The notes below the pieces were generated by a model that was given only the letters and a program-made list of their open reading frames with translations, was not told the origin of the DNA and made no database searches. Of a DNA stretch of 64,000 nucleotides, positions 1 through 64,000 are shown piece by piece (the stretch's first letter is position 1; the number at the start of each line of letters is the position of its first letter). Where the stretch lies: contig NZ_JAKQZA010000003.1 of the NCBI RefSeq assembly GCF_023008165.1, positions 372,001 through 436,000 of the forward strand. Reading direction: 5' to 3'. Both the position numbers and the translations under genes were made by a program. This DNA comes from Kordiimonas laminariae (lineage in GTDB: Bacteria; Pseudomonadota; Alphaproteobacteria; Sphingomonadales; Kordiimonadaceae).

Positions 1-513
1 AAACTGGATATCGCTGTAAACAATGCAGGGATAAGCCATACTGCCGCCCGTTTTGCAGACCAGGATATGGAAACTGTGCAAAACGTAATGAACACCAATG
101 TATTCGGTATCTGGCATAGCATGCGTTTTGAAATCCCGCATATGATTGCATCCGGTGGTGGCTCAATTGTTAATATTGCCTCAATTCTTTCAAAATCTGG
201 TGCGGGCTGGATGGCCGCTTATGGAACCAGTAAGCATGCAGTTATCGGTATGACCAAAAGCGCATCTCTTGATTATGTAAGCGAAAACATCCGCATCAAT
301 GCTGTATCGCCGGGCCCTATGCTTACCCCTATGTTCCAGCGTGCGCTCGATGATATTGGTGGCGACATGAGCAAGTTTGCAGGTGGATTACCTGATGGTG
401 GCCCGGCTGACCCAAAAGAGGTTGCCAAAACAGTACTCCACCTTGCCAGTGAAGAAGCCAGCTATATGAACGGTGCCAACATCGTGGTGGACGGCGGCAC
501 ATCAAGCGGTTAA
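1..513 (+). CDS. Short-chain dehydrogenase/reductase, N-terminus cut by window edge
   Basis: This is the C-terminal part of a classical NAD(P)-dependent short-chain dehydrogenase. The frame is open from base 1, so the glycine-rich cofactor motif and the true start lie outside the window. Visible family marks are NNAG near the left edge, the Ser in the VNIAS strand, the catalytic YGTSK (YxxxK), and the VSPGP turn after the active site. The C-terminus ends in the usual VDGG motif. Substrate cannot be read from the sequence. It is the first of two unrelated SDR genes in the window. The next gene starts 86 bases later on the same strand, with its own Shine-Dalgarno. Confidence 0.93.
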   Translation, partial: KLDIAVNNAGISHTAARFADQDMETVQNVMNTNVFGIWHSMRFEIPHMIASGGGSIVNIASILSKSGAGWMAAYGTSKHAVIGMTKSASLDYVSENIRINAVSPGPMLTPMFQRALDDIGGDMSKFAGGLPDGGPADPKEVAKTVLHLASEEASYMNGANIVVDGGTSSG

Positions 514-598
514 GGCCATATGGATGCCGCATTCATCCTTGAATCTCGTTACATTAACTACCAGCTATATTTATTAAGCGCTTTAGGAGACACAACCA

Positions 599-1672
599 AT
601 GAACATGGTAAGCCAATGGTTCAGAAAAACCTTTTCTGACACACAGGTTGTGCTTCTGGTAATTGTACTCATTCTCACCGCACTGGCCGCAACCTTTTTC
701 GCAAGCATGCTTGCACCAGCTATTGCAGCAGTTGTGGTTGCCTTTCTTCTGGACGGACCGATTGAATGGCTGAAGCGAAAAGGCATGGGCAGTATGCCTG
801 CGCTCGTGTTTGTATACCTGAGCTTTCTCTTTGTCTCTATCATCACACTTCTGGCAGTGGTTCCCCCCCTGATTAATCAGATTGGTGCATTTATTCAGGA
901 TAGCCCAGCAATGGCCGCAAGTCTCCAAACTGCTTTGATGCAGCTGCAAGAGCGATTCCCGGATATGATTTCTGAAGAACAGGTGCAGGGGCTATTTTCT
1001 AACATCGGCAATGAAATTGCCAATTTGGGCCCTCGTATTCTGCAGTATTCTGTCTCGGGTCTAACAGGCGCGGTTGCTTTTGTTGTTTATGCAGTACTTG
1101 TACCCGTGATGGTGTTCTTCTTCCTCAAGGATAAGGATGCGATCTTGAACTGGTTTGGCGGGTTTTTACCAACTGACAAACCTCTACTTGAACAGGTGTG
1201 GCGCGAAATTACCGAGCGTGCAGGTGATTATGCCCGTGGTAAAGTATACGAAATTCTCATTGTAGCCGTAGCTGCCTTTGTTACCTATCAGGTGATTGGG
1301 CTTCGCTATGCAACACTGCTTGCGGTCGCGACAGGCCTTAGCGTTCTAATTCCATATTTTGGTGCTGCTACAGTCACTTTCCCTGTGGCTCTCGTAGCCT
1401 ACTTCCAATGGGGAATGGGGAGCGAGATGCTGGTCGCTGTAGGTGCATATTTGGTGCTTCAAGCTCTTGACGGCAATCTACTTGCGCCGCTTCTGTTTTC
1501 AGAAGTGGTAAAACTTCATCCAAATGCTATTATCATCGCGATCTTGGTGTTTGGTGGACTGTGGGGTTTATGGGGCGTTTTCTTTGCCATCCCGCTAGCA
1601 ACAGTTGCCAATGCCATCATCAGAGCATGGCGTGAACGCAGCGCTGAAAATGATAGATTGCTAACAAGTTAA
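599..1672 (+). CDS. AI-2E family (PerM/TqsA-like) membrane transporter
   Basis: This is a 357-residue inner-membrane protein of the AI-2E/PerM family. Known members export small molecules or act as ion antiporters; the substrate here cannot be told. Hydrophobic segments lie near residues 15-50, 65-95, 150-180, and in a C-terminal group from about 215 to 340. The polar stretch between about 95 and 150 matches the family's large loop, and LIPYFGA and GNLLAPLLF in the C-terminal half are family-typical. Length is normal. The ATG at 599 follows AGGAGA at a good distance, which supports this start. It may be read with the hypothetical gene 76 bases downstream. Confidence 0.88.
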   Translation: MNMVSQWFRKTFSDTQVVLLVIVLILTALAATFFASMLAPAIAAVVVAFLLDGPIEWLKRKGMGSMPALVFVYLSFLFVSIITLLAVVPPLINQIGAFIQDSPAMAASLQTALMQLQERFPDMISEEQVQGLFSNIGNEIANLGPRILQYSVSGLTGAVAFVVYAVLVPVMVFFFLKDKDAILNWFGGFLPTDKPLLEQVWREITERAGDYARGKVYEILIVAVAAFVTYQVIGLRYATLLAVATGLSVLIPYFGAATVTFPVALVAYFQWGMGSEMLVAVGAYLVLQALDGNLLAPLLFSEVVKLHPNAIIIAILVFGGLWGLWGVFFAIPLATVANAIIRAWRERSAENDRLLTS

Positions 1673-1748
1673 TTTTATTAGCTTTTCAAACGCATATTTA
1701 TCTGTGTAAATAGAGGGCAGGCAACCGAAGTTTGGGGCACAAAGGTTT

Positions 1749-2102
1749 ATGATACTTGAATCCCGTAGCATCATCTTTTCGAATGATGAACTATTTCTGG
1801 CACTAAGACCGCTTCTGGAAGGCAGAGGTGTTTCCGCAGATATCTCCATAACAGATATCGAAGCATCACTTGATGCGGAAGGTGAAGTGTTCGTTCGTAT
1901 TCATCAGGCAGGCGAAAGCGAACCAATAGAATTTTCAAGCAAGGAAGTTGGTAGTGCAGTGCTTAATCACTGTATCGACCACGGCATCCCACTCCCACGC
2001 GGTTCATACAAGGAGCTGGCGATCCGTGGAGATATGATTGCTCTGATCGTACGTCTTGAAACAGGCGGAACATCTTCTGATGTAGAAGAAGGCGAAGAAT
2101 AA
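1749..2102 (+). CDS. Hypothetical 117-residue acidic protein
   Basis: I do not recognise this protein. It is short, soluble and acidic, with no signal peptide or membrane segment. The C-terminal tail is almost entirely acidic (SSDVEEGEE). The ATG at 1749 is preceded by AAAGG. The gene follows the AI-2E permease on the same strand and is convergent with cysK, whose stop is 37 bases away. Composition is like the neighbours, so it looks like a resident gene. No function is proposed. Confidence 0.7.
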   Translation: MILESRSIIFSNDELFLALRPLLEGRGVSADISITDIEASLDAEGEVFVRIHQAGESEPIEFSSKEVGSAVLNHCIDHGIPLPRGSYKELAIRGDMIALIVRLETGGTSSDVEEGEE

Positions 2103-2139
2103 CTCTCTGCCTTCCATAAAGTCTTTCTTTTGCAAAACT

Positions 2140-3057
2140 TTATTGTTCTGGGAAAAATTCTGGAACAGAAAAATATCGCTCGCCTGAATCGTAACAGAAA
2201 CCTAGAACACGAGTACCTGCAGGTAGCTCTTTGACTTTCGTTGCGATAGCCGCGAGCGTTGCACCAGAAGAAAGGCCAATGAGGATACCCTCCTCTTTCG
2301 CTGCTCTGAGAGCCATTTCTTTAGCGTCTGCTGGCTCGACCTGAGCAACTTCATCAAGCAGCTCTGTGTTCATTACATCAGGGATAAAGCCTGCGCCAAT
2401 ACCCTGAATTGGGTGTGGGCCTGGATCACCACCCGATAGTACAGGTGATAGTGTTGGCTCAACCGCTACTACTTTAAAATCAGACCATGCATCTTTCAGC
2501 ACTTCCGCACAGCCAGTGATATGACCACCAGTGCCAACACCGGTGATCATATAGTCAAGGCCCTCAGGGAAATCTGCGAGAATTTCCTTAGCTGTGGTTT
2601 CACGGTGTACTTTTGTGTTTGCCGGGTTCTGGAACTGCTGAGGCATCCAGGCACCTTCAGTTTGCTCAACCAGTTCAGTCGCTTTTGCCACAGCGCCCTT
2701 CATACCGAGCTCTTTTGGTGTGAGTACAAATTCAGCACCATACGCCAACATCACACGGCGGCGTTCAATAGACATGCTTTCTGGCATAACCAGAATAAGA
2801 CGGTATCCCTTAACCGCAGCGACCATCGCAAGGCCAATGCCTGTATTACCTGAAGTAGGTTCGATAATTACACCACCTTCTTGCAAGGAACCATCTGCTT
2901 CAGCGTTTTCCACCATTGAAAGTGCGATCCGGTCCTTAATAGAAGCACCCGGGTTTGCGCGCTCAAGCTTCAACCAAACTTCATGGTTTGGAAAAAGGTT
3001 TGCAAGGCGCACGTGTGGTGTGCCTCCAATTGTTTCAAGAATATTGGATACTTTCAT
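2140..3057 (-). CDS. cysK: Cysteine synthase A (O-acetylserine sulfhydrylase)
   Basis: This PLP enzyme converts O-acetylserine and sulfide to cysteine in the cytoplasm. At 305 residues it has the normal length. The PLP-binding lysine lies in the N-terminal motif NPGASIKDR, and the substrate loop TSGNTG follows at about residue 70. The C-terminal part carries GIGAGF and the phosphate-side SSGAT motif. It sits 26 bases downstream of cysE on the same strand, so the acetyltransferase and sulfhydrylase are almost certainly one operon. The C-terminal tail is short and has no extra regulatory domain. Confidence 0.96.
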
Positions 3058-3083
3058 AGTGTCTGTCTCTCGCAGTTCTTAAA

Positions 3084-3953
3084 TTATGAAGCGCCACTCG
3101 CCTGCTGGCGAGCGCGAATGGATACTATTTCATCATTATCAGCAGGTTTAAACATTACCCGTGACCACGCAGGTACCGAGCGTGTAATCCATACATTACC
3201 GCCAATAACGGAGTTCTGACCAACAATGGTTTCACCACCAAGAATGGTAGCGCCCGCATAGATAACTACATTATCTTCAATAGTCGGATGGCGTTTTTTC
3301 AAGCGCTGATCGCGGTCTACCCGTAATGCACCAAGCGTTACACCTTGATAGATTTTCACATTATCACCAATAACCGCTGTTTCACCAACCACCACACCTG
3401 TGCCGTGATCAATAAAGAATGATTTACCAATCTGAGCACCCGGATGAATATCAATACCAGTCTGGTGGTGAGCATACTCTGTTAACATACGCGGCAACAA
3501 CGGTACATCACGCCGATAAAGCTTATGCGCAATACGGTAAGCTACCACTGCAAAAAAACCTGGGTAACTTAGAATTACTTCTTCAACCGATTGCGCGGCT
3601 GGATCACCTTCTACAAGAGCCTTAGCGTCTCGGTGGCAATCATCCGCAATACCCGGGAGATCAGCAAGGAAGCGCTGCACAAGAAGGCGAGCGCACCCTA
3701 CGTCCTTCCCCCGGCATAACTGATCTACAATACGATAAAATGCACCTTCCAGCACGCCAAGGCGTGCTTCAAGCGACAAACCATCATCTTCCGCCAAAGC
3801 ATACTGCGGGAACATAACTGCCATGGTCTTGTTAAGAAGATTGCCTATCTTTCCAAGGGAAAGACCAGACATATCCTGATATTTTTCATGATGTTCACGC
3901 AGTCTCTCTGCAATAGATGCAAGATCAGCTGGTGTATCTGAAATATCTGTCAT
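3084..3953 (-). CDS. cysE: Serine O-acetyltransferase
   Basis: This enzyme acetylates serine to O-acetylserine, the first step of cysteine synthesis. It is 289 residues long. An N-terminal helical region is followed by the left-handed hexapeptide-repeat domain from about residue 180 ([29 protein letters not shown]), and FIDHGTGVV carries the family catalytic His-Asp region. The N-terminal part is longer than in plant-type enzymes and resembles the EpsC type. It is the promoter-proximal gene of a cysE-cysK pair. An upstream gap of about 150 bases separates it from plsC on the same strand. Confidence 0.93.
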
Positions 3954-4107
3954 ACGCGCGGGTCTCCGAAATCCTGTGCCATACAGTTTATGCGTTGAGC
4001 CCCCATCTACAACCCCTTATCACACTAGAAATTCTTCACTTTCTCGCGATAAAAGGTTTTGCTCTATTAGAATAAACTTCTAACACAGAATAATAGCCTG
4101 AAGAACC

Positions 4108-4872
4108 TTAACTTTTTGTGTCATCACTCTTGGGCAACAGGTGGCTATAACCAGCCTCAGCAATCAATTCGTGACTGCGCTCCACCACTTCTTTTTGCAG
4201 GCGGCTCATAAATTCATCTTTTGGAAGCCCATTTGGGAACGCGGGATGCACTTCAAACACAGCTGTACCAGAACGGTGCCAAAAGCCCTTACCCCAGAAC
4301 AAGCCTGTATTTGTTGCTACTGTTACTACAGGCAAACTTGTGTCTTCATGCAAATGAAAAGCCCCGCTTTTCAAGCGCTTATTCTGGCCAATAGGCACAC
4401 GTGTTGCCTGTGGATAAACAATAAGAGGCCGCTCTTGTGCTTGCACTTGCTCACCCACACGCTTCATATCTTTATGTGCGTTATGTGATTGCCTGTCGAT
4501 ACGTACGATATTAATTTTCCTGAGCGCTGGCCCAACAAGCGGCATGGCAAACAGCTCTTTTTTTGCAAGCGCTGTTACATCCCCACGCACAGGGTATGTC
4601 ATAATCGGGTCCATATTGCTCTGATGCGCGGCAGCCAGAATGAAACCACCTTCCGTAGGCAGATTTTCCAAGCCACGATATTCGGCTTTAATACCCATCA
4701 CCCAACGCGCGATAAACAAGGAACTACGACAAAAGGCCCCAACAGCCCAACGCATCTGCTTTTCTGTTTTGAACAGCAAAGTAGGCATCGCCACCAAAGA
4801 CAAAAAGATCAATCCAAACAGATAAAAGATAACGTTAAACAAGATTGACCGAATAGCATTGATAACCGGCAT
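4108..4872 (-). CDS. plsC: 1-acyl-sn-glycerol-3-phosphate acyltransferase
   Basis: This inner-membrane enzyme acylates lysophosphatidic acid to phosphatidic acid. It has 254 residues. A hydrophobic N-terminus (about residues 8-30) anchors it. The catalytic HxxxxD motif is HQSNMD near residue 83. The block around residue 150 (YPQATRVP) replaces the more common FPEGTR motif and retains the key Arg. It is a single gene, with cysE downstream on the same strand and the PilZ gene divergent. Its substrate could also be another lysolipid. Confidence 0.88.
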   Translation of the reverse strand: MPVINAIRSILFNVIFYLFGLIFLSLVAMPTLLFKTEKQMRWAVGAFCRSSLFIARWVMGIKAEYRGLENLPTEGGFILAAAHQSNMDPIMTYPVRGDVTALAKKELFAMPLVGPALRKINIVRIDRQSHNAHKDMKRVGEQVQAQERPLIVYPQATRVPIGQNKRLKSGAFHLHEDTSLPVVTVATNTGLFWGKGFWHRSGTAVFEVHPAFPNGLPKDEFMSRLQKEVVERSHELIAEAGYSHLLPKSDDTKS

Positions 4873-5011
4873 GTTTCGAAGCTCCCGAAAAGTGTTACCG
4901 AATAGTAATCCGGCATGAATAAGCCACTTGCCACCTTAAGCGGGTTTAACTCAAGAAAAAAATCAGCTAGTTTGTTAATTGAGCTAAATTTTATGTTGCA
5001 AGGATAACCAA

Positions 5012-5353
5012 ATGGCATCTTCGGAAAAACGGCAGGACTCTCGTCTACCAGTACTTTGGACTGGCACCATAACGACTGATGATGACCACAGTTTCCCTTG
5101 TGATGTACGAGATGTTTCCCATGCAGGTACTCTAATATCCTGTGATGCTGAATTTGATATGGGTGAACGCCTGCTTCTGGAGATTGAAGGATTGGGTGAA
5201 TTCGCTGTGGAAATCAAATGGAAAGGCTCTGACCAGCTTGGCCTTATGATTCTCGCTGGGCCTGATCTTGTCCTAAAGAAATTTACTGAAGGCGCAGGTA
5301 GTGATATCTCCAAACAGCCGAGCGGCGTTGCTGGTGACCCTCTCGCCAATTAG
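5012..5353 (+). CDS. PilZ-domain protein
   Basis: This 113-residue protein consists of a PilZ fold, which in most members binds cyclic di-GMP. The N-terminal RQDSR (about residues 7-11) resembles the RxxxR binding motif, and a D/NxSxxG-like element is seen as DVSHAG near residue 40. Both are compatible with ligand binding. The ATG follows AAGGA. It is divergent from plsC, and its stop touches that of the convergent SDR gene with no gap. The output target is unknown; cellulose, motility or exopolysaccharide control are the usual roles. Confidence 0.82.
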   Translation: MASSEKRQDSRLPVLWTGTITTDDDHSFPCDVRDVSHAGTLISCDAEFDMGERLLLEIEGLGEFAVEIKWKGSDQLGLMILAGPDLVLKKFTEGAGSDISKQPSGVAGDPLAN

Positions 5354-6061
5354 CTACCAAGGTAGTTGATTACCTTTATAATCGTAAAATCCTCCTGATG
5401 CATTCGCCCCGTCCAATGCATCCACAACTGCAGCAAGCTCTTCCGCTGCCACTGAAGGCAGGCGCACATCCAGCCCAGTCTTTTGAAAAGGTTTTGAAAA
5501 TCTGCTCGCTACAGTCCCCGGATGCAGCGCCACACATAATGTATCTGAATTTCTTCGCTTAAGCTCGATAGCGCTGGTTTTTATAAGCTGGTTTAACGCT
5601 GCTTTAGAGGCCCTGTAACCATACCACCCACCAAGCTGATTATCCTCAATGCTCCCTACTTTAGCTGAAAGAGCTGCAACGACAGCCTTTTCTCTTCTTG
5701 CTAAGAACGGTGTAAAACACTTCAACACCAGCGCGGGACCAATGGCGTTAAGCTTAAACGCCTTCTCTAAATATTGTGGCGTTATCTCACGCATGGATTT
5801 CTCTGGCATCTGATTGTCATCGTGAAGAAAGCCAGTTGCTATGAATAGAAACCGAACAGGAAGGTCACAGCCTTTCACCTGTTCAGCAGCTCTTTTGATA
5901 GAAACTTCAGAAGTTAAATCAAAACCACTGCTTCTATTAAAACAGTGAACAAGCGGGAAGCCTGCTTTGCGGACAACAACTTCAAGGGCAGCACCAATGG
6001 CGCCCGAACTACCAATAATGATAGCCTGTCCATCCTTGGGTATACTTGCGAGGGCTTCCAT
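5354..6061 (-). CDS. SDR family oxidoreductase
   Basis: This is a short-chain dehydrogenase of about 235 residues. The cofactor motif is GSSGAIG close to the N-terminus and the catalytic pair is YGYRASK. The middle resembles C-factor/CsgA-type SDRs. I prefer the ATG at 6061 because it puts the first Rossmann strand about ten residues from the start. The ATG at 6100 would lie only 17 bases from the hairpin at 6117-6150 and would add 13 unusual residues. Neither start has a clear Shine-Dalgarno. Substrate is unknown. It lies downstream of a chemoreceptor gene, separated from it by a terminator. Confidence 0.85.
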   Translation of the reverse strand: MEALASIPKDGQAIIIGSSGAIGAALEVVVRKAGFPLVHCFNRSSGFDLTSEVSIKRAAEQVKGCDLPVRFLFIATGFLHDDNQMPEKSMREITPQYLEKAFKLNAIGPALVLKCFTPFLARREKAVVAALSAKVGSIEDNQLGGWYGYRASKAALNQLIKTSAIELKRRNSDTLCVALHPGTVASRFSKPFQKTGLDVRLPSVAAEELAAVVDALDGANASGGFYDYKGNQLPW

Positions 6062-6116
6062 AAAAGATATACGCAAACGCTGAAGAAACGGATGACGCAA
6101 AAAACATGAGCACAGA

Positions 6117-6150
6117 AAAGCCAGCTCCCCAAAAAAGAGAAGCTGGCTTT
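6117..6150 (-). terminator. Rho-independent terminator after chemoreceptor gene
   Basis: Ten-base perfect arms AAAGCCAGCT and AGCTGGCTTT are separated by a 14-base loop. On the minus strand the second arm ends in TTTT. It lies just after the stop of the chemoreceptor gene at 6173 and should end that operon before the SDR gene. Confidence 0.8.
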
Positions 6151-6172
6151 ATATTGTTATTACCAAAGAGCC

Positions 6173-8116
6173 TTAAAGGGCGCGTACATCGCCAATAAAG
6201 CTATCCACCTCGGTTTTAATATTACCTGAAAGCATATCCACCTTCTGAGAAGCTTCCAGTACGGTAGATGACGCTTGACCAGTGCGTTTTGCGCTTTCCG
6301 CAACGACAGCAATATCGTTATTTACCTGCTGCGTACTGTCGGATGCGTATTGCACACTGCGGTTAATTTCAGATGTAGTGGCCTGCTGTTCTTCTACCGC
6401 AGAGGATATACTGATCATCACATGATTTAGTTCACCAACCGTATGACCAATTGTTTCAATAGAGCTTACAGCCTTCTCTGTAACAGACTGCATTCCCTTG
6501 ATCTGGTTTGTGATTTCTTCAGTTGCACTTGCTGTCTGGTTCGCAAGAGATTTCACTTCTGATGCAACAACAGCAAAACCTTTACCAGCTTCACCCGCTC
6601 TTGCAGCCTCAATCGTAGCATTCAGTGCGAGAAGGTTGGTTTGCTCAGCAATATCACTGATCAGTTTCACTACATTTTCAATTTCCTGAGATGACGTAGC
6701 AAGTTGCTGGATCGCCTGACTACCACTATCAGACGCTGTTACTGCATTTGCAGAGATACCATTCGCAGATTGCACCTGTTGGTTCACTTCTGAAATAGAG
6801 GTAGAATACTGCTCAAGAGCAGAAGCAATAGTAGTTACATTTTCTTGCATAGCGCCTGAAGCTTGCTGAACACCATTAACTTTCTGGTCTGTATCTTCAA
6901 CAATACCTACCATCTCAGAAGCAGCGCCGGACATATTATCAGATGATTGCGAAAGATTTTGTACCGCTTCCTCTATATGCTCACGGAACGTTTGAATGAT
7001 CGCATCAAGCCTGCTTGCTTTCTCAGCTTCCTGTTCGGCCTTAGCACGCTCGGCCGCACGTTCTTCTTCCTGGCGCGCCCGATCAAGTTCTTCCTGCTCG
7101 CGCTGACGTTCACGCTCAAGTTCTTCTGCTTTTTGCTGTTCTTCCCGAAGTCGCTCACGTTCAATCAAATTATCTCTGAAAGTGTGAAGCGCACGAGAAA
7201 TATCTCCAAGCTCATCACCTCTAGGCTCAGGAATAGATACATCCATATCGCCCCCTGAAAGAGCCGTCATGGCAGATACCTGATCCTTTAGTGGCTTCAC
7301 AAGAAGACGCTGCGAGAAAAGGTTCGTTGCAGCCGCGACAATCACAAGTGCTGCGACCAACACCAAGTTTGCAGTTGTTGCTACCTCAGATGAGGTCGCA
7401 GCCTGATCTTCGAGAAGCGCTGTCTGCTTAGCTGCTGCATAACGCTGCAAGTCAGTACCCAAAGTATCAAGGGCCGCCTGCAGGTTTGAGGCAAGCTTAT
7501 TAAAGGTGTTAATTCGGCTTACTTCTTCAAAGCGGAAGTTATTACGCGCCGCATCGAAGTTTTGTGCTTCAATAAAAGCAAGGGTCCGGCCATTAGATTC
7601 TTCAAGCAAATGGAAGGCTTGCAGCGTGTTGGTAGATAAACGAAGCGCATTGAAGAAATTAAGCCGCGCATCCTGACTTAAAAGATCTGGATTATCTGAT
7701 GCCGTAGTCGCTTCAGCAACAGTCAGGCTGATAAGCCCCAGTGTCTGTAATTTTTCCGACAGTGCTTTGGCGGCATCTTCAAGTGTTTCAAGGGCATCGT
7801 TACTGTTGCCCACGGCCTGCGCTGTTTGCGACGCAGCCCCAGCATTTTGAAGCAACATTGATGTCTGGTGACCAGAAATCATCTTGTTAACCAGTGTCAG
7901 CGATGTACGGACAAGACTGTTGATTTCAGCAACCTCTGCGGCAGCCTCGTTCAGGCTTTGCTGATTTTGCATCAGAGTTGCGCTGGCTTCTTGCTGGCTT
8001 GATTGCATTCCACCGTTTGATACGAGAGCAATAATGCCCATCAACAGCATTGGTACAAGTACAAGAAGCAGTAGCTTACCGCTCAATCCAGTGAAAAGAT
8101 TTTTTATATTATCCAC
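6173..8116 (-). CDS. Methyl-accepting chemotaxis protein with HAMP domain
   Basis: This 647-residue receptor has one membrane segment near residues 12-30, a mostly helical sensor region of about 215 residues, and a second membrane segment near 245-265. A HAMP domain follows and then a highly charged Glu/Arg coiled stretch (about 315-370). The C-terminal signalling domain contains the conserved hairpin tip ([19 protein letters not shown], about residues 490-508). No C-terminal CheR pentapeptide is seen. It starts 17 bases after the stop of a secreted repeat protein, so the two are probably co-transcribed and may work together. The ligand cannot be deduced. Confidence 0.95.
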
Positions 8117-8133
8117 GTTCTATCCCCCACTCT

Positions 8134-9054
8134 CTACTTCAGTGCCCGCAGTAACTGGTGTGCAGTTACAATACGGTCATAAACATTGGAAGGCGTTCTT
8201 CCTGCAGGAGGCTCTGGCAATTCCTGGCGCATATCAGCACCCGCTAACACTTTCAAAGAACCGACCTCTGCAAGAACAGAATTTGCGATTTCCAGCACTC
8301 GGCCCGGCGTAATACGGCCTTCAAATTGTGGAGGGATAGAAATTCCGGCAGGGATCGCAGCATTTTCAGCACTCTCAGTGAATGCTTTCAAATCTGCGAG
8401 GAACGCCATCTCTGCTTCATACACATCCTTTGGAGATTTACCGCTGGCTGGTTCAGGCAGGCTACCACTATATGCCTGCCCCATGCGTGCCGCATATAGC
8501 TTACCCATATCCTGCTCGATTACCTGAGCAATACGATACACATCATTTGGTACAACAGGCGGAATACCAAGTGCATCTACCAACTGCGAAACGCCCTGCA
8601 GCCCCTGATATACATCAGTTGGCGATGCGTTATTTTTCTTGGGAACTTCAACGCTCACTTCAGCAATCCAGTAAAGTGGATAAAGCTCCTGCAAACCATC
8701 ACGAGATGCGTAAACAAGATCCCTTACATTCGCCGGTGTTACTTCACTTGTAGGGGCTTCAGGCAACCGCATTTCGTCTAAGCCATTCAAGCGACGCAAT
8801 ACCTGCACCTTCAAAAAAACCTCTCTGGCTTTCTGATAAACATGCCTTGGCCGTTTCGGATTTAACTCAAGACGCTTAAGCGAAGGTGCCGTCATTAGGC
8901 TCGCTTTAAACAAAAGCTTCAATTCTTCCTTAACCGTATCAACGACTAAAAGAACATCCGCTGGTTTTGCACTTTGTGCTTTCACTACTGGGCTGAAAAT
9001 CATCAGCCCAGCTGCGAAGATAGAAACAAATAAGGTACGCATTCTTTTCACCAT
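8134..9054 (-). CDS. Secreted protein made of about eight 38-residue repeats
   Basis: This 306-residue protein has an N-terminal signal peptide (hydrophobic core about residues 7-24, cleavage likely near VKA-QSA). I do not recognise a family. The mature part shows a recurring P-x-x-V-Y/L-like element at about residues 31, 69, 107, 145, 169, 208, 250 and 288, mostly 38 residues apart, for example SPTDVY, VPNDVY, SPKDVY and TPSNVY. Each is followed by a predicted helix. The protein is therefore a helical repeat protein in the periplasm. It lies between a porin gene and a chemoreceptor gene, 17 bases before the latter, which suggests a ligand-binding or accessory role for the receptor. An alternative start is the Met at residue 5. 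Confidence 0.8.
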   Translation of the reverse strand: MVKRMRTLFVSIFAAGLMIFSPVVKAQSAKPADVLLVVDTVKEELKLLFKASLMTAPSLKRLELNPKRPRHVYQKAREVFLKVQVLRRLNGLDEMRLPEAPTSEVTPANVRDLVYASRDGLQELYPLYWIAEVSVEVPKKNNASPTDVYQGLQGVSQLVDALGIPPVVPNDVYRIAQVIEQDMGKLYAARMGQAYSGSLPEPASGKSPKDVYEAEMAFLADLKAFTESAENAAIPAGISIPPQFEGRITPGRVLEIANSVLAEVGSLKVLAGADMRQELPEPPAGRTPSNVYDRIVTAHQLLRALK

Positions 9055-9102
9055 TTAACCCCGCTCACGCGAAAAGGCTTCCCTTTAGGAAAGTTTATCT
9101 AT

Positions 9103-10344
9103 TTAGAAGCTTGCTGAAAGCTGGAACCAGAATTTGGTAGTATCTGTCGAGAATTCGTCGGCATTATAAACCGCAATTTTCGCTAGAGCCGTTACTTTAC
9201 CAAATAGTTTCTTACTGATTGCCGCATTAAACTCATCACCATAATGCTGGCCGTTAATATCAGAAGAAAAATCATGATACGCGACAGTTACATTCATACC
9301 GTCAAAGAACGTATCCGTATTATTGAAACGGTACTTTGCCTCGGCATAATAATCTTCCAGACCATTTGCCGGTGTCACAACGAACTGATCTGCCCAGCCG
9401 TTGAAAGCATGCAACAGTGCAAGCGGTGTCTGGAAACCACGGGTACCGTCGCCACCTAACACTTCAAGACCTGCACGGAACTGAAAAGCGCCAACCTGAA
9501 TGCTTGGCTCAATACGGTAATATTCAACGCTCACATCAAAAGGATTATCTTTGATATCCTTTTGTGTAGCACCTTCAAGCGTATAGCCAATCTTTACATT
9601 CTGGCTAATTGCCTGCTTACCAGTAAAGTTCGCACCAAATGTCTGCGTAGAAAGCGGCAGCGCAAACGCGTCATTCATATCCAGCGAATAACCGTATACT
9701 GTTGTTTTACCAATTGTACCCAGATCAATATCTAAATTTGCCATATGGATGTTGGCGTCAAAGTTCCCAACCGGGGAATCATTAGTGAATGCGCGATTCA
9801 CGTTGAAAGCGTAGGAATATTTGAAATCCAGTCTATCAGACAATTTAGTTTCAAGTGTCACACCATCGAAAGAGCGGTGGTTCTGACGCCAAACAAGCTT
9901 ACTGACAAAACGCTTGTTACCCCAAGCAAGCTTACGGCGGCCAACCGTAATGAGAGTACCGGGAATACCTGTATAGGCGATATATCCTTGATCAATCTCA
10001 GCGGCTTCAGGGTCTGCTACAACAGGTAAATCTGTCCTGCCATTAATTGTGTTATTGAAGTTACTCGTACCCAGGTTCGTTACATAACGGAATTGGCCAT
10101 ACACATGGAAATTAGCAAGCTTGGCAGATTTGTAACCAACAAGTGTTTGAAGGGTTGATGCAGATGCTGTGCGATCAAAAGCATCCTGATCAACGATTTC
10201 TACTCTATGCCTTAGAGAAAGATCAAGTTCACCCTCTTTTAGAAAGTCAATAATACCGTCTCTCGCTGACGCTTGCGGTGCCACCACCCCTGCTGCCACA
10301 CATAACGCTGCTACGCTAATTTTAGATAAATTCAAGTTTACCAT
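9103..10344 (-). CDS. Alginate-export-type outer-membrane beta-barrel porin
   Basis: This 413-residue precursor has a signal peptide (cleavage likely after ASA, about residue 27). The remainder alternates short hydrophobic and polar residues as in a beta-barrel and ends in an aromatic residue (LSASF), the usual barrel C-terminus. The blocks DLSLRHRVEIVDQ, TVGRRKLAWGN and RSFDGV resemble the alginate export/porin family. The substrate is unlikely to be alginate specifically, since no alginate genes are nearby. It is the first gene of a minus-strand run porin - repeat protein - chemoreceptor and is preceded by a long non-coding region. Confidence 0.85.
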   Translation of the reverse strand: MVNLNLSKISVAALCVAAGVVAPQASARDGIIDFLKEGELDLSLRHRVEIVDQDAFDRTASASTLQTLVGYKSAKLANFHVYGQFRYVTNLGTSNFNNTINGRTDLPVVADPEAAEIDQGYIAYTGIPGTLITVGRRKLAWGNKRFVSKLVWRQNHRSFDGVTLETKLSDRLDFKYSYAFNVNRAFTNDSPVGNFDANIHMANLDIDLGTIGKTTVYGYSLDMNDAFALPLSTQTFGANFTGKQAISQNVKIGYTLEGATQKDIKDNPFDVSVEYYRIEPSIQVGAFQFRAGLEVLGGDGTRGFQTPLALLHAFNGWADQFVVTPANGLEDYYAEAKYRFNNTDTFFDGMNVTVAYHDFSSDINGQHYGDEFNAAISKKLFGKVTALAKIAVYNADEFSTDTTKFWFQLSASF

Positions 10345-11069
10345 TTTTCGCCCTGAGTTTTTTTCAGATTTTCTGAAATCAAAATTTTTTGTTCTCTTCG
10401 TGTATTTCGGAAATAACTTAAAGTTTTATTAAAGGCGTTCCTTGGCCTTTAAAAATCGAGAATGACAGCGCCGGACAATTCATACAACCCATGCTAGATA
10501 TACCCCCAATATTATAAAGGAAAAGCCCTCTAAGATGCTTAGCTTTCGTAAGCTTAGCTATCTTTTACCCCTAAATTTCCTGATCGCGCTCATAAGGTGC
10601 AAAATTGACCGTGACAAAACACAAATCCTTGAGTTCACAAAAACGTGATCAGCTTATTGAATTTATTTCAAAGGTAAAATTACGCAAAAATACTGTCGTA
10701 TAAACCTACTTTAAAGAATCAAAAACGGAACAAATTCCATATACAACCAAAGTAGTAGCAAAATCACACTGTTTTGGTCATGATTGAGTTATGCAACAAA
10801 CATCTGCGATTCACGGTATGGTTTAATAAATTGTTTACCATAATTCATATCGCGAAGAGGTGGAATCCAAGGGCATAACTTATGGTCGATATCAAACAGG
10901 TTATATTTTCTAGCTGTCTTCTTTGATCACAACCAAACTTTATCAGATTTGGCTCCAATGACGCAGATAGCCCAAACAGCCTTTGATCAATCTATGTGTT
11001 AGCTTCATTAGGCAGCAATATCGGAGGCAGAACCGCTCAGTAATAGTTCCACTCTTTTAGAAAGTACCT
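10345..11069. other. Long non-coding stretch upstream of the porin gene
   Basis: These 725 bases hold no gene I can support. The stretch is A/T-rich and has a short hairpin, TTAAAGGC and GCCTTTAA, at 10429-10452. That hairpin lies in the probable leader of the porin gene and has no T-run, so it is not a clear terminator. A minus-strand open frame ending near 10790 shows no recognised motif and no credible start. The region probably holds the porin promoter, but I cannot place it. Confidence 0.5.
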
Positions 11070-12245
11070 CTACAAATGTTGAGCACATGCGTGGCCGCTA
11101 GCCCAAGCCCACTGGAAATTATAACCGCCCAGCCATCCGGTAACATCAACACATTCGCCGATGAAATATAGCCCTTTTTGGTTATTCGCTTCCATAGTTT
11201 TGGAACTTAACGCCTGAGTACTAACACCACCTCGAGTTACCTCTGCTTTCTTGAAGCCCTCAGAACCCGTCGGGGTTAACCGCCAAGCAGACAAGCGTTT
11301 AGCAATTTCTTTTAAGGCTACATTTGGTAGATCTGCAAGATTACCCGGCCATGATAGCGCTATTGCCTCGGCCAGTCGTTCTGCCAGCACTTCATTCAAA
11401 ACAGCCTTAACTGTAGATTTGGGGCGCTCTGCTTTTTGCTCTCGAAGCCAATCAAAGGCGTCAGGAATGTTCGGTAACAAGTTTACCTTAATATCTTGCC
11501 CTAAAGACCAATAAGAAGAAATCTGCAGGATAGCTGGCCCGGAAAGTCCGCGATGCGTAAATAGCAGGTTTTCACGGAACTCGGTTTTACCACAGCTAAC
11601 AACACAATCGGCAGCCACTCCTGCCAAGCTTTTCATTGCTGCAACTGTTTCTGTATCAAACACAAGAGGCACTAAAGCTGGTTCTGGCTCAACAACGGGT
11701 ACACCAAACTGTGCTGCAACCTCATAAGCAAAGCCTGTGGCGCCCATTTTTGGAATTGACACACCGCCAGTAGCGATTACAAGTTTTTCCGCAGATAAAG
11801 CCCCATCAGACGTTTTCAGCCAATATTTATCTGGGCCATAGCTTACGGCATCCACCTTCACGCCAGTTTTCAGAGTTACGCCAGACGTCATACATTCGGT
11901 AAGCAGAATATCTAAAATCTTGCCCGCCCCTTGGTCACAAAACAATTGTCCTAGCGTCTTCTCATGCCAGGTAGCGCCGTGTTTAGAAATAAGTTCAATA
12001 AAATCCCAATGGGTGTACCGGCTAAGAGCAGATTTTGCGAAATGCGGATTCTGGCTTAAATATGCTGATGGTACCACATCCATATTGGTAAAGTTACATC
12101 GTCCACCACCAGAGATAAGGATTTTTGCGCCAGCTTTCTTGCTATGCTCAAGCAGTAATACCTTCTTCCCACGTCCTGCCGCCGTTAACGCACACATCAG
12201 CCCCGCGGCACCTGCGCCAATAATGATGACATCATACTCAGACAT
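11070..12245 (-). CDS. HI0933/YhiN (BaiN-like) family FAD-dependent oxidoreductase
   Basis: This 391-residue flavoprotein belongs to the HI0933/YhiN family. The FAD-binding motif GAGAAGLM begins at about residue 9, followed by the family block SGGGRCNFTN near residue 46. The C-terminal FAD motif is seen as GECVDVTGWLGGYNF. I chose the ATG at 12245 because it places the Rossmann motif at the usual distance; an upstream ATG at 12308 would add 21 residues of poor, unrelated sequence. The physiological substrate of this family is mostly unknown. It stands alone, divergent from the chemoreceptor gene at 12580. Confidence 0.92.
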   Translation of the reverse strand: MSEYDVIIIGAGAAGLMCALTAAGRGKKVLLLEHSKKAGAKILISGGGRCNFTNMDVVPSAYLSQNPHFAKSALSRYTHWDFIELISKHGATWHEKTLGQLFCDQGAGKILDILLTECMTSGVTLKTGVKVDAVSYGPDKYWLKTSDGALSAEKLVIATGGVSIPKMGATGFAYEVAAQFGVPVVEPEPALVPLVFDTETVAAMKSLAGVAADCVVSCGKTEFRENLLFTHRGLSGPAILQISSYWSLGQDIKVNLLPNIPDAFDWLREQKAERPKSTVKAVLNEVLAERLAEAIALSWPGNLADLPNVALKEIAKRLSAWRLTPTGSEGFKKAEVTRGGVSTQALSSKTMEANNQKGLYFIGECVDVTGWLGGYNFQWAWASGHACAQHL

Positions 12246-12579
12246 GGAAATTCCAATATTATAAAGAAACAGATTATTCTGCGTTGCACTTTTATTGAAT
12301 TTATCCACCTTTCACAAGCTCTTACACCGCCGCTAATTGCTCACCCGAATCTGAAGGAAATTTCGCCGCTTACTCAACTAGCTGTTGCTATGTTCATTTA
12401 CCGCTCTAGTATGGTTTTCGGTTTTAGGGGGTGCTCAATGGGGAGTTGGGCAAAAAACCACAGAAAAATTCAGATTCTTTACGATGTGTTTATGTTTCTT
12501 TAACCGCAATCGTAGATGAATTAGATGTTCGAGGAGCTTTCAGGGCTCAATTTTAGGTAAACGAGGGGCAGTTTCAACA

Positions 12580-14865
12580 ATGGCCGCGCTTGATAGTACA
12601 TCTCAGTCCAATATTTTTAGCATCCGTAATTTGCTATTCGCAGTAACCAGTGTTCTTGCCTTATTTGTGCTGGGACTAACCATTTCCAACATGAATGATG
12701 CGCTTGAAAAAGAAACACAAGCGAAACAAGCCATGCAATTGAATGAGGTGATTGATAATATCGTTTCACTCAAAATGGCTCTCGGTGATAAACGTACCGC
12801 TACATATACTGCGTATGGGATCGCAGGTGCTGCAAGCGATAGCCTTATCACCAAAGTGACCATTAACGATAACGCTATTCTTGGCGCTTATGAAGAAATC
12901 ACTGGCGCTCTTGATAATCTGTCTCCTTTTGCAGGTGAAGAGAAGAACCCAGAGTTCTACAAATCTATCAATTCCAAATTTGCATCAGCGAAAACAGAAT
13001 TCCAGAATGCATACACTGCTTATGAAGATACGCTGGAAACAATTGAAAGCGATATCGAGTCCTCTGAAAAAGAGCTAAGTGGCCGTAAAGCAATTGGGCC
13101 AATGACTGACCTCATCATGGCAGCAGCGACACTGCGTTCTTACCTCGAAGAAAATTATGATTTTGGAAATGACACAATTTCCCGAGTGATGAAATTGAAG
13201 CATCAGCTTTGGTTGATGGTTGAATATGCGACGCGTGAAGCAGCATCCCTTGGTGAAAACATCTCCGGCGGTACACAGATTTCAGACATCCGTAAATCGC
13301 AAGGCGCCAGCTACAATGGCCAAGGCCAGGCTGCCTGGAGCAGTGTGCAGGGTCTCACCAACTCAATGACGATCGCTGACCAAAGCAGCAACGCTGGCCA
13401 GCTCAACAAAATGCTTGAAGATATTCAAACTGTTTTCTTTGATGAGTTCGAGAACACACGCTTTGAACTTTATGATGTTTCCGACTTTGCTGAAGAAGAT
13501 GAAAACGGTGATATCTTCGTAGACTATGAAATCTCGCCAGAAGAGTGGGTGGAACAGGCAAATACAGCCAAAGAACCTGTAATGCAAATGAACAGCTATG
13601 CTGATACACTTGCCCGGGCATTGAATGAAAAAGGTGTAAATGATGCATCCAGCAGCGTCTGGACATCTATCCTTCTGATGATCCTAGTCGTTCTTATCGG
13701 CGGTGGTGCACTCTATATTGTAAACTTCCGCGTTATTCGACCGATTAATGCGCTATCAGATACAATGGATGTATTAGCACAAGGTAATCTGGATATTGAT
13801 ATCCCATTTACTGAACAGCATGACGAAATGGGCTCTATGGCTAATTCCGTTCAGGTCTTCAAAGATAACGCTCTGGAACGCCGTGAGATGGAAGCGCGCC
13901 AACGTGAGCAGGAAGAGCAAGAGCGTCAGCGTAAAGAACAAGAAGCGGAAATGAAACGCCGCGAAGACGAAGAACGCCGTATCCGTGACGAACAACAAGC
14001 TGAACAGGCTCGCATTGAACGTCGTAACGAAATGCTCAAGCTCGCTGATCAGTTTGAAGAATCTGTAATGGCCGTTGTGGAAAGCGTTTCTGGTTCTGCT
14101 TCAGAAATGGAAACAGCCGCTGGTGGTATGGCTTCCACTGCTGAAGATACTTCTCAGAAATCTAATGTAGTTGCGAACGCCGCACAGATGGCCAGCAGCA
14201 ATGCTCAGATGGTGGCTAGTGCAGCAGAGGAACTATCTGCCTCTGTACGTGAGATCACTGGCCAAACAACGCAGTCCAGCGCCGCTGCACGTGATGCAGT
14301 GAACCGGACAGAGAATGCTGGTAAGGATATTTCTGAGCTGGTAGATGCTGCGCAGAAGATTGGTGACGTTGTGAAGCTTATCAACGACATTGCTGAACAG
14401 ACAAACCTCCTTGCCCTCAACGCAACGATTGAGGCTGCCCGCGCGGGTGACGCAGGTAAAGGTTTCGCAGTAGTGGCATCTGAGGTGAAATCACTTGCGA
14501 ACCAAACAGCGAACGCGACACAGGAAATCAGTGAGCAGGTTGGTAGTATGCAGCAGGCCACGAATACCGCTGTGCGTGCTATGGATGAGATCAAGAGCAT
14601 TATTGGGGATATCGAATCAACTTCTGTATCCATTGCCTCTGCTGTTGAAGAGCAAGATGCGTCAACTCAAGAAATTGCTCGTAACGTTTCTGAAGTATCC
14701 AGCGGTACAGAGGAAGTAACCTCCAACATCCATGCAGTGAATGAGGGCGCTACATCAACAGGCGCTGCTGCTACACAGGTGCTTGGTGCCGCGCAGCAGC
14801 TTACACAGCAGTCTACCGACCTCCGCGGTCAGGTAGAAAACTTCCTGAAAACTATTCGGGCGTAG
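12580..14865 (+). CDS. Methyl-accepting chemotaxis protein with large periplasmic sensor
   Basis: This 761-residue chemoreceptor has a membrane segment near residues 17-32, a periplasmic helical region of about 325 residues, and a second membrane segment near 365-385. A HAMP domain follows, then a Glu/Arg-rich helix of about 50 residues. The signalling domain holds the conserved tip ([19 protein letters not shown], about residues 606-624). The sensor region is long and acidic and is not obviously Cache or PAS. It differs from the other receptor at 6173 in sensor length and sequence, although tip sequences are nearly the same. The gene is single and ends in a strong terminator. Confidence 0.95.
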
Positions 14866-14891
14866 AGCTTGGTAATCTGAGCAAATAAATT

Positions 14892-14924
14892 AAAAGCCCT
14901 GCCTCACATGGCGGGGCTTTTTTT
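14892..14924 (+). terminator. Rho-independent terminator of the chemoreceptor gene
   Basis: The stem AAAAGCCCTGCC pairs with GGCGGGGCTTTT (one T-G wobble) over a short TCACAT loop, followed by a run of T. It begins 26 bases after the stop at 14865. Confidence 0.9.
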
Positions 14925-15082
14925 ATGCTACATCCCGCCAAATAACGTACCCAGTTATCCTAGTGCTGTAATCTTGCTATATAACGAGCCCCCAGACCAA
15001 TGCACTGATCTCAAAGGCCTACAATCGCCGACAATAGGGCACGTCACATATAAATTGGTCAAATGAACGCAAACTCAGGCAA

Positions 15083-15117
15083 TAAAAAAGCACCAACCCA
15101 AATAGGCTGATGCTTTT
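15083..15117 (-). terminator. Probable terminator of the TonB-C-terminal gene
   Basis: On the minus strand AAGCATCA pairs with TGGTGCTT (with wobble) around a 12-base loop and is followed by a T-run. It lies about 60 bases after the stop codon at 15177. The 311-base gap 14866-15176 holds this hairpin and the terminator of the preceding gene, and nothing else I can support. Confidence 0.7.
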
Positions 15118-15176
15118 GAAATTCTTCTGTGCCGTCCCTAATAAGGAATATGGAGGCTGCAGTTAATAGTTTTAAA

Positions 15177-15569
15177 TTATTGCAGACGCCAAGTAATAGG
15201 CAGAATAAACGTCAGGTCGTTATCTCCAACGCTACCAGGAGGTGTTGGCAGAGGGCTCATTTTCTTAACCATGCGAGGAATAACTTTATCAAGTACCTTC
15301 TTACCAGTTGGTTCTACCACTTCATAGTTGGTAATCGCACCAGCACGATCAATAGTGATTCGTACTTTTGCTCGGCCTTCAATTTCACGCTGAATTGCGG
15401 AACGTGGATAAACGTGGCTTTTTGCCACTTTCTTAGCAATTGCTTTGGTCCAATCAGAGCGCTCATCCGCTTGAACTGGTGCAGCAATTGCGAAACTCGC
15501 TGCAATAAGTGTAGCTGCCGATAGTTTAGCAACCTTACCTAGACTCTGTTTTACAATACCCTTAGGCAT
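15177..15569 (-). CDS. Secreted TonB C-terminal-domain protein
   Basis: This 130-residue precursor has a signal peptide (hydrophobic core about residues 15-32, AAPVQA-DE cleavage). The rest is a TonB C-terminal-like domain: YPRSAIQREIEGRAKVRITID matches the YPxxAxxxxxxGxVxVxFxI pattern, cut here at its middle for length. There is no TM anchor that would remain and no proline-rich spacer, so it is not a full TonB that could use the proton motive force. It may be a periplasmic partner of envelope receptors. GGAGG eight bases before the ATG at 15569 decides this start over the ATG at 15581. Confidence 0.82.
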   Translation of the reverse strand: MPKGIVKQSLGKVAKLSAATLIAASFAIAAPVQADERSDWTKAIAKKVAKSHVYPRSAIQREIEGRAKVRITIDRAGAITNYEVVEPTGKKVLDKVIPRMVKKMSPLPTPPGSVGDNDLTFILPITWRLQ

Positions 15570-15754
15570 CAAATCCTCCATTTCAGTACCCTTACACCCG
15601 CATTATATGGTGCCTTTGGTTAATATAAAGACACCGCGCGTGGTTAAGATGAAGTTAACTTAACAATTTTAGTTATGTTTTTACGAATGTTTAAATAAAA
15701 TAGACGCTCGCATGAATACTTTTTCTCTAAAATAAATATAGAATCCTCTTTATC

Positions 15755-15770
15755 TTGACCATATGGTCAA
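15755..15770. promoter_or_regulatory. Perfect 16-bp palindrome in a long intergenic region
   Basis: TTGACCATATGGTCAA is a perfect dyad. It lies in the 593-base gap 15570-16162, about 190 bases upstream of the TonB-domain gene and 390 bases before the tRNA. The rest of the gap is A/T-rich and shows no gene. The dyad could be an operator for a dimeric regulator; nothing identifies which. Confidence 0.4.
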
Positions 15771-16162
15771 ATTATTTGATCAGTTATAGATCGTATAAGA
15801 CTTTTATCTAAGAACCAATAAGTAAAATATGAAGACAACTAATTACCATTAGATGCTTCCTCGTATCAATATTTATGCAACGGCATGCCATTTATCTTCT
15901 ATTCTAAATAGAGGGCTTCATTCATAATAGTTCTTCAAAAAAAACCTAAGGGGAGACGAATATTAAATCTGCGATTTATTTCAACTAACTTCATATGATT
16001 CTCTATTTTCACAGCAGGTTCGGGAGAAAATACCCGCTTCATAATTTACCGCTTGCCTTAACGTATGAGATGTCTATAGTGCGCGGCGCTAAGTACAAAT
16101 GCTTGAAACATTTTGTGGGTACATCCCAAATAATTGTTTTTTCTAACAGCATTTTTTTTTGC

Positions 16163-16252
16163 GGAGTCGTGGCCGAGCGGTTTAAGGCGCACGCCTGGAA
16201 AGCGTGTTGGGTGGCAACGCCCTCAAGGGTTCGAATCCCTTCGACTCCGCCA
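16163..16252 (+). tRNA. tRNA-Ser (anticodon GGA)
   Basis: The acceptor arms GGAGTCG and CGACTCC pair over seven bases, with discriminator G and an encoded CCA. The anticodon loop reads CCTGGAAAG, giving anticodon GGA. A long variable arm (TTGGGTGGCAACGCCCTC) and the TTCGAAT T-loop are typical of a class II serine tRNA. It reads UCC and UCU codons. It stands alone between non-coding DNA and the exopolysaccharide cluster on the other strand. No integrase or att duplicate is seen beside it. Confidence 0.97.
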
Positions 16253-16302
16253 TATCCTTTTATAAGAATCGCTACAAAGAAGTACATAAACGTCAATTGC
16301 GT

Positions 16303-16950
16303 TTATGAGAGAAAATACTCGCGCATCTTCTCATCAATTAAGAATTCATCCACTATCGGCTCAAGCTTATATTGGCGAATTTGTTGACGGAGCGCCGTTC
16401 GATAATAACTATTATACAGGGCTTCAATCTCTCCCCGTACCAGCAACCTATCCGCCCCAGTTAAAAACTCACGAAAACGTAAACCTTTATACAGCCTGCT
16501 ATAAGCAATACGTGGTTCATAAGGCATATACTGGTATGATTGACGCCATGACATTAAAATATCTGAAACAGGTACTGCAGCCAGCTCCTGTAGGTCGCTC
16601 AGCCGCATCCATAGAAACGCATTATAAGGGTTATCTTCGAGAAAAGCTTTTAGAGTTTCTGAGGTGGAAAGAGCTTCAAATCGATGTGCATCAGAGACTA
16701 AAGGTAATACTGTAAGATCTGTTTTCGCTTTATAGAGATCCGCCCATTCTATGGCTTTTTCACGGCTCTCAATAAACACCTCAATTTCCTGAACAGTTAC
16801 AGTTTCAGCCGACAACCGATGATAAACATCGTTACCAACAGCCATCCAGACATGCGCCATGAAATAAGGGAAAGAATAAAGAACTATAGCCACACTCCCC
16901 AATGCTATAAGGATACTGGCTATAGTTTTTTTTAAGTTATATTTAAGCAT
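16303..16950 (-). CDS. Hypothetical membrane-anchored protein of the exopolysaccharide cluster
   Basis: I do not recognise this 215-residue protein. It has one N-terminal membrane segment (about residues 9-32) and a mainly helical, charged, Tyr- and Arg-rich periplasmic part. It starts 13 bases after the tyrosine autokinase stop on the same strand, so it is the last gene of the export operon. The helical layout could suit a scaffold or TPR-like protein, but no clear repeat is seen. Confidence 0.7.
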   Translation of the reverse strand: MLKYNLKKTIASILIALGSVAIVLYSFPYFMAHVWMAVGNDVYHRLSAETVTVQEIEVFIESREKAIEWADLYKAKTDLTVLPLVSDAHRFEALSTSETLKAFLEDNPYNAFLWMRLSDLQELAAVPVSDILMSWRQSYQYMPYEPRIAYSRLYKGLRFREFLTGADRLLVRGEIEALYNSYYRTALRQQIRQYKLEPIVDEFLIDEKMREYFLS

Positions 16951-16963
16951 CTAATATACAGGG

Positions 16964-19240
16964 TTAATTGGTGTAATAGCCACTTTTGGTGCCATAATAG
17001 TAACCTTGGTCACCATACCCATACCCTTGGTGGCGTTTCACATTCACCTGCGTTAATATCGCTCCTGCAACTGGTACATTCAATTGCTGTAGCTGTTTAA
17101 ACGCGGATTTAACAATACCCTTTTCCGTTTTCTCCCATTGAATAACGAATGCAAGAGAATCAAAGTACTTAGACGCCACAATAACATCTGAAACAGCCAT
17201 AACCGGCGGGGTATCGACAATCACCATATCATACTGTTCTCGTGCTTCTCGAAGGAACAGCTCAAAGGATTTCGATGCGAACAGGCTCTGAGGATCATCT
17301 TCTTTATTGGCATACAAAATATGCACACCGGAATTCGGATCCGCGAAGATATCCTTTTTAGTCGCACCATCAGTGGTCGTCGAAAATACTTCGTTTAAGC
17401 TAATATATTGCTCAGGTATTTCAATACGGCGCTTCAGAACTGGACGTCGCATATCTGCCTCAACTACCAAGACCTTCATACCTGATTTTCCAAGGATGTG
17501 GGCAAAACACAACGCAACCGTAGACTTACCTTCGCCAGGAATAGAAGAGGTAATCCCAAGTATCTTAGGTGCCACACCAGCCGCAGAACCACTAAACATC
17601 AAAGATGCGTGGATATTACGGTGTGCCTCAGCGAACGAACTGGTTGGTTTAGACAGCAGATATTCTTCAGGACGCTGGAGCTTGAGATTACCCTTATTGA
17701 GAAGAGGAACCATACCCAGCCCCTTAATACCAATATCCTGTTTTAAGATATCAAAATTCCGGTATCCGTTATCTAGTGCCTCTAGAAGGAAGGCAACGCC
17801 TACTCCAAGACCAACACCAACAAACCCAGCTAACCCAAGCACCAACATTGTTTTTGGGAATGATTTTTCTGTTGGGACATCAGCCGCTGAAATAATTCGC
17901 GCATCCGCCTGCTGCAAACCATCCTGACTAGATGTTTCCTTAAATCGGGTCAAAAATGTTTCCAAAAGAACCCTATTTGCTTCCGCTTCGCGCTCTAACT
18001 CCCGCAGTTGAACCTGAGCACGATTTACCTGAATACTTTGAACAGAAAGTTCTTCAAGGTTCTTCTCCAGTGTCTGCACCCTGATAGCTGCAATTTCAGC
18101 TTCGTTACTGATACTATTGATTACCTTTTGTGTTTCAGCCTCAATCTTCTGATTAATATCCAAAACCTCAGCTTCAACATTTTTCATGCGAGGGTGCTTG
18201 GGTCCATAACGCGTACCAAGCTCCGCCCTACGTCTCAAAACCTCGGCTTCCTGTTCACGCAGGCGGCCAATCAAAGTAGATTGAATAACCTCCGCTAAAC
18301 CGCTCGTTGAAACATCTTGGCCACTAGCGATAGTTTGCCTGATTTGCTCCTGCCTTGCTTCAGCTCGCGCTAAATCAGTTTTTGCTTCAATCAATTGATT
18401 ATTAAGCTGCGCTAACTGTTGTTCATTAACCAATCCTGCTGCACTTGTTTGAACAAGGCGGTTGGTTTCCCTGAAGTCTTGTACTTTACGCTCAGACTCC
18501 CGGACATTTTGCCTTAGATCGAAAACTCTTGTATTTAGCCAGTCGTTTGCCCGCTGTGTGGCCTCAAACTTTACTTCCAGCTGATCATCCAGGTACAAAT
18601 CGGCCAAAGTGTTTGTAAGCAAGGCTGCTTTTTTGGGGCTCTCTGACTCAAACGCAATTGTAATACTGTATGATAACCTTGCATTATTTACTGACAATCT
18701 GCTCAAAACTGCATCAATAACATCAGTTCGTGTGGCTGCAGCTATTTCATCAGGAGTGCGCGTATCTTCCTGTTTGCCCAAAATGGCATTAGACCAACTT
18801 TCAGGTAGATAATTAAGCGGATTAAGAAAAGAGAGAAGCCCACCAGATGGTATCAATCCAGCGTTAAACTCTTTGTCTCTTGTCAGGTTTAACTTATCAA
18901 CCAATTTGCCTGCTAAGCGTCGTGATTGAAGAACATCAATTTCTGTTTTAATGGCTGCTACATCAGTGCCAACACCGGACATAACGGCTTCAAGATCAAC
19001 TACGCTACTTTGCCGGGATTCGATAGCCAAAAGACTGCTAGCAGTATATTTAGGAGTTAACTGAACAAGAATAATAAAAGCGATGGCCAATAAGAAAATA
19101 GCCGTGTTAGCGATAACCCATTTTCTACGCCATAACGTCATGAACAGTGCCCGAATTTCAATCGTATCACTATCAACCACTGGCTGTTCAAACGATCTGT
19201 TCTCTGGCGAGATACCCTGCTTCAGATTGTTATCATACAT
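16964..19240 (-). CDS. Polysaccharide co-polymerase / BY-type tyrosine autokinase
   Basis: This 758-residue Wzc/ExoP-type inner-membrane protein controls chain length and export of an exopolysaccharide. The N-terminal Wzz domain has a membrane segment near residues 40-60, a long periplasmic coiled-coil (about 210-420) follows, and a second membrane segment lies near 470-490. The C-terminal kinase has Walker A GEGKST, Walker A' VVEADMRRP and Walker B VIVDTPP. The tail is a tyrosine cluster (GYGYGDQGYYYGTKSGYY), the expected autophosphorylation site. It is followed by the hypothetical gene 16303-16950 and preceded by the Wza-type gene 17 bases away. No glycosyltransferases are in the window, so the sugar is unknown. 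Confidence 0.93.
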   Translation of the reverse strand: MYDNNLKQGISPENRSFEQPVVDSDTIEIRALFMTLWRRKWVIANTAIFLLAIAFIILVQLTPKYTASSLLAIESRQSSVVDLEAVMSGVGTDVAAIKTEIDVLQSRRLAGKLVDKLNLTRDKEFNAGLIPSGGLLSFLNPLNYLPESWSNAILGKQEDTRTPDEIAAATRTDVIDAVLSRLSVNNARLSYSITIAFESESPKKAALLTNTLADLYLDDQLEVKFEATQRANDWLNTRVFDLRQNVRESERKVQDFRETNRLVQTSAAGLVNEQQLAQLNNQLIEAKTDLARAEARQEQIRQTIASGQDVSTSGLAEVIQSTLIGRLREQEAEVLRRRAELGTRYGPKHPRMKNVEAEVLDINQKIEAETQKVINSISNEAEIAAIRVQTLEKNLEELSVQSIQVNRAQVQLRELEREAEANRVLLETFLTRFKETSSQDGLQQADARIISAADVPTEKSFPKTMLVLGLAGFVGVGLGVGVAFLLEALDNGYRNFDILKQDIGIKGLGMVPLLNKGNLKLQRPEEYLLSKPTSSFAEAHRNIHASLMFSGSAAGVAPKILGITSSIPGEGKSTVALCFAHILGKSGMKVLVVEADMRRPVLKRRIEIPEQYISLNEVFSTTTDGATKKDIFADPNSGVHILYANKEDDPQSLFASKSFELFLREAREQYDMVIVDTPPVMAVSDVIVASKYFDSLAFVIQWEKTEKGIVKSAFKQLQQLNVPVAGAILTQVNVKRHQGYGYGDQGYYYGTKSGYYTN

Positions 19241-19257
19241 GCACTAAATCCAAATAT

Positions 19258-19797
19258 TTAAAAGAAACGTTCCGCAATGCGGATAATATCGCCAGGCAAA
19301 ACTTGAGCAGTAATATCAACGGTTATTTTTTCTTCTTTGCCGCCAACTTTACGAGTAATTTCAAATTTCTTTTTGTTTGCCCGGTATGTAAACCCTGAGG
19401 CTAACGCAACAGCGTTTAATACTGTCATGTCATTTACATAAGGGTAGCTTCCAGGTTCATCAACTTCGCCCAGAATATAAAACGGGCGATAATTAAGCAC
19501 TTCAATGCTCACACGCGGAGAAATTAAATAGCCATCAGCCAATAGTTCTGTAATTAGTTTTTCCGCTGTCTTTAAATTTTTGCCGCCAACAGTGACAGAA
19601 CCAATAAGTGGTATCGAAATGCTGCCAGATCCATCAATTTCAAATTCACCAGACAGATCTTCTTCACCATAAACAGTTATCTTGATTTCATCGCCTGATC
19701 CTAATTGATAACGCAATGAAGGGGTATCTTGTTGAGCAAAAACAGCGATCGAAAAAACGATCGCTGTCAGCATTGATACAATAACTTGTCTAATCAT
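19258..19797 (-). CDS. Short Wza-type polysaccharide export protein (poly_export + SLBB)
   Basis: This 179-residue protein has a signal peptide (hydrophobic about residues 5-21) and a poly_export domain starting at YQLGSGDEIKITVYGE. One SLBB-like domain follows (FYILGEVDEPGSYPY). It has no lipobox Cys and no C-terminal amphipathic helix like Wza, so it probably does not form the outer-membrane pore alone. It lies between the autokinase and a beta-barrel gene, and that barrel may provide the outer-membrane passage. It starts 62 bases after the barrel stop. Confidence 0.9.
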   Translation of the reverse strand: MIRQVIVSMLTAIVFSIAVFAQQDTPSLRYQLGSGDEIKITVYGEEDLSGEFEIDGSGSISIPLIGSVTVGGKNLKTAEKLITELLADGYLISPRVSIEVLNYRPFYILGEVDEPGSYPYVNDMTVLNAVALASGFTYRANKKKFEITRKVGGKEEKITVDITAQVLPGDIIRIAERFF

Positions 19798-19859
19798 AGC
19801 TGCAAACGTTCCAATGTTAATCTAACTCAAAGCAACTTAACATGTCGTTTGCGATTTGA

Positions 19860-21137
19860 CTACCATGCAGCAGTCAATCCCACCATAAATACGTGGCGGT
19901 TATAATCTTGCTGGTCGGCGTTTGTGTTACGCTTTTCAAAATTATAAGAAGCTTTCATAGAAAGCAGACGGTTCATCAAATATTTCGCCTCAGCGCCTAC
20001 AAGATAAACATCATCCTCACGGCCTACACCAATATAATCCTGCTTTGTATAGGAAACATCAGCGCCTAGTAGAACATTACGTTGTAGTTCATGTTCAGCG
20101 CGTAGAGAGAAAGAAGTATCAAGTGTACCGGAAGCAAACAGTCCATTCTGGCCAACAGTGGTTTCATTCACATCACGGTCCACGCCAAGCTTAACAGATG
20201 TCAAACCCGTTGCCGCCCAAAGGACAGAGGCACCAAAAATAAACTCTGAAGAGTCGCCTAGAGAGGCTGAATCAAAATCACGCTTCTGGTAACCAACGTA
20301 AAATTCACCTTCGGATTTACCACCAAGGTCGAACGCTGCACCACCAACAACAGACCAACCATCAGAGTCCCGAAGTGGGCCACCATCTTCACGGCTATCG
20401 TCATATTTAACTTTAAGTGCTGCAAACTTTACGAACGCTTCGTAATCTTCGTTCAGGTCATATCCAACACGAACAGTACCTTCCGTTCTCTCACGGTCAC
20501 GATCATCGTTGTTAAAGATACCACCGCCAACAAGGCCTGTATCATCAAAATCAAAGTTCTCATAGCTACCCGTAACCGCAAAAGATACTAGACCTTCATC
20601 ACGTGTATAACCAACATCTGTTGAGAAAATAGAAAACGTTGTAGGACGATCCTGCTGACCATTTGAGTCAGGAGCACCACGATCCTCGTGCAGGTCTGAA
20701 TACCCTACGTTAAAGGTAATATTGGAACCACGTGTAATATCAATACGGCTCTGCGCATTAAGACGAATATCTTCAAAATCTTCTGTGCTGTTGTCTGCAT
20801 AACGCGCGATATCTGCGTCGGCCGTCAAGCTAAGGAAACCACGGTTCCAATCAGAAACCAGTGCAAGCGATGGCTTAATCACAGCGATAAAATCGTCTGT
20901 TGTATCTACACTATCATTATCTTGGGCAAAGATATTGCTGTTGAACTTACCCTCAGCGCCAATAGTCGGAGAGAAAATAAAACTGCCAGTACGAATACCA
21001 ACAGATGTATAGTCTGGACGATAGCGTTCGAAAACAGATTGCACTTGCTCATCGCTTTGCTGAGCGAAAGCTGCTGTTGCCATAGCTGTGCTACCTAGAA
21101 GAGCTGTCGCTGCAAGTTTCAATACCGTACTTTTCAT
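19860..21137 (-). CDS. Outer-membrane beta-barrel protein of the exopolysaccharide cluster
   Basis: This 425-residue precursor has a clear signal peptide (cleavage after AFA, about residue 25). After a short plug-like region (VFERYRPDY) come many amphipathic beta strands with acidic loops, ending in an aromatic residue (GLTAAW). It resembles the outer-membrane barrel proteins found in alphaproteobacterial exopolysaccharide clusters with short Wza proteins. The ATG at 21137 follows an A/G-rich leader. It is the first gene of the operon barrel - export protein - autokinase - hypothetical. Confidence 0.85.
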   Translation of the reverse strand: MKSTVLKLAATALLGSTAMATAAFAQQSDEQVQSVFERYRPDYTSVGIRTGSFIFSPTIGAEGKFNSNIFAQDNDSVDTTDDFIAVIKPSLALVSDWNRGFLSLTADADIARYADNSTEDFEDIRLNAQSRIDITRGSNITFNVGYSDLHEDRGAPDSNGQQDRPTTFSIFSTDVGYTRDEGLVSFAVTGSYENFDFDDTGLVGGGIFNNDDRDRERTEGTVRVGYDLNEDYEAFVKFAALKVKYDDSREDGGPLRDSDGWSVVGGAAFDLGGKSEGEFYVGYQKRDFDSASLGDSSEFIFGASVLWAATGLTSVKLGVDRDVNETTVGQNGLFASGTLDTSFSLRAEHELQRNVLLGADVSYTKQDYIGVGREDDVYLVGAEAKYLMNRLLSMKASYNFEKRNTNADQQDYNRHVFMVGLTAAW

Positions 21138-21309
21138 CTTTTTAACCCCAATTGGCTAGGACAGCCGAAGCCATCAAATCTTATAAACTGAATCACATAA
21201 ATACTAAAATGACATACAAATCCTGAAAATACATACTATAATAAATGTAAATAGTCTATGAATATCAAAAAAATAGCTGCTGTTGCTAGCAAACAACATT
21301 CACAAACAA

Positions 21310-22074
21310 TCAGGTTGTTAGAAACCGCACCCGGTTTTGGGAAAACACTCCTGCGGTTAACATTCCTGTGGCAAACGCACCCGTATCAATTGCAATTCTG
21401 TTTGCAAGGATCTCTGCTGAACGCACCACCGAATGACCATGTACAATCTTCACACCGTACCGGCAGCGGGCCTCTGTAAATTCCTGTCTGATTGAAAGCT
21501 TATCTTCGCGTAACTGTGCATCAAGCACCACCCCAGGGCGCACGCCGGCATGCACAAAATAATAGTCACCAATCTGGTGATGCTCTTTCAACGCACGGAA
21601 AAACTTTAAATGATCTCGGGGCAGTAAATCTGAGAGCTGGTTACTGGCATTCATCAAATCATTCGCCTCAGGCGCATCAGGCAGATAAATACCATAACTT
21701 GCGAGTGCCGCTACACCACCAACCTGCAGCCAAATATCGCTGCTAAGCGGATCATCGAGAAATTGAAGGAGCATATCTTCGTGGTTTCCAGCAAGACAAA
21801 CCACATTTTCCATCTCTCGCTGTAACCGCACTAGAATGTCTATCACTTCCTTTGAATGAAATCCGCGATCAATATAATCCCCGAGAAACACTAGTGTTAC
21901 CTTGAAACCTTTTCCTTGAGCCTCAATATCAGCGAAGATTTGCTTGAGCAGTTTTTCCAGCAGGTCAGCCCGACCGTGAATATCCCCAATAGCATAAACA
22001 AGCTCACCATCCGGCACCCGAAATACTTCTTCGTCCACATGCTTTTTGCCAAAGATATTCGAAAACAAACCCAT
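21310..22074 (-). CDS. Serine/threonine-type metallophosphoesterase
   Basis: This 254-residue protein carries the metal-binding motifs of the PP2A-like/calcineurin superfamily: GDIHGR near residue 31, GDYIDRG near residue 66 and GNHED near residue 97, with later His residues in HAGVRPG and HGHSV. These ligate two metal ions. Bacterial relatives dephosphorylate proteins or diadenosine tetraphosphate. Its place upstream of the exopolysaccharide operon on the same strand makes a phosphotyrosine role thinkable, but 172 bases separate them and nothing else supports it. Confidence 0.9.
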   Translation of the reverse strand: MGLFSNIFGKKHVDEEVFRVPDGELVYAIGDIHGRADLLEKLLKQIFADIEAQGKGFKVTLVFLGDYIDRGFHSKEVIDILVRLQREMENVVCLAGNHEDMLLQFLDDPLSSDIWLQVGGVAALASYGIYLPDAPEANDLMNASNQLSDLLPRDHLKFFRALKEHHQIGDYYFVHAGVRPGVVLDAQLREDKLSIRQEFTEARCRYGVKIVHGHSVVRSAEILANRIAIDTGAFATGMLTAGVFSQNRVRFLTT

Positions 22075-22096
22075 CTAATCCACCAAACTCACAAAC

Positions 22097-22125
22097 AAAA
22101 AAGGCGAGGATATCCTCGCCTTTTT
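22097..22125 (-). terminator. Perfect-palindrome terminator
   Basis: GGCGAGGATATCCTCGCC (22103-22120) is a perfect 18-base dyad flanked by A-run and T-run. It lies after the stop of the Ala-rich gene at 22149 and before the phosphoesterase start at 22074 on the minus strand. It could act in both directions. Confidence 0.85.
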
Positions 22126-22148
22126 CAGAAACTATGTAAACTACTGTA

Positions 22149-22667
22149 TTAGGTACCGCTACCAGTCTGAGACTGTGAAGGCTCAACAACAACAGTGCGA
22201 ATTGTCGGGATTGTTGGAATCACAACAGTAAGCGGCGTTGTTGGTGTAGTACCTGTACGACCAACGTTCGATGTATAAGAACTACGAACCGCCGCTGGAG
22301 CAGAGGCAACCGCCGTCTGAACAGAAGCAGCAGCACCCGGGTTTGTTGTTTGAAGCGTAGTCGCTGCTTGCGCTAGGCCCGCACCAACAGCAGCTTGAAC
22401 GGTATTAGAAGCACCAGACGTCGAAGCTGTTACAAGCGACGCAGCAGCACCCGGGTTAGATGAGCTTGCAACAATCGCCGCGATCTGCGCCTGAATTTGT
22501 GCCGCTGTCAGGTTCGGGTTATTCAGAACCGCATTAATTGCAGCTTGAACAGAAGCTTGCTCAGTTTGGCTAAGCGCTGGCACTGGCTGAACAGCCTCAG
22601 AAGCCGTTGAAATCACAGGCGCAGCAAGCCCCATTGTTAATACCGCTGCAATCACTGCCTTACGCAT
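22149..22667 (-). CDS. Alanine-rich secreted protein of unknown function
   Basis: This 172-residue precursor has a signal peptide (MRKAVIAAVLT then TAS-EAV cleavage). The mature part is low-complexity, rich in Ala, Thr, Gln and Val, with two related segments NPGAAASLVTA and NPGAAASVQTA. The Thr/Pro-rich C-terminus resembles a surface or matrix protein tail. GGAG seven bases before the ATG at 22667 decides this start over the ATG at 22685. I do not recognise a family. It is a single gene with its own terminator. Confidence 0.72.
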   Translation of the reverse strand: MRKAVIAAVLTMGLAAPVISTASEAVQPVPALSQTEQASVQAAINAVLNNPNLTAAQIQAQIAAIVASSSNPGAAASLVTASTSGASNTVQAAVGAGLAQAATTLQTTNPGAAASVQTAVASAPAAVRSSYTSNVGRTGTTPTTPLTVVIPTIPTIRTVVVEPSQSQTGSGT

Positions 22668-22827
22668 AATAATGCTCCGTTTCATACGAATTTTGCATTG
22701 CCGACAGAATCGGCATAAGAATAATTGGAATTAATTTCTCATAAATAAGCACTTAAGTCAAAACAAAAGGTTAACATCCTGTCTCTCGTGCAATCAGAAG
22801 CAAGCATTGTGGCGGAAAAGATACAAC

Positions 22828-23208
22828 CTACTTATGCACCGGCCATCTTGCGGTTATCTCCAGAAACTCAAAGAATTCCATACCTGTTTTTTCCGCCCAA
22901 TCTTCTTCAGGCCCGGACCAACCAAATTCTTTCCATTTAATTTTGCCCGTTTTTGAAAAGACCACACCCTCTTCTTCAAGCCGCTGGCGTTGGCGGTCAG
23001 CCCCCTCTCGCTCACTGATTTTTCCAGCAGAATTAATAACTCTGTGCCACGGCACATCCTGCGCCCCAACACCAGCCATCGCAAACCCCACAATGCGCGG
23101 GGTAGCACCAGTGACAAGGCTAGCTATCATGCCGTAGCTAGCCACTCTCCCCTCAGGGATTAACTTCACCAATTCATAAATCTGGGGAAAGCTGGAGTAT
23201 TGCCGCAC
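22828..23208 (-). CDS. Alkyltransferase-like (ATL) DNA-binding protein
   Basis: This 126-residue protein matches the DNA-binding domain of O6-alkylguanine-DNA alkyltransferases, but the active-site PCHRV is PWHRV (about residue 53), so the alkyl-accepting Cys is missing. In known ATL proteins this change turns the enzyme into a lesion sensor that binds O6-alkylguanine and hands it to nucleotide excision repair. GRVASYGMIA is the preceding family helix. It begins 9 bases after the acs stop on the same strand, so the two are likely one transcript, without an obvious functional tie. Confidence 0.92.
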   Translation of the reverse strand: MRQYSSFPQIYELVKLIPEGRVASYGMIASLVTGATPRIVGFAMAGVGAQDVPWHRVINSAGKISEREGADRQRQRLEEEGVVFSKTGKIKWKEFGWSGPEEDWAEKTGMEFFEFLEITARWPVHK

Positions 23209-23217
23209 AGCGAACCC

Positions 23218-25155
23218 TTAACGATTTAAGCGGTTTTCAATCAGGTCATCCACTACAGCAGGGTCTGCCAGCGTAGATGTATCACCCAGATTACCGAATT
23301 CATTTTCAGCTACTTTCCGAAGAATACGGCGCATAATCTTGCCTGACCGCGTTTTCGGGAGGCCTGGCGCAAACTGGATATGATCCGGCGTGGCAATTGG
23401 GCCAATTTCATGGCGTACCCACTTCACAAGCTCAGCGCGAAGCTCCTCTGTTGGCTCCACACCCACTGGCGGCGTTACATAGGCATATATGCCCTGTCCT
23501 TTAATATCATGCGGGAAACCAACAACAGCAGCTTCAGAAACACCTTCATGGGCAACCAGCGCTGATTCCACCTCGGCAGTCCCCATACGGTGGCCTGATA
23601 CATTAATCACGTCGTCTACACGGCCCGTAATCCAGTAATAGCCATCTTCATCACGCCGACAACCATCACCGGTGAAATAAAGTCCCTTATATGTGGAAAA
23701 ATAGGTCTGTTTAAAGCGTTCATGATCCCCATAAACAGTACGCATTTGCCCAGGCCAGCTGTCTGTGATCACCAGATTACCTGAGATCGCACCTTCAAGA
23801 TAATTCCCATCACCGTCCAGAAGCGCAGGCTGCACACCAAACATTGGCCGCGTTGCAGAACCCGGCTTCAGATCAGTCGCGCCCGGCAGCGGCGTGATCA
23901 TCGCACCACCCGTTTCTGTCTGCCACCATGTATCCACAATCGGGCACCGTTCTTCGCCCACAGTTTTATAGTACCAAACCCAGGCTTCAGGATTGATTGG
24001 CTCACCAACAGAACCCAGAAGGCGTAAACTTGAAAGATCATAGCGCTTCACAGGCTCATCACCTTCACGCATCAAAGCGCGAATTGCTGTTGGCGCTGTA
24101 TAGAAGATGTTCACTTTGTGCTTTTCACACACCTGCCAGAATCGGCCTGCATCCGGATAAGTTGGTACACCCTCAAACACAAGGCTCGTGGCACCGTTCG
24201 CAAGCGGCCCATAAACAATATAGCTATGGCCTGTTACCCAGCCTACATCAGCCGTACACCAGTAAACGTCGCCGTCTTTATAATCAAACACATACTCATG
24301 GGTCATGCTGGTCCAAACCATATAACCGCCTGTGGTGTGCAGCACCCCCTTCGGCTGACCTGTTGAACCTGATGTGTAAAGGATAAAGAGTGGATCTTCC
24401 GCATTCATTTCTTCAGGCGGGCAATCAGCCGATACCCGTGCTGTTTCTTCATGATACCAAACATCACGGCCCTCAACCCAGCCAACATCACCGCCGGTAC
24501 GCTTCACCACCACCACACTTTTCACGTTTGGACACTGGTTTAGCGCCTCATCCACATTCTTCTTAAGCGGGACTTTCTTGGCACCGCGCAGACCTTCGTC
24601 TGCAGTGATTACATAATCAGATTCGCAGTTCTGGATACGACCAGCGAGCGCATCAGGAGAGAAACCACCAAACACCACAGAATGCACAGCCCCAATCCGA
24701 GCACATGCCAACATCGCATAAACCGCTTCAGGGATCATCGGCATGTAAATGGTAACCCGGTCACCTTTTTTCACGCCCTGTTTTTTCAGAACATTACCAA
24801 ACCTACTGACATGGCCCAGAAGCTCACCATAGGTGATATGCGCACTCTCGGACGGATCATCACCCTCAAAAATCAGCGCTGTATCATTTTCTTTTTCCGG
24901 CAAATGACGGTCAACACAGTTCACACAGGCATTCAGGGTGCCATCTTCAAACCATTTGATAGAAACATCGCCGGTAAAATCGGTATTTTTTACGATAGAG
25001 AAAGGCTTCATCCAGCTAATACGCTCTGCTTCATCACGCCAAAACCCTTCCGGGTCTTTCACTGAACGCTCATACTTGGCCATATACTCTTCATTCGTAC
25101 ATAGAGTATTCGCAAGCGCACTATCTTTCACAGGTACAAGGTCTAATTCACTCAT
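23218..25155 (-). CDS. acs: Acetyl-CoA synthetase (AMP-forming)
   Basis: This 645-residue enzyme activates acetate to acetyl-CoA through acetyl-AMP. The P-loop-like motif [11 protein letters not shown] is at about residue 260, the WWQTETGG motif near residue 410, and the C-terminal lysine of SGKIMRR (about residue 610) is the usual acetylation-regulated residue. GGAGG seven bases before the ATG at 25155 fixes the start; an upstream start at 25194 would add 13 residues before it. Together with the malate synthase 3 kb away it suggests growth on acetate. Confidence 0.97.
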
Positions 25156-25275
25156 AACATTCCTCCACTTTCCGCAAGGGCCCCTCAGCCTCAAAGGACC
25201 ATACCATAATTTATGAAAAGCTGGTGTCTACGGCAATTTTACTGATGTGATAGATTAGGCACCTGAAAGAAACAT

Positions 25276-25304
25276 AAAAAAAGCCGCAGACAACGGCTTT
25301 TTTT
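25276..25304 (-). terminator. Terminator of the serine deaminase gene
   Basis: AAAAAGCCG and CGGCTTTTT arms flank a seven-base loop, with T-runs in both directions. It lies 24 bases after the sdaA stop and upstream of acs, so it separates the two minus-strand genes. Confidence 0.88.
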
Positions 25305-25327
25305 CGTAGTTTTATGCTGATATGTCT

Positions 25328-26722
25328 TTAACAGTCTACCACTGTAGCAGCGATCGGCACAGTAACAGCAAGGCCACCTTCGGCCGTTTCTTTATACTTG
25401 GACTGCATGTCTCGTCCGGTAATTCTCATAGTACGGATCACTTTATCCAGCGTTACGAAGTGCTCACCATCACCCTTCAAGGCCAAACGCGCGGCATTGA
25501 TCGCTTTAATAGAGGCCATAGCATTCCGCTCGATACACGGTACCTGTACAAGCCCACCGATAGGATCACATGTAAGCCCTAAATTATGTTCCATGGCAAT
25601 CTCTGCGGCGTTTTCCACCTGCTCAGGCGTACCACCAAGTACCTCTGCAAGCCCGGCTGCAGCCATCGAACAAGCGGAACCTACCTCACCCTGACATCCA
25701 ACTTCAGCGCCAGAAATTGAAGCATTTTCCTTAAACAAGCGGCCAACAGCCCCAGCGGTAAGGAGGAAACGAACAATACCATCATCATTCGCGCCCGGTA
25801 CGAAATTGGCGTAATAATGAAGAACAGCAGGTACGATACCAGCCGCACCATTGGTCGGGGCTGTTACCACTCTACCGCCAACGGCATTTTCTTCATTCAC
25901 CGCCAACGCATATAGGTTCACCCAATCCAGAATAGTTAGTGGATCAGTAAGTGCTGCCTCTGCTTTTGTTGAAAGCTGCTTGTAGAGCTCAGCCGCCCTG
26001 CGCTTTACTTTAAGCCCCGGCATAACACCACCTCGAGAACAGCCACGCTGCACGCACTCTTTCATCACTTCCCATATTTCAAGAAGGGAAGTGCGAATAT
26101 GCTCCTCTGAGTGTGTCACTTTTTCATTTTCCAGCATCACCCAGCTGATAGGGCGGTCCGTTTCCCCGCAGCGCTCAAGAAGTTCCTGTGCACTCGTAAA
26201 CGGATAAGGATGTTTAACCACTTCTTCTTCAAAGTGGTCCATCTCAGCTTCATGTTCGGTAACAATGAAACCACCGCCGATAGAGTAATAGATCGCCCGG
26301 GCAAGCTCTTCACCGCATTCAGCATATGCCCAGAACTCCATCCCATTGGGGTGAAAATCAAGGCGCTCCCTTGGAAGGAGCTGAAGATCTGTTTCTTCCT
26401 CGAAGTGAATATCCTGTTTTCCAAGGATTGAAATATTCTTGCGCACACGAATATCTGCAATCATATCAGGAATGGCTTCCACATCCACACCGCGCGGGCA
26501 GGCACCGAGAAGCCCCAAAAGAACAGCCGTATCAGAACCGTGACCACGGCCAGTTGCCCCCAGCGAACCATAAAGCTTGGTTACAACCCGAACAGTTTTT
26601 GGCAGATTTCCAGCCTTTTCGACGTTTTCAATAAAGTCACGTGCGGCTCGCATTGGCCCAACGGTATGGGAACTGGATGGCCCAATTCCAATATTGAAAA
26701 GATCAAGAACACTTGTGCTCAT
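25328..26722 (-). CDS. sdaA: L-serine ammonia-lyase (iron-sulfur type)
   Basis: This enzyme deaminates L-serine to pyruvate and ammonia with a [4Fe-4S] cluster instead of PLP. It has 464 residues and the single-chain form. The beta domain begins with [14 protein letters not shown] (about residue 14). The alpha domain has cluster cysteines in [17 protein letters not shown], in LTCDPIGG and in VPCIERN. It is a single gene with its own terminator; the upstream neighbour on the same strand is the ScfR-type regulator. Confidence 0.96.
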
Positions 26723-26892
26723 TACTCTGTTGCCCCACAGAAATTTCTTGTTATTTGCGCGCCAAGCTATGGTGGAAAATGCAGTAAGGCAATCGGAAAA
26801 ATTTAATCCATCAAATAAGAAATATTATTTCGCATACATAAAAAGAGCAGCAAAACTGCCCTTTGGTAGTACGTAATAAAATTACACGCACA

Positions 26893-28329
26893 TTATTCTT
26901 GGGAAAATCGGTATGCAGAAATCCCTCTCGACCGCTCATCCAGAACCAGCGATTTCGTAAGCGGCGGGTTTGCGCGTTGCGGACATGCTGGGCGTTCACA
27001 CAGACGGCAGTTAGGCCCCACTGGCGTTGCTTCAGGATTTTCGAGATCATGCCCCCGAGCATAAATTAACTCACGCGCATAAGCGATATCACACCCCAAA
27101 CCAATAGCTAACTGCTGATCTGGGTCACCATACCGCGCGCCTTGCCTGCTCACCGTTCGCGCTACAGAAAAGTACCTCGTGTTATCAGGCATTTCGATAA
27201 TCTGGGTATCTATTTTACCGGGCGTTGAGAAAGTATCATGCACCCGCCAAAGCGGACACGTACCGCCAAAACGGGAGAAATGGAAGCGGCCCGCCGAAAA
27301 GCGCTTCGACACATTCCCAGCCTTATCCAGTCTAATAAAAAAGAAAGGCACCCCTCGCTCACCAGGGCGCTGCAAAGTGGTCAATCGATGACAAACCTGC
27401 TCAAAACTGGCACCGTACCGACGGGACATATGTTCAATATCGTACTTAAGCGCCTTGGCATCATTCAGAAAGCGGCTGTAAGGCATTAAAAGAGCACCTG
27501 CGATATAGTTAAACAGGCTAATTCTTACCAAACGCCTCGCTTCTTCTGTCCGCCAACTATGACTATCACCAATACGCAAAACCACAGGACGATATTCAAG
27601 CATAGCGATTTGAAGTGCGAGCTGGAAAACCCGGGTACTGGCATCAAGCATTTCGCTAATTAAAAGCTGCCTGCGATGCAGATCAAAATGCCTCAAGGTT
27701 TCAGGCATTACTTCATACGGCATAATCCGCACACGAATACCATGCTCTTCATCCAACCGCCCTGCCAGCACCATAAAAGCATCATCACGGTGCAACCCTA
27801 ATTCTTCATGCAGCGCCTCCGCGGCTTCATCCAGTTCTGGAAAGTAATTCTTCCTGTCATGGATAAAATCACGCACTTCGTCCACAGGGAAAATTGCATC
27901 AGGCTCCGCACCACCACGCTCCACCACCTGGCTGGAAAGCTCTGTCGCACTCTGCTTGGCCTGCTGAAAAGATTTATAAAGAAGACTGAAAGCCTCAACC
28001 GCCTGAGGGGCGGCATCGGCCATATCCTGCATTTCACCGCGGGAAAGATCGAGGCCTTTAAACATAGGGTCCGCGAGTATTTCAGAAAGATCAGCAAAGG
28101 CTCGTGCTTCGTCAGTACCTGCAAAAGCACTTAGCTCAACATCATACACCTCTGCGAGCCGCAAAAGAAATTGCGCGGAAACCGGCCGCTGGTTGCGCTC
28201 TACCAGATTAAGGTAACTTGTGGAAAACCCAAGCTCTGATGCCATCTGTGACTGCGAAAGCCCCAACTCGCGGCGTAAACGGCGAATACGCGGGCCTGCG
28301 AATATCTTCTTTGACGCTAAATCAGACAC
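26893..28329 (-). CDS. ScfR/RamB-type short-chain-acyl-CoA-responsive XRE regulator
   Basis: This 478-residue transcription factor has an N-terminal XRE helix-turn-helix (about residues 12-66, LGLSQSQMASELGFS). A middle domain related to IrrE/ImmA peptidases follows, and a C-terminal DUF2083-type domain has Cys residues (NCRLCERPACPQR, about residue 443). The family (ScfR, RamB, PrpC-type) controls glyoxylate-cycle and propionate genes in response to acyl-CoA. It is divergent from malate synthase, which fits that job. The start is GTG at 28329 with AAAGG eight bases upstream. Confidence 0.9.
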   Translation of the reverse strand: MSDLASKKIFAGPRIRRLRRELGLSQSQMASELGFSTSYLNLVERNQRPVSAQFLLRLAEVYDVELSAFAGTDEARAFADLSEILADPMFKGLDLSRGEMQDMADAAPQAVEAFSLLYKSFQQAKQSATELSSQVVERGGAEPDAIFPVDEVRDFIHDRKNYFPELDEAAEALHEELGLHRDDAFMVLAGRLDEEHGIRVRIMPYEVMPETLRHFDLHRRQLLISEMLDASTRVFQLALQIAMLEYRPVVLRIGDSHSWRTEEARRLVRISLFNYIAGALLMPYSRFLNDAKALKYDIEHMSRRYGASFEQVCHRLTTLQRPGERGVPFFFIRLDKAGNVSKRFSAGRFHFSRFGGTCPLWRVHDTFSTPGKIDTQIIEMPDNTRYFSVARTVSRQGARYGDPDQQLAIGLGCDIAYARELIYARGHDLENPEATPVGPNCRLCERPACPQRANPPLTKSLVLDERSRGISAYRFSQE

Positions 28330-28373
28330 GAACTATACCTTTTACATTTTTTACAAATTAACTTTATAACTTT

Positions 28374-28404
28374 TACAAAAACATACAATCGAACACTTTT
28401 TGTA
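28374..28404. promoter_or_regulatory. Inverted repeat between regulator and malate synthase genes
   Basis: TACAAAAA (28374-28381) and TTTTTGTA (28397-28404) form a perfect eight-base dyad with 15 bases between. It lies in the shared 183-base region of the divergent ScfR-type regulator and aceB. This is a candidate binding site for the regulator. The surrounding DNA is very A/T-rich, so chance similarity is possible. Confidence 0.45.
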
Positions 28405-28512
28405 TCAATATTAATTTGTTTTCAGTAATTTTCGTGAAATATAGACACTGAAGGCGCAAGAAAACAAAAGCGCTACATGAGTGGACAAAATAGATTTTTA
28501 CGAGGTTTACAA

Positions 28513-30123
28513 ATGCAAACTACAGCGGAAAGAGCAGCAGTTTCGCCAACGCTTAAGATTACCGGTTCAGTTACAGACGCTTACAAGCGAGTCCTGACTG
28601 ACGATGCCCTTGCATTTATCACCGACCTCGAAAATCGGTTTGGTGGTCGCCGCCGCGAGCTGATAAAAGCTCGCGAAGAACGCCAAAAGGCATATGATCG
28701 TGGTGAACTTCCTGATTTCCTTGAAGATACAAAAGACATTCGTGAGAGTGACTGGAAAATTCTCGGCACACCAGATGATCTACAAGATCGCCGCGTTGAA
28801 ATCACAGGCCCTGTTGACCGCAAAATGATGATCAACGCCTTTAATTCAGGCGCCAATGTTTTCATGGCAGATTTTGAAGATGCCTCATCGCCAACATGGG
28901 ATAATATGCTGAACGGCCAAATCAACGGCATGGATTATGCCCGCAATACGCTGAAGCATACAGACCCGAACACTGGCAAAAACTATGTTATGAACGAAGA
29001 AACTGCCACCTTTAAGGTGCGCCCACGTGGTTGGCATATGCTGGAAGCCCATGCAGAATTCGGCGGTGAGCCAATGTCAGCATCTCTCTTTGATTTTGGC
29101 TTATATATTTTCCACAATGCCCGCGAACTTATTAATAAAGGCACTGGTCCATACTTCTATCTGCCAAAAATGGAAAGCCATAAGGAAGCCAAACTGTGGG
29201 ATGATGTTTTCACCTATGCAGAAGAATTCCTCGGCCTCAAGCACGGCACTATTAAAGCAACGGTTCTTATTGAAACACTACCTGCCGCCTTTGAAATGGA
29301 TGAAATTCTTCATGCGCTCAAAGATCATATTGTAGGGCTGAACTGTGGCCGCTGGGATTATATTTTCAGCTACATTAAACGCATCGGCAAAAGCGCCGAT
29401 TATTTGTTGCCGGACCGGTCGCAGGTGGTGATGGGTGAAGCCTTCCTGAAAGCTTATTCGCTTTTACTTATTAAAACCTGCCACCGGCGAGGCGCCCACG
29501 CGATGGGCGGTATGGCTGCACAGATCCCTGTAAAAAATGATGAAGCAGCAAACGAAATCGCCTTCAATAAAGTTCGAGCCGACAAAGACCGTGAAGCAAG
29601 CTTTGGTCATGACGGAACATGGGTGGCACACCCAGGCATGGTAGCAACTGCCAAGGAAGTATTTGATAGCTTGATGAAAGGCCCGAACCAAATCCACCGT
29701 CTGCGCGAAGATTTGGAAATCACACGTGAAGATTTGCTAGCTCCCCACAAAGGTCAGGCAACCGAAAACGGTGTGCGCGAGAACATCCGCGTTGGCATCC
29801 AGTATACTGCTGCATGGCTCGAAGGCCGCGGTGCTGTACCACTTTATAACCTAATGGAAGACGCCGCTACGGCAGAGATCAGCCGTACGCAAATCTGGCA
29901 GCAACTGCTTCATAGCGCGGAGCTGGCAGACGGCAGAACCGTTACCAAAGACATGATCCGTGAGCTTTATGACGATGAGCTTATGAAAATGAAAGAGTCC
30001 TTAGGCCAGGACAAGTTCGAGAACAGCAGACTTGCGGAAGCAGGCGAGCTGTTCCTCGAACTAGCCTTCGCCGACAAGCTGGAAGAGTTCCTTACAACAC
30101 CTGCTTACGCTCGTATTCAGTAA
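28513..30123 (+). CDS. aceB: Malate synthase A
   Basis: This enzyme condenses glyoxylate and acetyl-CoA to malate in the glyoxylate shunt. It has about 536 residues from the ATG at 28513. The family blocks FEDASSPTWDN, RPRGWHMLEAH and NCGRWDYIFS are present, the last near residue 265. The start at 28513 is preceded by GAGG with seven-base spacing; the ATG at 28477 has no such site and would add 12 residues. The isocitrate lyase gene is not in the window. A strong terminator follows. Confidence 0.96.
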   Translation: MQTTAERAAVSPTLKITGSVTDAYKRVLTDDALAFITDLENRFGGRRRELIKAREERQKAYDRGELPDFLEDTKDIRESDWKILGTPDDLQDRRVEITGPVDRKMMINAFNSGANVFMADFEDASSPTWDNMLNGQINGMDYARNTLKHTDPNTGKNYVMNEETATFKVRPRGWHMLEAHAEFGGEPMSASLFDFGLYIFHNARELINKGTGPYFYLPKMESHKEAKLWDDVFTYAEEFLGLKHGTIKATVLIETLPAAFEMDEILHALKDHIVGLNCGRWDYIFSYIKRIGKSADYLLPDRSQVVMGEAFLKAYSLLLIKTCHRRGAHAMGGMAAQIPVKNDEAANEIAFNKVRADKDREASFGHDGTWVAHPGMVATAKEVFDSLMKGPNQIHRLREDLEITREDLLAPHKGQATENGVRENIRVGIQYTAAWLEGRGAVPLYNLMEDAATAEISRTQIWQQLLHSAELADGRTVTKDMIRELYDDELMKMKESLGQDKFENSRLAEAGELFLELAFADKLEEFLTTPAYARIQ

Positions 30124-30163
30124 CAGATTGTCCCTCACATCTGCGGAGTGCAGATGTACTTTC

Positions 30164-30190
30164 GGGCCGGTTTTTACCGGCCCTTTTTTT
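30164..30190 (+). terminator. Terminator of malate synthase gene
   Basis: GGGCCGG and CCGGCCC arms with a TTTTTA-rich loop are followed by seven T. It starts 40 bases after the aceB stop and runs into the stop of the convergent sulfotransferase-like gene. Confidence 0.92.
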
Positions 30191-31091
30191 ATCCCGCGAT
30201 ATTCAAAGCCCTAAGATCTTGCTGGTAAAGCATGGTCAGTGTTTCCCCAAGCTTTCCCTTGAGCAACAATTTCTCACCACCGAATTTTTCCACAATTGGG
30301 AAAAATCTATCTCTCAGTTCACGTTGCACACGTACCGGATCTTTTCCAGCGATACCCGCATATGTTTCACCCATTCGGTTAATCATACGCATCATAGTAA
30401 GCGCTCTTTGCCCTGCTGCACGATTACTGGGACGATCTCGATCAAGCTTTAAACATTCTTCTGGTAGTAAGCCACCAAACAGCCCTTGTCCAAGCGATTG
30501 CTCCTGCCTTGCTAACCATTCGAAGGATACAACCCGCCGCTCAGCAGAAGGAAACAACCTAAGCAACTCCTGAACAACCGGAATCCAAGATACATCATGT
30601 GCACAAACTTGATCGTAATAATCCTCGGCAGAATAAATACCCCCTTGCCTTACACGCTGCACATAAAACGACGGCAGGAGAGACGCTACATTACGGATTA
30701 CAAACAGAGGGATCACCTCTACATCTTTGAAAAGCTCTTTGACATAAGGTGCGGTAGCTTTCAAATGAGGAAAAAAACCCGTTTTCCTATCGTGAAATGG
30801 GTCACCAAGTGCAGATTCGTTGGAGATAATCACCGTATGGAAGCCCTCAGCTTCAAGAGTACGTAAACGTTCCTGCCCTGCTTTCACCAGCATCTGTTTT
30901 TCCAGGTGGTCGGTCTTAAATTTCAGATCTCTTAAATAGAGATTAAGCGGGTCAACGTTGCCCGCACGCACGAACCGCGGACAATAAAAAATACCCTGTT
31001 TTTTAAGTATATCATCATTCAGGAAAACTTGCTGCTGGATAGCCGTTGAACCAGTTTTGGCCGATCCGCAATGAAATAAGACGCGCTGCAC
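30189..31091 (-). CDS. Sulfotransferase-like protein
   Basis: This 300-residue protein looks like a PAPS-dependent sulfotransferase. The N-terminal HCGSAKTGST (about residues 7-16) matches the 5'-phosphosulfate loop, and the middle segment FVIRNVASLLPSFY (about residue 128) matches the 3'-phosphate binding RxxxSxxxS region. The acceptor cannot be told; surface polysaccharides are usual in bacteria. It follows a cupin gene by 34 bases on the same strand and was probably transcribed with it. It could instead be a P-loop protein without sulfotransferase activity. Confidence 0.78.
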   Translation of the reverse strand: MQRVLFHCGSAKTGSTAIQQQVFLNDDILKKQGIFYCPRFVRAGNVDPLNLYLRDLKFKTDHLEKQMLVKAGQERLRTLEAEGFHTVIISNESALGDPFHDRKTGFFPHLKATAPYVKELFKDVEVIPLFVIRNVASLLPSFYVQRVRQGGIYSAEDYYDQVCAHDVSWIPVVQELLRLFPSAERRVVSFEWLARQEQSLGQGLFGGLLPEECLKLDRDRPSNRAAGQRALTMMRMINRMGETYAGIAGKDPVRVQRELRDRFFPIVEKFGGEKLLLKGKLGETLTMLYQQDLRALNIAG

Positions 31092-31125
31092 AAATTATCC
31101 CCAACTATTAAGTAGCGACAGCCAC

Positions 31126-31497
31126 TTAGGTATATACATCTTCAACATCAAAGGGCTTAGCCATAATTGCCAAACACTTCAACGGCTGATCTCCCTGGGC
31201 TATGATTTGATGTTTTTCGCCTATACCGGCAACCGCAACATCGCCTGCTTCAAGCCTGAATTCCTGATCTTCGATCCGCATAATTGCTAAACCAGAAAGA
31301 ACCACGTAAGTTTCTTCCGATTGCTTGTGAAAATGTGCCTCTGAAGGTGAAGCTTGACCAGCGTCTAATTCCAACAAAATCATACTATGGTTCTGAACAC
31401 CGCCACCGGCTTTTGAAGCATTTAAAAGCTCAAATATGCGCTCACCACCCAAATCAATCGTTGGGGTTTTAACGTTATCCATTTTTACAATATGCAT
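31126..31497 (-). CDS. Small cupin-domain protein
   Basis: This 123-residue protein is one cupin barrel. The first motif holds HFHKQSEETYVVLSG (about residues 55-69), giving the His-His-Glu metal ligands. The second is AGIGEKHQI with the last His. Such proteins bind metal and act as isomerases, dioxygenases or sensors; no role can be named. I start it at the ATG at 31497, since the longer open frame up to 31887 would overlap the ferredoxin gene on the other strand and lacks family similarity. Confidence 0.85.
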   Translation of the reverse strand: MHIVKMDNVKTPTIDLGGERIFELLNASKAGGGVQNHSMILLELDAGQASPSEAHFHKQSEETYVVLSGLAIMRIEDQEFRLEAGDVAVAGIGEKHQIIAQGDQPLKCLAIMAKPFDVEDVYT

Positions 31498-31603
31498 CAG
31501 TTCACCGTAATTTTTCCGCTTTTTGCTTGCCAAAGCTTGATGTTTTGCCGAATAACCTATCTCCCTAGTATATATTAGTGATGCCTTACAATTGGAAAGA
31601 AGC

Positions 31604-31924
31604 ATGGTAAAGATTTCTGTGACAGACCTCGAGGGCCAAACGAGCACAATCGAAGCCGAGGTTGGTCTTTCTCTAATGGAAAATATCCGTAACAATGATT
31701 TTGATGATATGGCCGCTGTTTGTGGTGGTTGCTGTAGCTGCTGCACGTGCCATGTTTTTATTGAAGAAGAGCAATGCTCCAAACTTCCCGAGATGGAAGA
31801 TGATGAACAGTATCTTCTGGAAGATAGTGAGCATTTCCAGTCCGGCAGCTCCCGCCTTTCCTGCCAGGTAGAAGTTGATGACAGCATGGATGGCCTTAAA
31901 GTAACCTTGGCCCCAGAAGACTAA
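31604..31924 (+). CDS. Adrenodoxin-type [2Fe-2S] ferredoxin
   Basis: This 106-residue electron carrier has the adrenodoxin fold. The cluster cysteines are in CGGCCSCCTC (about residues 39-48) and a late LSCQVEV (Cys near residue 86). The loop has two extra Cys next to the usual C-x5-C-x2-C pattern, which is unusual. Members of this family deliver electrons to P450s, Rieske oxygenases or Fe-S assembly. The ATG at 31604 after GGAAAG is preferred to the TTG at 31592. It is divergent from the cupin gene and 32 bases before the aminopeptidase gene. Confidence 0.93.
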   Translation: MVKISVTDLEGQTSTIEAEVGLSLMENIRNNDFDDMAAVCGGCCSCCTCHVFIEEEQCSKLPEMEDDEQYLLEDSEHFQSGSSRLSCQVEVDDSMDGLKVTLAPED

Positions 31925-31956
31925 ACTTCCCTAACAAGCTATTTCGGAGATCCCTT

Positions 31957-33372
31957 TTGTTTGATTTCACCGCCTTTCTCGGCACAGATTCTGATACTCA
32001 AAGTGCTGTTTCTTTAACTCTTGTAGATAACGGTGCTTTTACTAAAGGCCTGTCAGGGTTATCAGCTACAGAATTAAACTGGTGTAAAGCAAACGGGTTC
32101 TCTGGCAAAGCAGGTGAGCAACTTGCTGTAGCGAACACGGAAGGTGAACTAACCAAAGTTCTTGTGGGAACTGGCGATGGTATTTCTGGCGACGACCCTT
32201 GGTGGCTCGCGGCAGTTGCAGAAAGACTGGAAGACGGAGCATATCGTGTTGAAGGTAAAGCTTCTGAAACGGCTCTTAGCCAAGGGGCACTTGGTTGGTG
32301 CCTTGCTCAACATAGCTTTACCAAATATTTAGACAAGGCAGAGAAGCCAGCGAAGAAACTTCTTCTTCCTGCCAGCATCGATATGGAATTTATCGCGGCC
32401 GAAGCATCCGCGATGGCCACGGTACGCGATCTTGTAAACACGCCAACAGAAGATATGGGGCCGGCCCATCTTCAGGATACCGTTGAAGCACTGGCGGAAC
32501 AATATGGCGCCACCTGCTCTACGATTGTTGGCGACGATCTTCTTGAAGAAAACTTCCCTGCGATCCATGCTGTGGGCCGTGCCGCCTCTGAGGGCAGAGC
32601 CCCACGCCTAATAGACTTGCAGTGGGGAGAGGAAGATGCACCAAAGCTAACTCTTGTTGGCAAAGGTGTTTGTTTTGATACAGGCGGACTGGATGTAAAA
32701 CCTGCGGCCGGCATGCGCCTCATGAAAAAAGATATGGGCGGCGCCGCACACACTATTGGGCTCGCGCAGCTTATCATGGCTACTGGCCTGAAAGTGCGAC
32801 TGCGCCTTCTTATACCTGCTGTAGAAAACGCCGTATCCGGAAACGCTTACAGACCGGGTGATGTAATCGACACCCGCAAGGGCCTGACAGTGGAAATCCA
32901 CAACACAGATGCCGAGGGCCGTGTCGTTCTCTGTGATGCTATCGCCTTAGCATCTGAGGAAAACCCTGATCTTATGCTCGATTTCGCAACCCTAACCGGT
33001 GCTGCACGCGTAGCGTTGGGCCAAGATTTACCCGCTACATACACCAATGATGATTCTGTTTGGTCAGCTCTAGAACAAGGCGCAAAGGAAACAGGCGATC
33101 CATTATGGCGGATGCCGCTTTGGGCTCCCTATAATGATATGTTCTCCAGCCGTATCGCGAATATGAGCAACTGCGCTGAAAGTGGTTTTGGCGGCTCTAT
33201 TACAGCTGCACTCTATCTCCAGAAGTTTGTTGGTGAAAATATTCCGTGGGTTCACTTTGACGTATATGCTTGGTCTCAGTCTACCAAACCTGGGCGCCCT
33301 CACGGAGGTGCCGCACAGGGAATTCGTGCATCATTTAAAGCGATTAACACAATCTTGACGCTTGACGACTAA
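31957..33372 (+). CDS. M17 leucyl aminopeptidase family protein
   Basis: This is a 471-residue cytosolic metallo-aminopeptidase of the M17 family. The metal- and catalysis-bearing blocks are VGKGVCFDTGGLDVKP (about residue 233) and NTDAEGRVVL (about residue 312). It removes N-terminal residues from peptides. The start is TTG at 31957, with GGAG seven bases upstream; no ATG lies nearby in frame. The N-terminal domain is short and unlike PepA of E. coli. The MarR and NlpC/P60 genes follow on the same strand, which suggests peptide or cell-wall peptide recycling. Confidence 0.92.
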   Translation: MFDFTAFLGTDSDTQSAVSLTLVDNGAFTKGLSGLSATELNWCKANGFSGKAGEQLAVANTEGELTKVLVGTGDGISGDDPWWLAAVAERLEDGAYRVEGKASETALSQGALGWCLAQHSFTKYLDKAEKPAKKLLLPASIDMEFIAAEASAMATVRDLVNTPTEDMGPAHLQDTVEALAEQYGATCSTIVGDDLLEENFPAIHAVGRAASEGRAPRLIDLQWGEEDAPKLTLVGKGVCFDTGGLDVKPAAGMRLMKKDMGGAAHTIGLAQLIMATGLKVRLRLLIPAVENAVSGNAYRPGDVIDTRKGLTVEIHNTDAEGRVVLCDAIALASEENPDLMLDFATLTGAARVALGQDLPATYTNDDSVWSALEQGAKETGDPLWRMPLWAPYNDMFSSRIANMSNCAESGFGGSITAALYLQKFVGENIPWVHFDVYAWSQSTKPGRPHGGAAQGIRASFKAINTILTLDD

Positions 33373-33443
33373 CCTCTTTCTGGGACAGGGTTTGTTCCGC
33401 TGTCTAGATACAGCTATACTATGGGGTTAGAGGAGTCGCTGTT

Positions 33444-33800
33444 ATGTCAGAGAAAACAAATCCGCGAATGCTGAAAGTGTGGCGTGAAGCTCACCTTCAA
33501 AGCGTGCGATCAAAAGACCCTGACCTAACATCCAGACAAATGTCTGTTCTTCTTTCTGTTTACATGACAGAGCCACCACACACTGTTCGCGGCCTTGCGG
33601 CTGACCTGAATGTAACAAAACCTGTTATCACACGCGCTCTCGATACAATGGGCCAGATGGGTCTCGTGAAACGGAAACGAGACGATGCAGACAAACGCAG
33701 TGTGTTGGTACAGCGCACAGTGAAAGGTGCAGTATTTCTCAGCGAGCTTTCTGACCGTATCGTAGCCGCTGATAAGAAAATCCCGCAGGACGATGAATAA
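33444..33800 (+). CDS. MarR-family transcriptional regulator
   Basis: This is a 118-residue winged-helix protein. The recognition part (about residues 46-70) reads RGLAADLNVTKPVITRALDT, and the wing VKRKRDDADKRSV follows. It lacks the long C-terminal helix of many MarR proteins, so it is a short form. It overlaps the NlpC/P60 gene by eight bases, so the two are translated together, and it follows the aminopeptidase gene by 71 bases. It may control this small operon, but no operator is evident. Confidence 0.88.
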   Translation: MSEKTNPRMLKVWREAHLQSVRSKDPDLTSRQMSVLLSVYMTEPPHTVRGLAADLNVTKPVITRALDTMGQMGLVKRKRDDADKRSVLVQRTVKGAVFLSELSDRIVAADKKIPQDDE

Positions 33801-34647
33801 CGTAACTCAGGCTTTTGGCTTTCCTGATTTTCTGGACCCAAAAGGCCTTCTGGAAACAGCAGCGCATCTTTCCCTGAGAGATGAAGCAAGCCATCAGGTT
33901 TCAGAGCCGATTGTTTTACTTAAAGAAGCCGGCGATCTTCATGCAGAAACATTAAGCTGCCTTCTTTACGGCGAACCAGTATATCTGGAAAAAGCAGAAA
34001 CGGGCTGGGCTTTTATCACTAGCCTTATTGATGGCTATAGAGGGTGGGTGGAGATTTCATCTCTGAGCCAAACTCTTCAGAAACCAACCCATCAAGTTTC
34101 AGCGCCTCTTACACATATCTATGCGAAGCCTTCTCTTAAATCCCAGCCTATGCAGGCAGTTCCGATGGGGTCTTACCTTACGGCGACCACCGGAGCAGAG
34201 GAGAATAAGTTTCTGCCACTTGCTGATGGTAACTGGGTTTACAGCAAGCACCTTGATGAAATAGGCGCCGTTACAGCGGACCCAGTTGGTATTGCGCTTT
34301 CTTTCCTTGGCTCGCCTTACCTGTGGGGTGGTCGCTCACGCTTGGGGATAGATTGCTCAGGTCTCATACAAATATCCCTTGCTGCATGCGGTATTCGCAC
34401 TCATCGGGATTCAGGTGCTCAGTTTAACAGTCTTGGTCGTTTGTTAGAGCAGCATGAAACACCAAGGCATGGTGATCTGGCTTTCTTTCCAGGCCACGTA
34501 GGCTGGATGCTGGATGATACACGCTTACTGCACGCGAACGCCACTCACATGGCTGTAACTATTGATCCACTTGAAGACGTGATTCGCTGGGTGGCAAGCG
34601 AGACAGACAAACCACCTTTTTCAGGTTTCAAGCGCCTCACAACCTAG
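33793..34647 (+). CDS. NlpC/P60 family endopeptidase with SH3-like domains
   Basis: This 284-residue hydrolase cleaves peptide bonds in cell-wall peptides. The N-terminal half holds SH3-like segments (about residues 30-150). The C-terminal NlpC/P60 domain has the catalytic Cys in GIDCSGLIQ (about residue 191), His in FFPGHVGWM (about residue 236) and the next polar residue in LHANATH. No signal peptide is seen, so it probably acts in the cytoplasm like YkfC-type enzymes on recycled muropeptides. This fits with the M17 aminopeptidase two genes upstream. Confidence 0.92.
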   Translation: MNNVTQAFGFPDFLDPKGLLETAAHLSLRDEASHQVSEPIVLLKEAGDLHAETLSCLLYGEPVYLEKAETGWAFITSLIDGYRGWVEISSLSQTLQKPTHQVSAPLTHIYAKPSLKSQPMQAVPMGSYLTATTGAEENKFLPLADGNWVYSKHLDEIGAVTADPVGIALSFLGSPYLWGGRSRLGIDCSGLIQISLAACGIRTHRDSGAQFNSLGRLLEQHETPRHGDLAFFPGHVGWMLDDTRLLHANATHMAVTIDPLEDVIRWVASETDKPPFSGFKRLTT

Positions 34648-34662
34648 ATACCAAGCAACAAA

Positions 34663-34689
34663 AAAGGCGATACCAGATGGTACCGCCTT
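34663..34689. terminator. Bidirectional terminator between convergent genes
   Basis: AAGGCGATACC and GGTACCGCCTT arms (one mismatch) flank a four-base loop, with A-run before and C/T after. It lies between the converging NlpC/P60 and cytochrome c genes. Confidence 0.75.
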
Positions 34690-34714
34690 CCTGAAATTCT
34701 TATCAGCTTAAAGC

Positions 34715-35290
34715 TTATCTGGAAACCTCAGCAGCTTCTTCAGCTTTCTCAGCACTTTCTTCCACTGGAAGTGCTTCTTCAACATCAGCAAATGTACGTA
34801 GGTACGCCATCAGGTCAGCACGCTGTTGTTCTTTCTTGATACCAGCGAAGCCCATTGATGTGCCTTTGAATGTGTTCTTAGGGCTTGTAAGCCACTGGTC
34901 CATAAGTTCCCAAGTCCAAATCTGGTTTGCACCACCAAGAACTGAAGAATATTTGAACGTATCATCCGCAGCAACTGAACGACCAATAATACCGTAAAGG
35001 TTCGGGCCAGTACCGTTTCTGCCGCCTTTTTCAACAGTGTGACAAGCTTTACACTTAGCAAACTGTCTCGCACCTTTTGCAGCATCAGCAGAAGCAAGAA
35101 GAACTGCAAGCGAAGGCTTATCTTCTTCTACAGCTTCAGCAGCACCACCAGCAGAGGCAACTTCAATTGTGAAAGCAGGCTTCGTTTCTTCTACATGAAA
35201 CGTGCTATCAGAAATGGTTCTAATAACCATGATCAGTAGGGCAAACGAAATAACCGCGCCCATTACTTTATTCCACTCAAAGGAATCCAC
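34715..35290 (-). CDS. Membrane-anchored class I cytochrome c
   Basis: This 191-residue protein carries electrons on the periplasmic face. An uncleaved N-terminal membrane segment (about residues 11-27) is followed by an Ala/Glu-rich linker, and then the CKACH haem motif (about residue 80) and the Met ligand in GTSMGFAG (about residue 145). A further Glu/Ala-rich tail follows. The layout is that of CycM-like cytochromes that link the bc1 complex to a terminal oxidase in alphaproteobacteria. It is a single gene. Confidence 0.93.
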   Translation of the reverse strand: MDSFEWNKVMGAVISFALLIMVIRTISDSTFHVEETKPAFTIEVASAGGAAEAVEEDKPSLAVLLASADAAKGARQFAKCKACHTVEKGGRNGTGPNLYGIIGRSVAADDTFKYSSVLGGANQIWTWELMDQWLTSPKNTFKGTSMGFAGIKKEQQRADLMAYLRTFADVEEALPVEESAEKAEEAAEVSR

Positions 35291-35572
35291 AGGCTCTTCT
35301 CCTTGCAGACGAGCAATCCATCAGTTACCCGTTCTATCACCCCTGACAGAGCCTAATATAGCGCGGTAACCAGTTCGGCGCGACAATAGCCGCTCATGGG
35401 CATCTTTTTCAAGATGTCAATTGCACCTTTTTAAAGAATCTCGACAAAAAAATCACTTTTTTTGGCGTGACACGAAGCCGCAGGACCTAAAACGCCTCTC
35501 AATCCGTTGACTTAGCGCGCTGCTCTTGGCACAAATTCTACCCTTCTAATATGTTTTTAAATGGAAATTTCA

Positions 35573-36427
35573 ATGAACACCTCTGCCCAAGACCCAAAGA
35601 ATACGATCGCCTTCCAAGGCGAACTCGGCGCTTATTCCCACATGGCAGCACAGGCGAAGTTTCCGTTTATGGATGTTCTGCCCTGCCCAAGCTTTGAAGA
35701 TGCGCTTGCAGCGGTACAAAATGGTAAAGCCCGGCTTGCGATGATTCCCATTGAAAACAGCACCGCTGGCCGCGTGGCGGATATCCATATCCTTCTGCCA
35801 GGTTCAGGCCTTCATATCATTGGTGAGCACTTTGAAAGCATCCGTCACTGCCTCTTAGCAACACCAGATGCCAGTAAAGAAACACTGAAATCAGTAACCA
35901 GCCACGTACAGGCGCTTGGCCAGTGCCGGAAAAACCTGCGTGCTATGGGCCTGCACAGAGAACCTTTCGCAGATACTGCGGGTTCGGCCAAACATGTTGC
36001 AGCACTCGGCGATAATTCTGTTGCTGCCATCGCCAGCAAGCTGGCTGCAGAAGTTTACGGCCTTCAGATCATCACCGAAGACCTGCAGGACGAAGGCAAT
36101 AACACCACGCGCTTTGTTATACTTTCACAGGAAAAAACAGAGCCTGAGAAATTACGCGGAGAACTGATGACAAGCTTTACTTTCGAAGTGAAGAACATCC
36201 CTGCCGCGCTTTATAAAGCCCTTGGCGGCTTCGCCACTAACGGCGTGAACATGACCAAGCTTGAAAGCTATTACGAATCAGACAGCTTTACCGTTTCAGA
36301 GTTTTACGTGGATATCGTAGGCCATCTGGGTATGGCAAACGTGAAACGCGCGATGGAGGAACTGGAATTTCATTCAAAGCGTGTGAATATTCTAGGCACC
36401 TACGAAATGGAACGCGCCCGCGTTTAA
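35573..36427 (+). CDS. pheA: Prephenate dehydratase
   Basis: This enzyme converts prephenate to phenylpyruvate in phenylalanine synthesis. It has about 284 residues. The catalytic part has the family motifs IPIENSTAGRV (about residue 60) and NNTTRFVIL (about residue 178). The C-terminal ACT domain (ALGGFATNGVNMTKLESYY cut here) binds phenylalanine for feedback inhibition. There is no chorismate mutase part. The ATG at 35573 follows GGAAA and is preferred to the ATG at 35561. Confidence 0.95.
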   Translation: MNTSAQDPKNTIAFQGELGAYSHMAAQAKFPFMDVLPCPSFEDALAAVQNGKARLAMIPIENSTAGRVADIHILLPGSGLHIIGEHFESIRHCLLATPDASKETLKSVTSHVQALGQCRKNLRAMGLHREPFADTAGSAKHVAALGDNSVAAIASKLAAEVYGLQIITEDLQDEGNNTTRFVILSQEKTEPEKLRGELMTSFTFEVKNIPAALYKALGGFATNGVNMTKLESYYESDSFTVSEFYVDIVGHLGMANVKRAMEELEFHSKRVNILGTYEMERARV

Positions 36428-36445
36428 ACACCAAAGGCTGGCTTT

Positions 36446-36865
36446 TTAGAAAGTCAGCCAATCACCGCCAGTACCTTTTTCGATGATATCAGCGAGGCCA
36501 CTAACTTCCACCGCTGGTCGGGTAATAATCTCTGTAGCATCGATATTATGCTCGCGAAGCGCTGATTCGCACACAACAAAACGAACGTTGAGCGCAGCAA
36601 GGCCATCCATCAACAAAGCTTTGTCTGCTACGCCAGCTGCATCAAGGGCTATATCCATTTCAGTGGACGCCACCCCTTCACTGGTTTGAAGCTTTTCCCA
36701 ACCTTCATTCGTTAGAAATTTGGCGGCAGCTTTTGAGAAAAAGAAAGTTGTTGGCTGGCCCATGGCCGCAGCTGTCGCTGCTGTCATCAATGCCATATGA
36801 ATACGGTCAGCCTCCGGGCTAATGACCATCAAGGTCATTGGTCTGCGAGGTGCTTGCTTTGCCAT
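36446..36865 (-). CDS. DsrE/TusD-like protein
   Basis: This 139-residue protein is similar in plan to DsrE/DsrF-type sulfur-relay proteins: an alpha/beta core, an early AAATAAAMGQP helix region and one Cys in VVCESALRE (about residue 106) that could carry sulfur. I start it at the ATG at 36865, one base after the moeB stop, where AGGA lies upstream. It is the last gene of the ubiE-to-moeB operon, and its place next to a ThiF/MoeB-type adenylyltransferase suggests sulfur-carrier chemistry. Substrates are not known. Confidence 0.75.
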   Translation of the reverse strand: MAKQAPRRPMTLMVISPEADRIHMALMTAATAAAMGQPTTFFFSKAAAKFLTNEGWEKLQTSEGVASTEMDIALDAAGVADKALLMDGLAALNVRFVVCESALREHNIDATEIITRPAVEVSGLADIIEKGTGGDWLTF

Positions 36866-36866
36866 A

Positions 36867-37631
36867 CTAGTTTCCTTCCCCACAGCTTGGGCAACCCGGG
36901 TCTTTCGGTAAACCAATCTTGCGTACATTCATACTGAAAGTATCGACCATCAGCATTTTTCCCGCGAGACCGTCACCTACACCTGTGATTTCCTTGAGAA
37001 TTTCAAGTGCCTGAAGGCTGCCAACCACACCAGCGACCGCACCAAGAATACCGAAATCAGAACAAGTACGCTCCTGCGATGGATCAGGTTCAATGGGTAG
37101 GAAACAACGGTAACACGGCAAGCCTTCACCCGCGTGGGGTTTAAAGGTTGCTATCTGCCCTTCGTATGGGCCAAGAGCCGCTGAAACAAGTACCTTCTCA
37201 AGCTTTACACAGGTATCGGAGATAAGGTGCCGCGTTTTAAAGTTATCAGTACCGTCTGCCACAATATCATAGCCACCGATAATGCTTTCCGCATTCTCTG
37301 ACACAAGACGTTTAGGAATAATATTGATAGTTACCTCAGGGTTCAGCGCTTCAAGCTTTGCCTTCGCGCTTTCTGCCTTTAAGGCACCTACATCGGGCGT
37401 GTGATGGATAATCTGCCGCTGCAGGTTTGATAGCTCCACATGGTCATTATCCACAATACCAATGGTGCCCACGCCTGCGGCTGCAAGGTACATCAGCATA
37501 GGCGCACCAAGACCACCAGCCCCCACCACAAGCACTTTCGCCTGTGACAAAGCCATCTGCCCAGCACCGCCAACTTCCTTCAAGATGATATGGCGGGCAT
37601 AGCGCTCTAATTGTTCGTCTGTGAAATCCAA
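36867..37631 (-). CDS. moeB: HesA/MoeB/ThiF family adenylyltransferase
   Basis: This 254-residue enzyme adenylates the C-terminal glycine of a sulfur-carrier protein such as MoaD or ThiS. The nucleotide loop is GAGGLGAP (about residue 37), with the later DGTDNF (about residue 127). Two CxxC pairs, CYRC and CPSC, bind zinc. No rhodanese domain is fused. It is 9 bases downstream of the zinc-ribbon gene and one base from the DsrE-like gene. The MoaD versus ThiS partner cannot be told, so the name is by family. Confidence 0.9.
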   Translation of the reverse strand: MDFTDEQLERYARHIILKEVGGAGQMALSQAKVLVVGAGGLGAPMLMYLAAAGVGTIGIVDNDHVELSNLQRQIIHHTPDVGALKAESAKAKLEALNPEVTINIIPKRLVSENAESIIGGYDIVADGTDNFKTRHLISDTCVKLEKVLVSAALGPYEGQIATFKPHAGEGLPCYRCFLPIEPDPSQERTCSDFGILGAVAGVVGSLQALEILKEITGVGDGLAGKMLMVDTFSMNVRKIGLPKDPGCPSCGEGN

Positions 37632-37640
37632 GAAGGCTTC

Positions 37641-37847
37641 CTAATTGCCGAAGAAATCGATCACATTACCAAGGGTGCTGGTCTGGCCTTTATAAAATTC
37701 AGTGTAATTACAGTTCCGGCAGGTCACCGCTACATATTTGCGGTTCTGAATATTGAAGAACTTGCTCCATGTAGAGCCTGTCGTTGTAATTTCATCTGTT
37801 TCATAAGAAGTGTTTGCACACTTTGGGCATTCCCAGCGCTTTGACAT
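37641..37847 (-). CDS. Small zinc-ribbon protein
   Basis: This 68-residue protein is a zinc ribbon with CPKC near residue 7 and CRNC near residue 48, separated by KFFNIQNRKYVAVT. The pattern matches the DUF2082-type nucleic-acid-binding zinc-ribbon family. I start it at the ATG at 37847, which overlaps the dut stop codon as TAATG, showing translational coupling. The longer frame from 37919 would overlap dut by 73 bases. Function is unknown. Confidence 0.82.
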   Translation of the reverse strand: MSKRWECPKCANTSYETDEITTTGSTWSKFFNIQNRKYVAVTCRNCNYTEFYKGQTSTLGNVIDFFGN

Positions 37848-38311
37848 TATTTTGTCCCCGTTGATCCAAATCCACCTTCGCCGCGCTCTGTTTCCCCAAG
37901 TTCCACAACTTCTAACCACTCACCTTGTGTTACGGGCGCTATTATCATTTGGGCAATGCGCATGCCGCGTTCAATAGTAAATGGTTCATTTGATAGATTT
38001 ACGAGGATCACTTTCACCTCGCCGCGGTAATCGGCATCAATGGTTCCTGGTGTATTCAGGCAGGTGATTCCGTTCTTTGCAGCAAGACCGGAGCGCGGAC
38101 GGATTTGTGCTTCATGCCGGCTTGGCAGCGCCATCGCCAATCCTGTGGGGATCATTGCACGTTCAAGGGAACCAAGCGGGATTGTCTCTCCCTCAGCAAG
38201 CGCAGCATAAAGGTCCATCCCAGCACTATCAGATGTTTCATACTTCGGAAGCGGCAAGCCTTCACTGTGCGGCAGGCGCTTAACTTCAATGGATACGGTA
38301 GTAGTCATCAA
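37847..38311 (-). CDS. dut: Deoxyuridine 5'-triphosphate nucleotidohydrolase
   Basis: dUTPase hydrolyses dUTP to dUMP and keeps uracil out of DNA. It has 154 residues. The five family motifs are visible: DSAGMDLYA, the RSGLAAKNG motif, [13 protein letters not shown] with the catalytic Asp, RIAQM, and the glycine-rich C-terminal [10 protein letters not shown]. It starts two bases after the coaBC stop. Location next to coaBC is usual in proteobacteria. Confidence 0.97.
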
Positions 38312-38313
38312 AT

Positions 38314-39513
38314 TTATCCTAATAAATCAGCAATCTTTTGAGCGAGTTTACCCGCCACGTCGGCCTTCGCCATGCTCGGCCAGCTTTCAACCCCGCTACC
38401 GGTTACCAGATGCACTTCATTATGGTCCCCTCCCATAATTCCAGTAGCGTCTGATACATCGTTAGCAACGATTAAATCACAGCCTTTGCGCTCACGCTTG
38501 GCGGCAGCATACTCCAGCACGTTATTTGTTTCGGCAGCGAAACCAACAACTAAATGTGGTCGATTACCACTTAAGTTCGATATAGTTTTGAGAATGTCCG
38601 GGTTTTCAGCAAGCGCCAATTCAGGCAGGCCATTCACAGACTTTTTGAGCTTGGTCTTGCCACCATTTTCTACACGCCAATCAGCCACTGCAGCAACACA
38701 TACTGCACTATCGGCTGGCAAGCTGGCTTCCACCGCATCTTTCATTTCAAGCGCTGTTTCCACATCAATGCGGTTCACGCCTTTTGGTGTTGGCTGGTTC
38801 ACAGGCCCTGCCACCAATGAAACCTTTGCACCAAGGGCTGCGAGCGCGCCTGCAATCTCAAAACCTTGCTTGCCGCTTGAACGGTTGGCGATATAGCGCA
38901 CAGGATCAATCGGCTCGTGGGTCGGCCCCGCTGTCACGATAATGTGCCTGCCGCTCAGAGGCTGTGGTGCGGACGAAAAAAACTGGTCAACCGCTTCAAC
39001 CATGTCTGGCACTTCGGCCAAGCGCCCGGCACCAACTTCACCACAAGCCAGCATACCTTCGCCTGGCTCGATAAAGTGGACACCATCACCTTTGAGTGTT
39101 GCGACATTACGTTTGGTTGCGGGGTGGTCCCACATTTGCGCATTCATTGCTGGCGCTACCATTACTGGTTTATCAGTTGCCAGCAGCACAGTAGACGCGA
39201 GATCATTTGCGAGCCCACCAGCCATCTTGCCCATAAGGTCAGCTGTTGCAGGTGCCACAAGAATAAGATCGGCTTCTCGCGATAAGCGGATATGCCCCAT
39301 CTCTGCTTCATCTTTCAGCGAGAAAAGTTCTGTATAGCATTCTTCACCTGTCAGGCTTGCAACAGAAAGCGGGGTGATAAATTCCTGCCCGCCTTTTGTG
39401 AGCACTCCGCGCACGTGCGCACCGCGCTCCATTAGCCTGCGCGCCAGATCAAGCACTTTATAGGCCGCAACACCGCCGCCAATGATAAGAAGAATGCGTT
39501 TGCCGTTCAGCAT
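38314..39513 (-). CDS. coaBC: Bifunctional CoaB/CoaC (phosphopantothenoylcysteine synthetase/decarboxylase)
   Basis: This two-domain enzyme makes 4'-phosphopantetheine for CoA. The N-terminal flavodomain (about residues 1-180) has the PAMNAQMW motif and His for decarboxylation. The C-terminal synthetase (about residues 185-399) has the [16 protein letters not shown] motif and a KKSVNG region with the usual Lys. The ATG at 39513 with AGGA upstream gives 399 residues; the ORF to 39540 is not needed. Confidence 0.95.
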
Positions 39514-39599
39514 AAGGGCTTCCTTAAACTTTAATTCCACCCTTCATATAAAGGGAAACATGCCGCGCTGCAATCACGCTGGCGTACAGCGAGGTAACA

Positions 39600-41126
39600 T
39601 CAAAGTGTGAGAATTTTCAGAATAGCTGCACCAGTGATAAGCCCGAGTGCAAACGGCCAGAGCTTTTGCGGGCGTGGTTGCTCAACAGTTTCTTCTTCGT
39701 CTTCCTCGGTAGCTTCGTCTTCATCGAGCCATTTTTCAATAAGGCTTGGAATGCGTTCCAGAAGGTTTGGCAGCTTATTCACCAAATCCGCCAGACGTGC
39801 TTCTGGCGACAGGTTAGATCTGATCCATTCCTCAATCACTGGCTCTGAGATATTCCACATATTCGCCTGCGGGTTCAGATGAAGTGCCATACCTTCCGCC
39901 ATTACCATCGTACGCTGCAGCAGCAAAAGCTGTGGCTGGGTTTGCATCTTAAACCGCTCTGTTGTGGCAAAAAGCTGTGCAAGAAGCTGGCCTGCAGATA
40001 CTTCTTCGATCGGCAGATCCATAATTGGATCAGCAATCGAACGCATAGCTTGCGCAAACTCCTCAACGCTTTCAGTACGTGGCACATAGCCCGCATCAAA
40101 ATGCACTTCCGCCACCCGTGTATAATTGCGGCGAATAAAACCAAACAGAATTTCCGCAAGGAACCGGCGCTCACGCTTGGTAAGGCGGCCCATAATCCCG
40201 AAATCCACCGCAACAATACTGCCGTCCGGCTGCACAATAAGATTACCTTGATGGAGATCAGCATGGAAAAAACCATCCCGCAGCGCCTGCTTCAGGAACA
40301 CCTGAACAACTGTGTTGCCGAGCTTCGGGAGATCATGGCCTGCCTTTTCAAGTGCCTCTTTATCCGCAAGGCGAATACCATCCACCCATTCCTGGGTCAT
40401 CACACGGCGGGCGGTAAGCTCCCATTCCATCTTAGGTGTACGGTAATTGCTTTCACTCGCCATGTTTTCAGCGAGTTCTGCACAAGCCGCGGCCTCAAGG
40501 CGCAGATCCATCTCACGGTTTACGGTTTCCCGAACTTTTGCCACCACCTTTTTAAGGCGCAAGCGGCGTGCTTCCTTGCTGTGCTTTTCTGCCAGATTTG
40601 CAAGCCAATTAAACAAGGAAAGGTCGCGGTTGAAGCGCTTTTCCACATCCGGGCGCAGCACTTTCACAGCAACCTTCTTCCCCTCAGTCGTCACCGCTTT
40701 ATGCACCTGTGCGATAGAAGCAGCAGCTACTGGAGTTTCCGCAAACTCGCTATAGTGATCAGAAAGCTGGCCGCCCAGCTCTTCTTCTATTGTTGCTTTT
40801 ACTTTACCGAATGAGAAAGCAGGCAAACTGTCCTGAAGGGTCAAAAGCCCTTCTGCAATGGGGCGACCAACCAGATCGGGGCGTGTAGCAAGTGTTTGCC
40901 CAAGCTTAATATAAGCCGGCCCCATATCAGCGAGTGCAAGCGCAAGACGTTCGCCGTCTGCTTCAGGTAACTTCCTGCGGCGCGGAATAAAGAAAGTAAA
41001 ACAGCGCAGGAGACGCGGTGCCCAATCGGGTACTTCCTGAATATTATCTAGTGCGCGCAAAGCTCCATAGCGGCGGAACCCTGCAGCCATGGTAATCAGT
41101 TGCCATAAGTGGAAAAGTGTCTTCAC
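39600..41126 (-). CDS. ubiB: Ubiquinone biosynthesis protein UbiB (ABC1/ADCK family)
   Basis: This 508-residue member of the atypical kinase-like ABC1/ADCK family is needed for ubiquinone synthesis. The nucleotide-binding Lys is in VAVKVLRP, the FHADLHQGN metal/catalytic loop is at about residue 285, and VDFGIMG follows. A hydrophobic C-terminal segment (about residues 487-505) anchors it. It lies 14 bases downstream of ubiE in the same operon. Confidence 0.95.
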   Translation of the reverse strand: MKTLFHLWQLITMAAGFRRYGALRALDNIQEVPDWAPRLLRCFTFFIPRRRKLPEADGERLALALADMGPAYIKLGQTLATRPDLVGRPIAEGLLTLQDSLPAFSFGKVKATIEEELGGQLSDHYSEFAETPVAAASIAQVHKAVTTEGKKVAVKVLRPDVEKRFNRDLSLFNWLANLAEKHSKEARRLRLKKVVAKVRETVNREMDLRLEAAACAELAENMASESNYRTPKMEWELTARRVMTQEWVDGIRLADKEALEKAGHDLPKLGNTVVQVFLKQALRDGFFHADLHQGNLIVQPDGSIVAVDFGIMGRLTKRERRFLAEILFGFIRRNYTRVAEVHFDAGYVPRTESVEEFAQAMRSIADPIMDLPIEEVSAGQLLAQLFATTERFKMQTQPQLLLLQRTMVMAEGMALHLNPQANMWNISEPVIEEWIRSNLSPEARLADLVNKLPNLLERIPSLIEKWLDEDEATEEDEEETVEQPRPQKLWPFALGLITGAAILKILTL

Positions 41127-41140
41127 GTATAGCTGCCCTA

Positions 41141-41911
41141 TTAAATACGTACGCCAGAATGGATGTAAGCAATACCTGCCGACATAGATCGCTTAGCAGT
41201 ACGGCTAAAACCAGCTTCTCGGATCATCGCCTCAAATTTATCAGGTGTTGGGAAACGGCGGATTGATTCCACAAAATACTGATAACTTTCTTTGTCGCCT
41301 GTGATTTTTTCGCCCATCCACGGGATCGCATTGAAGCTGTATGTATCATAGGCTTCCTGAAGCACAGGCACCACCTGAGGGCTAAATTCAAGGCAGTAAA
41401 ATGTACCGCCGGGCTTGAGCACACGGTAAGCTTCTTCAATCGCTTCATGAATGCGGGTTACATTCCTGATACCGAACGCAATGGTGTATGCATCCATGCT
41501 GCGGTCTTCAAACGGCAGCTTCATGGCATCACCGCACACAAATTCACAGCGATCAGCGTAGCCCTTTTCTTCAGCGCGGTCACGGCCAACGCGCAGCATT
41601 TCCGCGTTAATATCACAGACAGTTACAGAACTTTCAGGTGATGCATCAAGGAAACGAAAAGCGATATCACCAGTACCGCCTGCCATATCAAGCAGATGCA
41701 TTTTCCGGCGAGGATTCACGGTATCAATAAGGGAGTTTTTCCAAACACGATGAATCCCCATGCTCATGGCATCATTCATCACGTCATACTTGTCAGCAAC
41801 CGAATTAAACACACCTTTTACAAGGCCAGCTTTTTCCTCTTCCCGCACGGTCTTATAGCCGAAATGGGTAGTGTTTTCGCCGGATTGATTTTCGCTTGCT
41901 GAACTGCTCAT
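41141..41911 (-). CDS. ubiE: Demethylmenaquinone/2-polyprenyl-6-methoxy-benzoquinol methyltransferase
   Basis: This SAM-dependent methyltransferase acts in ubiquinone synthesis. It has 256 residues. SAM motif I is LDMAGGTGDIAF (about residue 73), and family signatures DVMNDAMSMGIHR and GIRNV are present. It is the first gene of the operon ubiE-ubiB-coaBC-dut-zinc ribbon-moeB-dsrE-like and is divergent from mutM with a 107-base gap. Confidence 0.96.
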   Translation of the reverse strand: MSSSASENQSGENTTHFGYKTVREEEKAGLVKGVFNSVADKYDVMNDAMSMGIHRVWKNSLIDTVNPRRKMHLLDMAGGTGDIAFRFLDASPESSVTVCDINAEMLRVGRDRAEEKGYADRCEFVCGDAMKLPFEDRSMDAYTIAFGIRNVTRIHEAIEEAYRVLKPGGTFYCLEFSPQVVPVLQEAYDTYSFNAIPWMGEKITGDKESYQYFVESIRRFPTPDKFEAMIREAGFSRTAKRSMSAGIAYIHSGVRI

Positions 41912-42018
41912 AGCACCAGTGCCTTAAACTTACTTTACTTGAATATTGCGGGCGACCATAAACTAGGCTAACCGAGGATACCAGCTTCCTTTATATTTAG
42001 AGAGAATATAGCGACAAA

Positions 42019-42852
42019 ATGCCCGAGCTTCCCGAAGTAGAGACTGTACGCAAAGGTTTAGCCCCTGTTCTTGAAGGCTCAACCATTCGCCTTGCCAAAG
42101 CGCGCCGAAAAAACCTGCGCTATGATATTCCGCAAGATTTCAGCGAACGACTTGAAGGCAATAAGGTTACTGCCCTTAAGCGACGCTCAAAATATATTCT
42201 AATGGAATGCGAAGACGGGCTTGTCTCTATCCTACATCTAGGCATGTCAGGACGCTTTAATATATATAAGGCTGGTACAGCGCCCGAGCTTGAGAAGCAT
42301 GATCATATTTATATAGAGACAGAGGCAGGCGACCGTGTGGTTTATAATGACCCGCGCCGGTTTGGTTTCTGGCTCTTTTCCGACATCAACTCCATTGATG
42401 ATCATGACCATATTAAAAACATCGGCCCTGAACCACTTGGCAACAGCTTTAATGAAGATACCCTGCTGACCGCCTTCCATAATAAGAAGACGAATATTAA
42501 AGCTGCGCTTCTGGATCAACGAATCGTCGCCGGGCTTGGCAATATATATGTGTGTGAAGTGCTGTGGCGCACAAGCGTGCACCCAGAAACAGCTGCCAAA
42601 GACATCAGTAAAAAACAAATTGAAGCGATTGTGCCAACAATTCGCGCTGTTCTCAGCGAAGCTATAGAGGCAGGGGGCTCCACCCTGAAGGATTATGCAC
42701 AAGTGGATGGAGAACTTGGTTATTTCCAGCACAGCTTCAAGGCCTATGGTCGTGAAGGCGAAACTTGCCTGAAAGAAGGATGTGGTGGTACGGTTGACCG
42801 GATCGTGCAATCGAATCGATCAACATTTTTTTGCCCCAAATGTCAGCGATAA
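42019..42852 (+). CDS. mutM: Formamidopyrimidine-DNA glycosylase
   Basis: This enzyme removes 8-oxoguanine and formamidopyrimidines from DNA. It has 277 residues. The catalytic N-terminal Pro-Glu is MPELPEVET, and the KRRSKYIL and GMSGR motifs follow. The H2TH region is at about residue 165, and the C-terminal zinc finger contains CLKEGC and CPKC (four Cys), with RSTFFC. It is divergent from ubiE. The next small gene starts seven bases after its stop and may be co-transcribed. Confidence 0.97.
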   Translation: MPELPEVETVRKGLAPVLEGSTIRLAKARRKNLRYDIPQDFSERLEGNKVTALKRRSKYILMECEDGLVSILHLGMSGRFNIYKAGTAPELEKHDHIYIETEAGDRVVYNDPRRFGFWLFSDINSIDDHDHIKNIGPEPLGNSFNEDTLLTAFHNKKTNIKAALLDQRIVAGLGNIYVCEVLWRTSVHPETAAKDISKKQIEAIVPTIRAVLSEAIEAGGSTLKDYAQVDGELGYFQHSFKAYGREGETCLKEGCGGTVDRIVQSNRSTFFCPKCQR

Positions 42853-42859
42853 GAGCTTT

Positions 42860-43231
42860 ATGACCAAATTAACCAAGATATTCGCACTTTTTGCCTTCAC
42901 ATTTGCTTCATCGGTGCTGATAGCTGAAGATGGCTTTATTGAAGGGTTTCCGGATATACCGAAGCTTGAAATCGTAAGTGAAATTGCAGGTGATCCAGTG
43001 GTATTTGATACCCCGAGCGGCACGGTTGCTGAAGCTACTTTACTTACCAGCAACAAAGGGACAGAGGCGTTAAATGCCTACAAAACTGCCCTTTCCGCCC
43101 TTGGTTGGAGCTGTAAACGCCCTCCCCAGAGTCTAAAATGCACACGCGGCGGTAATACTGTTACCTTTCTGAATGATGCACCTCAGGCGGAAACAGGACG
43201 CATCATCTTGAGGCTTGCGCCAACAAAATAA
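42860..43231 (+). CDS. Small secreted protein of unknown function
   Basis: This 123-residue precursor has a signal peptide (KIFALFAFTFASSVLIAE). The mature part is about 100 residues, with two Cys near residues 91 and 97 that could form a disulfide. I do not recognise a family. The longer open frame from 42782 would overlap mutM, and the ATG at 42860 gives a clean signal peptide. It sits just behind mutM. Confidence 0.72.
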   Translation: MTKLTKIFALFAFTFASSVLIAEDGFIEGFPDIPKLEIVSEIAGDPVVFDTPSGTVAEATLLTSNKGTEALNAYKTALSALGWSCKRPPQSLKCTRGGNTVTFLNDAPQAETGRIILRLAPTK

Positions 43232-43338
43232 CCATATATTCCCGAACATACTCTGTTCGTCACAAAACCCTTTTCAAATGGTTCGCTACAAAGTAGGAGT
43301 CTGCTTTTAAGAAGTCGGACCAAAAAGAAGGCTCATTT

Positions 43339-44115
43339 ATGACTTTTGAAACGATCCTGCTTGATAAGCAAGATGGCGTTGGCGTTATCACGCTAAATCG
43401 CCCAGACGCGCTCAATGCACTGAATGCACAGCTCCTCAGTGAACTTGGCAGCACGCTTCTTGCTCTTGATAGCGACGATGAAATCGGCGCTGTTATTGTA
43501 ACTGGCAGTGAAAAAGCTTTTGCCGCAGGTGCAGACATTAAAGAAATGTCTGAACAAACATTTGCTGACGTACTCAAAGAAAACAAGTTTGCTGAAATCA
43601 ACGAAGTGTTCGCCAAAGTGCGCAAACCAGTGATTGCAGCAGTTTCAGGCTATGCCCTTGGTGGCGGCTGCGAGATTGCAATGGCATGTGATTTCATCAT
43701 CGCAGCTGAAAATGCAAAATTCGGCCAGCCAGAGATCAAGCTTGGCGTCATTCCCGGCATTGGTGGCTCTCAGCGCCTTACACGCCTTGTTGGCAAATCC
43801 AAAGCAATGGATATGATGCTTACAGGCCGCATGATGGATGCTGAAGAAGCAGAACGTTCCGGCCTTGTTAGTCGCATCGTTCCAACAGAAGACTTGCAGG
43901 AAAGCGTGTTTGAAGTAGCAAGCGCTATCGCCGAACTTTCTGCACCTTCTGTTGGCCTTGCCAAAGAAGTAACGAATCGTGCTCTTGAGACAACACTTCA
44001 AGAAGGCCTGCTGTTTGAACGCCGTGTGTTCCATTCGCTCTTCTCAACAGAAGATCAGAAGGAAGGCATGAACGCCTTTATTGAGAAGCGTCAGCCTCAA
44101 TTTAAGAACCGGTAA
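43339..44115 (+). CDS. Enoyl-CoA hydratase
   Basis: This 258-residue crotonase-family enzyme hydrates trans-2-enoyl-CoA to 3-hydroxyacyl-CoA. The oxyanion hole is formed by AAGADIKEM (about residue 62) and [13 protein letters not shown] (about residue 105), and the catalytic Glu pair is in FGQPEIKLG and GIGGSQR. It is a resident gene before rpsT, a common arrangement in alphaproteobacteria. The substrate chain length is not known. Confidence 0.95.
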
Positions 44116-44129
44116 AAACGAATCGGAAA

Positions 44130-44153
44130 AGGCTGGTTTTCCAGTCTTTTCAC
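44130..44153 (+). terminator. Weak terminator after enoyl-CoA hydratase gene
   Basis: AAAGGCTGG and CCAGTCTTTT arms around a TTTT loop lie 15 bases after the stop codon. One pair is a mismatch or wobble, so it may be weak. Confidence 0.55.
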
Positions 44154-44317
44154 TATTGACCGAAGGCTCGAAACAGTTTAAACACCGCGTCAAATTCATT
44201 GGCGTTGCAGTAAAACTGTAATAGGCTGCTGAAAACGCATTATGTAACGTAATTAGGGTGAGCGCCCGATTGGTTGAAGAAACCAGCAGGAAGCGCCGCC
44301 AACGAAGGTTGAAAAAA

Positions 44318-44581
44318 ATGGCAAATACAATTCAAGCCAAAAAGCGTATCCGTCGTAATGACCGCCGCGCTGCTATTAACAAATCACGCGTTAGCCGTAT
44401 CCGTACTTTCATCCGTAAAGTTGAAGACGCGATCACAGCTGGTGATAAAGCTGCTGCGACAGAAGCTCTTAAAGCTGCACAGCCTGAAATCATGCGCGGT
44501 GTTACTAAAGGCGTTATGCACAAGAAAACTGCATCACGTAAGGTTTCTCGTCTAAGCGCTCGCGTTAAAGCTATCGCTTAA
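44318..44581 (+). CDS. rpsT: 30S ribosomal protein S20
   Basis: This 87-residue basic protein binds 16S rRNA in the small subunit. [18 protein letters not shown] is the usual start, and the Lys/Arg/Ala-rich helices are family-typical. The ATG at 44318 gives the right length; the frame upstream to 44258 is not part of it. The gene lies directly before dnaA, as in many alphaproteobacteria. Confidence 0.97.
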
Positions 44582-44621
44582 TCGAAATACCGATTCGCTT
44601 CTTCAGAAGCGGTTCAAATTG

Positions 44622-44655
44622 AAAAAAGGCTGCATCACCTGATGTGGCCTTTTTC
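44622..44655 (+). terminator. Terminator of rpsT
   Basis: GGCTGCATCA and TGATGTGGCC pair with two wobbles around a CC loop, flanked by A-run and TTTTTT. It starts 41 bases after the rpsT stop. Confidence 0.88.
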
Positions 44656-44691
44656 ATTTTTGAGACAAAAACCAGAACAAAGCATGCACAC

Positions 44692-44709
44692 GAAATTGTA
44701 TACAATTTC
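44692..44709. promoter_or_regulatory. Perfect 18-bp palindrome between rpsT and dnaA
   Basis: GAAATTGTATACAATTTC is a perfect dyad of nine-base arms. It lies in the 440-base gap between the rpsT terminator and dnaA. The rest of that gap has no ORF that I can support and no TTATCCACA-like DnaA box. The dyad could be an operator in the dnaA leader or part of the origin region. No regulator is known for it. Confidence 0.5.
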
Positions 44710-45121
44710 CCTGAATCAATATCTTGTGGTCCAAATCATGAATCACCATACGGCTACTAAGAATCTTAGAGTCAAGCGATAGATTCAGTTGCTGGCGTTC
44801 TGAGCCGGATGTATCTTCGTTTCTTGACTGCGATAGGCCTTACCGAGCAACCAGCCATCTCCGATAGGAGAGCTGCTTGGAAGTAACTCAGGCGAAGGGG
44901 TTTAAAAGCTGGGGTTACGCTATCGCTTTTGAAAAAATTTTGATGTTCACGCTCCTGTTTTGGCGCGCCAGTGCTTTTTTGTCTCGAGAGACTGCACACG
45001 GCCAACACATAAGGCAGTCCAACGCGGGCGTGGATGTTTCATCGGGACTGGCAAGTTGGGTAGCCGGTAGCGCGTGGTGAAGGAGTAAATAAACCCGATG
45101 GTCAACAGGGAGCCAAATAAA

Positions 45122-46513
45122 ATGGGAGCACAGAACGCTGCAGTACAGCAATTTGATGCTAGTACTGACGATATGTCATGGGGGCGTGTTTGCGAGAAAT
45201 TCAAGCATGAATTTGGACAACAGGCATATACAACGTGGCTCGATCAAATCGGTTATAATGGTGTTGATGCAGGTACCGTTGAGCTGACAGCACCAACAAA
45301 ATTTGTTCGTGACTGGATTCAACGTCACTATGCACCACGCATTAAAGATTATTTCTCTGCAGAAAACCCATCCATCAAGGGCTTAAACATCCGCCTTTCA
45401 GCGCGCTCCGAAGTAAAGAGGCCAACTGGCAATACTTCGTCAGAGACGGAAAGTGTACCTGCCGCTCCATCACAGGCTCCACAGATGGAAGGGGCTGCTC
45501 TCGATCCTAAATATACCTTTGATTCTTTTGTTGTTGGTAAATCTAACGAACTCGCTTATGCGGCCGCGAAGCGCATTGCAGAATCCACTGAAGTTGCTTT
45601 TAACCCGCTCTTCCTACACGGCGGCGTTGGTCTCGGTAAAACCCACCTTATGCATGCTATTGCCTGGGAAGTTCAGAAGAGCCAGCCCGAGAAGAAAGTA
45701 GCTTACATCTCGGCCGAGAAATTCATGTTTGAATTTATCGCAGCTCTCCGTTTCAAAGACACACACGCTTTCAAACAGAAATTCCGGAATGTTGACCTGC
45801 TGATGGTAGATGATGTCCAGTTCATCGCCAACAAAGACAGTACGCAGGAAGAATTTTTCCACACCTTCAATGCGCTTGTAGACAACCGCTGCCAGGTGAT
45901 TATCACAGCTGACCGCTCACCAACTGATCTTGAAGGCATTGAAGACCGGATCATCTCCCGTCTCGGCTGGGGCTTAGTGGCTGACATCCATCCAACTGAT
46001 TATGAACTCCGTCTCGGCATCCTTCAGTCAAAAGCAGAACAACAAGCCGGCGTTGACGTACCAGCTGATGTACTGGAATTCCTTGCACGCAGGATCACGT
46101 CTAACGTCCGTGAGCTTGAAGGTGCCCTTAACCGGGTGATGGCATACGCAACACTGGTTGGTCGCCCTATCACGATGGATATGACACGGGATGTACTGCA
46201 GGACCTGATCCGAGCAAACGACCGTAAGCTAACCATCGATGAAATTCAGCGTGCTGTGGCGGATTACTTCAACCTGCGGCTTTCAGAAATGCTGTCAGAG
46301 CGCCGTGCACGTAATATTGCTCGCCCTCGCCAGATCGCTATGTATCTCTCCAAGCAGTTAACGAGTCGAAGCTTGCCGGAAATCGGTCGCCGCTTCGGTG
46401 GCCGTGACCACACAACGGTGATGCACGCTGTACGCAAGATCGAAGATCTGCGTAAAGATGATAGCCAGCTGGACGAAGATATTACCCGTCTCTCACGTCT
46501 TCTAGAGGCTTAA
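45122..46513 (+). CDS. dnaA: Chromosomal replication initiator DnaA
   Basis: DnaA binds the origin and unwinds DNA with ATP. It has about 463 residues. The N-terminal domain I has the WGRVCEKFK helix. A variable linker follows. The AAA+ domain begins at TFDSFVVGKSNE, with Walker A GGVGLGKTH and Walker B MVDDVQF. The C-terminal domain has the DnaA signature GRDHTTVMHA. The ATG at 45122 after AGGGAG is preferred; the ATG at 45098 after AAGGAG is a real alternative. It is followed by dnaN, recF and gyrB. Confidence 0.96.
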   Translation: MGAQNAAVQQFDASTDDMSWGRVCEKFKHEFGQQAYTTWLDQIGYNGVDAGTVELTAPTKFVRDWIQRHYAPRIKDYFSAENPSIKGLNIRLSARSEVKRPTGNTSSETESVPAAPSQAPQMEGAALDPKYTFDSFVVGKSNELAYAAAKRIAESTEVAFNPLFLHGGVGLGKTHLMHAIAWEVQKSQPEKKVAYISAEKFMFEFIAALRFKDTHAFKQKFRNVDLLMVDDVQFIANKDSTQEEFFHTFNALVDNRCQVIITADRSPTDLEGIEDRIISRLGWGLVADIHPTDYELRLGILQSKAEQQAGVDVPADVLEFLARRITSNVRELEGALNRVMAYATLVGRPITMDMTRDVLQDLIRANDRKLTIDEIQRAVADYFNLRLSEMLSERRARNIARPRQIAMYLSKQLTSRSLPEIGRRFGGRDHTTVMHAVRKIEDLRKDDSQLDEDITRLSRLLEA

Positions 46514-46776
46514 AATAAAACGCTTTCCCAAGCCTTATTTTCATAAATTTCGACTCGGTAGGAATCACTCTGTTTCTACCGAGAAAAAAATGCAGTTTTT
46601 TATGCTTTTTCATTTGGTTTAAGGGCGAAAATCGCTATTGTCTTTATAAATAGATACCCACTTGTGGCGAAGAGAGGTTTTACCCCCTCTTTCATTCTTC
46701 CGGGGAGGAGGATGATTAGCTTTCAAACAAGTGTGGTTAGGCCAAAGATAAGCAGTCAGATAAGAAGAAACATTCC

Positions 46777-47892
46777 ATGAAAGTCACTATCGAACGCAAT
46801 AGCCTTCTGAAAACTCTGGGGCACGTACAGTCTGTTGTAGAGCGTCGGAATACTATTCCTATCCTTTCAAACGTGATGATCGAAGCGAGCGGCGACACTG
46901 TTGCCATGACAGCAACCGATCTGGATATCGCCATCATTGAAAATACAAATGCGATGGTAATTACAGCAGGGTCAACAACTGTCCCTGCGCATACATTGTT
47001 TGATATCGTCCGCAAACTTCCTGATGGCTCTGAAGTTGAGCTAACTCTTGAAGAAAATGATCGTTTGGTTGTTAAAGCCGGTCGCTCTCGCTTTACACTG
47101 GCATGCCTCGACAAAGAAGATTTCCCGATAATGAACGAAGGCGATATGCCTCACCGTTTCGAAATTGCATCCGAGGAACTGAAGCGCCTTATCGATAAAG
47201 CTCGCTTTGCGATCTCAACTGAAGAAACACGTTATTACCTGAACGGCATTTACCTTCATGTTGCAACAACAGAAGATGGTCCACGCCTCCGCGCGGTAGC
47301 AACAGATGGCCACCGCCTTGCACAGGTGGAGCAGGATGTTCCTGAAGGTTCATCTGGCATGCCGGGCATCATTATCCCGCGCAAAACAGTTGCAGAAGTA
47401 CGCAAGCTGATTGACGAAACAGAAGGCGCAATCAGTGTTGCTCTTTCTGACACAAAAATCCGCTTCGCTTTTGAAGGCGTGACGATCACATCCAAGCTGA
47501 TCGACGGTACTTTCCCTGATTACAGCCGTGTGATCCCTGAAGGTAACGACAAGCAGCTTGAAATGGATTGCCGCATCTTTGCTGAAGCAACAGACCGTGT
47601 ATCCACAATCAGCTCTGATAAAACACGTTCTGTGAAACTATCTATCGCACCAGATAACCTGACACTTTCTGTTAACAGCCCAGATAGTGGCACAGCGACA
47701 GAAGAACTGGCTGCAGCCTACAGTGCAGACCCGCTGGAGATCGGTTTTAACAGCCGCTACCTTCTGGATATCCTAGCGCAGATTGAAGGCGAAACCGTAC
47801 AGGTTTACCTGAATGATCCTTCAGCCCCTACAGTGCTGAAAGATATTATGGATGATGCGGTTCTGTACGTTCTTATGCCGATGCGAGTGTAA
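46777..47892 (+). CDS. dnaN: DNA polymerase III beta clamp
   Basis: The sliding clamp keeps DNA polymerase III on DNA. It has 371 residues and three repeated clamp folds, with the usual end LMPMRV. The SVVERRNTIPIL segment near the N-terminus is family-typical. It is 263 bases after dnaA; that gap is A/T-rich and shows no gene and no clear DnaA boxes. Confidence 0.98.
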   Translation: MKVTIERNSLLKTLGHVQSVVERRNTIPILSNVMIEASGDTVAMTATDLDIAIIENTNAMVITAGSTTVPAHTLFDIVRKLPDGSEVELTLEENDRLVVKAGRSRFTLACLDKEDFPIMNEGDMPHRFEIASEELKRLIDKARFAISTEETRYYLNGIYLHVATTEDGPRLRAVATDGHRLAQVEQDVPEGSSGMPGIIIPRKTVAEVRKLIDETEGAISVALSDTKIRFAFEGVTITSKLIDGTFPDYSRVIPEGNDKQLEMDCRIFAEATDRVSTISSDKTRSVKLSIAPDNLTLSVNSPDSGTATEELAAAYSADPLEIGFNSRYLLDILAQIEGETVQVYLNDPSAPTVLKDIMDDAVLYVLMPMRV

Positions 47893-47960
47893 GACGAGCG
47901 ACTGGCGGCGAAACTAGATGAAAAGGGTGAAAACTGCTCCGCAGCAAAGGAATATCCTCA

Positions 47961-51598
<3,638 letters not shown>

Positions 51599-51613
51599 TC
51601 TGCCTCAGATTTT

Positions 51614-51712
51614 TGTCGGATGACACATAAGTTGTCGGATGGCACATAAGTTGTCGGATGGCACATAAGTTTCGACAAATGACGCATAAAGTTCGACAAT
51701 GCGACACATAAG
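51614..51712. repeat. Five tandem repeats forming one end of the Tn7-like transposon
   Basis: Three 19-bp copies, 51614-51632, 51633-51651 and 51652-51670, follow TGTCGGATGGCACATAAGT, with the first copy having A for the second G of GG. Two related 21-bp copies, 51671-51691 and 51692-51712, begin TTCGACAA and end ACGCATAAAG or ACACATAAG. The first copy starts with the canonical TGT of this transposon group. Closely packed end repeats are TnsB-binding sites in known Tn7-like elements; that function is inferred here. The five bases before are ATTTT. Confidence 0.85.
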
Positions 51713-51723
51713 TTTCGATAATA

Positions 51724-51758
51724 GGCCCAGCGTTTCCGAGCGTTTGGGCCTTTTTTTT
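51724..51758 (+). terminator. Terminator just inside the transposon end
   Basis: GGCCCA and TGGGCC arms around a 15-base loop are followed by eight T. It lies 11 bases after the last end repeat. It would stop transcription coming from gyrB and may shield the cargo. Confidence 0.85.
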
Positions 51759-51897
51759 AGAGCATAACCATATAATATTATTGGCCTGTAATTATTTAAG
51801 AACTACATCAACACTATCGCTATAGGTATAACTCTTATATTTAGGATTGAACTATTCGCCTCCAATAGATAATAGTTAGATATAAGCATTCAATTCG

Positions 51898-53943
51898 GTG
51901 ACCCAGCTAGTGACACTTAGATACTTACCTTCTTTAAAAAGGATTCAGATTCAAAATTATTCGCTATATCCAAAGGCTTTGGATCTAGAGTATCATTTCA
52001 TTGATGGTGTCAATTTGATCATTGGTGGAAATGGTGTTGGAAAAACAACATTCCTCAACATAATCAAATATGCGCTTATCGGATTGTATAAAAAAGAAAT
52101 CAATGTTCGACGTCGCGAGTATCAGGGTAAGGAAAAACGCTATGATAAGCGTAGTAATCTTCCATATGATTTCTTTGAAGCTCGCGTAGATCCGACTGTA
52201 GATTATAATGAGAAAGCATCCGTCACTCTTGAGTTCGCACTAGGCGATAGTTTAGTTTCTGTAACAAGAGATTTATGTACTCCAAAAGTGACTGCTGCTG
52301 CATTAAAATCTGGCGATGAATGGAAACCTATTGCCGGATTGAGCCTCCAACAAAGTGACTATGATGCAGCATTTGCTGATGAAAAGATGCTTGCAAAAGC
52401 AGAAGAGTCGCTTCAAGGCCAATACGAAAAGACTGTCGCTCAACTTTCAGGTTTTGACTACTTTGATAGCTTGATCTTCATCGTCAATGAAGTTCTATTT
52501 TTTAATGAAAGTCGTAAGACAATCATGTGGGATAAGGACATTCAAAAAGATCTCTCTAGCAAGTTCCTAATTGATCCCGAAAAGGATCATCTGAAAGGCG
52601 AATATGAGCGACACGCAAAGTATCGAAATAGTTTAGGTCGCCATAAATCCGAAGAAGGAAAAGCCATCCGAAGGATGTTCTCTTCTCTGCAAGACTCTGA
52701 GGACAGAAATAAAAATTATGTGAAACTTTCCGAAGATTTTGAGAACAAAAAAACAGAGGTAGAAACACTATTTAAACAACTTGAATCTCTTCAAGCAGAA
52801 CGCCGTTTACTCGAGTCAAAAGTAAAATCAGCTCACAGCACTAAGAACTCCTTAACAGCAAATATCGAAGATCTTGAAAAGAAAAAAAATAAAGAAGAAC
52901 GCCAGATATTTCTGGGTGTCTTTGAGCGCTTAACCCCTAAATATCAAGAATATTTGGAGTTTCTTAAATCTACGGACGATTGCCCGTTGTGCAATCAAGG
53001 CATCACGCAAGACTTTAAGATAAAGATCGTCTCAAATGAGCATAAATGCATGCTCTGCGAGAACGACATTCGCAAAGCGGATAAGTCAAGCATGAAACTC
53101 GATAAAATTAACAAAGAAATAGACGGCAATCTAAATTCTCTGCGCTCTCAAGAACGGAAAATTATCGAACTAGAAGGCCTTTTAGAAAAAATTGACAAAC
53201 GCTTTAGCACTATCTCTTCCAAGAGAAACAAAGCGATCGTTGATGCGAGAGCACTAGAATATGAATTCCAACGCCACCAAACAGATATTGTAAAAAAGAC
53301 CGACACTGAGTTTTTGGTCATGCGTAAGAGGCTAGACGAACTTGATAAAGAAAAAGAAGAGAACTATCAGCTAGCAAAAGAAGCACAAAACAAAGCAAAT
53401 GAGATTGCAGAAGAAATTGATGAGCAACTGAATGACCGAAGAGCGGAGCTTTCAAGAATATTTGATACATTTAGTGGCCTTTTCTTAGGTCAACCAAGCA
53501 CTCTAGTCTACGAAGCGCCAGAAAGAAACGGTGAGAGAAGATACTATCCTCAAATTAACGGCGTAGTTCGGTATGAGGAAGAAGCCCTTTCGGAATCTCA
53601 ACGTTTTTTCATTGACCAATCGTTTCGCATGAGCCTCATAAGGCTTCTTAATGATCAAGCATCGTTTTTTATGTGCGAAACCCCTGACAGCAGCCTTGAT
53701 ATTTCTTACGAACAGAATGCTGCAAAGATTTTTATGAGGTATCTAGAACGTCCAAACAACTTGATCCTGACATCCAACCTAAATAACAGTGAGTTTTTAG
53801 ACTATCTAATAAGCCAAGCTGCCAACATTGATTGCCTGAACTTGCTTGAGATAGGCAGACAATCAGGTGTTCAAGCGACCAGTGACCAGTTGATTGCTGC
53901 GTCTAGAAAAGTGAAAAGGAAGATCCATGAACGACACCAATAA
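51898..53943 (+). CDS. SMC/Rad50-like ABC ATPase of a putative three-component system
   Basis: This 681-residue ATPase has Walker A GGNGVGKTT (residues 43-51) and a coiled-coil of about 270-520 with two CxxC pairs (Cys362/365 and Cys384/387). The ABC signature is ALSESQ (563-568) and the Walker B/D-loop CETPDSSLD (593-601). The paired CxxC motifs recall a Rad50 zinc hook or a zinc ribbon in the coil. The start is GTG at 51898 or 51910; neither has a clear Shine-Dalgarno. It overlaps the next gene by 17 bases. The layout matches ATPases of ABC-three-component conflict systems; the assignment is by arrangement, not by a search. Confidence 0.82.
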   Translation: MTQLVTLRYLPSLKRIQIQNYSLYPKALDLEYHFIDGVNLIIGGNGVGKTTFLNIIKYALIGLYKKEINVRRREYQGKEKRYDKRSNLPYDFFEARVDPTVDYNEKASVTLEFALGDSLVSVTRDLCTPKVTAAALKSGDEWKPIAGLSLQQSDYDAAFADEKMLAKAEESLQGQYEKTVAQLSGFDYFDSLIFIVNEVLFFNESRKTIMWDKDIQKDLSSKFLIDPEKDHLKGEYERHAKYRNSLGRHKSEEGKAIRRMFSSLQDSEDRNKNYVKLSEDFENKKTEVETLFKQLESLQAERRLLESKVKSAHSTKNSLTANIEDLEKKKNKEERQIFLGVFERLTPKYQEYLEFLKSTDDCPLCNQGITQDFKIKIVSNEHKCMLCENDIRKADKSSMKLDKINKEIDGNLNSLRSQERKIIELEGLLEKIDKRFSTISSKRNKAIVDARALEYEFQRHQTDIVKKTDTEFLVMRKRLDELDKEKEENYQLAKEAQNKANEIAEEIDEQLNDRRAELSRIFDTFSGLFLGQPSTLVYEAPERNGERRYYPQINGVVRYEEEALSESQRFFIDQSFRMSLIRLLNDQASFFMCETPDSSLDISYEQNAAKIFMRYLERPNNLILTSNLNNSEFLDYLISQAANIDCLNLLEIGRQSGVQATSDQLIAASRKVKRKIHERHQ

Positions 53944-54553
53944 ATATGTCGTATATGCGGATATACTCTCAATTTTTCGATCAGCAGATGCGCTAGACTG
54001 GAAATCTCTACGGAAGTCTTCTGTTCATCGAGTCATGTATCTTGCCTCAGTATTGTTTGGTTTCAAATTCCCAGAAAAAGATAACATATTTTCAAAATAC
54101 AACTTTTCGATTGAAAAGTACGTAGGCCCTTTCAGTTCAGATATCGAAAAGGGTGTAAATTTTCTTTCTAAAGATGAGTATTTAATCCCCTCTGGAGAAG
54201 AAGAACCCCTATACTCTCTAGGAACCAATGCCGCAGATCAGATCTTTAAGGAAGCTCTGGTGCAAGCGAGGGATGAATGGCTCAAATTGATCGTTTCAAT
54301 TTTAAGTCTCTACGGAGAAAATAAGATTTATGACTTCATTTTCCGCGACAAAGAATATCAAGATGCCATCAAGTCAAACAAAACCACCGGGTTTGATATT
54401 GGCCCTGAAAATAGGACGATTCAGTTCCTAAAAGGCTTCCAGGCAGCCTTTGAAGAGACGCTTCCTCAACACAGTGAAAATGTGGACGCTACCCAATATT
54501 TGGAACTCTATTTCGAGTATGTCTTCAGTAAAATTCTTAAAAGAGAGAATTAA
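53927..54553 (+). CDS. Middle protein of the putative ABC three-component system
   Basis: I do not recognise this 208-residue protein from a known family. It is soluble, acidic, mostly helical and rich in aromatic residues. The N-terminal half has a possible winged-helix layout (SSVHRVMYLASVLFG then DIEKGVNFLSKDEYLI). It overlaps the ATPase gene by 17 bases and its TAA overlaps the next ATG by one base, so three genes are translated as one unit. Position and size fit a middle component, which in ABC-three-component systems links ATPase and effector. Confidence 0.68.
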   Translation: MNDTNKYVVYADILSIFRSADALDWKSLRKSSVHRVMYLASVLFGFKFPEKDNIFSKYNFSIEKYVGPFSSDIEKGVNFLSKDEYLIPSGEEEPLYSLGTNAADQIFKEALVQARDEWLKLIVSILSLYGENKIYDFIFRDKEYQDAIKSNKTTGFDIGPENRTIQFLKGFQAAFEETLPQHSENVDATQYLELYFEYVFSKILKREN

Positions 54554-55605
54554 TGTCCGAACTTGATGATGTGAAGAAGCTATTCAAGGCACATAAAGAC
54601 GACTTTGCTCTCCTGGCTGATACAGAACGCAATGAGATTGCGAACTCTTTCCCACTTAAAAAATTAGTTAATATAGCACTGCCCGCTTTCTGGGGAGCAA
54701 GAGTCAACCAAGGAACACACTTTGCCTTTTTTTTAGCTGAAGATGAACTCGATAAACTTGCACTTACTGAGGCGACTACGGCGCTTGATACGTGTATTTC
54801 AGAGAGTTTAAAGACTCATAACTGCATATATTTGGCTCCCGATTTCAGCATTGTGGCATCCAAGCACCTCAACTTAACCCGAACACTACTGGAATCGCTA
54901 TCAGAAAGCGGTCAGATCGCTATCTTTTTTGGAGAGACTGGCATTGACATTGTAGTTAAAGGAAAATTCATTACCAATCATAATTTCTTTTACAATGAAC
55001 TTGATCGTGCCAAGTATAAAAGGAATTTTAGTATGGACCAGCTACCTGAATGCTTGAAGGAATATGAAAGGTATATAAACCAGCCGGGAGTAAATGAAGC
55101 ATTCTTCTGTGATAGGTCCTTAAAAAAGACCCTCTCCGATTGTCCTAAGAACCTATTAAAATATCAGGCTGAAAAAACCCTGAGGGACAATCTTTTAGAA
55201 TTCTTGAACCTAAACACTCAATATACCTTCCTGAAAGAAGCCGAGCTTAATAACCAACGCGAACTCGACCTATACACTGAAGCTGATGGGAAGCATTATA
55301 TCCTTGAAGTCAAATGGATGGGTAGATCTATTAAATCCGATAATAGTGGTGTTTCCAGCACCAATTATACAAACGCGACAATTAGAAATGGTGTGATCCA
55401 AACCTTAGAATATATTCGAGAGGTCATTAAAGAAATGAACCACAATCTTCACTGTGGTCTTCTTTGTGTTTTCGATGTCCGTGATGAAAAAACAGAGATT
55501 GACTATGACGATTTCAAGTTTTTAGACGAGCAAAAAGACCTAAAGCCGTATTACGATCAACATTTTAAGGCATTAAATAAAATCAACTTAGATTGTATTG
55601 CTTAG
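54553..55605 (+). CDS. PD-(D/E)xK nuclease-like effector of the putative three-component system
   Basis: This 350-residue protein has a PD-(D/E)xK nuclease pattern in its C-terminal part: Glu231, Asp239 in RELDLY, Glu252 and Lys254 in LEVKW, and Gln283 in the next helix. The N-terminal 200 residues are unrecognised. It is the last gene of the operon. It overlaps the convergent methyltransferase stop by four bases. A restriction or effector nuclease is likely, and the nuclease target cannot be told. Confidence 0.7.
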   Translation: MSELDDVKKLFKAHKDDFALLADTERNEIANSFPLKKLVNIALPAFWGARVNQGTHFAFFLAEDELDKLALTEATTALDTCISESLKTHNCIYLAPDFSIVASKHLNLTRTLLESLSESGQIAIFFGETGIDIVVKGKFITNHNFFYNELDRAKYKRNFSMDQLPECLKEYERYINQPGVNEAFFCDRSLKKTLSDCPKNLLKYQAEKTLRDNLLEFLNLNTQYTFLKEAELNNQRELDLYTEADGKHYILEVKWMGRSIKSDNSGVSSTNYTNATIRNGVIQTLEYIREVIKEMNHNLHCGLLCVFDVRDEKTEIDYDDFKFLDEQKDLKPYYDQHFKALNKINLDCIA

Positions 55606-56945
55606 GAAGTCATTACAATGACACTTTCTCTTAACTTTCCAACCTGCTTCTTTTGCTGACTGCTAGGTTCAAGTTTCCTGGCTTCGCGAATTTCCTCCAC
55701 GTGAAAGCCATGTTGATCGGCAATTTCAGATACAATCTCGTCGACATCAACTTTAACACCATAATATGCAGAGTTTGCCACATTGAAGAAAACCTTTTTA
55801 GACGGCGCCATTTTGGCTTTCATTTTCTTAAACAGCAGGTCCATGTCCAAGAAATATGCTTTAATCATATTAGGAATATCCTCATTCCATAGATCTGCAT
55901 CCACAGCGTCTAACGCCCGCAAAGACTCCTGCAATTTTGACACTTCAGGAGTCTCTACCTCACCCAACTTCACTTGAACATGCGAGCGTAGTGTTCTTCT
56001 TCTCAATGCTCTAATATCTTCATATGAACTGACTAGGCCAAGCATCCATAACTCGGCCATATAGATGTCTGTATAATCTCGGGAATTCAGGTAAGGGGGA
56101 GAAGTAATCACTAAATCAATGCTATCTTCCGCCAAAACATCAATAGATGATCGAACATCTCCGTAATGGCAATCAAATCGATTCTGGACGAGGTATTCGC
56201 TTTTCTCTATCTGAGCAATATCATCTTTCATCTTTTCAAGTTTGGCTAGAAAGCGTTCATGCACTTCACGACGGGACATTTTTGTTTCTTGCCATTTCTT
56301 TTTGTAAGAAAGACACTTTCCATTTCTGTATACATTGCTTACATCAAGTAGAATTGATGCAAGTGCTACATTGAAAAGAGACCTATATTTCGCATCATCT
56401 GTACAAGAGATAGTATATTTGACATCCAATATACCATTCATGACCCCCTGGTCGAAAACCCACTTTTTAAGTCCCTTTCTAGGCTGAAAAGTTTTCGCCA
56501 ATGGAGGAGACATATATTGTCGGATCGGTAGAAGTGCCCCTCGCAAAAAACCAGACATACGCGTAAGCTCTCGTTCAAAAGAACTCAGATGATATTGTGT
56601 ATTAAGTTTTGTGGACGCAAGCAAATGCATGAATGGGCTAACTTCAAATGATGAACATTTTATGCCCATTGCCTGTAGTTCAACCGGAGTTGTTCCGCTA
56701 CCAGCGAAAGGATCAAGCACATGAGTTGGCTCATAATCTAACTCATTAATAATGCTCTCTATAAATTCTCTAGAGTAACCCTCAACAAACGGATACCATT
56801 GATGAATGAATGCAGTTTTATTTTTATTAAACTGCATTATTGCTTCATATATATCTGTGTAATCTACCACCGGAGGTGGCGAGTACTCAACAGTAGCTTC
56901 CATATATCTATCAACGATACTATTTTGCTTAGAGAAAATTTTCAA
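55602..56945 (-). CDS. DNA methyltransferase (amino-methylating type)
   Basis: This 447-residue SAM-dependent enzyme should methylate adenine-N6 or cytosine-N4. The SAM motif DPFAGSGTT is at residues 78-86 and the catalytic TSPPY at 281-285, so motif I precedes motif IV with a long region between. Its specificity cannot be predicted. It converges with the three-gene operon and overlaps its last gene by four bases, which suggests it was acquired together with that operon and may protect host DNA from the nuclease. It could instead be an orphan methylase. The upstream 148 bases are shared with a small ORF on the other strand. Confidence 0.87.
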   Translation of the reverse strand: MKIFSKQNSIVDRYMEATVEYSPPPVVDYTDIYEAIMQFNKNKTAFIHQWYPFVEGYSREFIESIINELDYEPTHVLDPFAGSGTTPVELQAMGIKCSSFEVSPFMHLLASTKLNTQYHLSSFERELTRMSGFLRGALLPIRQYMSPPLAKTFQPRKGLKKWVFDQGVMNGILDVKYTISCTDDAKYRSLFNVALASILLDVSNVYRNGKCLSYKKKWQETKMSRREVHERFLAKLEKMKDDIAQIEKSEYLVQNRFDCHYGDVRSSIDVLAEDSIDLVITSPPYLNSRDYTDIYMAELWMLGLVSSYEDIRALRRRTLRSHVQVKLGEVETPEVSKLQESLRALDAVDADLWNEDIPNMIKAYFLDMDLLFKKMKAKMAPSKKVFFNVANSAYYGVKVDVDEIVSEIADQHGFHVEEIREARKLEPSSQQKKQVGKLRESVIVMTS

Positions 56946-57093
56946 AATCCTAGTACATTAGAACAATCAAGAAAAGTCCTTTTTTTACAAAGTGTTAATG
57001 GCATGAAAAGTGACTCAAAAACAAGAACTTAGCGCACCTCGTTAAACAATGAGACTATCCGTTTAAGACTAATTCGTAAGGTAAGGTGTTATA

Positions 57094-57288
57094 ATGAAAA
57101 ACTACACATCGCAGATTGAACAAGAAAAGTGGATTACCGCTGAACGACAGTTTATTGAAGATGAGATTAAATGGTTCAAAATTGGTGCAAAAATTTTCTC
57201 ACCCGGTGGTAAGGATATTAGCGCAACAAAATTGGAACAACTGGAGAAGCGCCTAGAACACCTTCGAAACATATTAGGCGAACAATAA
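57094..57288 (+). CDS. Small 64-residue ORF, unknown
   Basis: This short, charged and mostly helical peptide has a Glu/Lys-rich N-terminus and a coiled C-terminus (LEQLEKRLEHLRNIL). An AAGGTG Shine-Dalgarno lies seven bases before the ATG, which supports translation. It is divergent from the methyltransferase gene. It has no known family. Confidence 0.5.
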   Translation: MKNYTSQIEQEKWITAERQFIEDEIKWFKIGAKIFSPGGKDISATKLEQLEKRLEHLRNILGEQ

Positions 57289-57350
57289 ATTGAGACTCAG
57301 ACTAGATAGGTTATAAATTTACAAAATCGCTTATGTATAAATAATAGCTC

Positions 57351-58334
57351 TCAAAATTCAACTAACTCTGGAATACCCTGTTCAACAACACGAGCAACAA
57401 CATGATGTTGCCTGTCAGGCATTGGAACACCCTGAGGAACTAGCTTCAACTCTATAGAACCAGTTTCCTCATCAAACGCAATAAGCCCAGCATTGTTCAG
57501 CCGTAAGTTTTCAAAATCTTCTAGAAGCCGCTGAACCATACGTTCATGCTTCGGTACCACAAGCCAGTAATGGCGAAAGAAACTGCACGCTAGCGCAATA
57601 CTAGAAACTGTCAGTATATTGCCTGGGGATGAATGCGCTCCGGACAAATGCTTAAAATCAAATCCATCAACCCACTTGGGGCTGTAGCCATCAAGCTCAA
57701 AAGCTACCGCTTGAGGGCGCACATATTTGAACTTATATTGGCCGGTATAAAAACGGCATGTTTCACTAGCCGTAACCTGCTTTAACTGAGCTTCTATAGC
57801 TACAGAGGCATGCTGGATAAATTCTTTGACAGCAATCTTACCAGCTTTACGGGAAAAGGATGTAGCATTCACAAAGTCCCTTTTACCGAGTCGAGGATCA
57901 TTACCATGGTTGCTAACAGCCGAATGACTAGCCTGTAGGTAAATTTCTCTGATATCACCGGATGATTTTTGTCCCTGCACAAATTCAGGAAGTAATTTTC
58001 TTACGTCATCAGGTTTTAAATCATACAGCCTTTTGAATATCTCTATTGTAGGGAAATTAAATTTAGCGTCAGTAGATTTCTTCAGCAGTTCAAAATCTGA
58101 GATTTCCGAGCTAATTTTTTGAAGAAAATCATATGTGGCACACATACGGCGGATAACGCCAACACTATAACCTGTTGTTTCTGCGACCTTATCTAGCCAA
58201 GCCGACGGTGTGGAAAAACTTTGCTGCCAATACCCACTCTCCTGAATAAAGCGAACAATGCCAGCTACTTCCTGCCAATCCTTCTTGATTTTCTTGGCAT
58301 CTTTTAACGCAGATACAGCCTCAGAAACATCCAT
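57351..58334 (-). CDS. Unrecognised 327-residue protein divergent from tnsA
   Basis: I do not recognise this protein. The N-terminal 120 residues are helical with an HTH-like stretch (TTGYSVGVIRRMCATYDFL, about residues 53-71). The C-terminal part, from about residue 160, is mixed and basic, with Arg/Lys and many aromatics. An overall layout of DNA-binding plus another domain is possible. The ATG at 58334 is preferred to the TTG at 58337. It is divergent from tnsA, with 144 bases of dyad-rich DNA between, so it might regulate transposition or help choose the target, or it might just be cargo. Confidence 0.7.
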   Translation of the reverse strand: MDVSEAVSALKDAKKIKKDWQEVAGIVRFIQESGYWQQSFSTPSAWLDKVAETTGYSVGVIRRMCATYDFLQKISSEISDFELLKKSTDAKFNFPTIEIFKRLYDLKPDDVRKLLPEFVQGQKSSGDIREIYLQASHSAVSNHGNDPRLGKRDFVNATSFSRKAGKIAVKEFIQHASVAIEAQLKQVTASETCRFYTGQYKFKYVRPQAVAFELDGYSPKWVDGFDFKHLSGAHSSPGNILTVSSIALACSFFRHYWLVVPKHERMVQRLLEDFENLRLNNAGLIAFDEETGSIELKLVPQGVPMPDRQHHVVARVVEQGIPELVEF

Positions 58335-58384
58335 CAAAAGTGCCTTTTCCTGATTTTCACAAACATGATCTTGTATGCAAAAAC

Positions 58385-58452
58385 CATCATAAATGATGAT
58401 TCATTGTTTGCAAAATCATTTTTGATAGATATACATATTTGCACATTGTGCA
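58385..58452. promoter_or_regulatory. Cluster of dyads between the unknown gene and tnsA
   Basis: Three perfect dyads lie within 70 bases: CATCAT-AA-ATGATG (58385-58398), CAAAA-TCAT-TTTTG (58411-58424) and TGCACA-T-TGTGCA (58440-58452). They lie in the shared promoter region of the 327-residue gene and tnsA. They look like operator sites for one or more dimeric regulators. The 327-residue protein is the natural candidate to bind there. Confidence 0.55.
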
Positions 58453-58478
58453 TTTTATATGTATAGAAAGTAGTCATC

Positions 58479-59105
58479 ATGTACACTCCAGCAAGAAAAG
58501 TCATCACCCGAGGCCCAACAAGATTGGTGGGTAAGTTTCCTAGCCGAAAGAACGCTCGCCATGTGCATTGGGAGTCTCAATTGGAAAGAGACAGAATAAT
58601 GATGCTGGAATTTCATAAGGACGTTCTCAGCTATGCCGAGCAGCCAAAAACATTCCAACTGATAGTTAATGGCCAACAAACCCGTTACACACCTGATTTC
58701 CTGGTACAGCTAACCACAGGGCAAATCTACGAAGAGATTAAGCCTTCAAAACAGATCGCCAAATATGCAGCTGTATTCGACGCTTTCGAAGCAACCCTTG
58801 CTGATGAAGGAACAGCTTTCGCTGTACTCACAGAAAATGAAATCCGCATAGAACCGTTCCTGCCTAATATCCGGTATTTGCTTAAATTTCGGTCATACCA
58901 ACCACCTGCAAGCATGTTGGAGGATTGCATCCAACTTGCCAGAGGTAATCCACAGCTACCTCTATCCAAATACGAGAGGCTCTTTGCCGCTTCTTCAATA
59001 CCCAACTTTATGGCTTATTGGCTTCTATCAGAGCACTATTTCAGCTGCGACCTCCACACTCCTCTTACGCCAGCATCCCTCCTTACTCTGAAAGGACATC
59101 AATAA
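58479..59105 (+). CDS. tnsA: TnsA-like transposon endonuclease
   Basis: TnsA cuts the 5' ends of the transposon so that it moves by cut-and-paste. This 208-residue protein has the PD-(D/E)xK pattern of the TnsA nuclease: Glu in HWESQLERD (Glu32 or Glu36), Asp73 in YTPDF, and Glu86/Lys88 in YEEIKPSK. The C-terminal half is shorter than Tn7 TnsA. Its TAA overlaps the tnsB ATG by one base (TAATG), so translation is coupled. The upstream region has several dyads. Confidence 0.88.
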   Translation: MYTPARKVITRGPTRLVGKFPSRKNARHVHWESQLERDRIMMLEFHKDVLSYAEQPKTFQLIVNGQQTRYTPDFLVQLTTGQIYEEIKPSKQIAKYAAVFDAFEATLADEGTAFAVLTENEIRIEPFLPNIRYLLKFRSYQPPASMLEDCIQLARGNPQLPLSKYERLFAASSIPNFMAYWLLSEHYFSCDLHTPLTPASLLTLKGHQ

Positions 59106-61134
59106 TGCCTGCGATAAACCTTACATCTTCAACACCCCTCAAAATCAACGGTGTACATCACACATTGATCGGTAAACCTGATCCGAAAAAACTACGCCTC
59201 CTTCGAACCAACGATCAGGAGTTCATTGAAACCAACCTATTCGATTTGATGGAGAAGATTACCAATGGTGAAGCAGAAATATTGTTTCTCGAAGAGACAG
59301 ACAGAGACAAGAAACGCCGTATTAAAGACAGGCTTCGGCAGGAAATATCAGACCTGAAGCCTGCAGCCCGCGAGAGCTTGGACCGTAAGCTTGCTTATGT
59401 AAAAACACTAATCAACTATATGCCGGTTCCCAAAACCAAAGAGCGCATGCAGCCCATTATTCTAAAGGCTGCCAAGAAGATTAACGACGATAACCCTCCA
59501 CACTTCAGTACGCTTCTCAATTGGTATAATGCGTTTATTGCTGCCAAGAGTGATCCGCGTGCACTCATCGATTCACACGGTAAAAAGGGAAACCAAAACA
59601 AGCGGCTGGCTCCGGAGGTTTACGATATCATCACTGCCGCTATAGAAGCACGTTATCTTTGTGGCCCACACGGTTGTGTAGAAGCCGTTTATGATCGTGT
59701 AAAAATAAACATCGCTAAAGCCAATGAGTTTCGAAGGGGCCCTGAGAAGCTAGAGACGCCAAACGTCCGGACAATCTACCGTGAAATCGAGAAAATAGAC
59801 CCATATCTCAGGATAAAGAAGCGGCACGGCAAAGCTGCGGCTGAGCGTCTATTCGCGAATGTACAAAAGGCGCCTATTGCCACAAGGGTTCTTGAGCGCG
59901 TTGAGATTGACCATACAGTTTTAAATCTATTTCTCATTGATTTGGAAACAGGCCTTGCCATCGGTAGACCTACACTCACCATGGCTATAGATGCCTACTC
60001 AAGAATGCCAACGGGCTTTTATGTAGGTTTTGAACCTGCCGGTTGGTCATCAGTTTTACACTGCTTAAGACACTCAGTGCTACCCAAGGGACCGACACTC
60101 GCGCAATACCCGGACATAAAAACGATTGGCCCGTTGCAGGTACATGCGAGACTCTGATTGTTGATAACGGACGGGAGTTTCATTCCGATGATTTAGATCT
60201 CGCCTGCCAACAACTCAATATCGATATCGAGTATGCTCCCAGAGCCAAGCCTTGGTACAAAGGCAAAATCGAGCGGTTTTTCCACACACTGGATCTAGGG
60301 CTAACATCTCAAGCCAAAGGCCGAACGATTGCCAAGTTTCTTTCCAAACTACTGCCTCAAGAAGAATATGACCCTAAAGAAGATGCGGTCGTAGACCTGG
60401 CAACATTTGTTGAGGTGTTAAATCAGTGGATAGTGGATGTTTATGCTCAAAAATATCATAGAGAATTATCGGGTATTCCTATTCAGCGCTGGAACGAGGG
60501 AATGGAAACAAATCCTCTGATCAAAATACCATCAAGTTCACAAGACCTTCTTATCACACTGTCCAAAACAGAAAGCCGTAAAATCCATACCTATGGCATT
60601 GAACTCAATAGCTTAAGATACAACAGCCCGGCACTAGGCGCCCTACGCATGGATTTATATAAAGGCAATAAAAACCCTGACGCTCTCATAAAACTCGATC
60701 CATCGGACATTTCCCATATTCATGTGTACGATCCGAATGAAGAAATATACATCAAGGTGCCGGCCCTTGATATGGATTATGCGCGCAGTCTAGGCCTGTG
60801 GCATCATAAGATCATTAAGAAATACGCTGCTAAACTCAAAGACGCATCCGACCGGGATGTCAGTTTAGCGGAAGCTCGAGAGCAAATTCGAGACAAGCTT
60901 TCAGGCATTCAAAGAAGTGCTCAAAAGGTTTCTCACCAAAAGAAAATTGCTCGTTCAAAAGGCATTGGAAGTAACCAATACCAATCCTTCGAGACAGCAT
61001 CAGTTGAGCCGCCGGCACCTGAACCACTCAGCGAAACAGAAGCAGACGGTTTCACTGAACAATTCCAAGACGACCATGACTTTGAAGATGATTATGAATG
61101 GGGGATCTCATCCAATGAAAACTTCCCGGAATAG
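59105..61134 (+). CDS. tnsB: TnsB-like DDE transposase, interrupted by a -1 frameshift
   Basis: TnsB joins the 3' ends of the transposon to target DNA. The first frame runs from 59105 to a stop at 60155-60157; the second frame, offset by -1, continues to 61134. Joining them at the AAAAA run (60118-60122), reading AAA (60119-60121) then AAC from 60121, gives a 676-residue protein. Catalytic residues Asp269 (EIDHT) lie before the shift and Asp354 (VDNG) and Glu390 (KGKIERF) after it, a DD(35)E triad. Each frame alone lacks part of the triad. Explanations are programmed frameshifting, a one-A deletion, or a sequencing error. The end overlaps tnsC by 20 bases. Confidence 0.88.
60118..60122 (+). 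other. A5 run at the tnsB frame change
   Basis: The codons around the run are ATA AAA ACG in the first frame. A -1 slip on AAA would re-pair with AAA perfectly and continue AAC GAT TGG, which matches the family. The stop of the first frame follows about 35 bases later. I see no strong hairpin just downstream. A missing A would produce the same picture. Confidence 0.65.
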
Positions 61135-62155
61135 CACCCGTGACGGCCTGAAACCTGACGCCTATACGGCCATGCAGCAGTTGGTCATTGAACACCCGCA
61201 AATAAAACGGACAATTGCCCGTATTGATGAATATAAAGAAGCCTCGAAAGGATCTCGAGAGCCAAACTGTATGCTTATCCTTGGCCGACCAGGTGTAGGT
61301 AAAACAACGATCAAAGACCTTTATACAGCAAAATATGCTATAGAAAAAACTGATACAGGCACCAAAGTGCCAGTGCTGTCAGCAACGATTCCTGTTCCTG
61401 CCACTATGATGACATTAGTCACCGCTCTGCTAACCAAAATTGGTGATCCCCTCGCTGTAAAAGGTACACTCCACCAGAAAACACTGAGGCTTTACCGGCT
61501 TCTCAAAGAATGTGAAACAGAAATGATTCTGCTGGATGAGTTTCATCATTTCATCGATTGCGACAGTGAAAAAATCCTCAACTCAGTTTCAAACTGGCTG
61601 AAGAATTTAATCAGTGAGACAAAGGTTCCAGTCACACTTATTGGTCTACCGAAATCGTTGAGGGTATTGTTTGCCAATTCACAACTTGAAAGACGCTTTT
61701 CTGATATTTTACATATCTCGCCTATCAAATACCCTTCCGCTAACAATAAAGACTTCAAGCATCTACTCAAAATCATTCAAGAGCATGCAATACTTAAGTT
61801 CGACATGGACCTAACATCAGAGGACATGCTGCCCCGTATGTATGCTGCTACCAATGGGTATCTATCACCGCTCATGCTTCTTGTTCGAATGGTCACTTTT
61901 TCCTGCAAAAAACAAGGCAAAAAAACAATCGAGCTTAAGGATATGGCAGAGTTTCATCATAGAAAAATCTCTGCTATGTCAAAGGGAAACCCTAATCTCC
62001 GAACAAGCAGGTACGAAAAAAACCCATTCAGCCTGGATTGGACACCGGCAGACGCAGTTAAGCCCTCCTCTAAATCTCAAAAGCCTGCAGCAAAACGCAA
62101 ACCTCCAATGTCAAAAGCTGAAGCAAGTAGAGAGATAAGGGAAATCTATAGCTAG
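61115..62155 (+). CDS. tnsC: TnsC/TniB-like AAA+ ATPase
   Basis: TnsC is the ATP-dependent matchmaker that links target selection to the transposase. This 346-residue protein has Walker A GRPGVGKTT (about residues 57-65) and Walker B MILLDEFHHF (about 137-146). The start at ATG 61115 overlaps tnsB by 20 bases and follows a GGGGGA stretch. The length is near that of TniB, shorter than Tn7 TnsC. The C-terminal tail is Lys/Ser/Pro-rich. tniQ starts eight bases after the stop, so tnsA-tnsB-tnsC-tniQ are one operon. Confidence 0.93.
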   Translation: MKTSRNSTRDGLKPDAYTAMQQLVIEHPQIKRTIARIDEYKEASKGSREPNCMLILGRPGVGKTTIKDLYTAKYAIEKTDTGTKVPVLSATIPVPATMMTLVTALLTKIGDPLAVKGTLHQKTLRLYRLLKECETEMILLDEFHHFIDCDSEKILNSVSNWLKNLISETKVPVTLIGLPKSLRVLFANSQLERRFSDILHISPIKYPSANNKDFKHLLKIIQEHAILKFDMDLTSEDMLPRMYAATNGYLSPLMLLVRMVTFSCKKQGKKTIELKDMAEFHHRKISAMSKGNPNLRTSRYEKNPFSLDWTPADAVKPSSKSQKPAAKRKPPMSKAEASREIREIYS

Positions 62156-62163
62156 CTAACCCC

Positions 62164-63447
62164 ATGCCACTATTGATTACACCAAGTATAAGACAGCATG
62201 AAAGCCTGTTCGGCTATCTCACAAGGGTAGCCGAGCATAATGGATACGAGGATTTCACCTGGATACTTGGGCTGGCAAACATACGGGCGAGGAGCAACTT
62301 TACTGAAAGCGATTTTGCCAAGTTGGCCATCGTTACCACAACCCCAACAATCAAACTCTTTGACAGTGCACATTGGCTATCAAAGCAAGGCATGAAGAGA
62401 TATTATTTTTCTCTGTATTCTCCTAAACTTTGCCCCGAGTGCTTAAAGCATAACTCTTATCGTCACGTATCATGGGATTATAGCCTGATAACTTGCTGCC
62501 CAGATCACGGTTGTTTGTTGGTTGACACCTGCCCGAACTGCAAAACATCCATTAGCTGGAAAAACTGTGGCATTACGCATTGCAAAACATGCGAACAGTC
62601 TTTCACAGCACTTAACCCTAAGCCCTGTAAACCGAGAATGATTGCATTCACTAGGCAGTTGATCAGTCACATTCATATACCGACCAAGCAGATATCATAT
62701 TTAGCAAAAACACCGCCGCTGTCCTTATCTGATATTATGAAACTAGTTTTGTTTCTCGGTTCACATGCATGCTTCAAGAAAACTCATGGTACCGGGTACT
62801 GGCTCTGCTCGAAACTTACAAACGCCGAAATGCATCAGCTCATCTCAGTGGCACTGAATGTCCTAACTTGCTGGCCCGAAAACTTCCTCGCCCTATTGAA
62901 CCAAATTGAAAACACCCGTCAAGACACAGGGCTAGAGAAGCGGTTGGGCAGCTTTTATGAAACCTGGCATAAACAATTCCGTAAACCCCAGTTTGAGTTC
63001 CTTAAGGAAGCTCTCGCATCATACGCACAAAACAATTGGCAAGCAGGCTTCCTCAGCAACAAGAATAAACGCCTATCAGAAAACCGGCTTCACTCTTCAA
63101 AATACATGACCTTGGCAGAAACAAAGAAAACTCTGAAATTGAGTTATAGGAAGATATTGGAGTTAATTGATCACGGCCAACTAACTGCCATATGCTCTGA
63201 CGCGAAAAGCAGAACATTGAGGCTGATCACCAAGGTAAGTATTCAAGGCTACCTTGAAGGTCAAAAGGATATTATTACCGCGAAAGAAATGAGATCTATT
63301 TTAGGCATTGGAGAAAGACGAGCTAACAAACTCATTAAAGGTGGTAAAATTGTTCCACTACCAAACAGACCACTAAATAGATCTAGGCGATATGTTTTTT
63401 GCCGAAAAGCAATCTCAAGATTAGCCAGAGAAATACAACTAAGCTAA
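62164..63447 (+). CDS. tniQ: TniQ-family target-selection protein
   Basis: TniQ/TnsD proteins choose the insertion site. This 427-residue protein has an N-terminal TniQ domain with zinc-binding residues Cys90, Cys93, Cys112, His115 and a second group Cys123, Cys126, Cys140, Cys143. The C-terminal part (about 315-427) contains two helix-turn-helix-like segments (TLAETKKTLKLSYRKIL and TAKEMRSILGIGERRANKL), each of excisionase/MerR type, suited to sequence-specific DNA binding. It would be the candidate for recognition of the gyrB end. Convergent with the HigA-type gene, nine bases overlap. Confidence 0.92.
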   Translation: MPLLITPSIRQHESLFGYLTRVAEHNGYEDFTWILGLANIRARSNFTESDFAKLAIVTTTPTIKLFDSAHWLSKQGMKRYYFSLYSPKLCPECLKHNSYRHVSWDYSLITCCPDHGCLLVDTCPNCKTSISWKNCGITHCKTCEQSFTALNPKPCKPRMIAFTRQLISHIHIPTKQISYLAKTPPLSLSDIMKLVLFLGSHACFKKTHGTGYWLCSKLTNAEMHQLISVALNVLTCWPENFLALLNQIENTRQDTGLEKRLGSFYETWHKQFRKPQFEFLKEALASYAQNNWQAGFLSNKNKRLSENRLHSSKYMTLAETKKTLKLSYRKILELIDHGQLTAICSDAKSRTLRLITKVSIQGYLEGQKDIITAKEMRSILGIGERRANKLIKGGKIVPLPNRPLNRSRRYVFCRKAISRLAREIQLS

Positions 63448-63795
63448 AAGCGTATCAGCGGGAATGCCCCACTCTTTATGCAATATACGCGCTTCGGAAA
63501 TTGACAGGGAACGACTACCATTAAGTATATCCTCAGGCTTCTTCACATCCAAGATCATAGCTAAATCATTGTGATCGAAGCCTTTTTGCTCCATAACAAA
63601 TTCAATAGCTGTAACGGGATCAACAATACCCATAGAGAAGTGTTTTTCCTCGTAGGCTTCTACCAATATGCTGAGAATCTCAAACTCGTCATTTTCTCGA
63701 TCATCTGACATTTCATCCATCAGAACGGCAATACGAACGATTGCCCTTCGATAGTCATATACATCATTAATTGGTTTAATCTGAGCCATGAACAT
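63439..63795 (-). CDS. HigA-type HTH regulator/antitoxin, no adjacent toxin
   Basis: This 118-residue protein matches HigA-type antitoxins and related HTH regulators: an N-terminal helical part (AYEEKHFSMGIVDPVTAIEFVMEQ, cut here for length), then a HTH (GFDHNDLAMILDVKKPEDILNG) and a tail. The HTH is at about residues 74-96. No toxin gene lies within the 55 bases upstream before the next stop codon. A 12-base dyad lies just upstream. It may be an orphan or a remnant of a toxin-antitoxin pair. The start could also be the Met at residue 3. Confidence 0.75.
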   Translation of the reverse strand: MFMAQIKPINDVYDYRRAIVRIAVLMDEMSDDRENDEFEILSILVEAYEEKHFSMGIVDPVTAIEFVMEQKGFDHNDLAMILDVKKPEDILNGSRSLSISEARILHKEWGIPADTLLA

Positions 63796-63799
63796 ATAT

Positions 63800-63811
63800 T
63801 ACAATATTGTA
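63800..63811. promoter_or_regulatory. Palindrome upstream of the HigA-type gene
   Basis: TACAATATTGTA is a perfect 12-base dyad four bases before the start of the HigA-type gene. Antitoxins of this family usually bind such sites in their own promoters. That role is inferred. Confidence 0.5.
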
Positions 63812-63850
63812 TTCATATTCGCCATAGCTCTGCTAAATATTAAACGTGAA

Positions 63851-64000
63851 TCACGCCTTAAGGATAGAACGATATTTCCTACTGCATGGAATATCCTGAT
63901 TGTCAGTCATTGTTAGGTTTAAACCACCTTCACCATCTGATTGTATATCTTGAATCTCATCTAAATTTACAATGTAAGACCTATGAACACGAGCAAAATT
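63851..64000 (-). CDS. C-terminus of a LytTR DNA-binding protein, cut by window edge
   Basis: The minus strand is open from the right edge to a TGA at 63851-63853, giving 49 residues. They read FARVHRSYIVNLDEI and then MTDNQDIPCSRKYRS, which match the end of a LytTR DNA-binding domain. The N-terminal part lies outside the window, so whether it is a response regulator or a membrane-bound regulator is unknown. It is on the same strand as the HigA-type gene, 55 bases upstream of it. It may be a host gene or cargo. Confidence 0.85.
   Translation of the reverse strand, partial: NFARVHRSYIVNLDEIQDIQSDGEGGLNLTMTDNQDIPCSRKYRSILKA

Follow-up and report, generated by a model that had tools for sequence, protein, structure and literature searches.

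On the evidence of sequence comparisons, gyrB almost certainly serves as the attachment site of a group of Tn7-like elements, and the tandem repeats that follow gyrB in Kordiimonas laminariae (genome G000) very probably form the gyrB-proximal end of one such transposon, from a lineage for which the gyrB 3' end is the attachment site. We analysed a 64,000-nt stretch of this genome, referred to here as the window, in which intact gyrB is followed by a short spacer, the repeats and a hairpin:

49160..51598, + strand: intact gyrB, an ORF of 812 aa with its TAA stop at 51596-51598
51599..51613, no strand: spacer of 15 bp that separates the element from the gyrB stop and ends in the 5 bp ATTTT
51614..51721, + strand: gyrB-proximal transposon end with five overlapping sites of the TnsB type, spaced 19-22 bp apart
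51724..51758, + strand: hairpin resembling a Rho-independent terminator (GGCCCAGCG..GGGCC plus a T-run), just inside the end

A sequence-only reading of this DNA had placed five tandem end repeats 15 bases past the gyrB stop, and the coordinates confirm it: 51614 is the first base of the leading repeat (TGTCGGATGACACATAAGTT) and the stop ends at 51598, which leaves a gap of 15 bases. The count of five holds in so far as five sites score by position weight (18.7-24.2, with weights built including these sites), but only three are exact or near-exact, with exact 17-mers at 51614, 51633 and 51652, and the two copies at about 51680 and 51702 are diverged. Because the orthologous proximal end in the close relative G013, whose gyrB is 95% identical to the window gyrB over its last 1 kb of nucleotides, has three sites, the five are best counted as three plus two extra 19-bp units; a normal end has three, and two of the window sites come from recent 19-bp tandem duplications. 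Across the whole G000 genome the exact motif occurs at this site only (three forward, zero reverse), and a reversed-pattern control gave 0 matches. The ATTTT at the end of the spacer, presumed to be the insertion pentamer of the window element, is also found at element junctions in G013, and the hairpin recurs in the proximal ends of G013 elements. Similar hairpins were seen by eye after the ends in G017, G1000 and G1113.

Insertions within the genus were counted using an exact pattern in which the CRCATAA repeat follows the 3' end of gyrB. An element end lies 5-23 bp past gyrB in 7 of 20 Kordiimonas genomes (G000, G001, G005, G011, G012, G013 and G017), sites in other genomes are empty, and the reversed control of the pattern gave 0 matches in the 20 genomes. 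A weaker solo motif is present at gyrB in G016. A comparison of empty with filled sites, which the sequence-only reading had proposed as a check, came out in its favour: in G008 and G004, with empty sites, a conserved gene cluster directly follows gyrB, and in G017 the same cluster is displaced by about 8.8-8.9 kb and a repeat resembling an element end lies 11 bp past gyrB. Kordiimonas marina (G012; NZ_JAINDF010000005) carries an intact tnsABC-tniQ element after gyrB, encoding TnsA (226 aa), TnsB (670 aa), TnsC (377 aa) and TniQ (629 aa). The element begins 13 bp past the gyrB stop, ends about 33.6 kb further on and has ACATG on both flanks; a second element lies immediately downstream, its first bases overlapping the duplicated pentamer. 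In G013, five end-bounded cargo units are arranged head-to-tail behind gyrB (C1:6.5-66 kb), with end-to-end junctions reading ..CCCAACA-ATTTT-GTCGG.., and a search of this array for tns genes found none; the units are either remnants or units moved in trans. In G001, the tns contig and the gyrB contig both terminate in repeats, which fits a single location at which the assembly was broken. Overlapping sites make up the gyrB-proximal ends and spaced sites the distal ends. The tandem arrays in G013, G012 and apparently G001 and G1090 point to repeated insertion over time, which bears on target immunity, and by these comparisons gyrB sites are polymorphic and accept tandem insertions. A type II secretion gene cluster, 28-70% identical between the two genomes and apparently cargo, lies within the gyrB island of G012 and G013.

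The repeats could instead be a host element, regulatory or MITE-like, that sits by gyrB and has the tns genes as a coincidental neighbour, and G013, G017 and G016, with gyrB repeats and no tns genes nearby, speak for this. We find it barely credible, since repeats of this family bracket the tns operon of G012 as inverted ends and the 5-bp duplication there matches, G013 has several junctions at which ends abut, and the geometry holds in other genera, whose repeats differ in sequence. Repeats standing without transposon genes had been named beforehand as evidence against gyrB as the attachment site and do, taken literally, occur in G013 and G017; as the ends there, single or in pairs, have cargo between or beside them, occupy the same position and fit tandem insertions or remnants, they do not weaken the claim and were not counted against it.

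An order-wide scan had returned Kordiimonas only, apart from a weak match in G063 and a chance match in G026; the genus-only site that this implied was corrected by a phylum-wide TniQ search. A TniQ profile (G012, G001 and the window) was run against 398 Pseudomonadota genomes and gave 14 strong matches, including G000, and gyrB was then located in nine of these 14 genomes. In five other genera (G822, G1090, G792, G1113 and G1000), tniQ lies on the gyrB strand, 12-23 kb downstream of that gene, and the proximal ends start 5, 11, 3, 3 and 7 bp past the gyrB stop, respectively; by a rough estimate that assumes random placement, the chance of five co-locations with gyrB in nine is ~2e-11. The end repeats of these five differ from those of Kordiimonas. 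Perfect 5-bp duplications flank the elements of G1090 (ATTTT), G792 (GATGT) and G1113 (GAGTC), the flanking pentamers of G822 agree at 4 of 5 positions, and the distal end of the G1000 element was sought and not found. Inverted asymmetric ends with several TnsB sites and terminal TGT/ACA are seen in G013, G012, G792, G1113 and G1090, and at the window proximal end. A TniQ scan of GTDB contigs gave three loci, K. marina among them, and plasmid relatives, just 21-27% identical, gave no attachment information.

Altogether, gyrB-adjacent ends occur in 12 genomes from at least six genera, 3-23 bp past the stop and in a fixed orientation. The proposal that the gyrB 3' end is the attachment site is thus supported, as is the expectation of repeated independent insertions at the same position; the expected 5-bp duplication is borne out by the G012, G1090, G792 and G1113 elements and is missing at the window copy. 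A passive hot spot behind gyrB, where intergenic DNA is safe and gyrB is not what the elements recognise, would account for the many kinds of cargo gathered there and for the several element ends without transposase genes. It is nevertheless very unlikely, given that insertion occurs so close to the stop and in one orientation, also in genera with different end sequences, and that relatives lacking the C-terminal module of TniQ described below mostly go elsewhere. We infer that the 3' end of gyrB is the recognition region of the site.

Further into the window, the repeats are followed by cargo and a set of transposition genes:

51898..53943, + strand: SMC/Rad50-like ATPase, cargo (AAA_23, E 1.6e-9; best PADLOC match LmuB (Lamassu), E 9e-17)
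53927..54553, + strand: 208-aa cargo protein overlapping the ATPase gene; no family match
54553..55605, + strand: 350-aa cargo protein, its C-terminus PD-(D/E)xK nuclease-like by inspection only; no family match
55602..56945, - strand: type II DNA methyltransferase, cargo (N6_N4_Mtase, E 1.6e-11; MTase_II, E 8e-59)
57351..58337, - strand: conserved 328-aa gene, divergent from tnsA (G012 and G001 alignments); no family match
58479..59105, + strand: tnsA (PF08722, E 5e-11)
59105..61134, + strand: tnsB, split by a frameshift (Mu-transpos_C, E 1.5e-8; tblastn with G012 TnsB)
60917..62155, + strand: tnsC, a TniB-type ATPase (PF05621, E 1e-30)
62164..63447, + strand: tniQ/tnsD, 427 aa (PF06527, E 4e-14; HTH_17, E 4e-8)
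63439..63795, - strand: PD-Lambda-2_B-like small protein (PADLOC, E 6e-26)
63843..64000, no strand: beginning of a stretch colinear with G013 (95-96%) that is left over from one or more older elements

The tnsA, tnsB, tnsC and tniQ genes, at 58.5-63.4 kb, are transcribed away from gyrB. Against the TnsA-like NCBIfam the window TnsA reaches E 4e-21, a score under that family's cut-off. The tnsB frameshift lies near an A-run at about 60110-60125 and leaves ORFs at 59018-60157 and 60043-61134; the gene is unbroken in G012 and G001, the full-length G012 copy having rve and Mu-transpos_C domains, and the frameshift could instead be a sequencing error. In the window TniQ, the TniQ domain is followed by HTH_17 matches in two stretches, and by alignment the protein lacks a C-terminal module of ~200 aa present in the G012 and G001 homologues; a search for this module in the 30 kb downstream of the window gyrB did not find it. 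With a frameshifted tnsB and a TniQ that has lost its C-terminal module, the window copy is probably immobile, and we hold there to be a good probability that it is inactive. Its cargo is defence-like, or phage-defence-like, with an LmuB-like ATPase, two partners and a type II methyltransferase. The genes at 51898-55605 resemble a three-gene Lamassu-like cassette, an LmuB-like ATPase with two proteins lacking family matches. The 328-aa gene, which may have an accessory transposition or regulatory role, is also present at the corresponding position of the G012 and G001 elements, and remnants of it lie just inside other gyrB-side ends (G005, G011 and the second element of G012); its protein model is poor (pLDDT 61) and a fold search gave nothing reliable.

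Candidate distal ends lie outside the window, at about 67.5, 72.28-72.36 and 75.3 kb when its numbering is continued. The clear terminus at 72.36 kb is flanked by ATACC, compared with ATTTT on the left, so that no 5-bp target duplication surrounds the window's own element and, given this mismatch, its distal end is uncertain. Most likely, an insertion at gyrB was followed by deletion and decay. Compatible with homing to gyrB, as a sub-hypothesis of it, is a chimeric origin, in which a deletion fused the element that the window tns genes belong to with an older one, so that the present unit is not a single 20.7-kb transposon. We lean towards this origin: homology to G013 begins abruptly at 63843 with TniQ truncated just upstream, the two flanks differ, and there are several fossil distal ends (67.5, 72.3 and 75.3 kb). 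The comparison would, however, look identical if it were G013 that had lost the tns part by deletion.

Site choice among the relatives mostly follows the C-terminal part of TniQ, and most of the matches that reach the C-terminus are at gyrB, those in G822, G1090, G792 and G1113 among them. The last ~200 residues are common to Kordiimonas (G012 and G001) and to G792, G1113 and G1090 (E 1e-10 to 1e-24), the G822 TniQ matches the module weakly, and the module was not found at comparable E in tRNA-located or other relatives. In G651, G717, G1084 and G1087 the TniQ match ends at about residue 484 and none of the four lies near gyrB; by eye, the G651 element starts within about 10 bp of the 3' end of a tRNA gene. 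There are two exceptions: the TniQ of G1000, located at gyrB, ends early, and G815 has a long related TniQ on a separate contig and an empty flank at its own gyrB, the attachment site of its element having been sought and not found. The appearance of related elements at unrelated sites had been set out in advance as an argument against gyrB as the site; in the six Kordiimonas genomes scanned whole, nearly all repeat copies fall inside the gyrB island (with a few exceptions in G005), and the closest relatives away from gyrB carry TniQs that lack the shared C-terminus. In G1070 (C1:639.5-646 kb), a tns operon with a small and a long TniQ starts about 110 bp past parE, repeats follow immediately on the stop of parE, and the long TniQ is weakly similar through its length.

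The C-terminus of the long TniQ is likely to be what reads gyrB. It had been suggested that two extra HTH-like segments of the window TniQ read this DNA. The HTH_17 stretches are indeed present, but the protein is truncated and probably cannot target gyrB; since it lacks the C-terminal module, the two HTH segments cannot be taken on their own as a demonstrated reader of gyrB, and the missing module is the better candidate. The structure model of TniQ is poor (mean pLDDT 57) and a fold search returned nothing reliable. With its backbone not resolved and its branches long, the TniQ tree does not separate a single from a repeated origin of gyrB targeting. Tentatively, and with more doubt than belief, we consider a broader picture in which TnsD recognises the B-subunit genes of type II topoisomerases through a C-terminal HTH module, with related gyrB and parE lineages and a target switched between the paralogues, gyrB being a widespread, undescribed site across Pseudomonadota.

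Targeting of gyrB might also be guided by RNA, as in I-F3 CRISPR-associated transposons. The TnsB profile best matches the TnsB of PseCAST and Tn6677 (E 1e-93 or better), and I-F3 elements home with special guides (PMC11406308). An RNA guide is extremely improbable here, as none of the ten element ORFs of the window is a cas gene and a long HTH-bearing TniQ is present. The G000 element shares no exact match of >=12 nt with the last 400 bp of gyrB, and the G012 element none of >=14 nt; with the elements lacking a gyrB-matching stretch, a guide to gyrB was rejected.

The mechanism we propose relies on a protein reader. A long TnsD-type TniQ would bind the 3' coding end of gyrB through its C-terminal HTH array and, once bound, would recruit TnsC and then TnsAB. 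Insertion would take place just downstream, leaving gyrB whole, and the element end would supply a replacement terminator, each element thereby presumably bringing its own terminator for gyrB.

Tn7 carries tnsA, tnsB, tnsC and TnsD, has overlapping TnsB sites at its target-side end and generates a 5-bp duplication; it inserts just past the 3' end of glmS in a fixed orientation, so that the essential gene stays intact. Its right end consists of overlapping sites and its left end of spaced sites. The gyrB elements resemble Tn7 in tnsABC with TniQ/TnsD, overlapping proximal sites, the 5-bp duplication, the intact essential gene and the fixed orientation, and their gyrB-proximal and distal ends match its right and left ends. 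They differ in that the target is gyrB instead of glmS (attTn7) and in their end repeats, and a search for tnsE within the window found none. Tn7 shows target immunity (PMC11406308), whereas tandem arrays of related ends are common in the gyrB elements. The TnsB is closest to I-F3 TnsB among solved structures, and parE is the published TnsD site of one I-F3 branch, for example in Parashewanella (PMC11406308, PMC12719977, PMC10201428). G792 has a small TniQ and a long TnsD, as does that branch, and parE, which the G1070 element adjoins, is a paralogue of gyrB; unlike I-F3 elements, those described here target gyrB, the Kordiimonas ones have a single TniQ, and the window element gave no cas8/5, cas7 or cas6 match. 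Tn6022 uses TnsF and interrupts comM (PMC10293859). It is likewise a Tn7-like element whose selector is dedicated to a single gene, but in the gyrB elements only TniQ is long, and the target gene stays uninterrupted. By inspection, G013 contains a separate tns operon beside a broken comM-like gene (C1:373-377 kb), as in Tn6022.

The protein-guided Tn7-like sites in the literature consulted are few, namely glmS, tRNA genes, comM, yhiN and parE. Gyrase is not named in the main text of either PMC10293859 or PMC8649781, and a literature search covering the main texts of freely available papers retrieved none that describes gyrB as a site for Tn7-like elements; supplementary tables may list gyrB. 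Its use in several Pseudomonadota genera adds another essential gene to the protein-guided sites, and homing to gyrB explains genomic islands adjoining this gene. Readers of gyrB, parE and tRNA genes built on a shared TniQ core offer a comparison for how TnsD specificity changes, which bears on the building of protein-guided insertion tools, and the tandem arrays at gyrB make the limits of target immunity testable.
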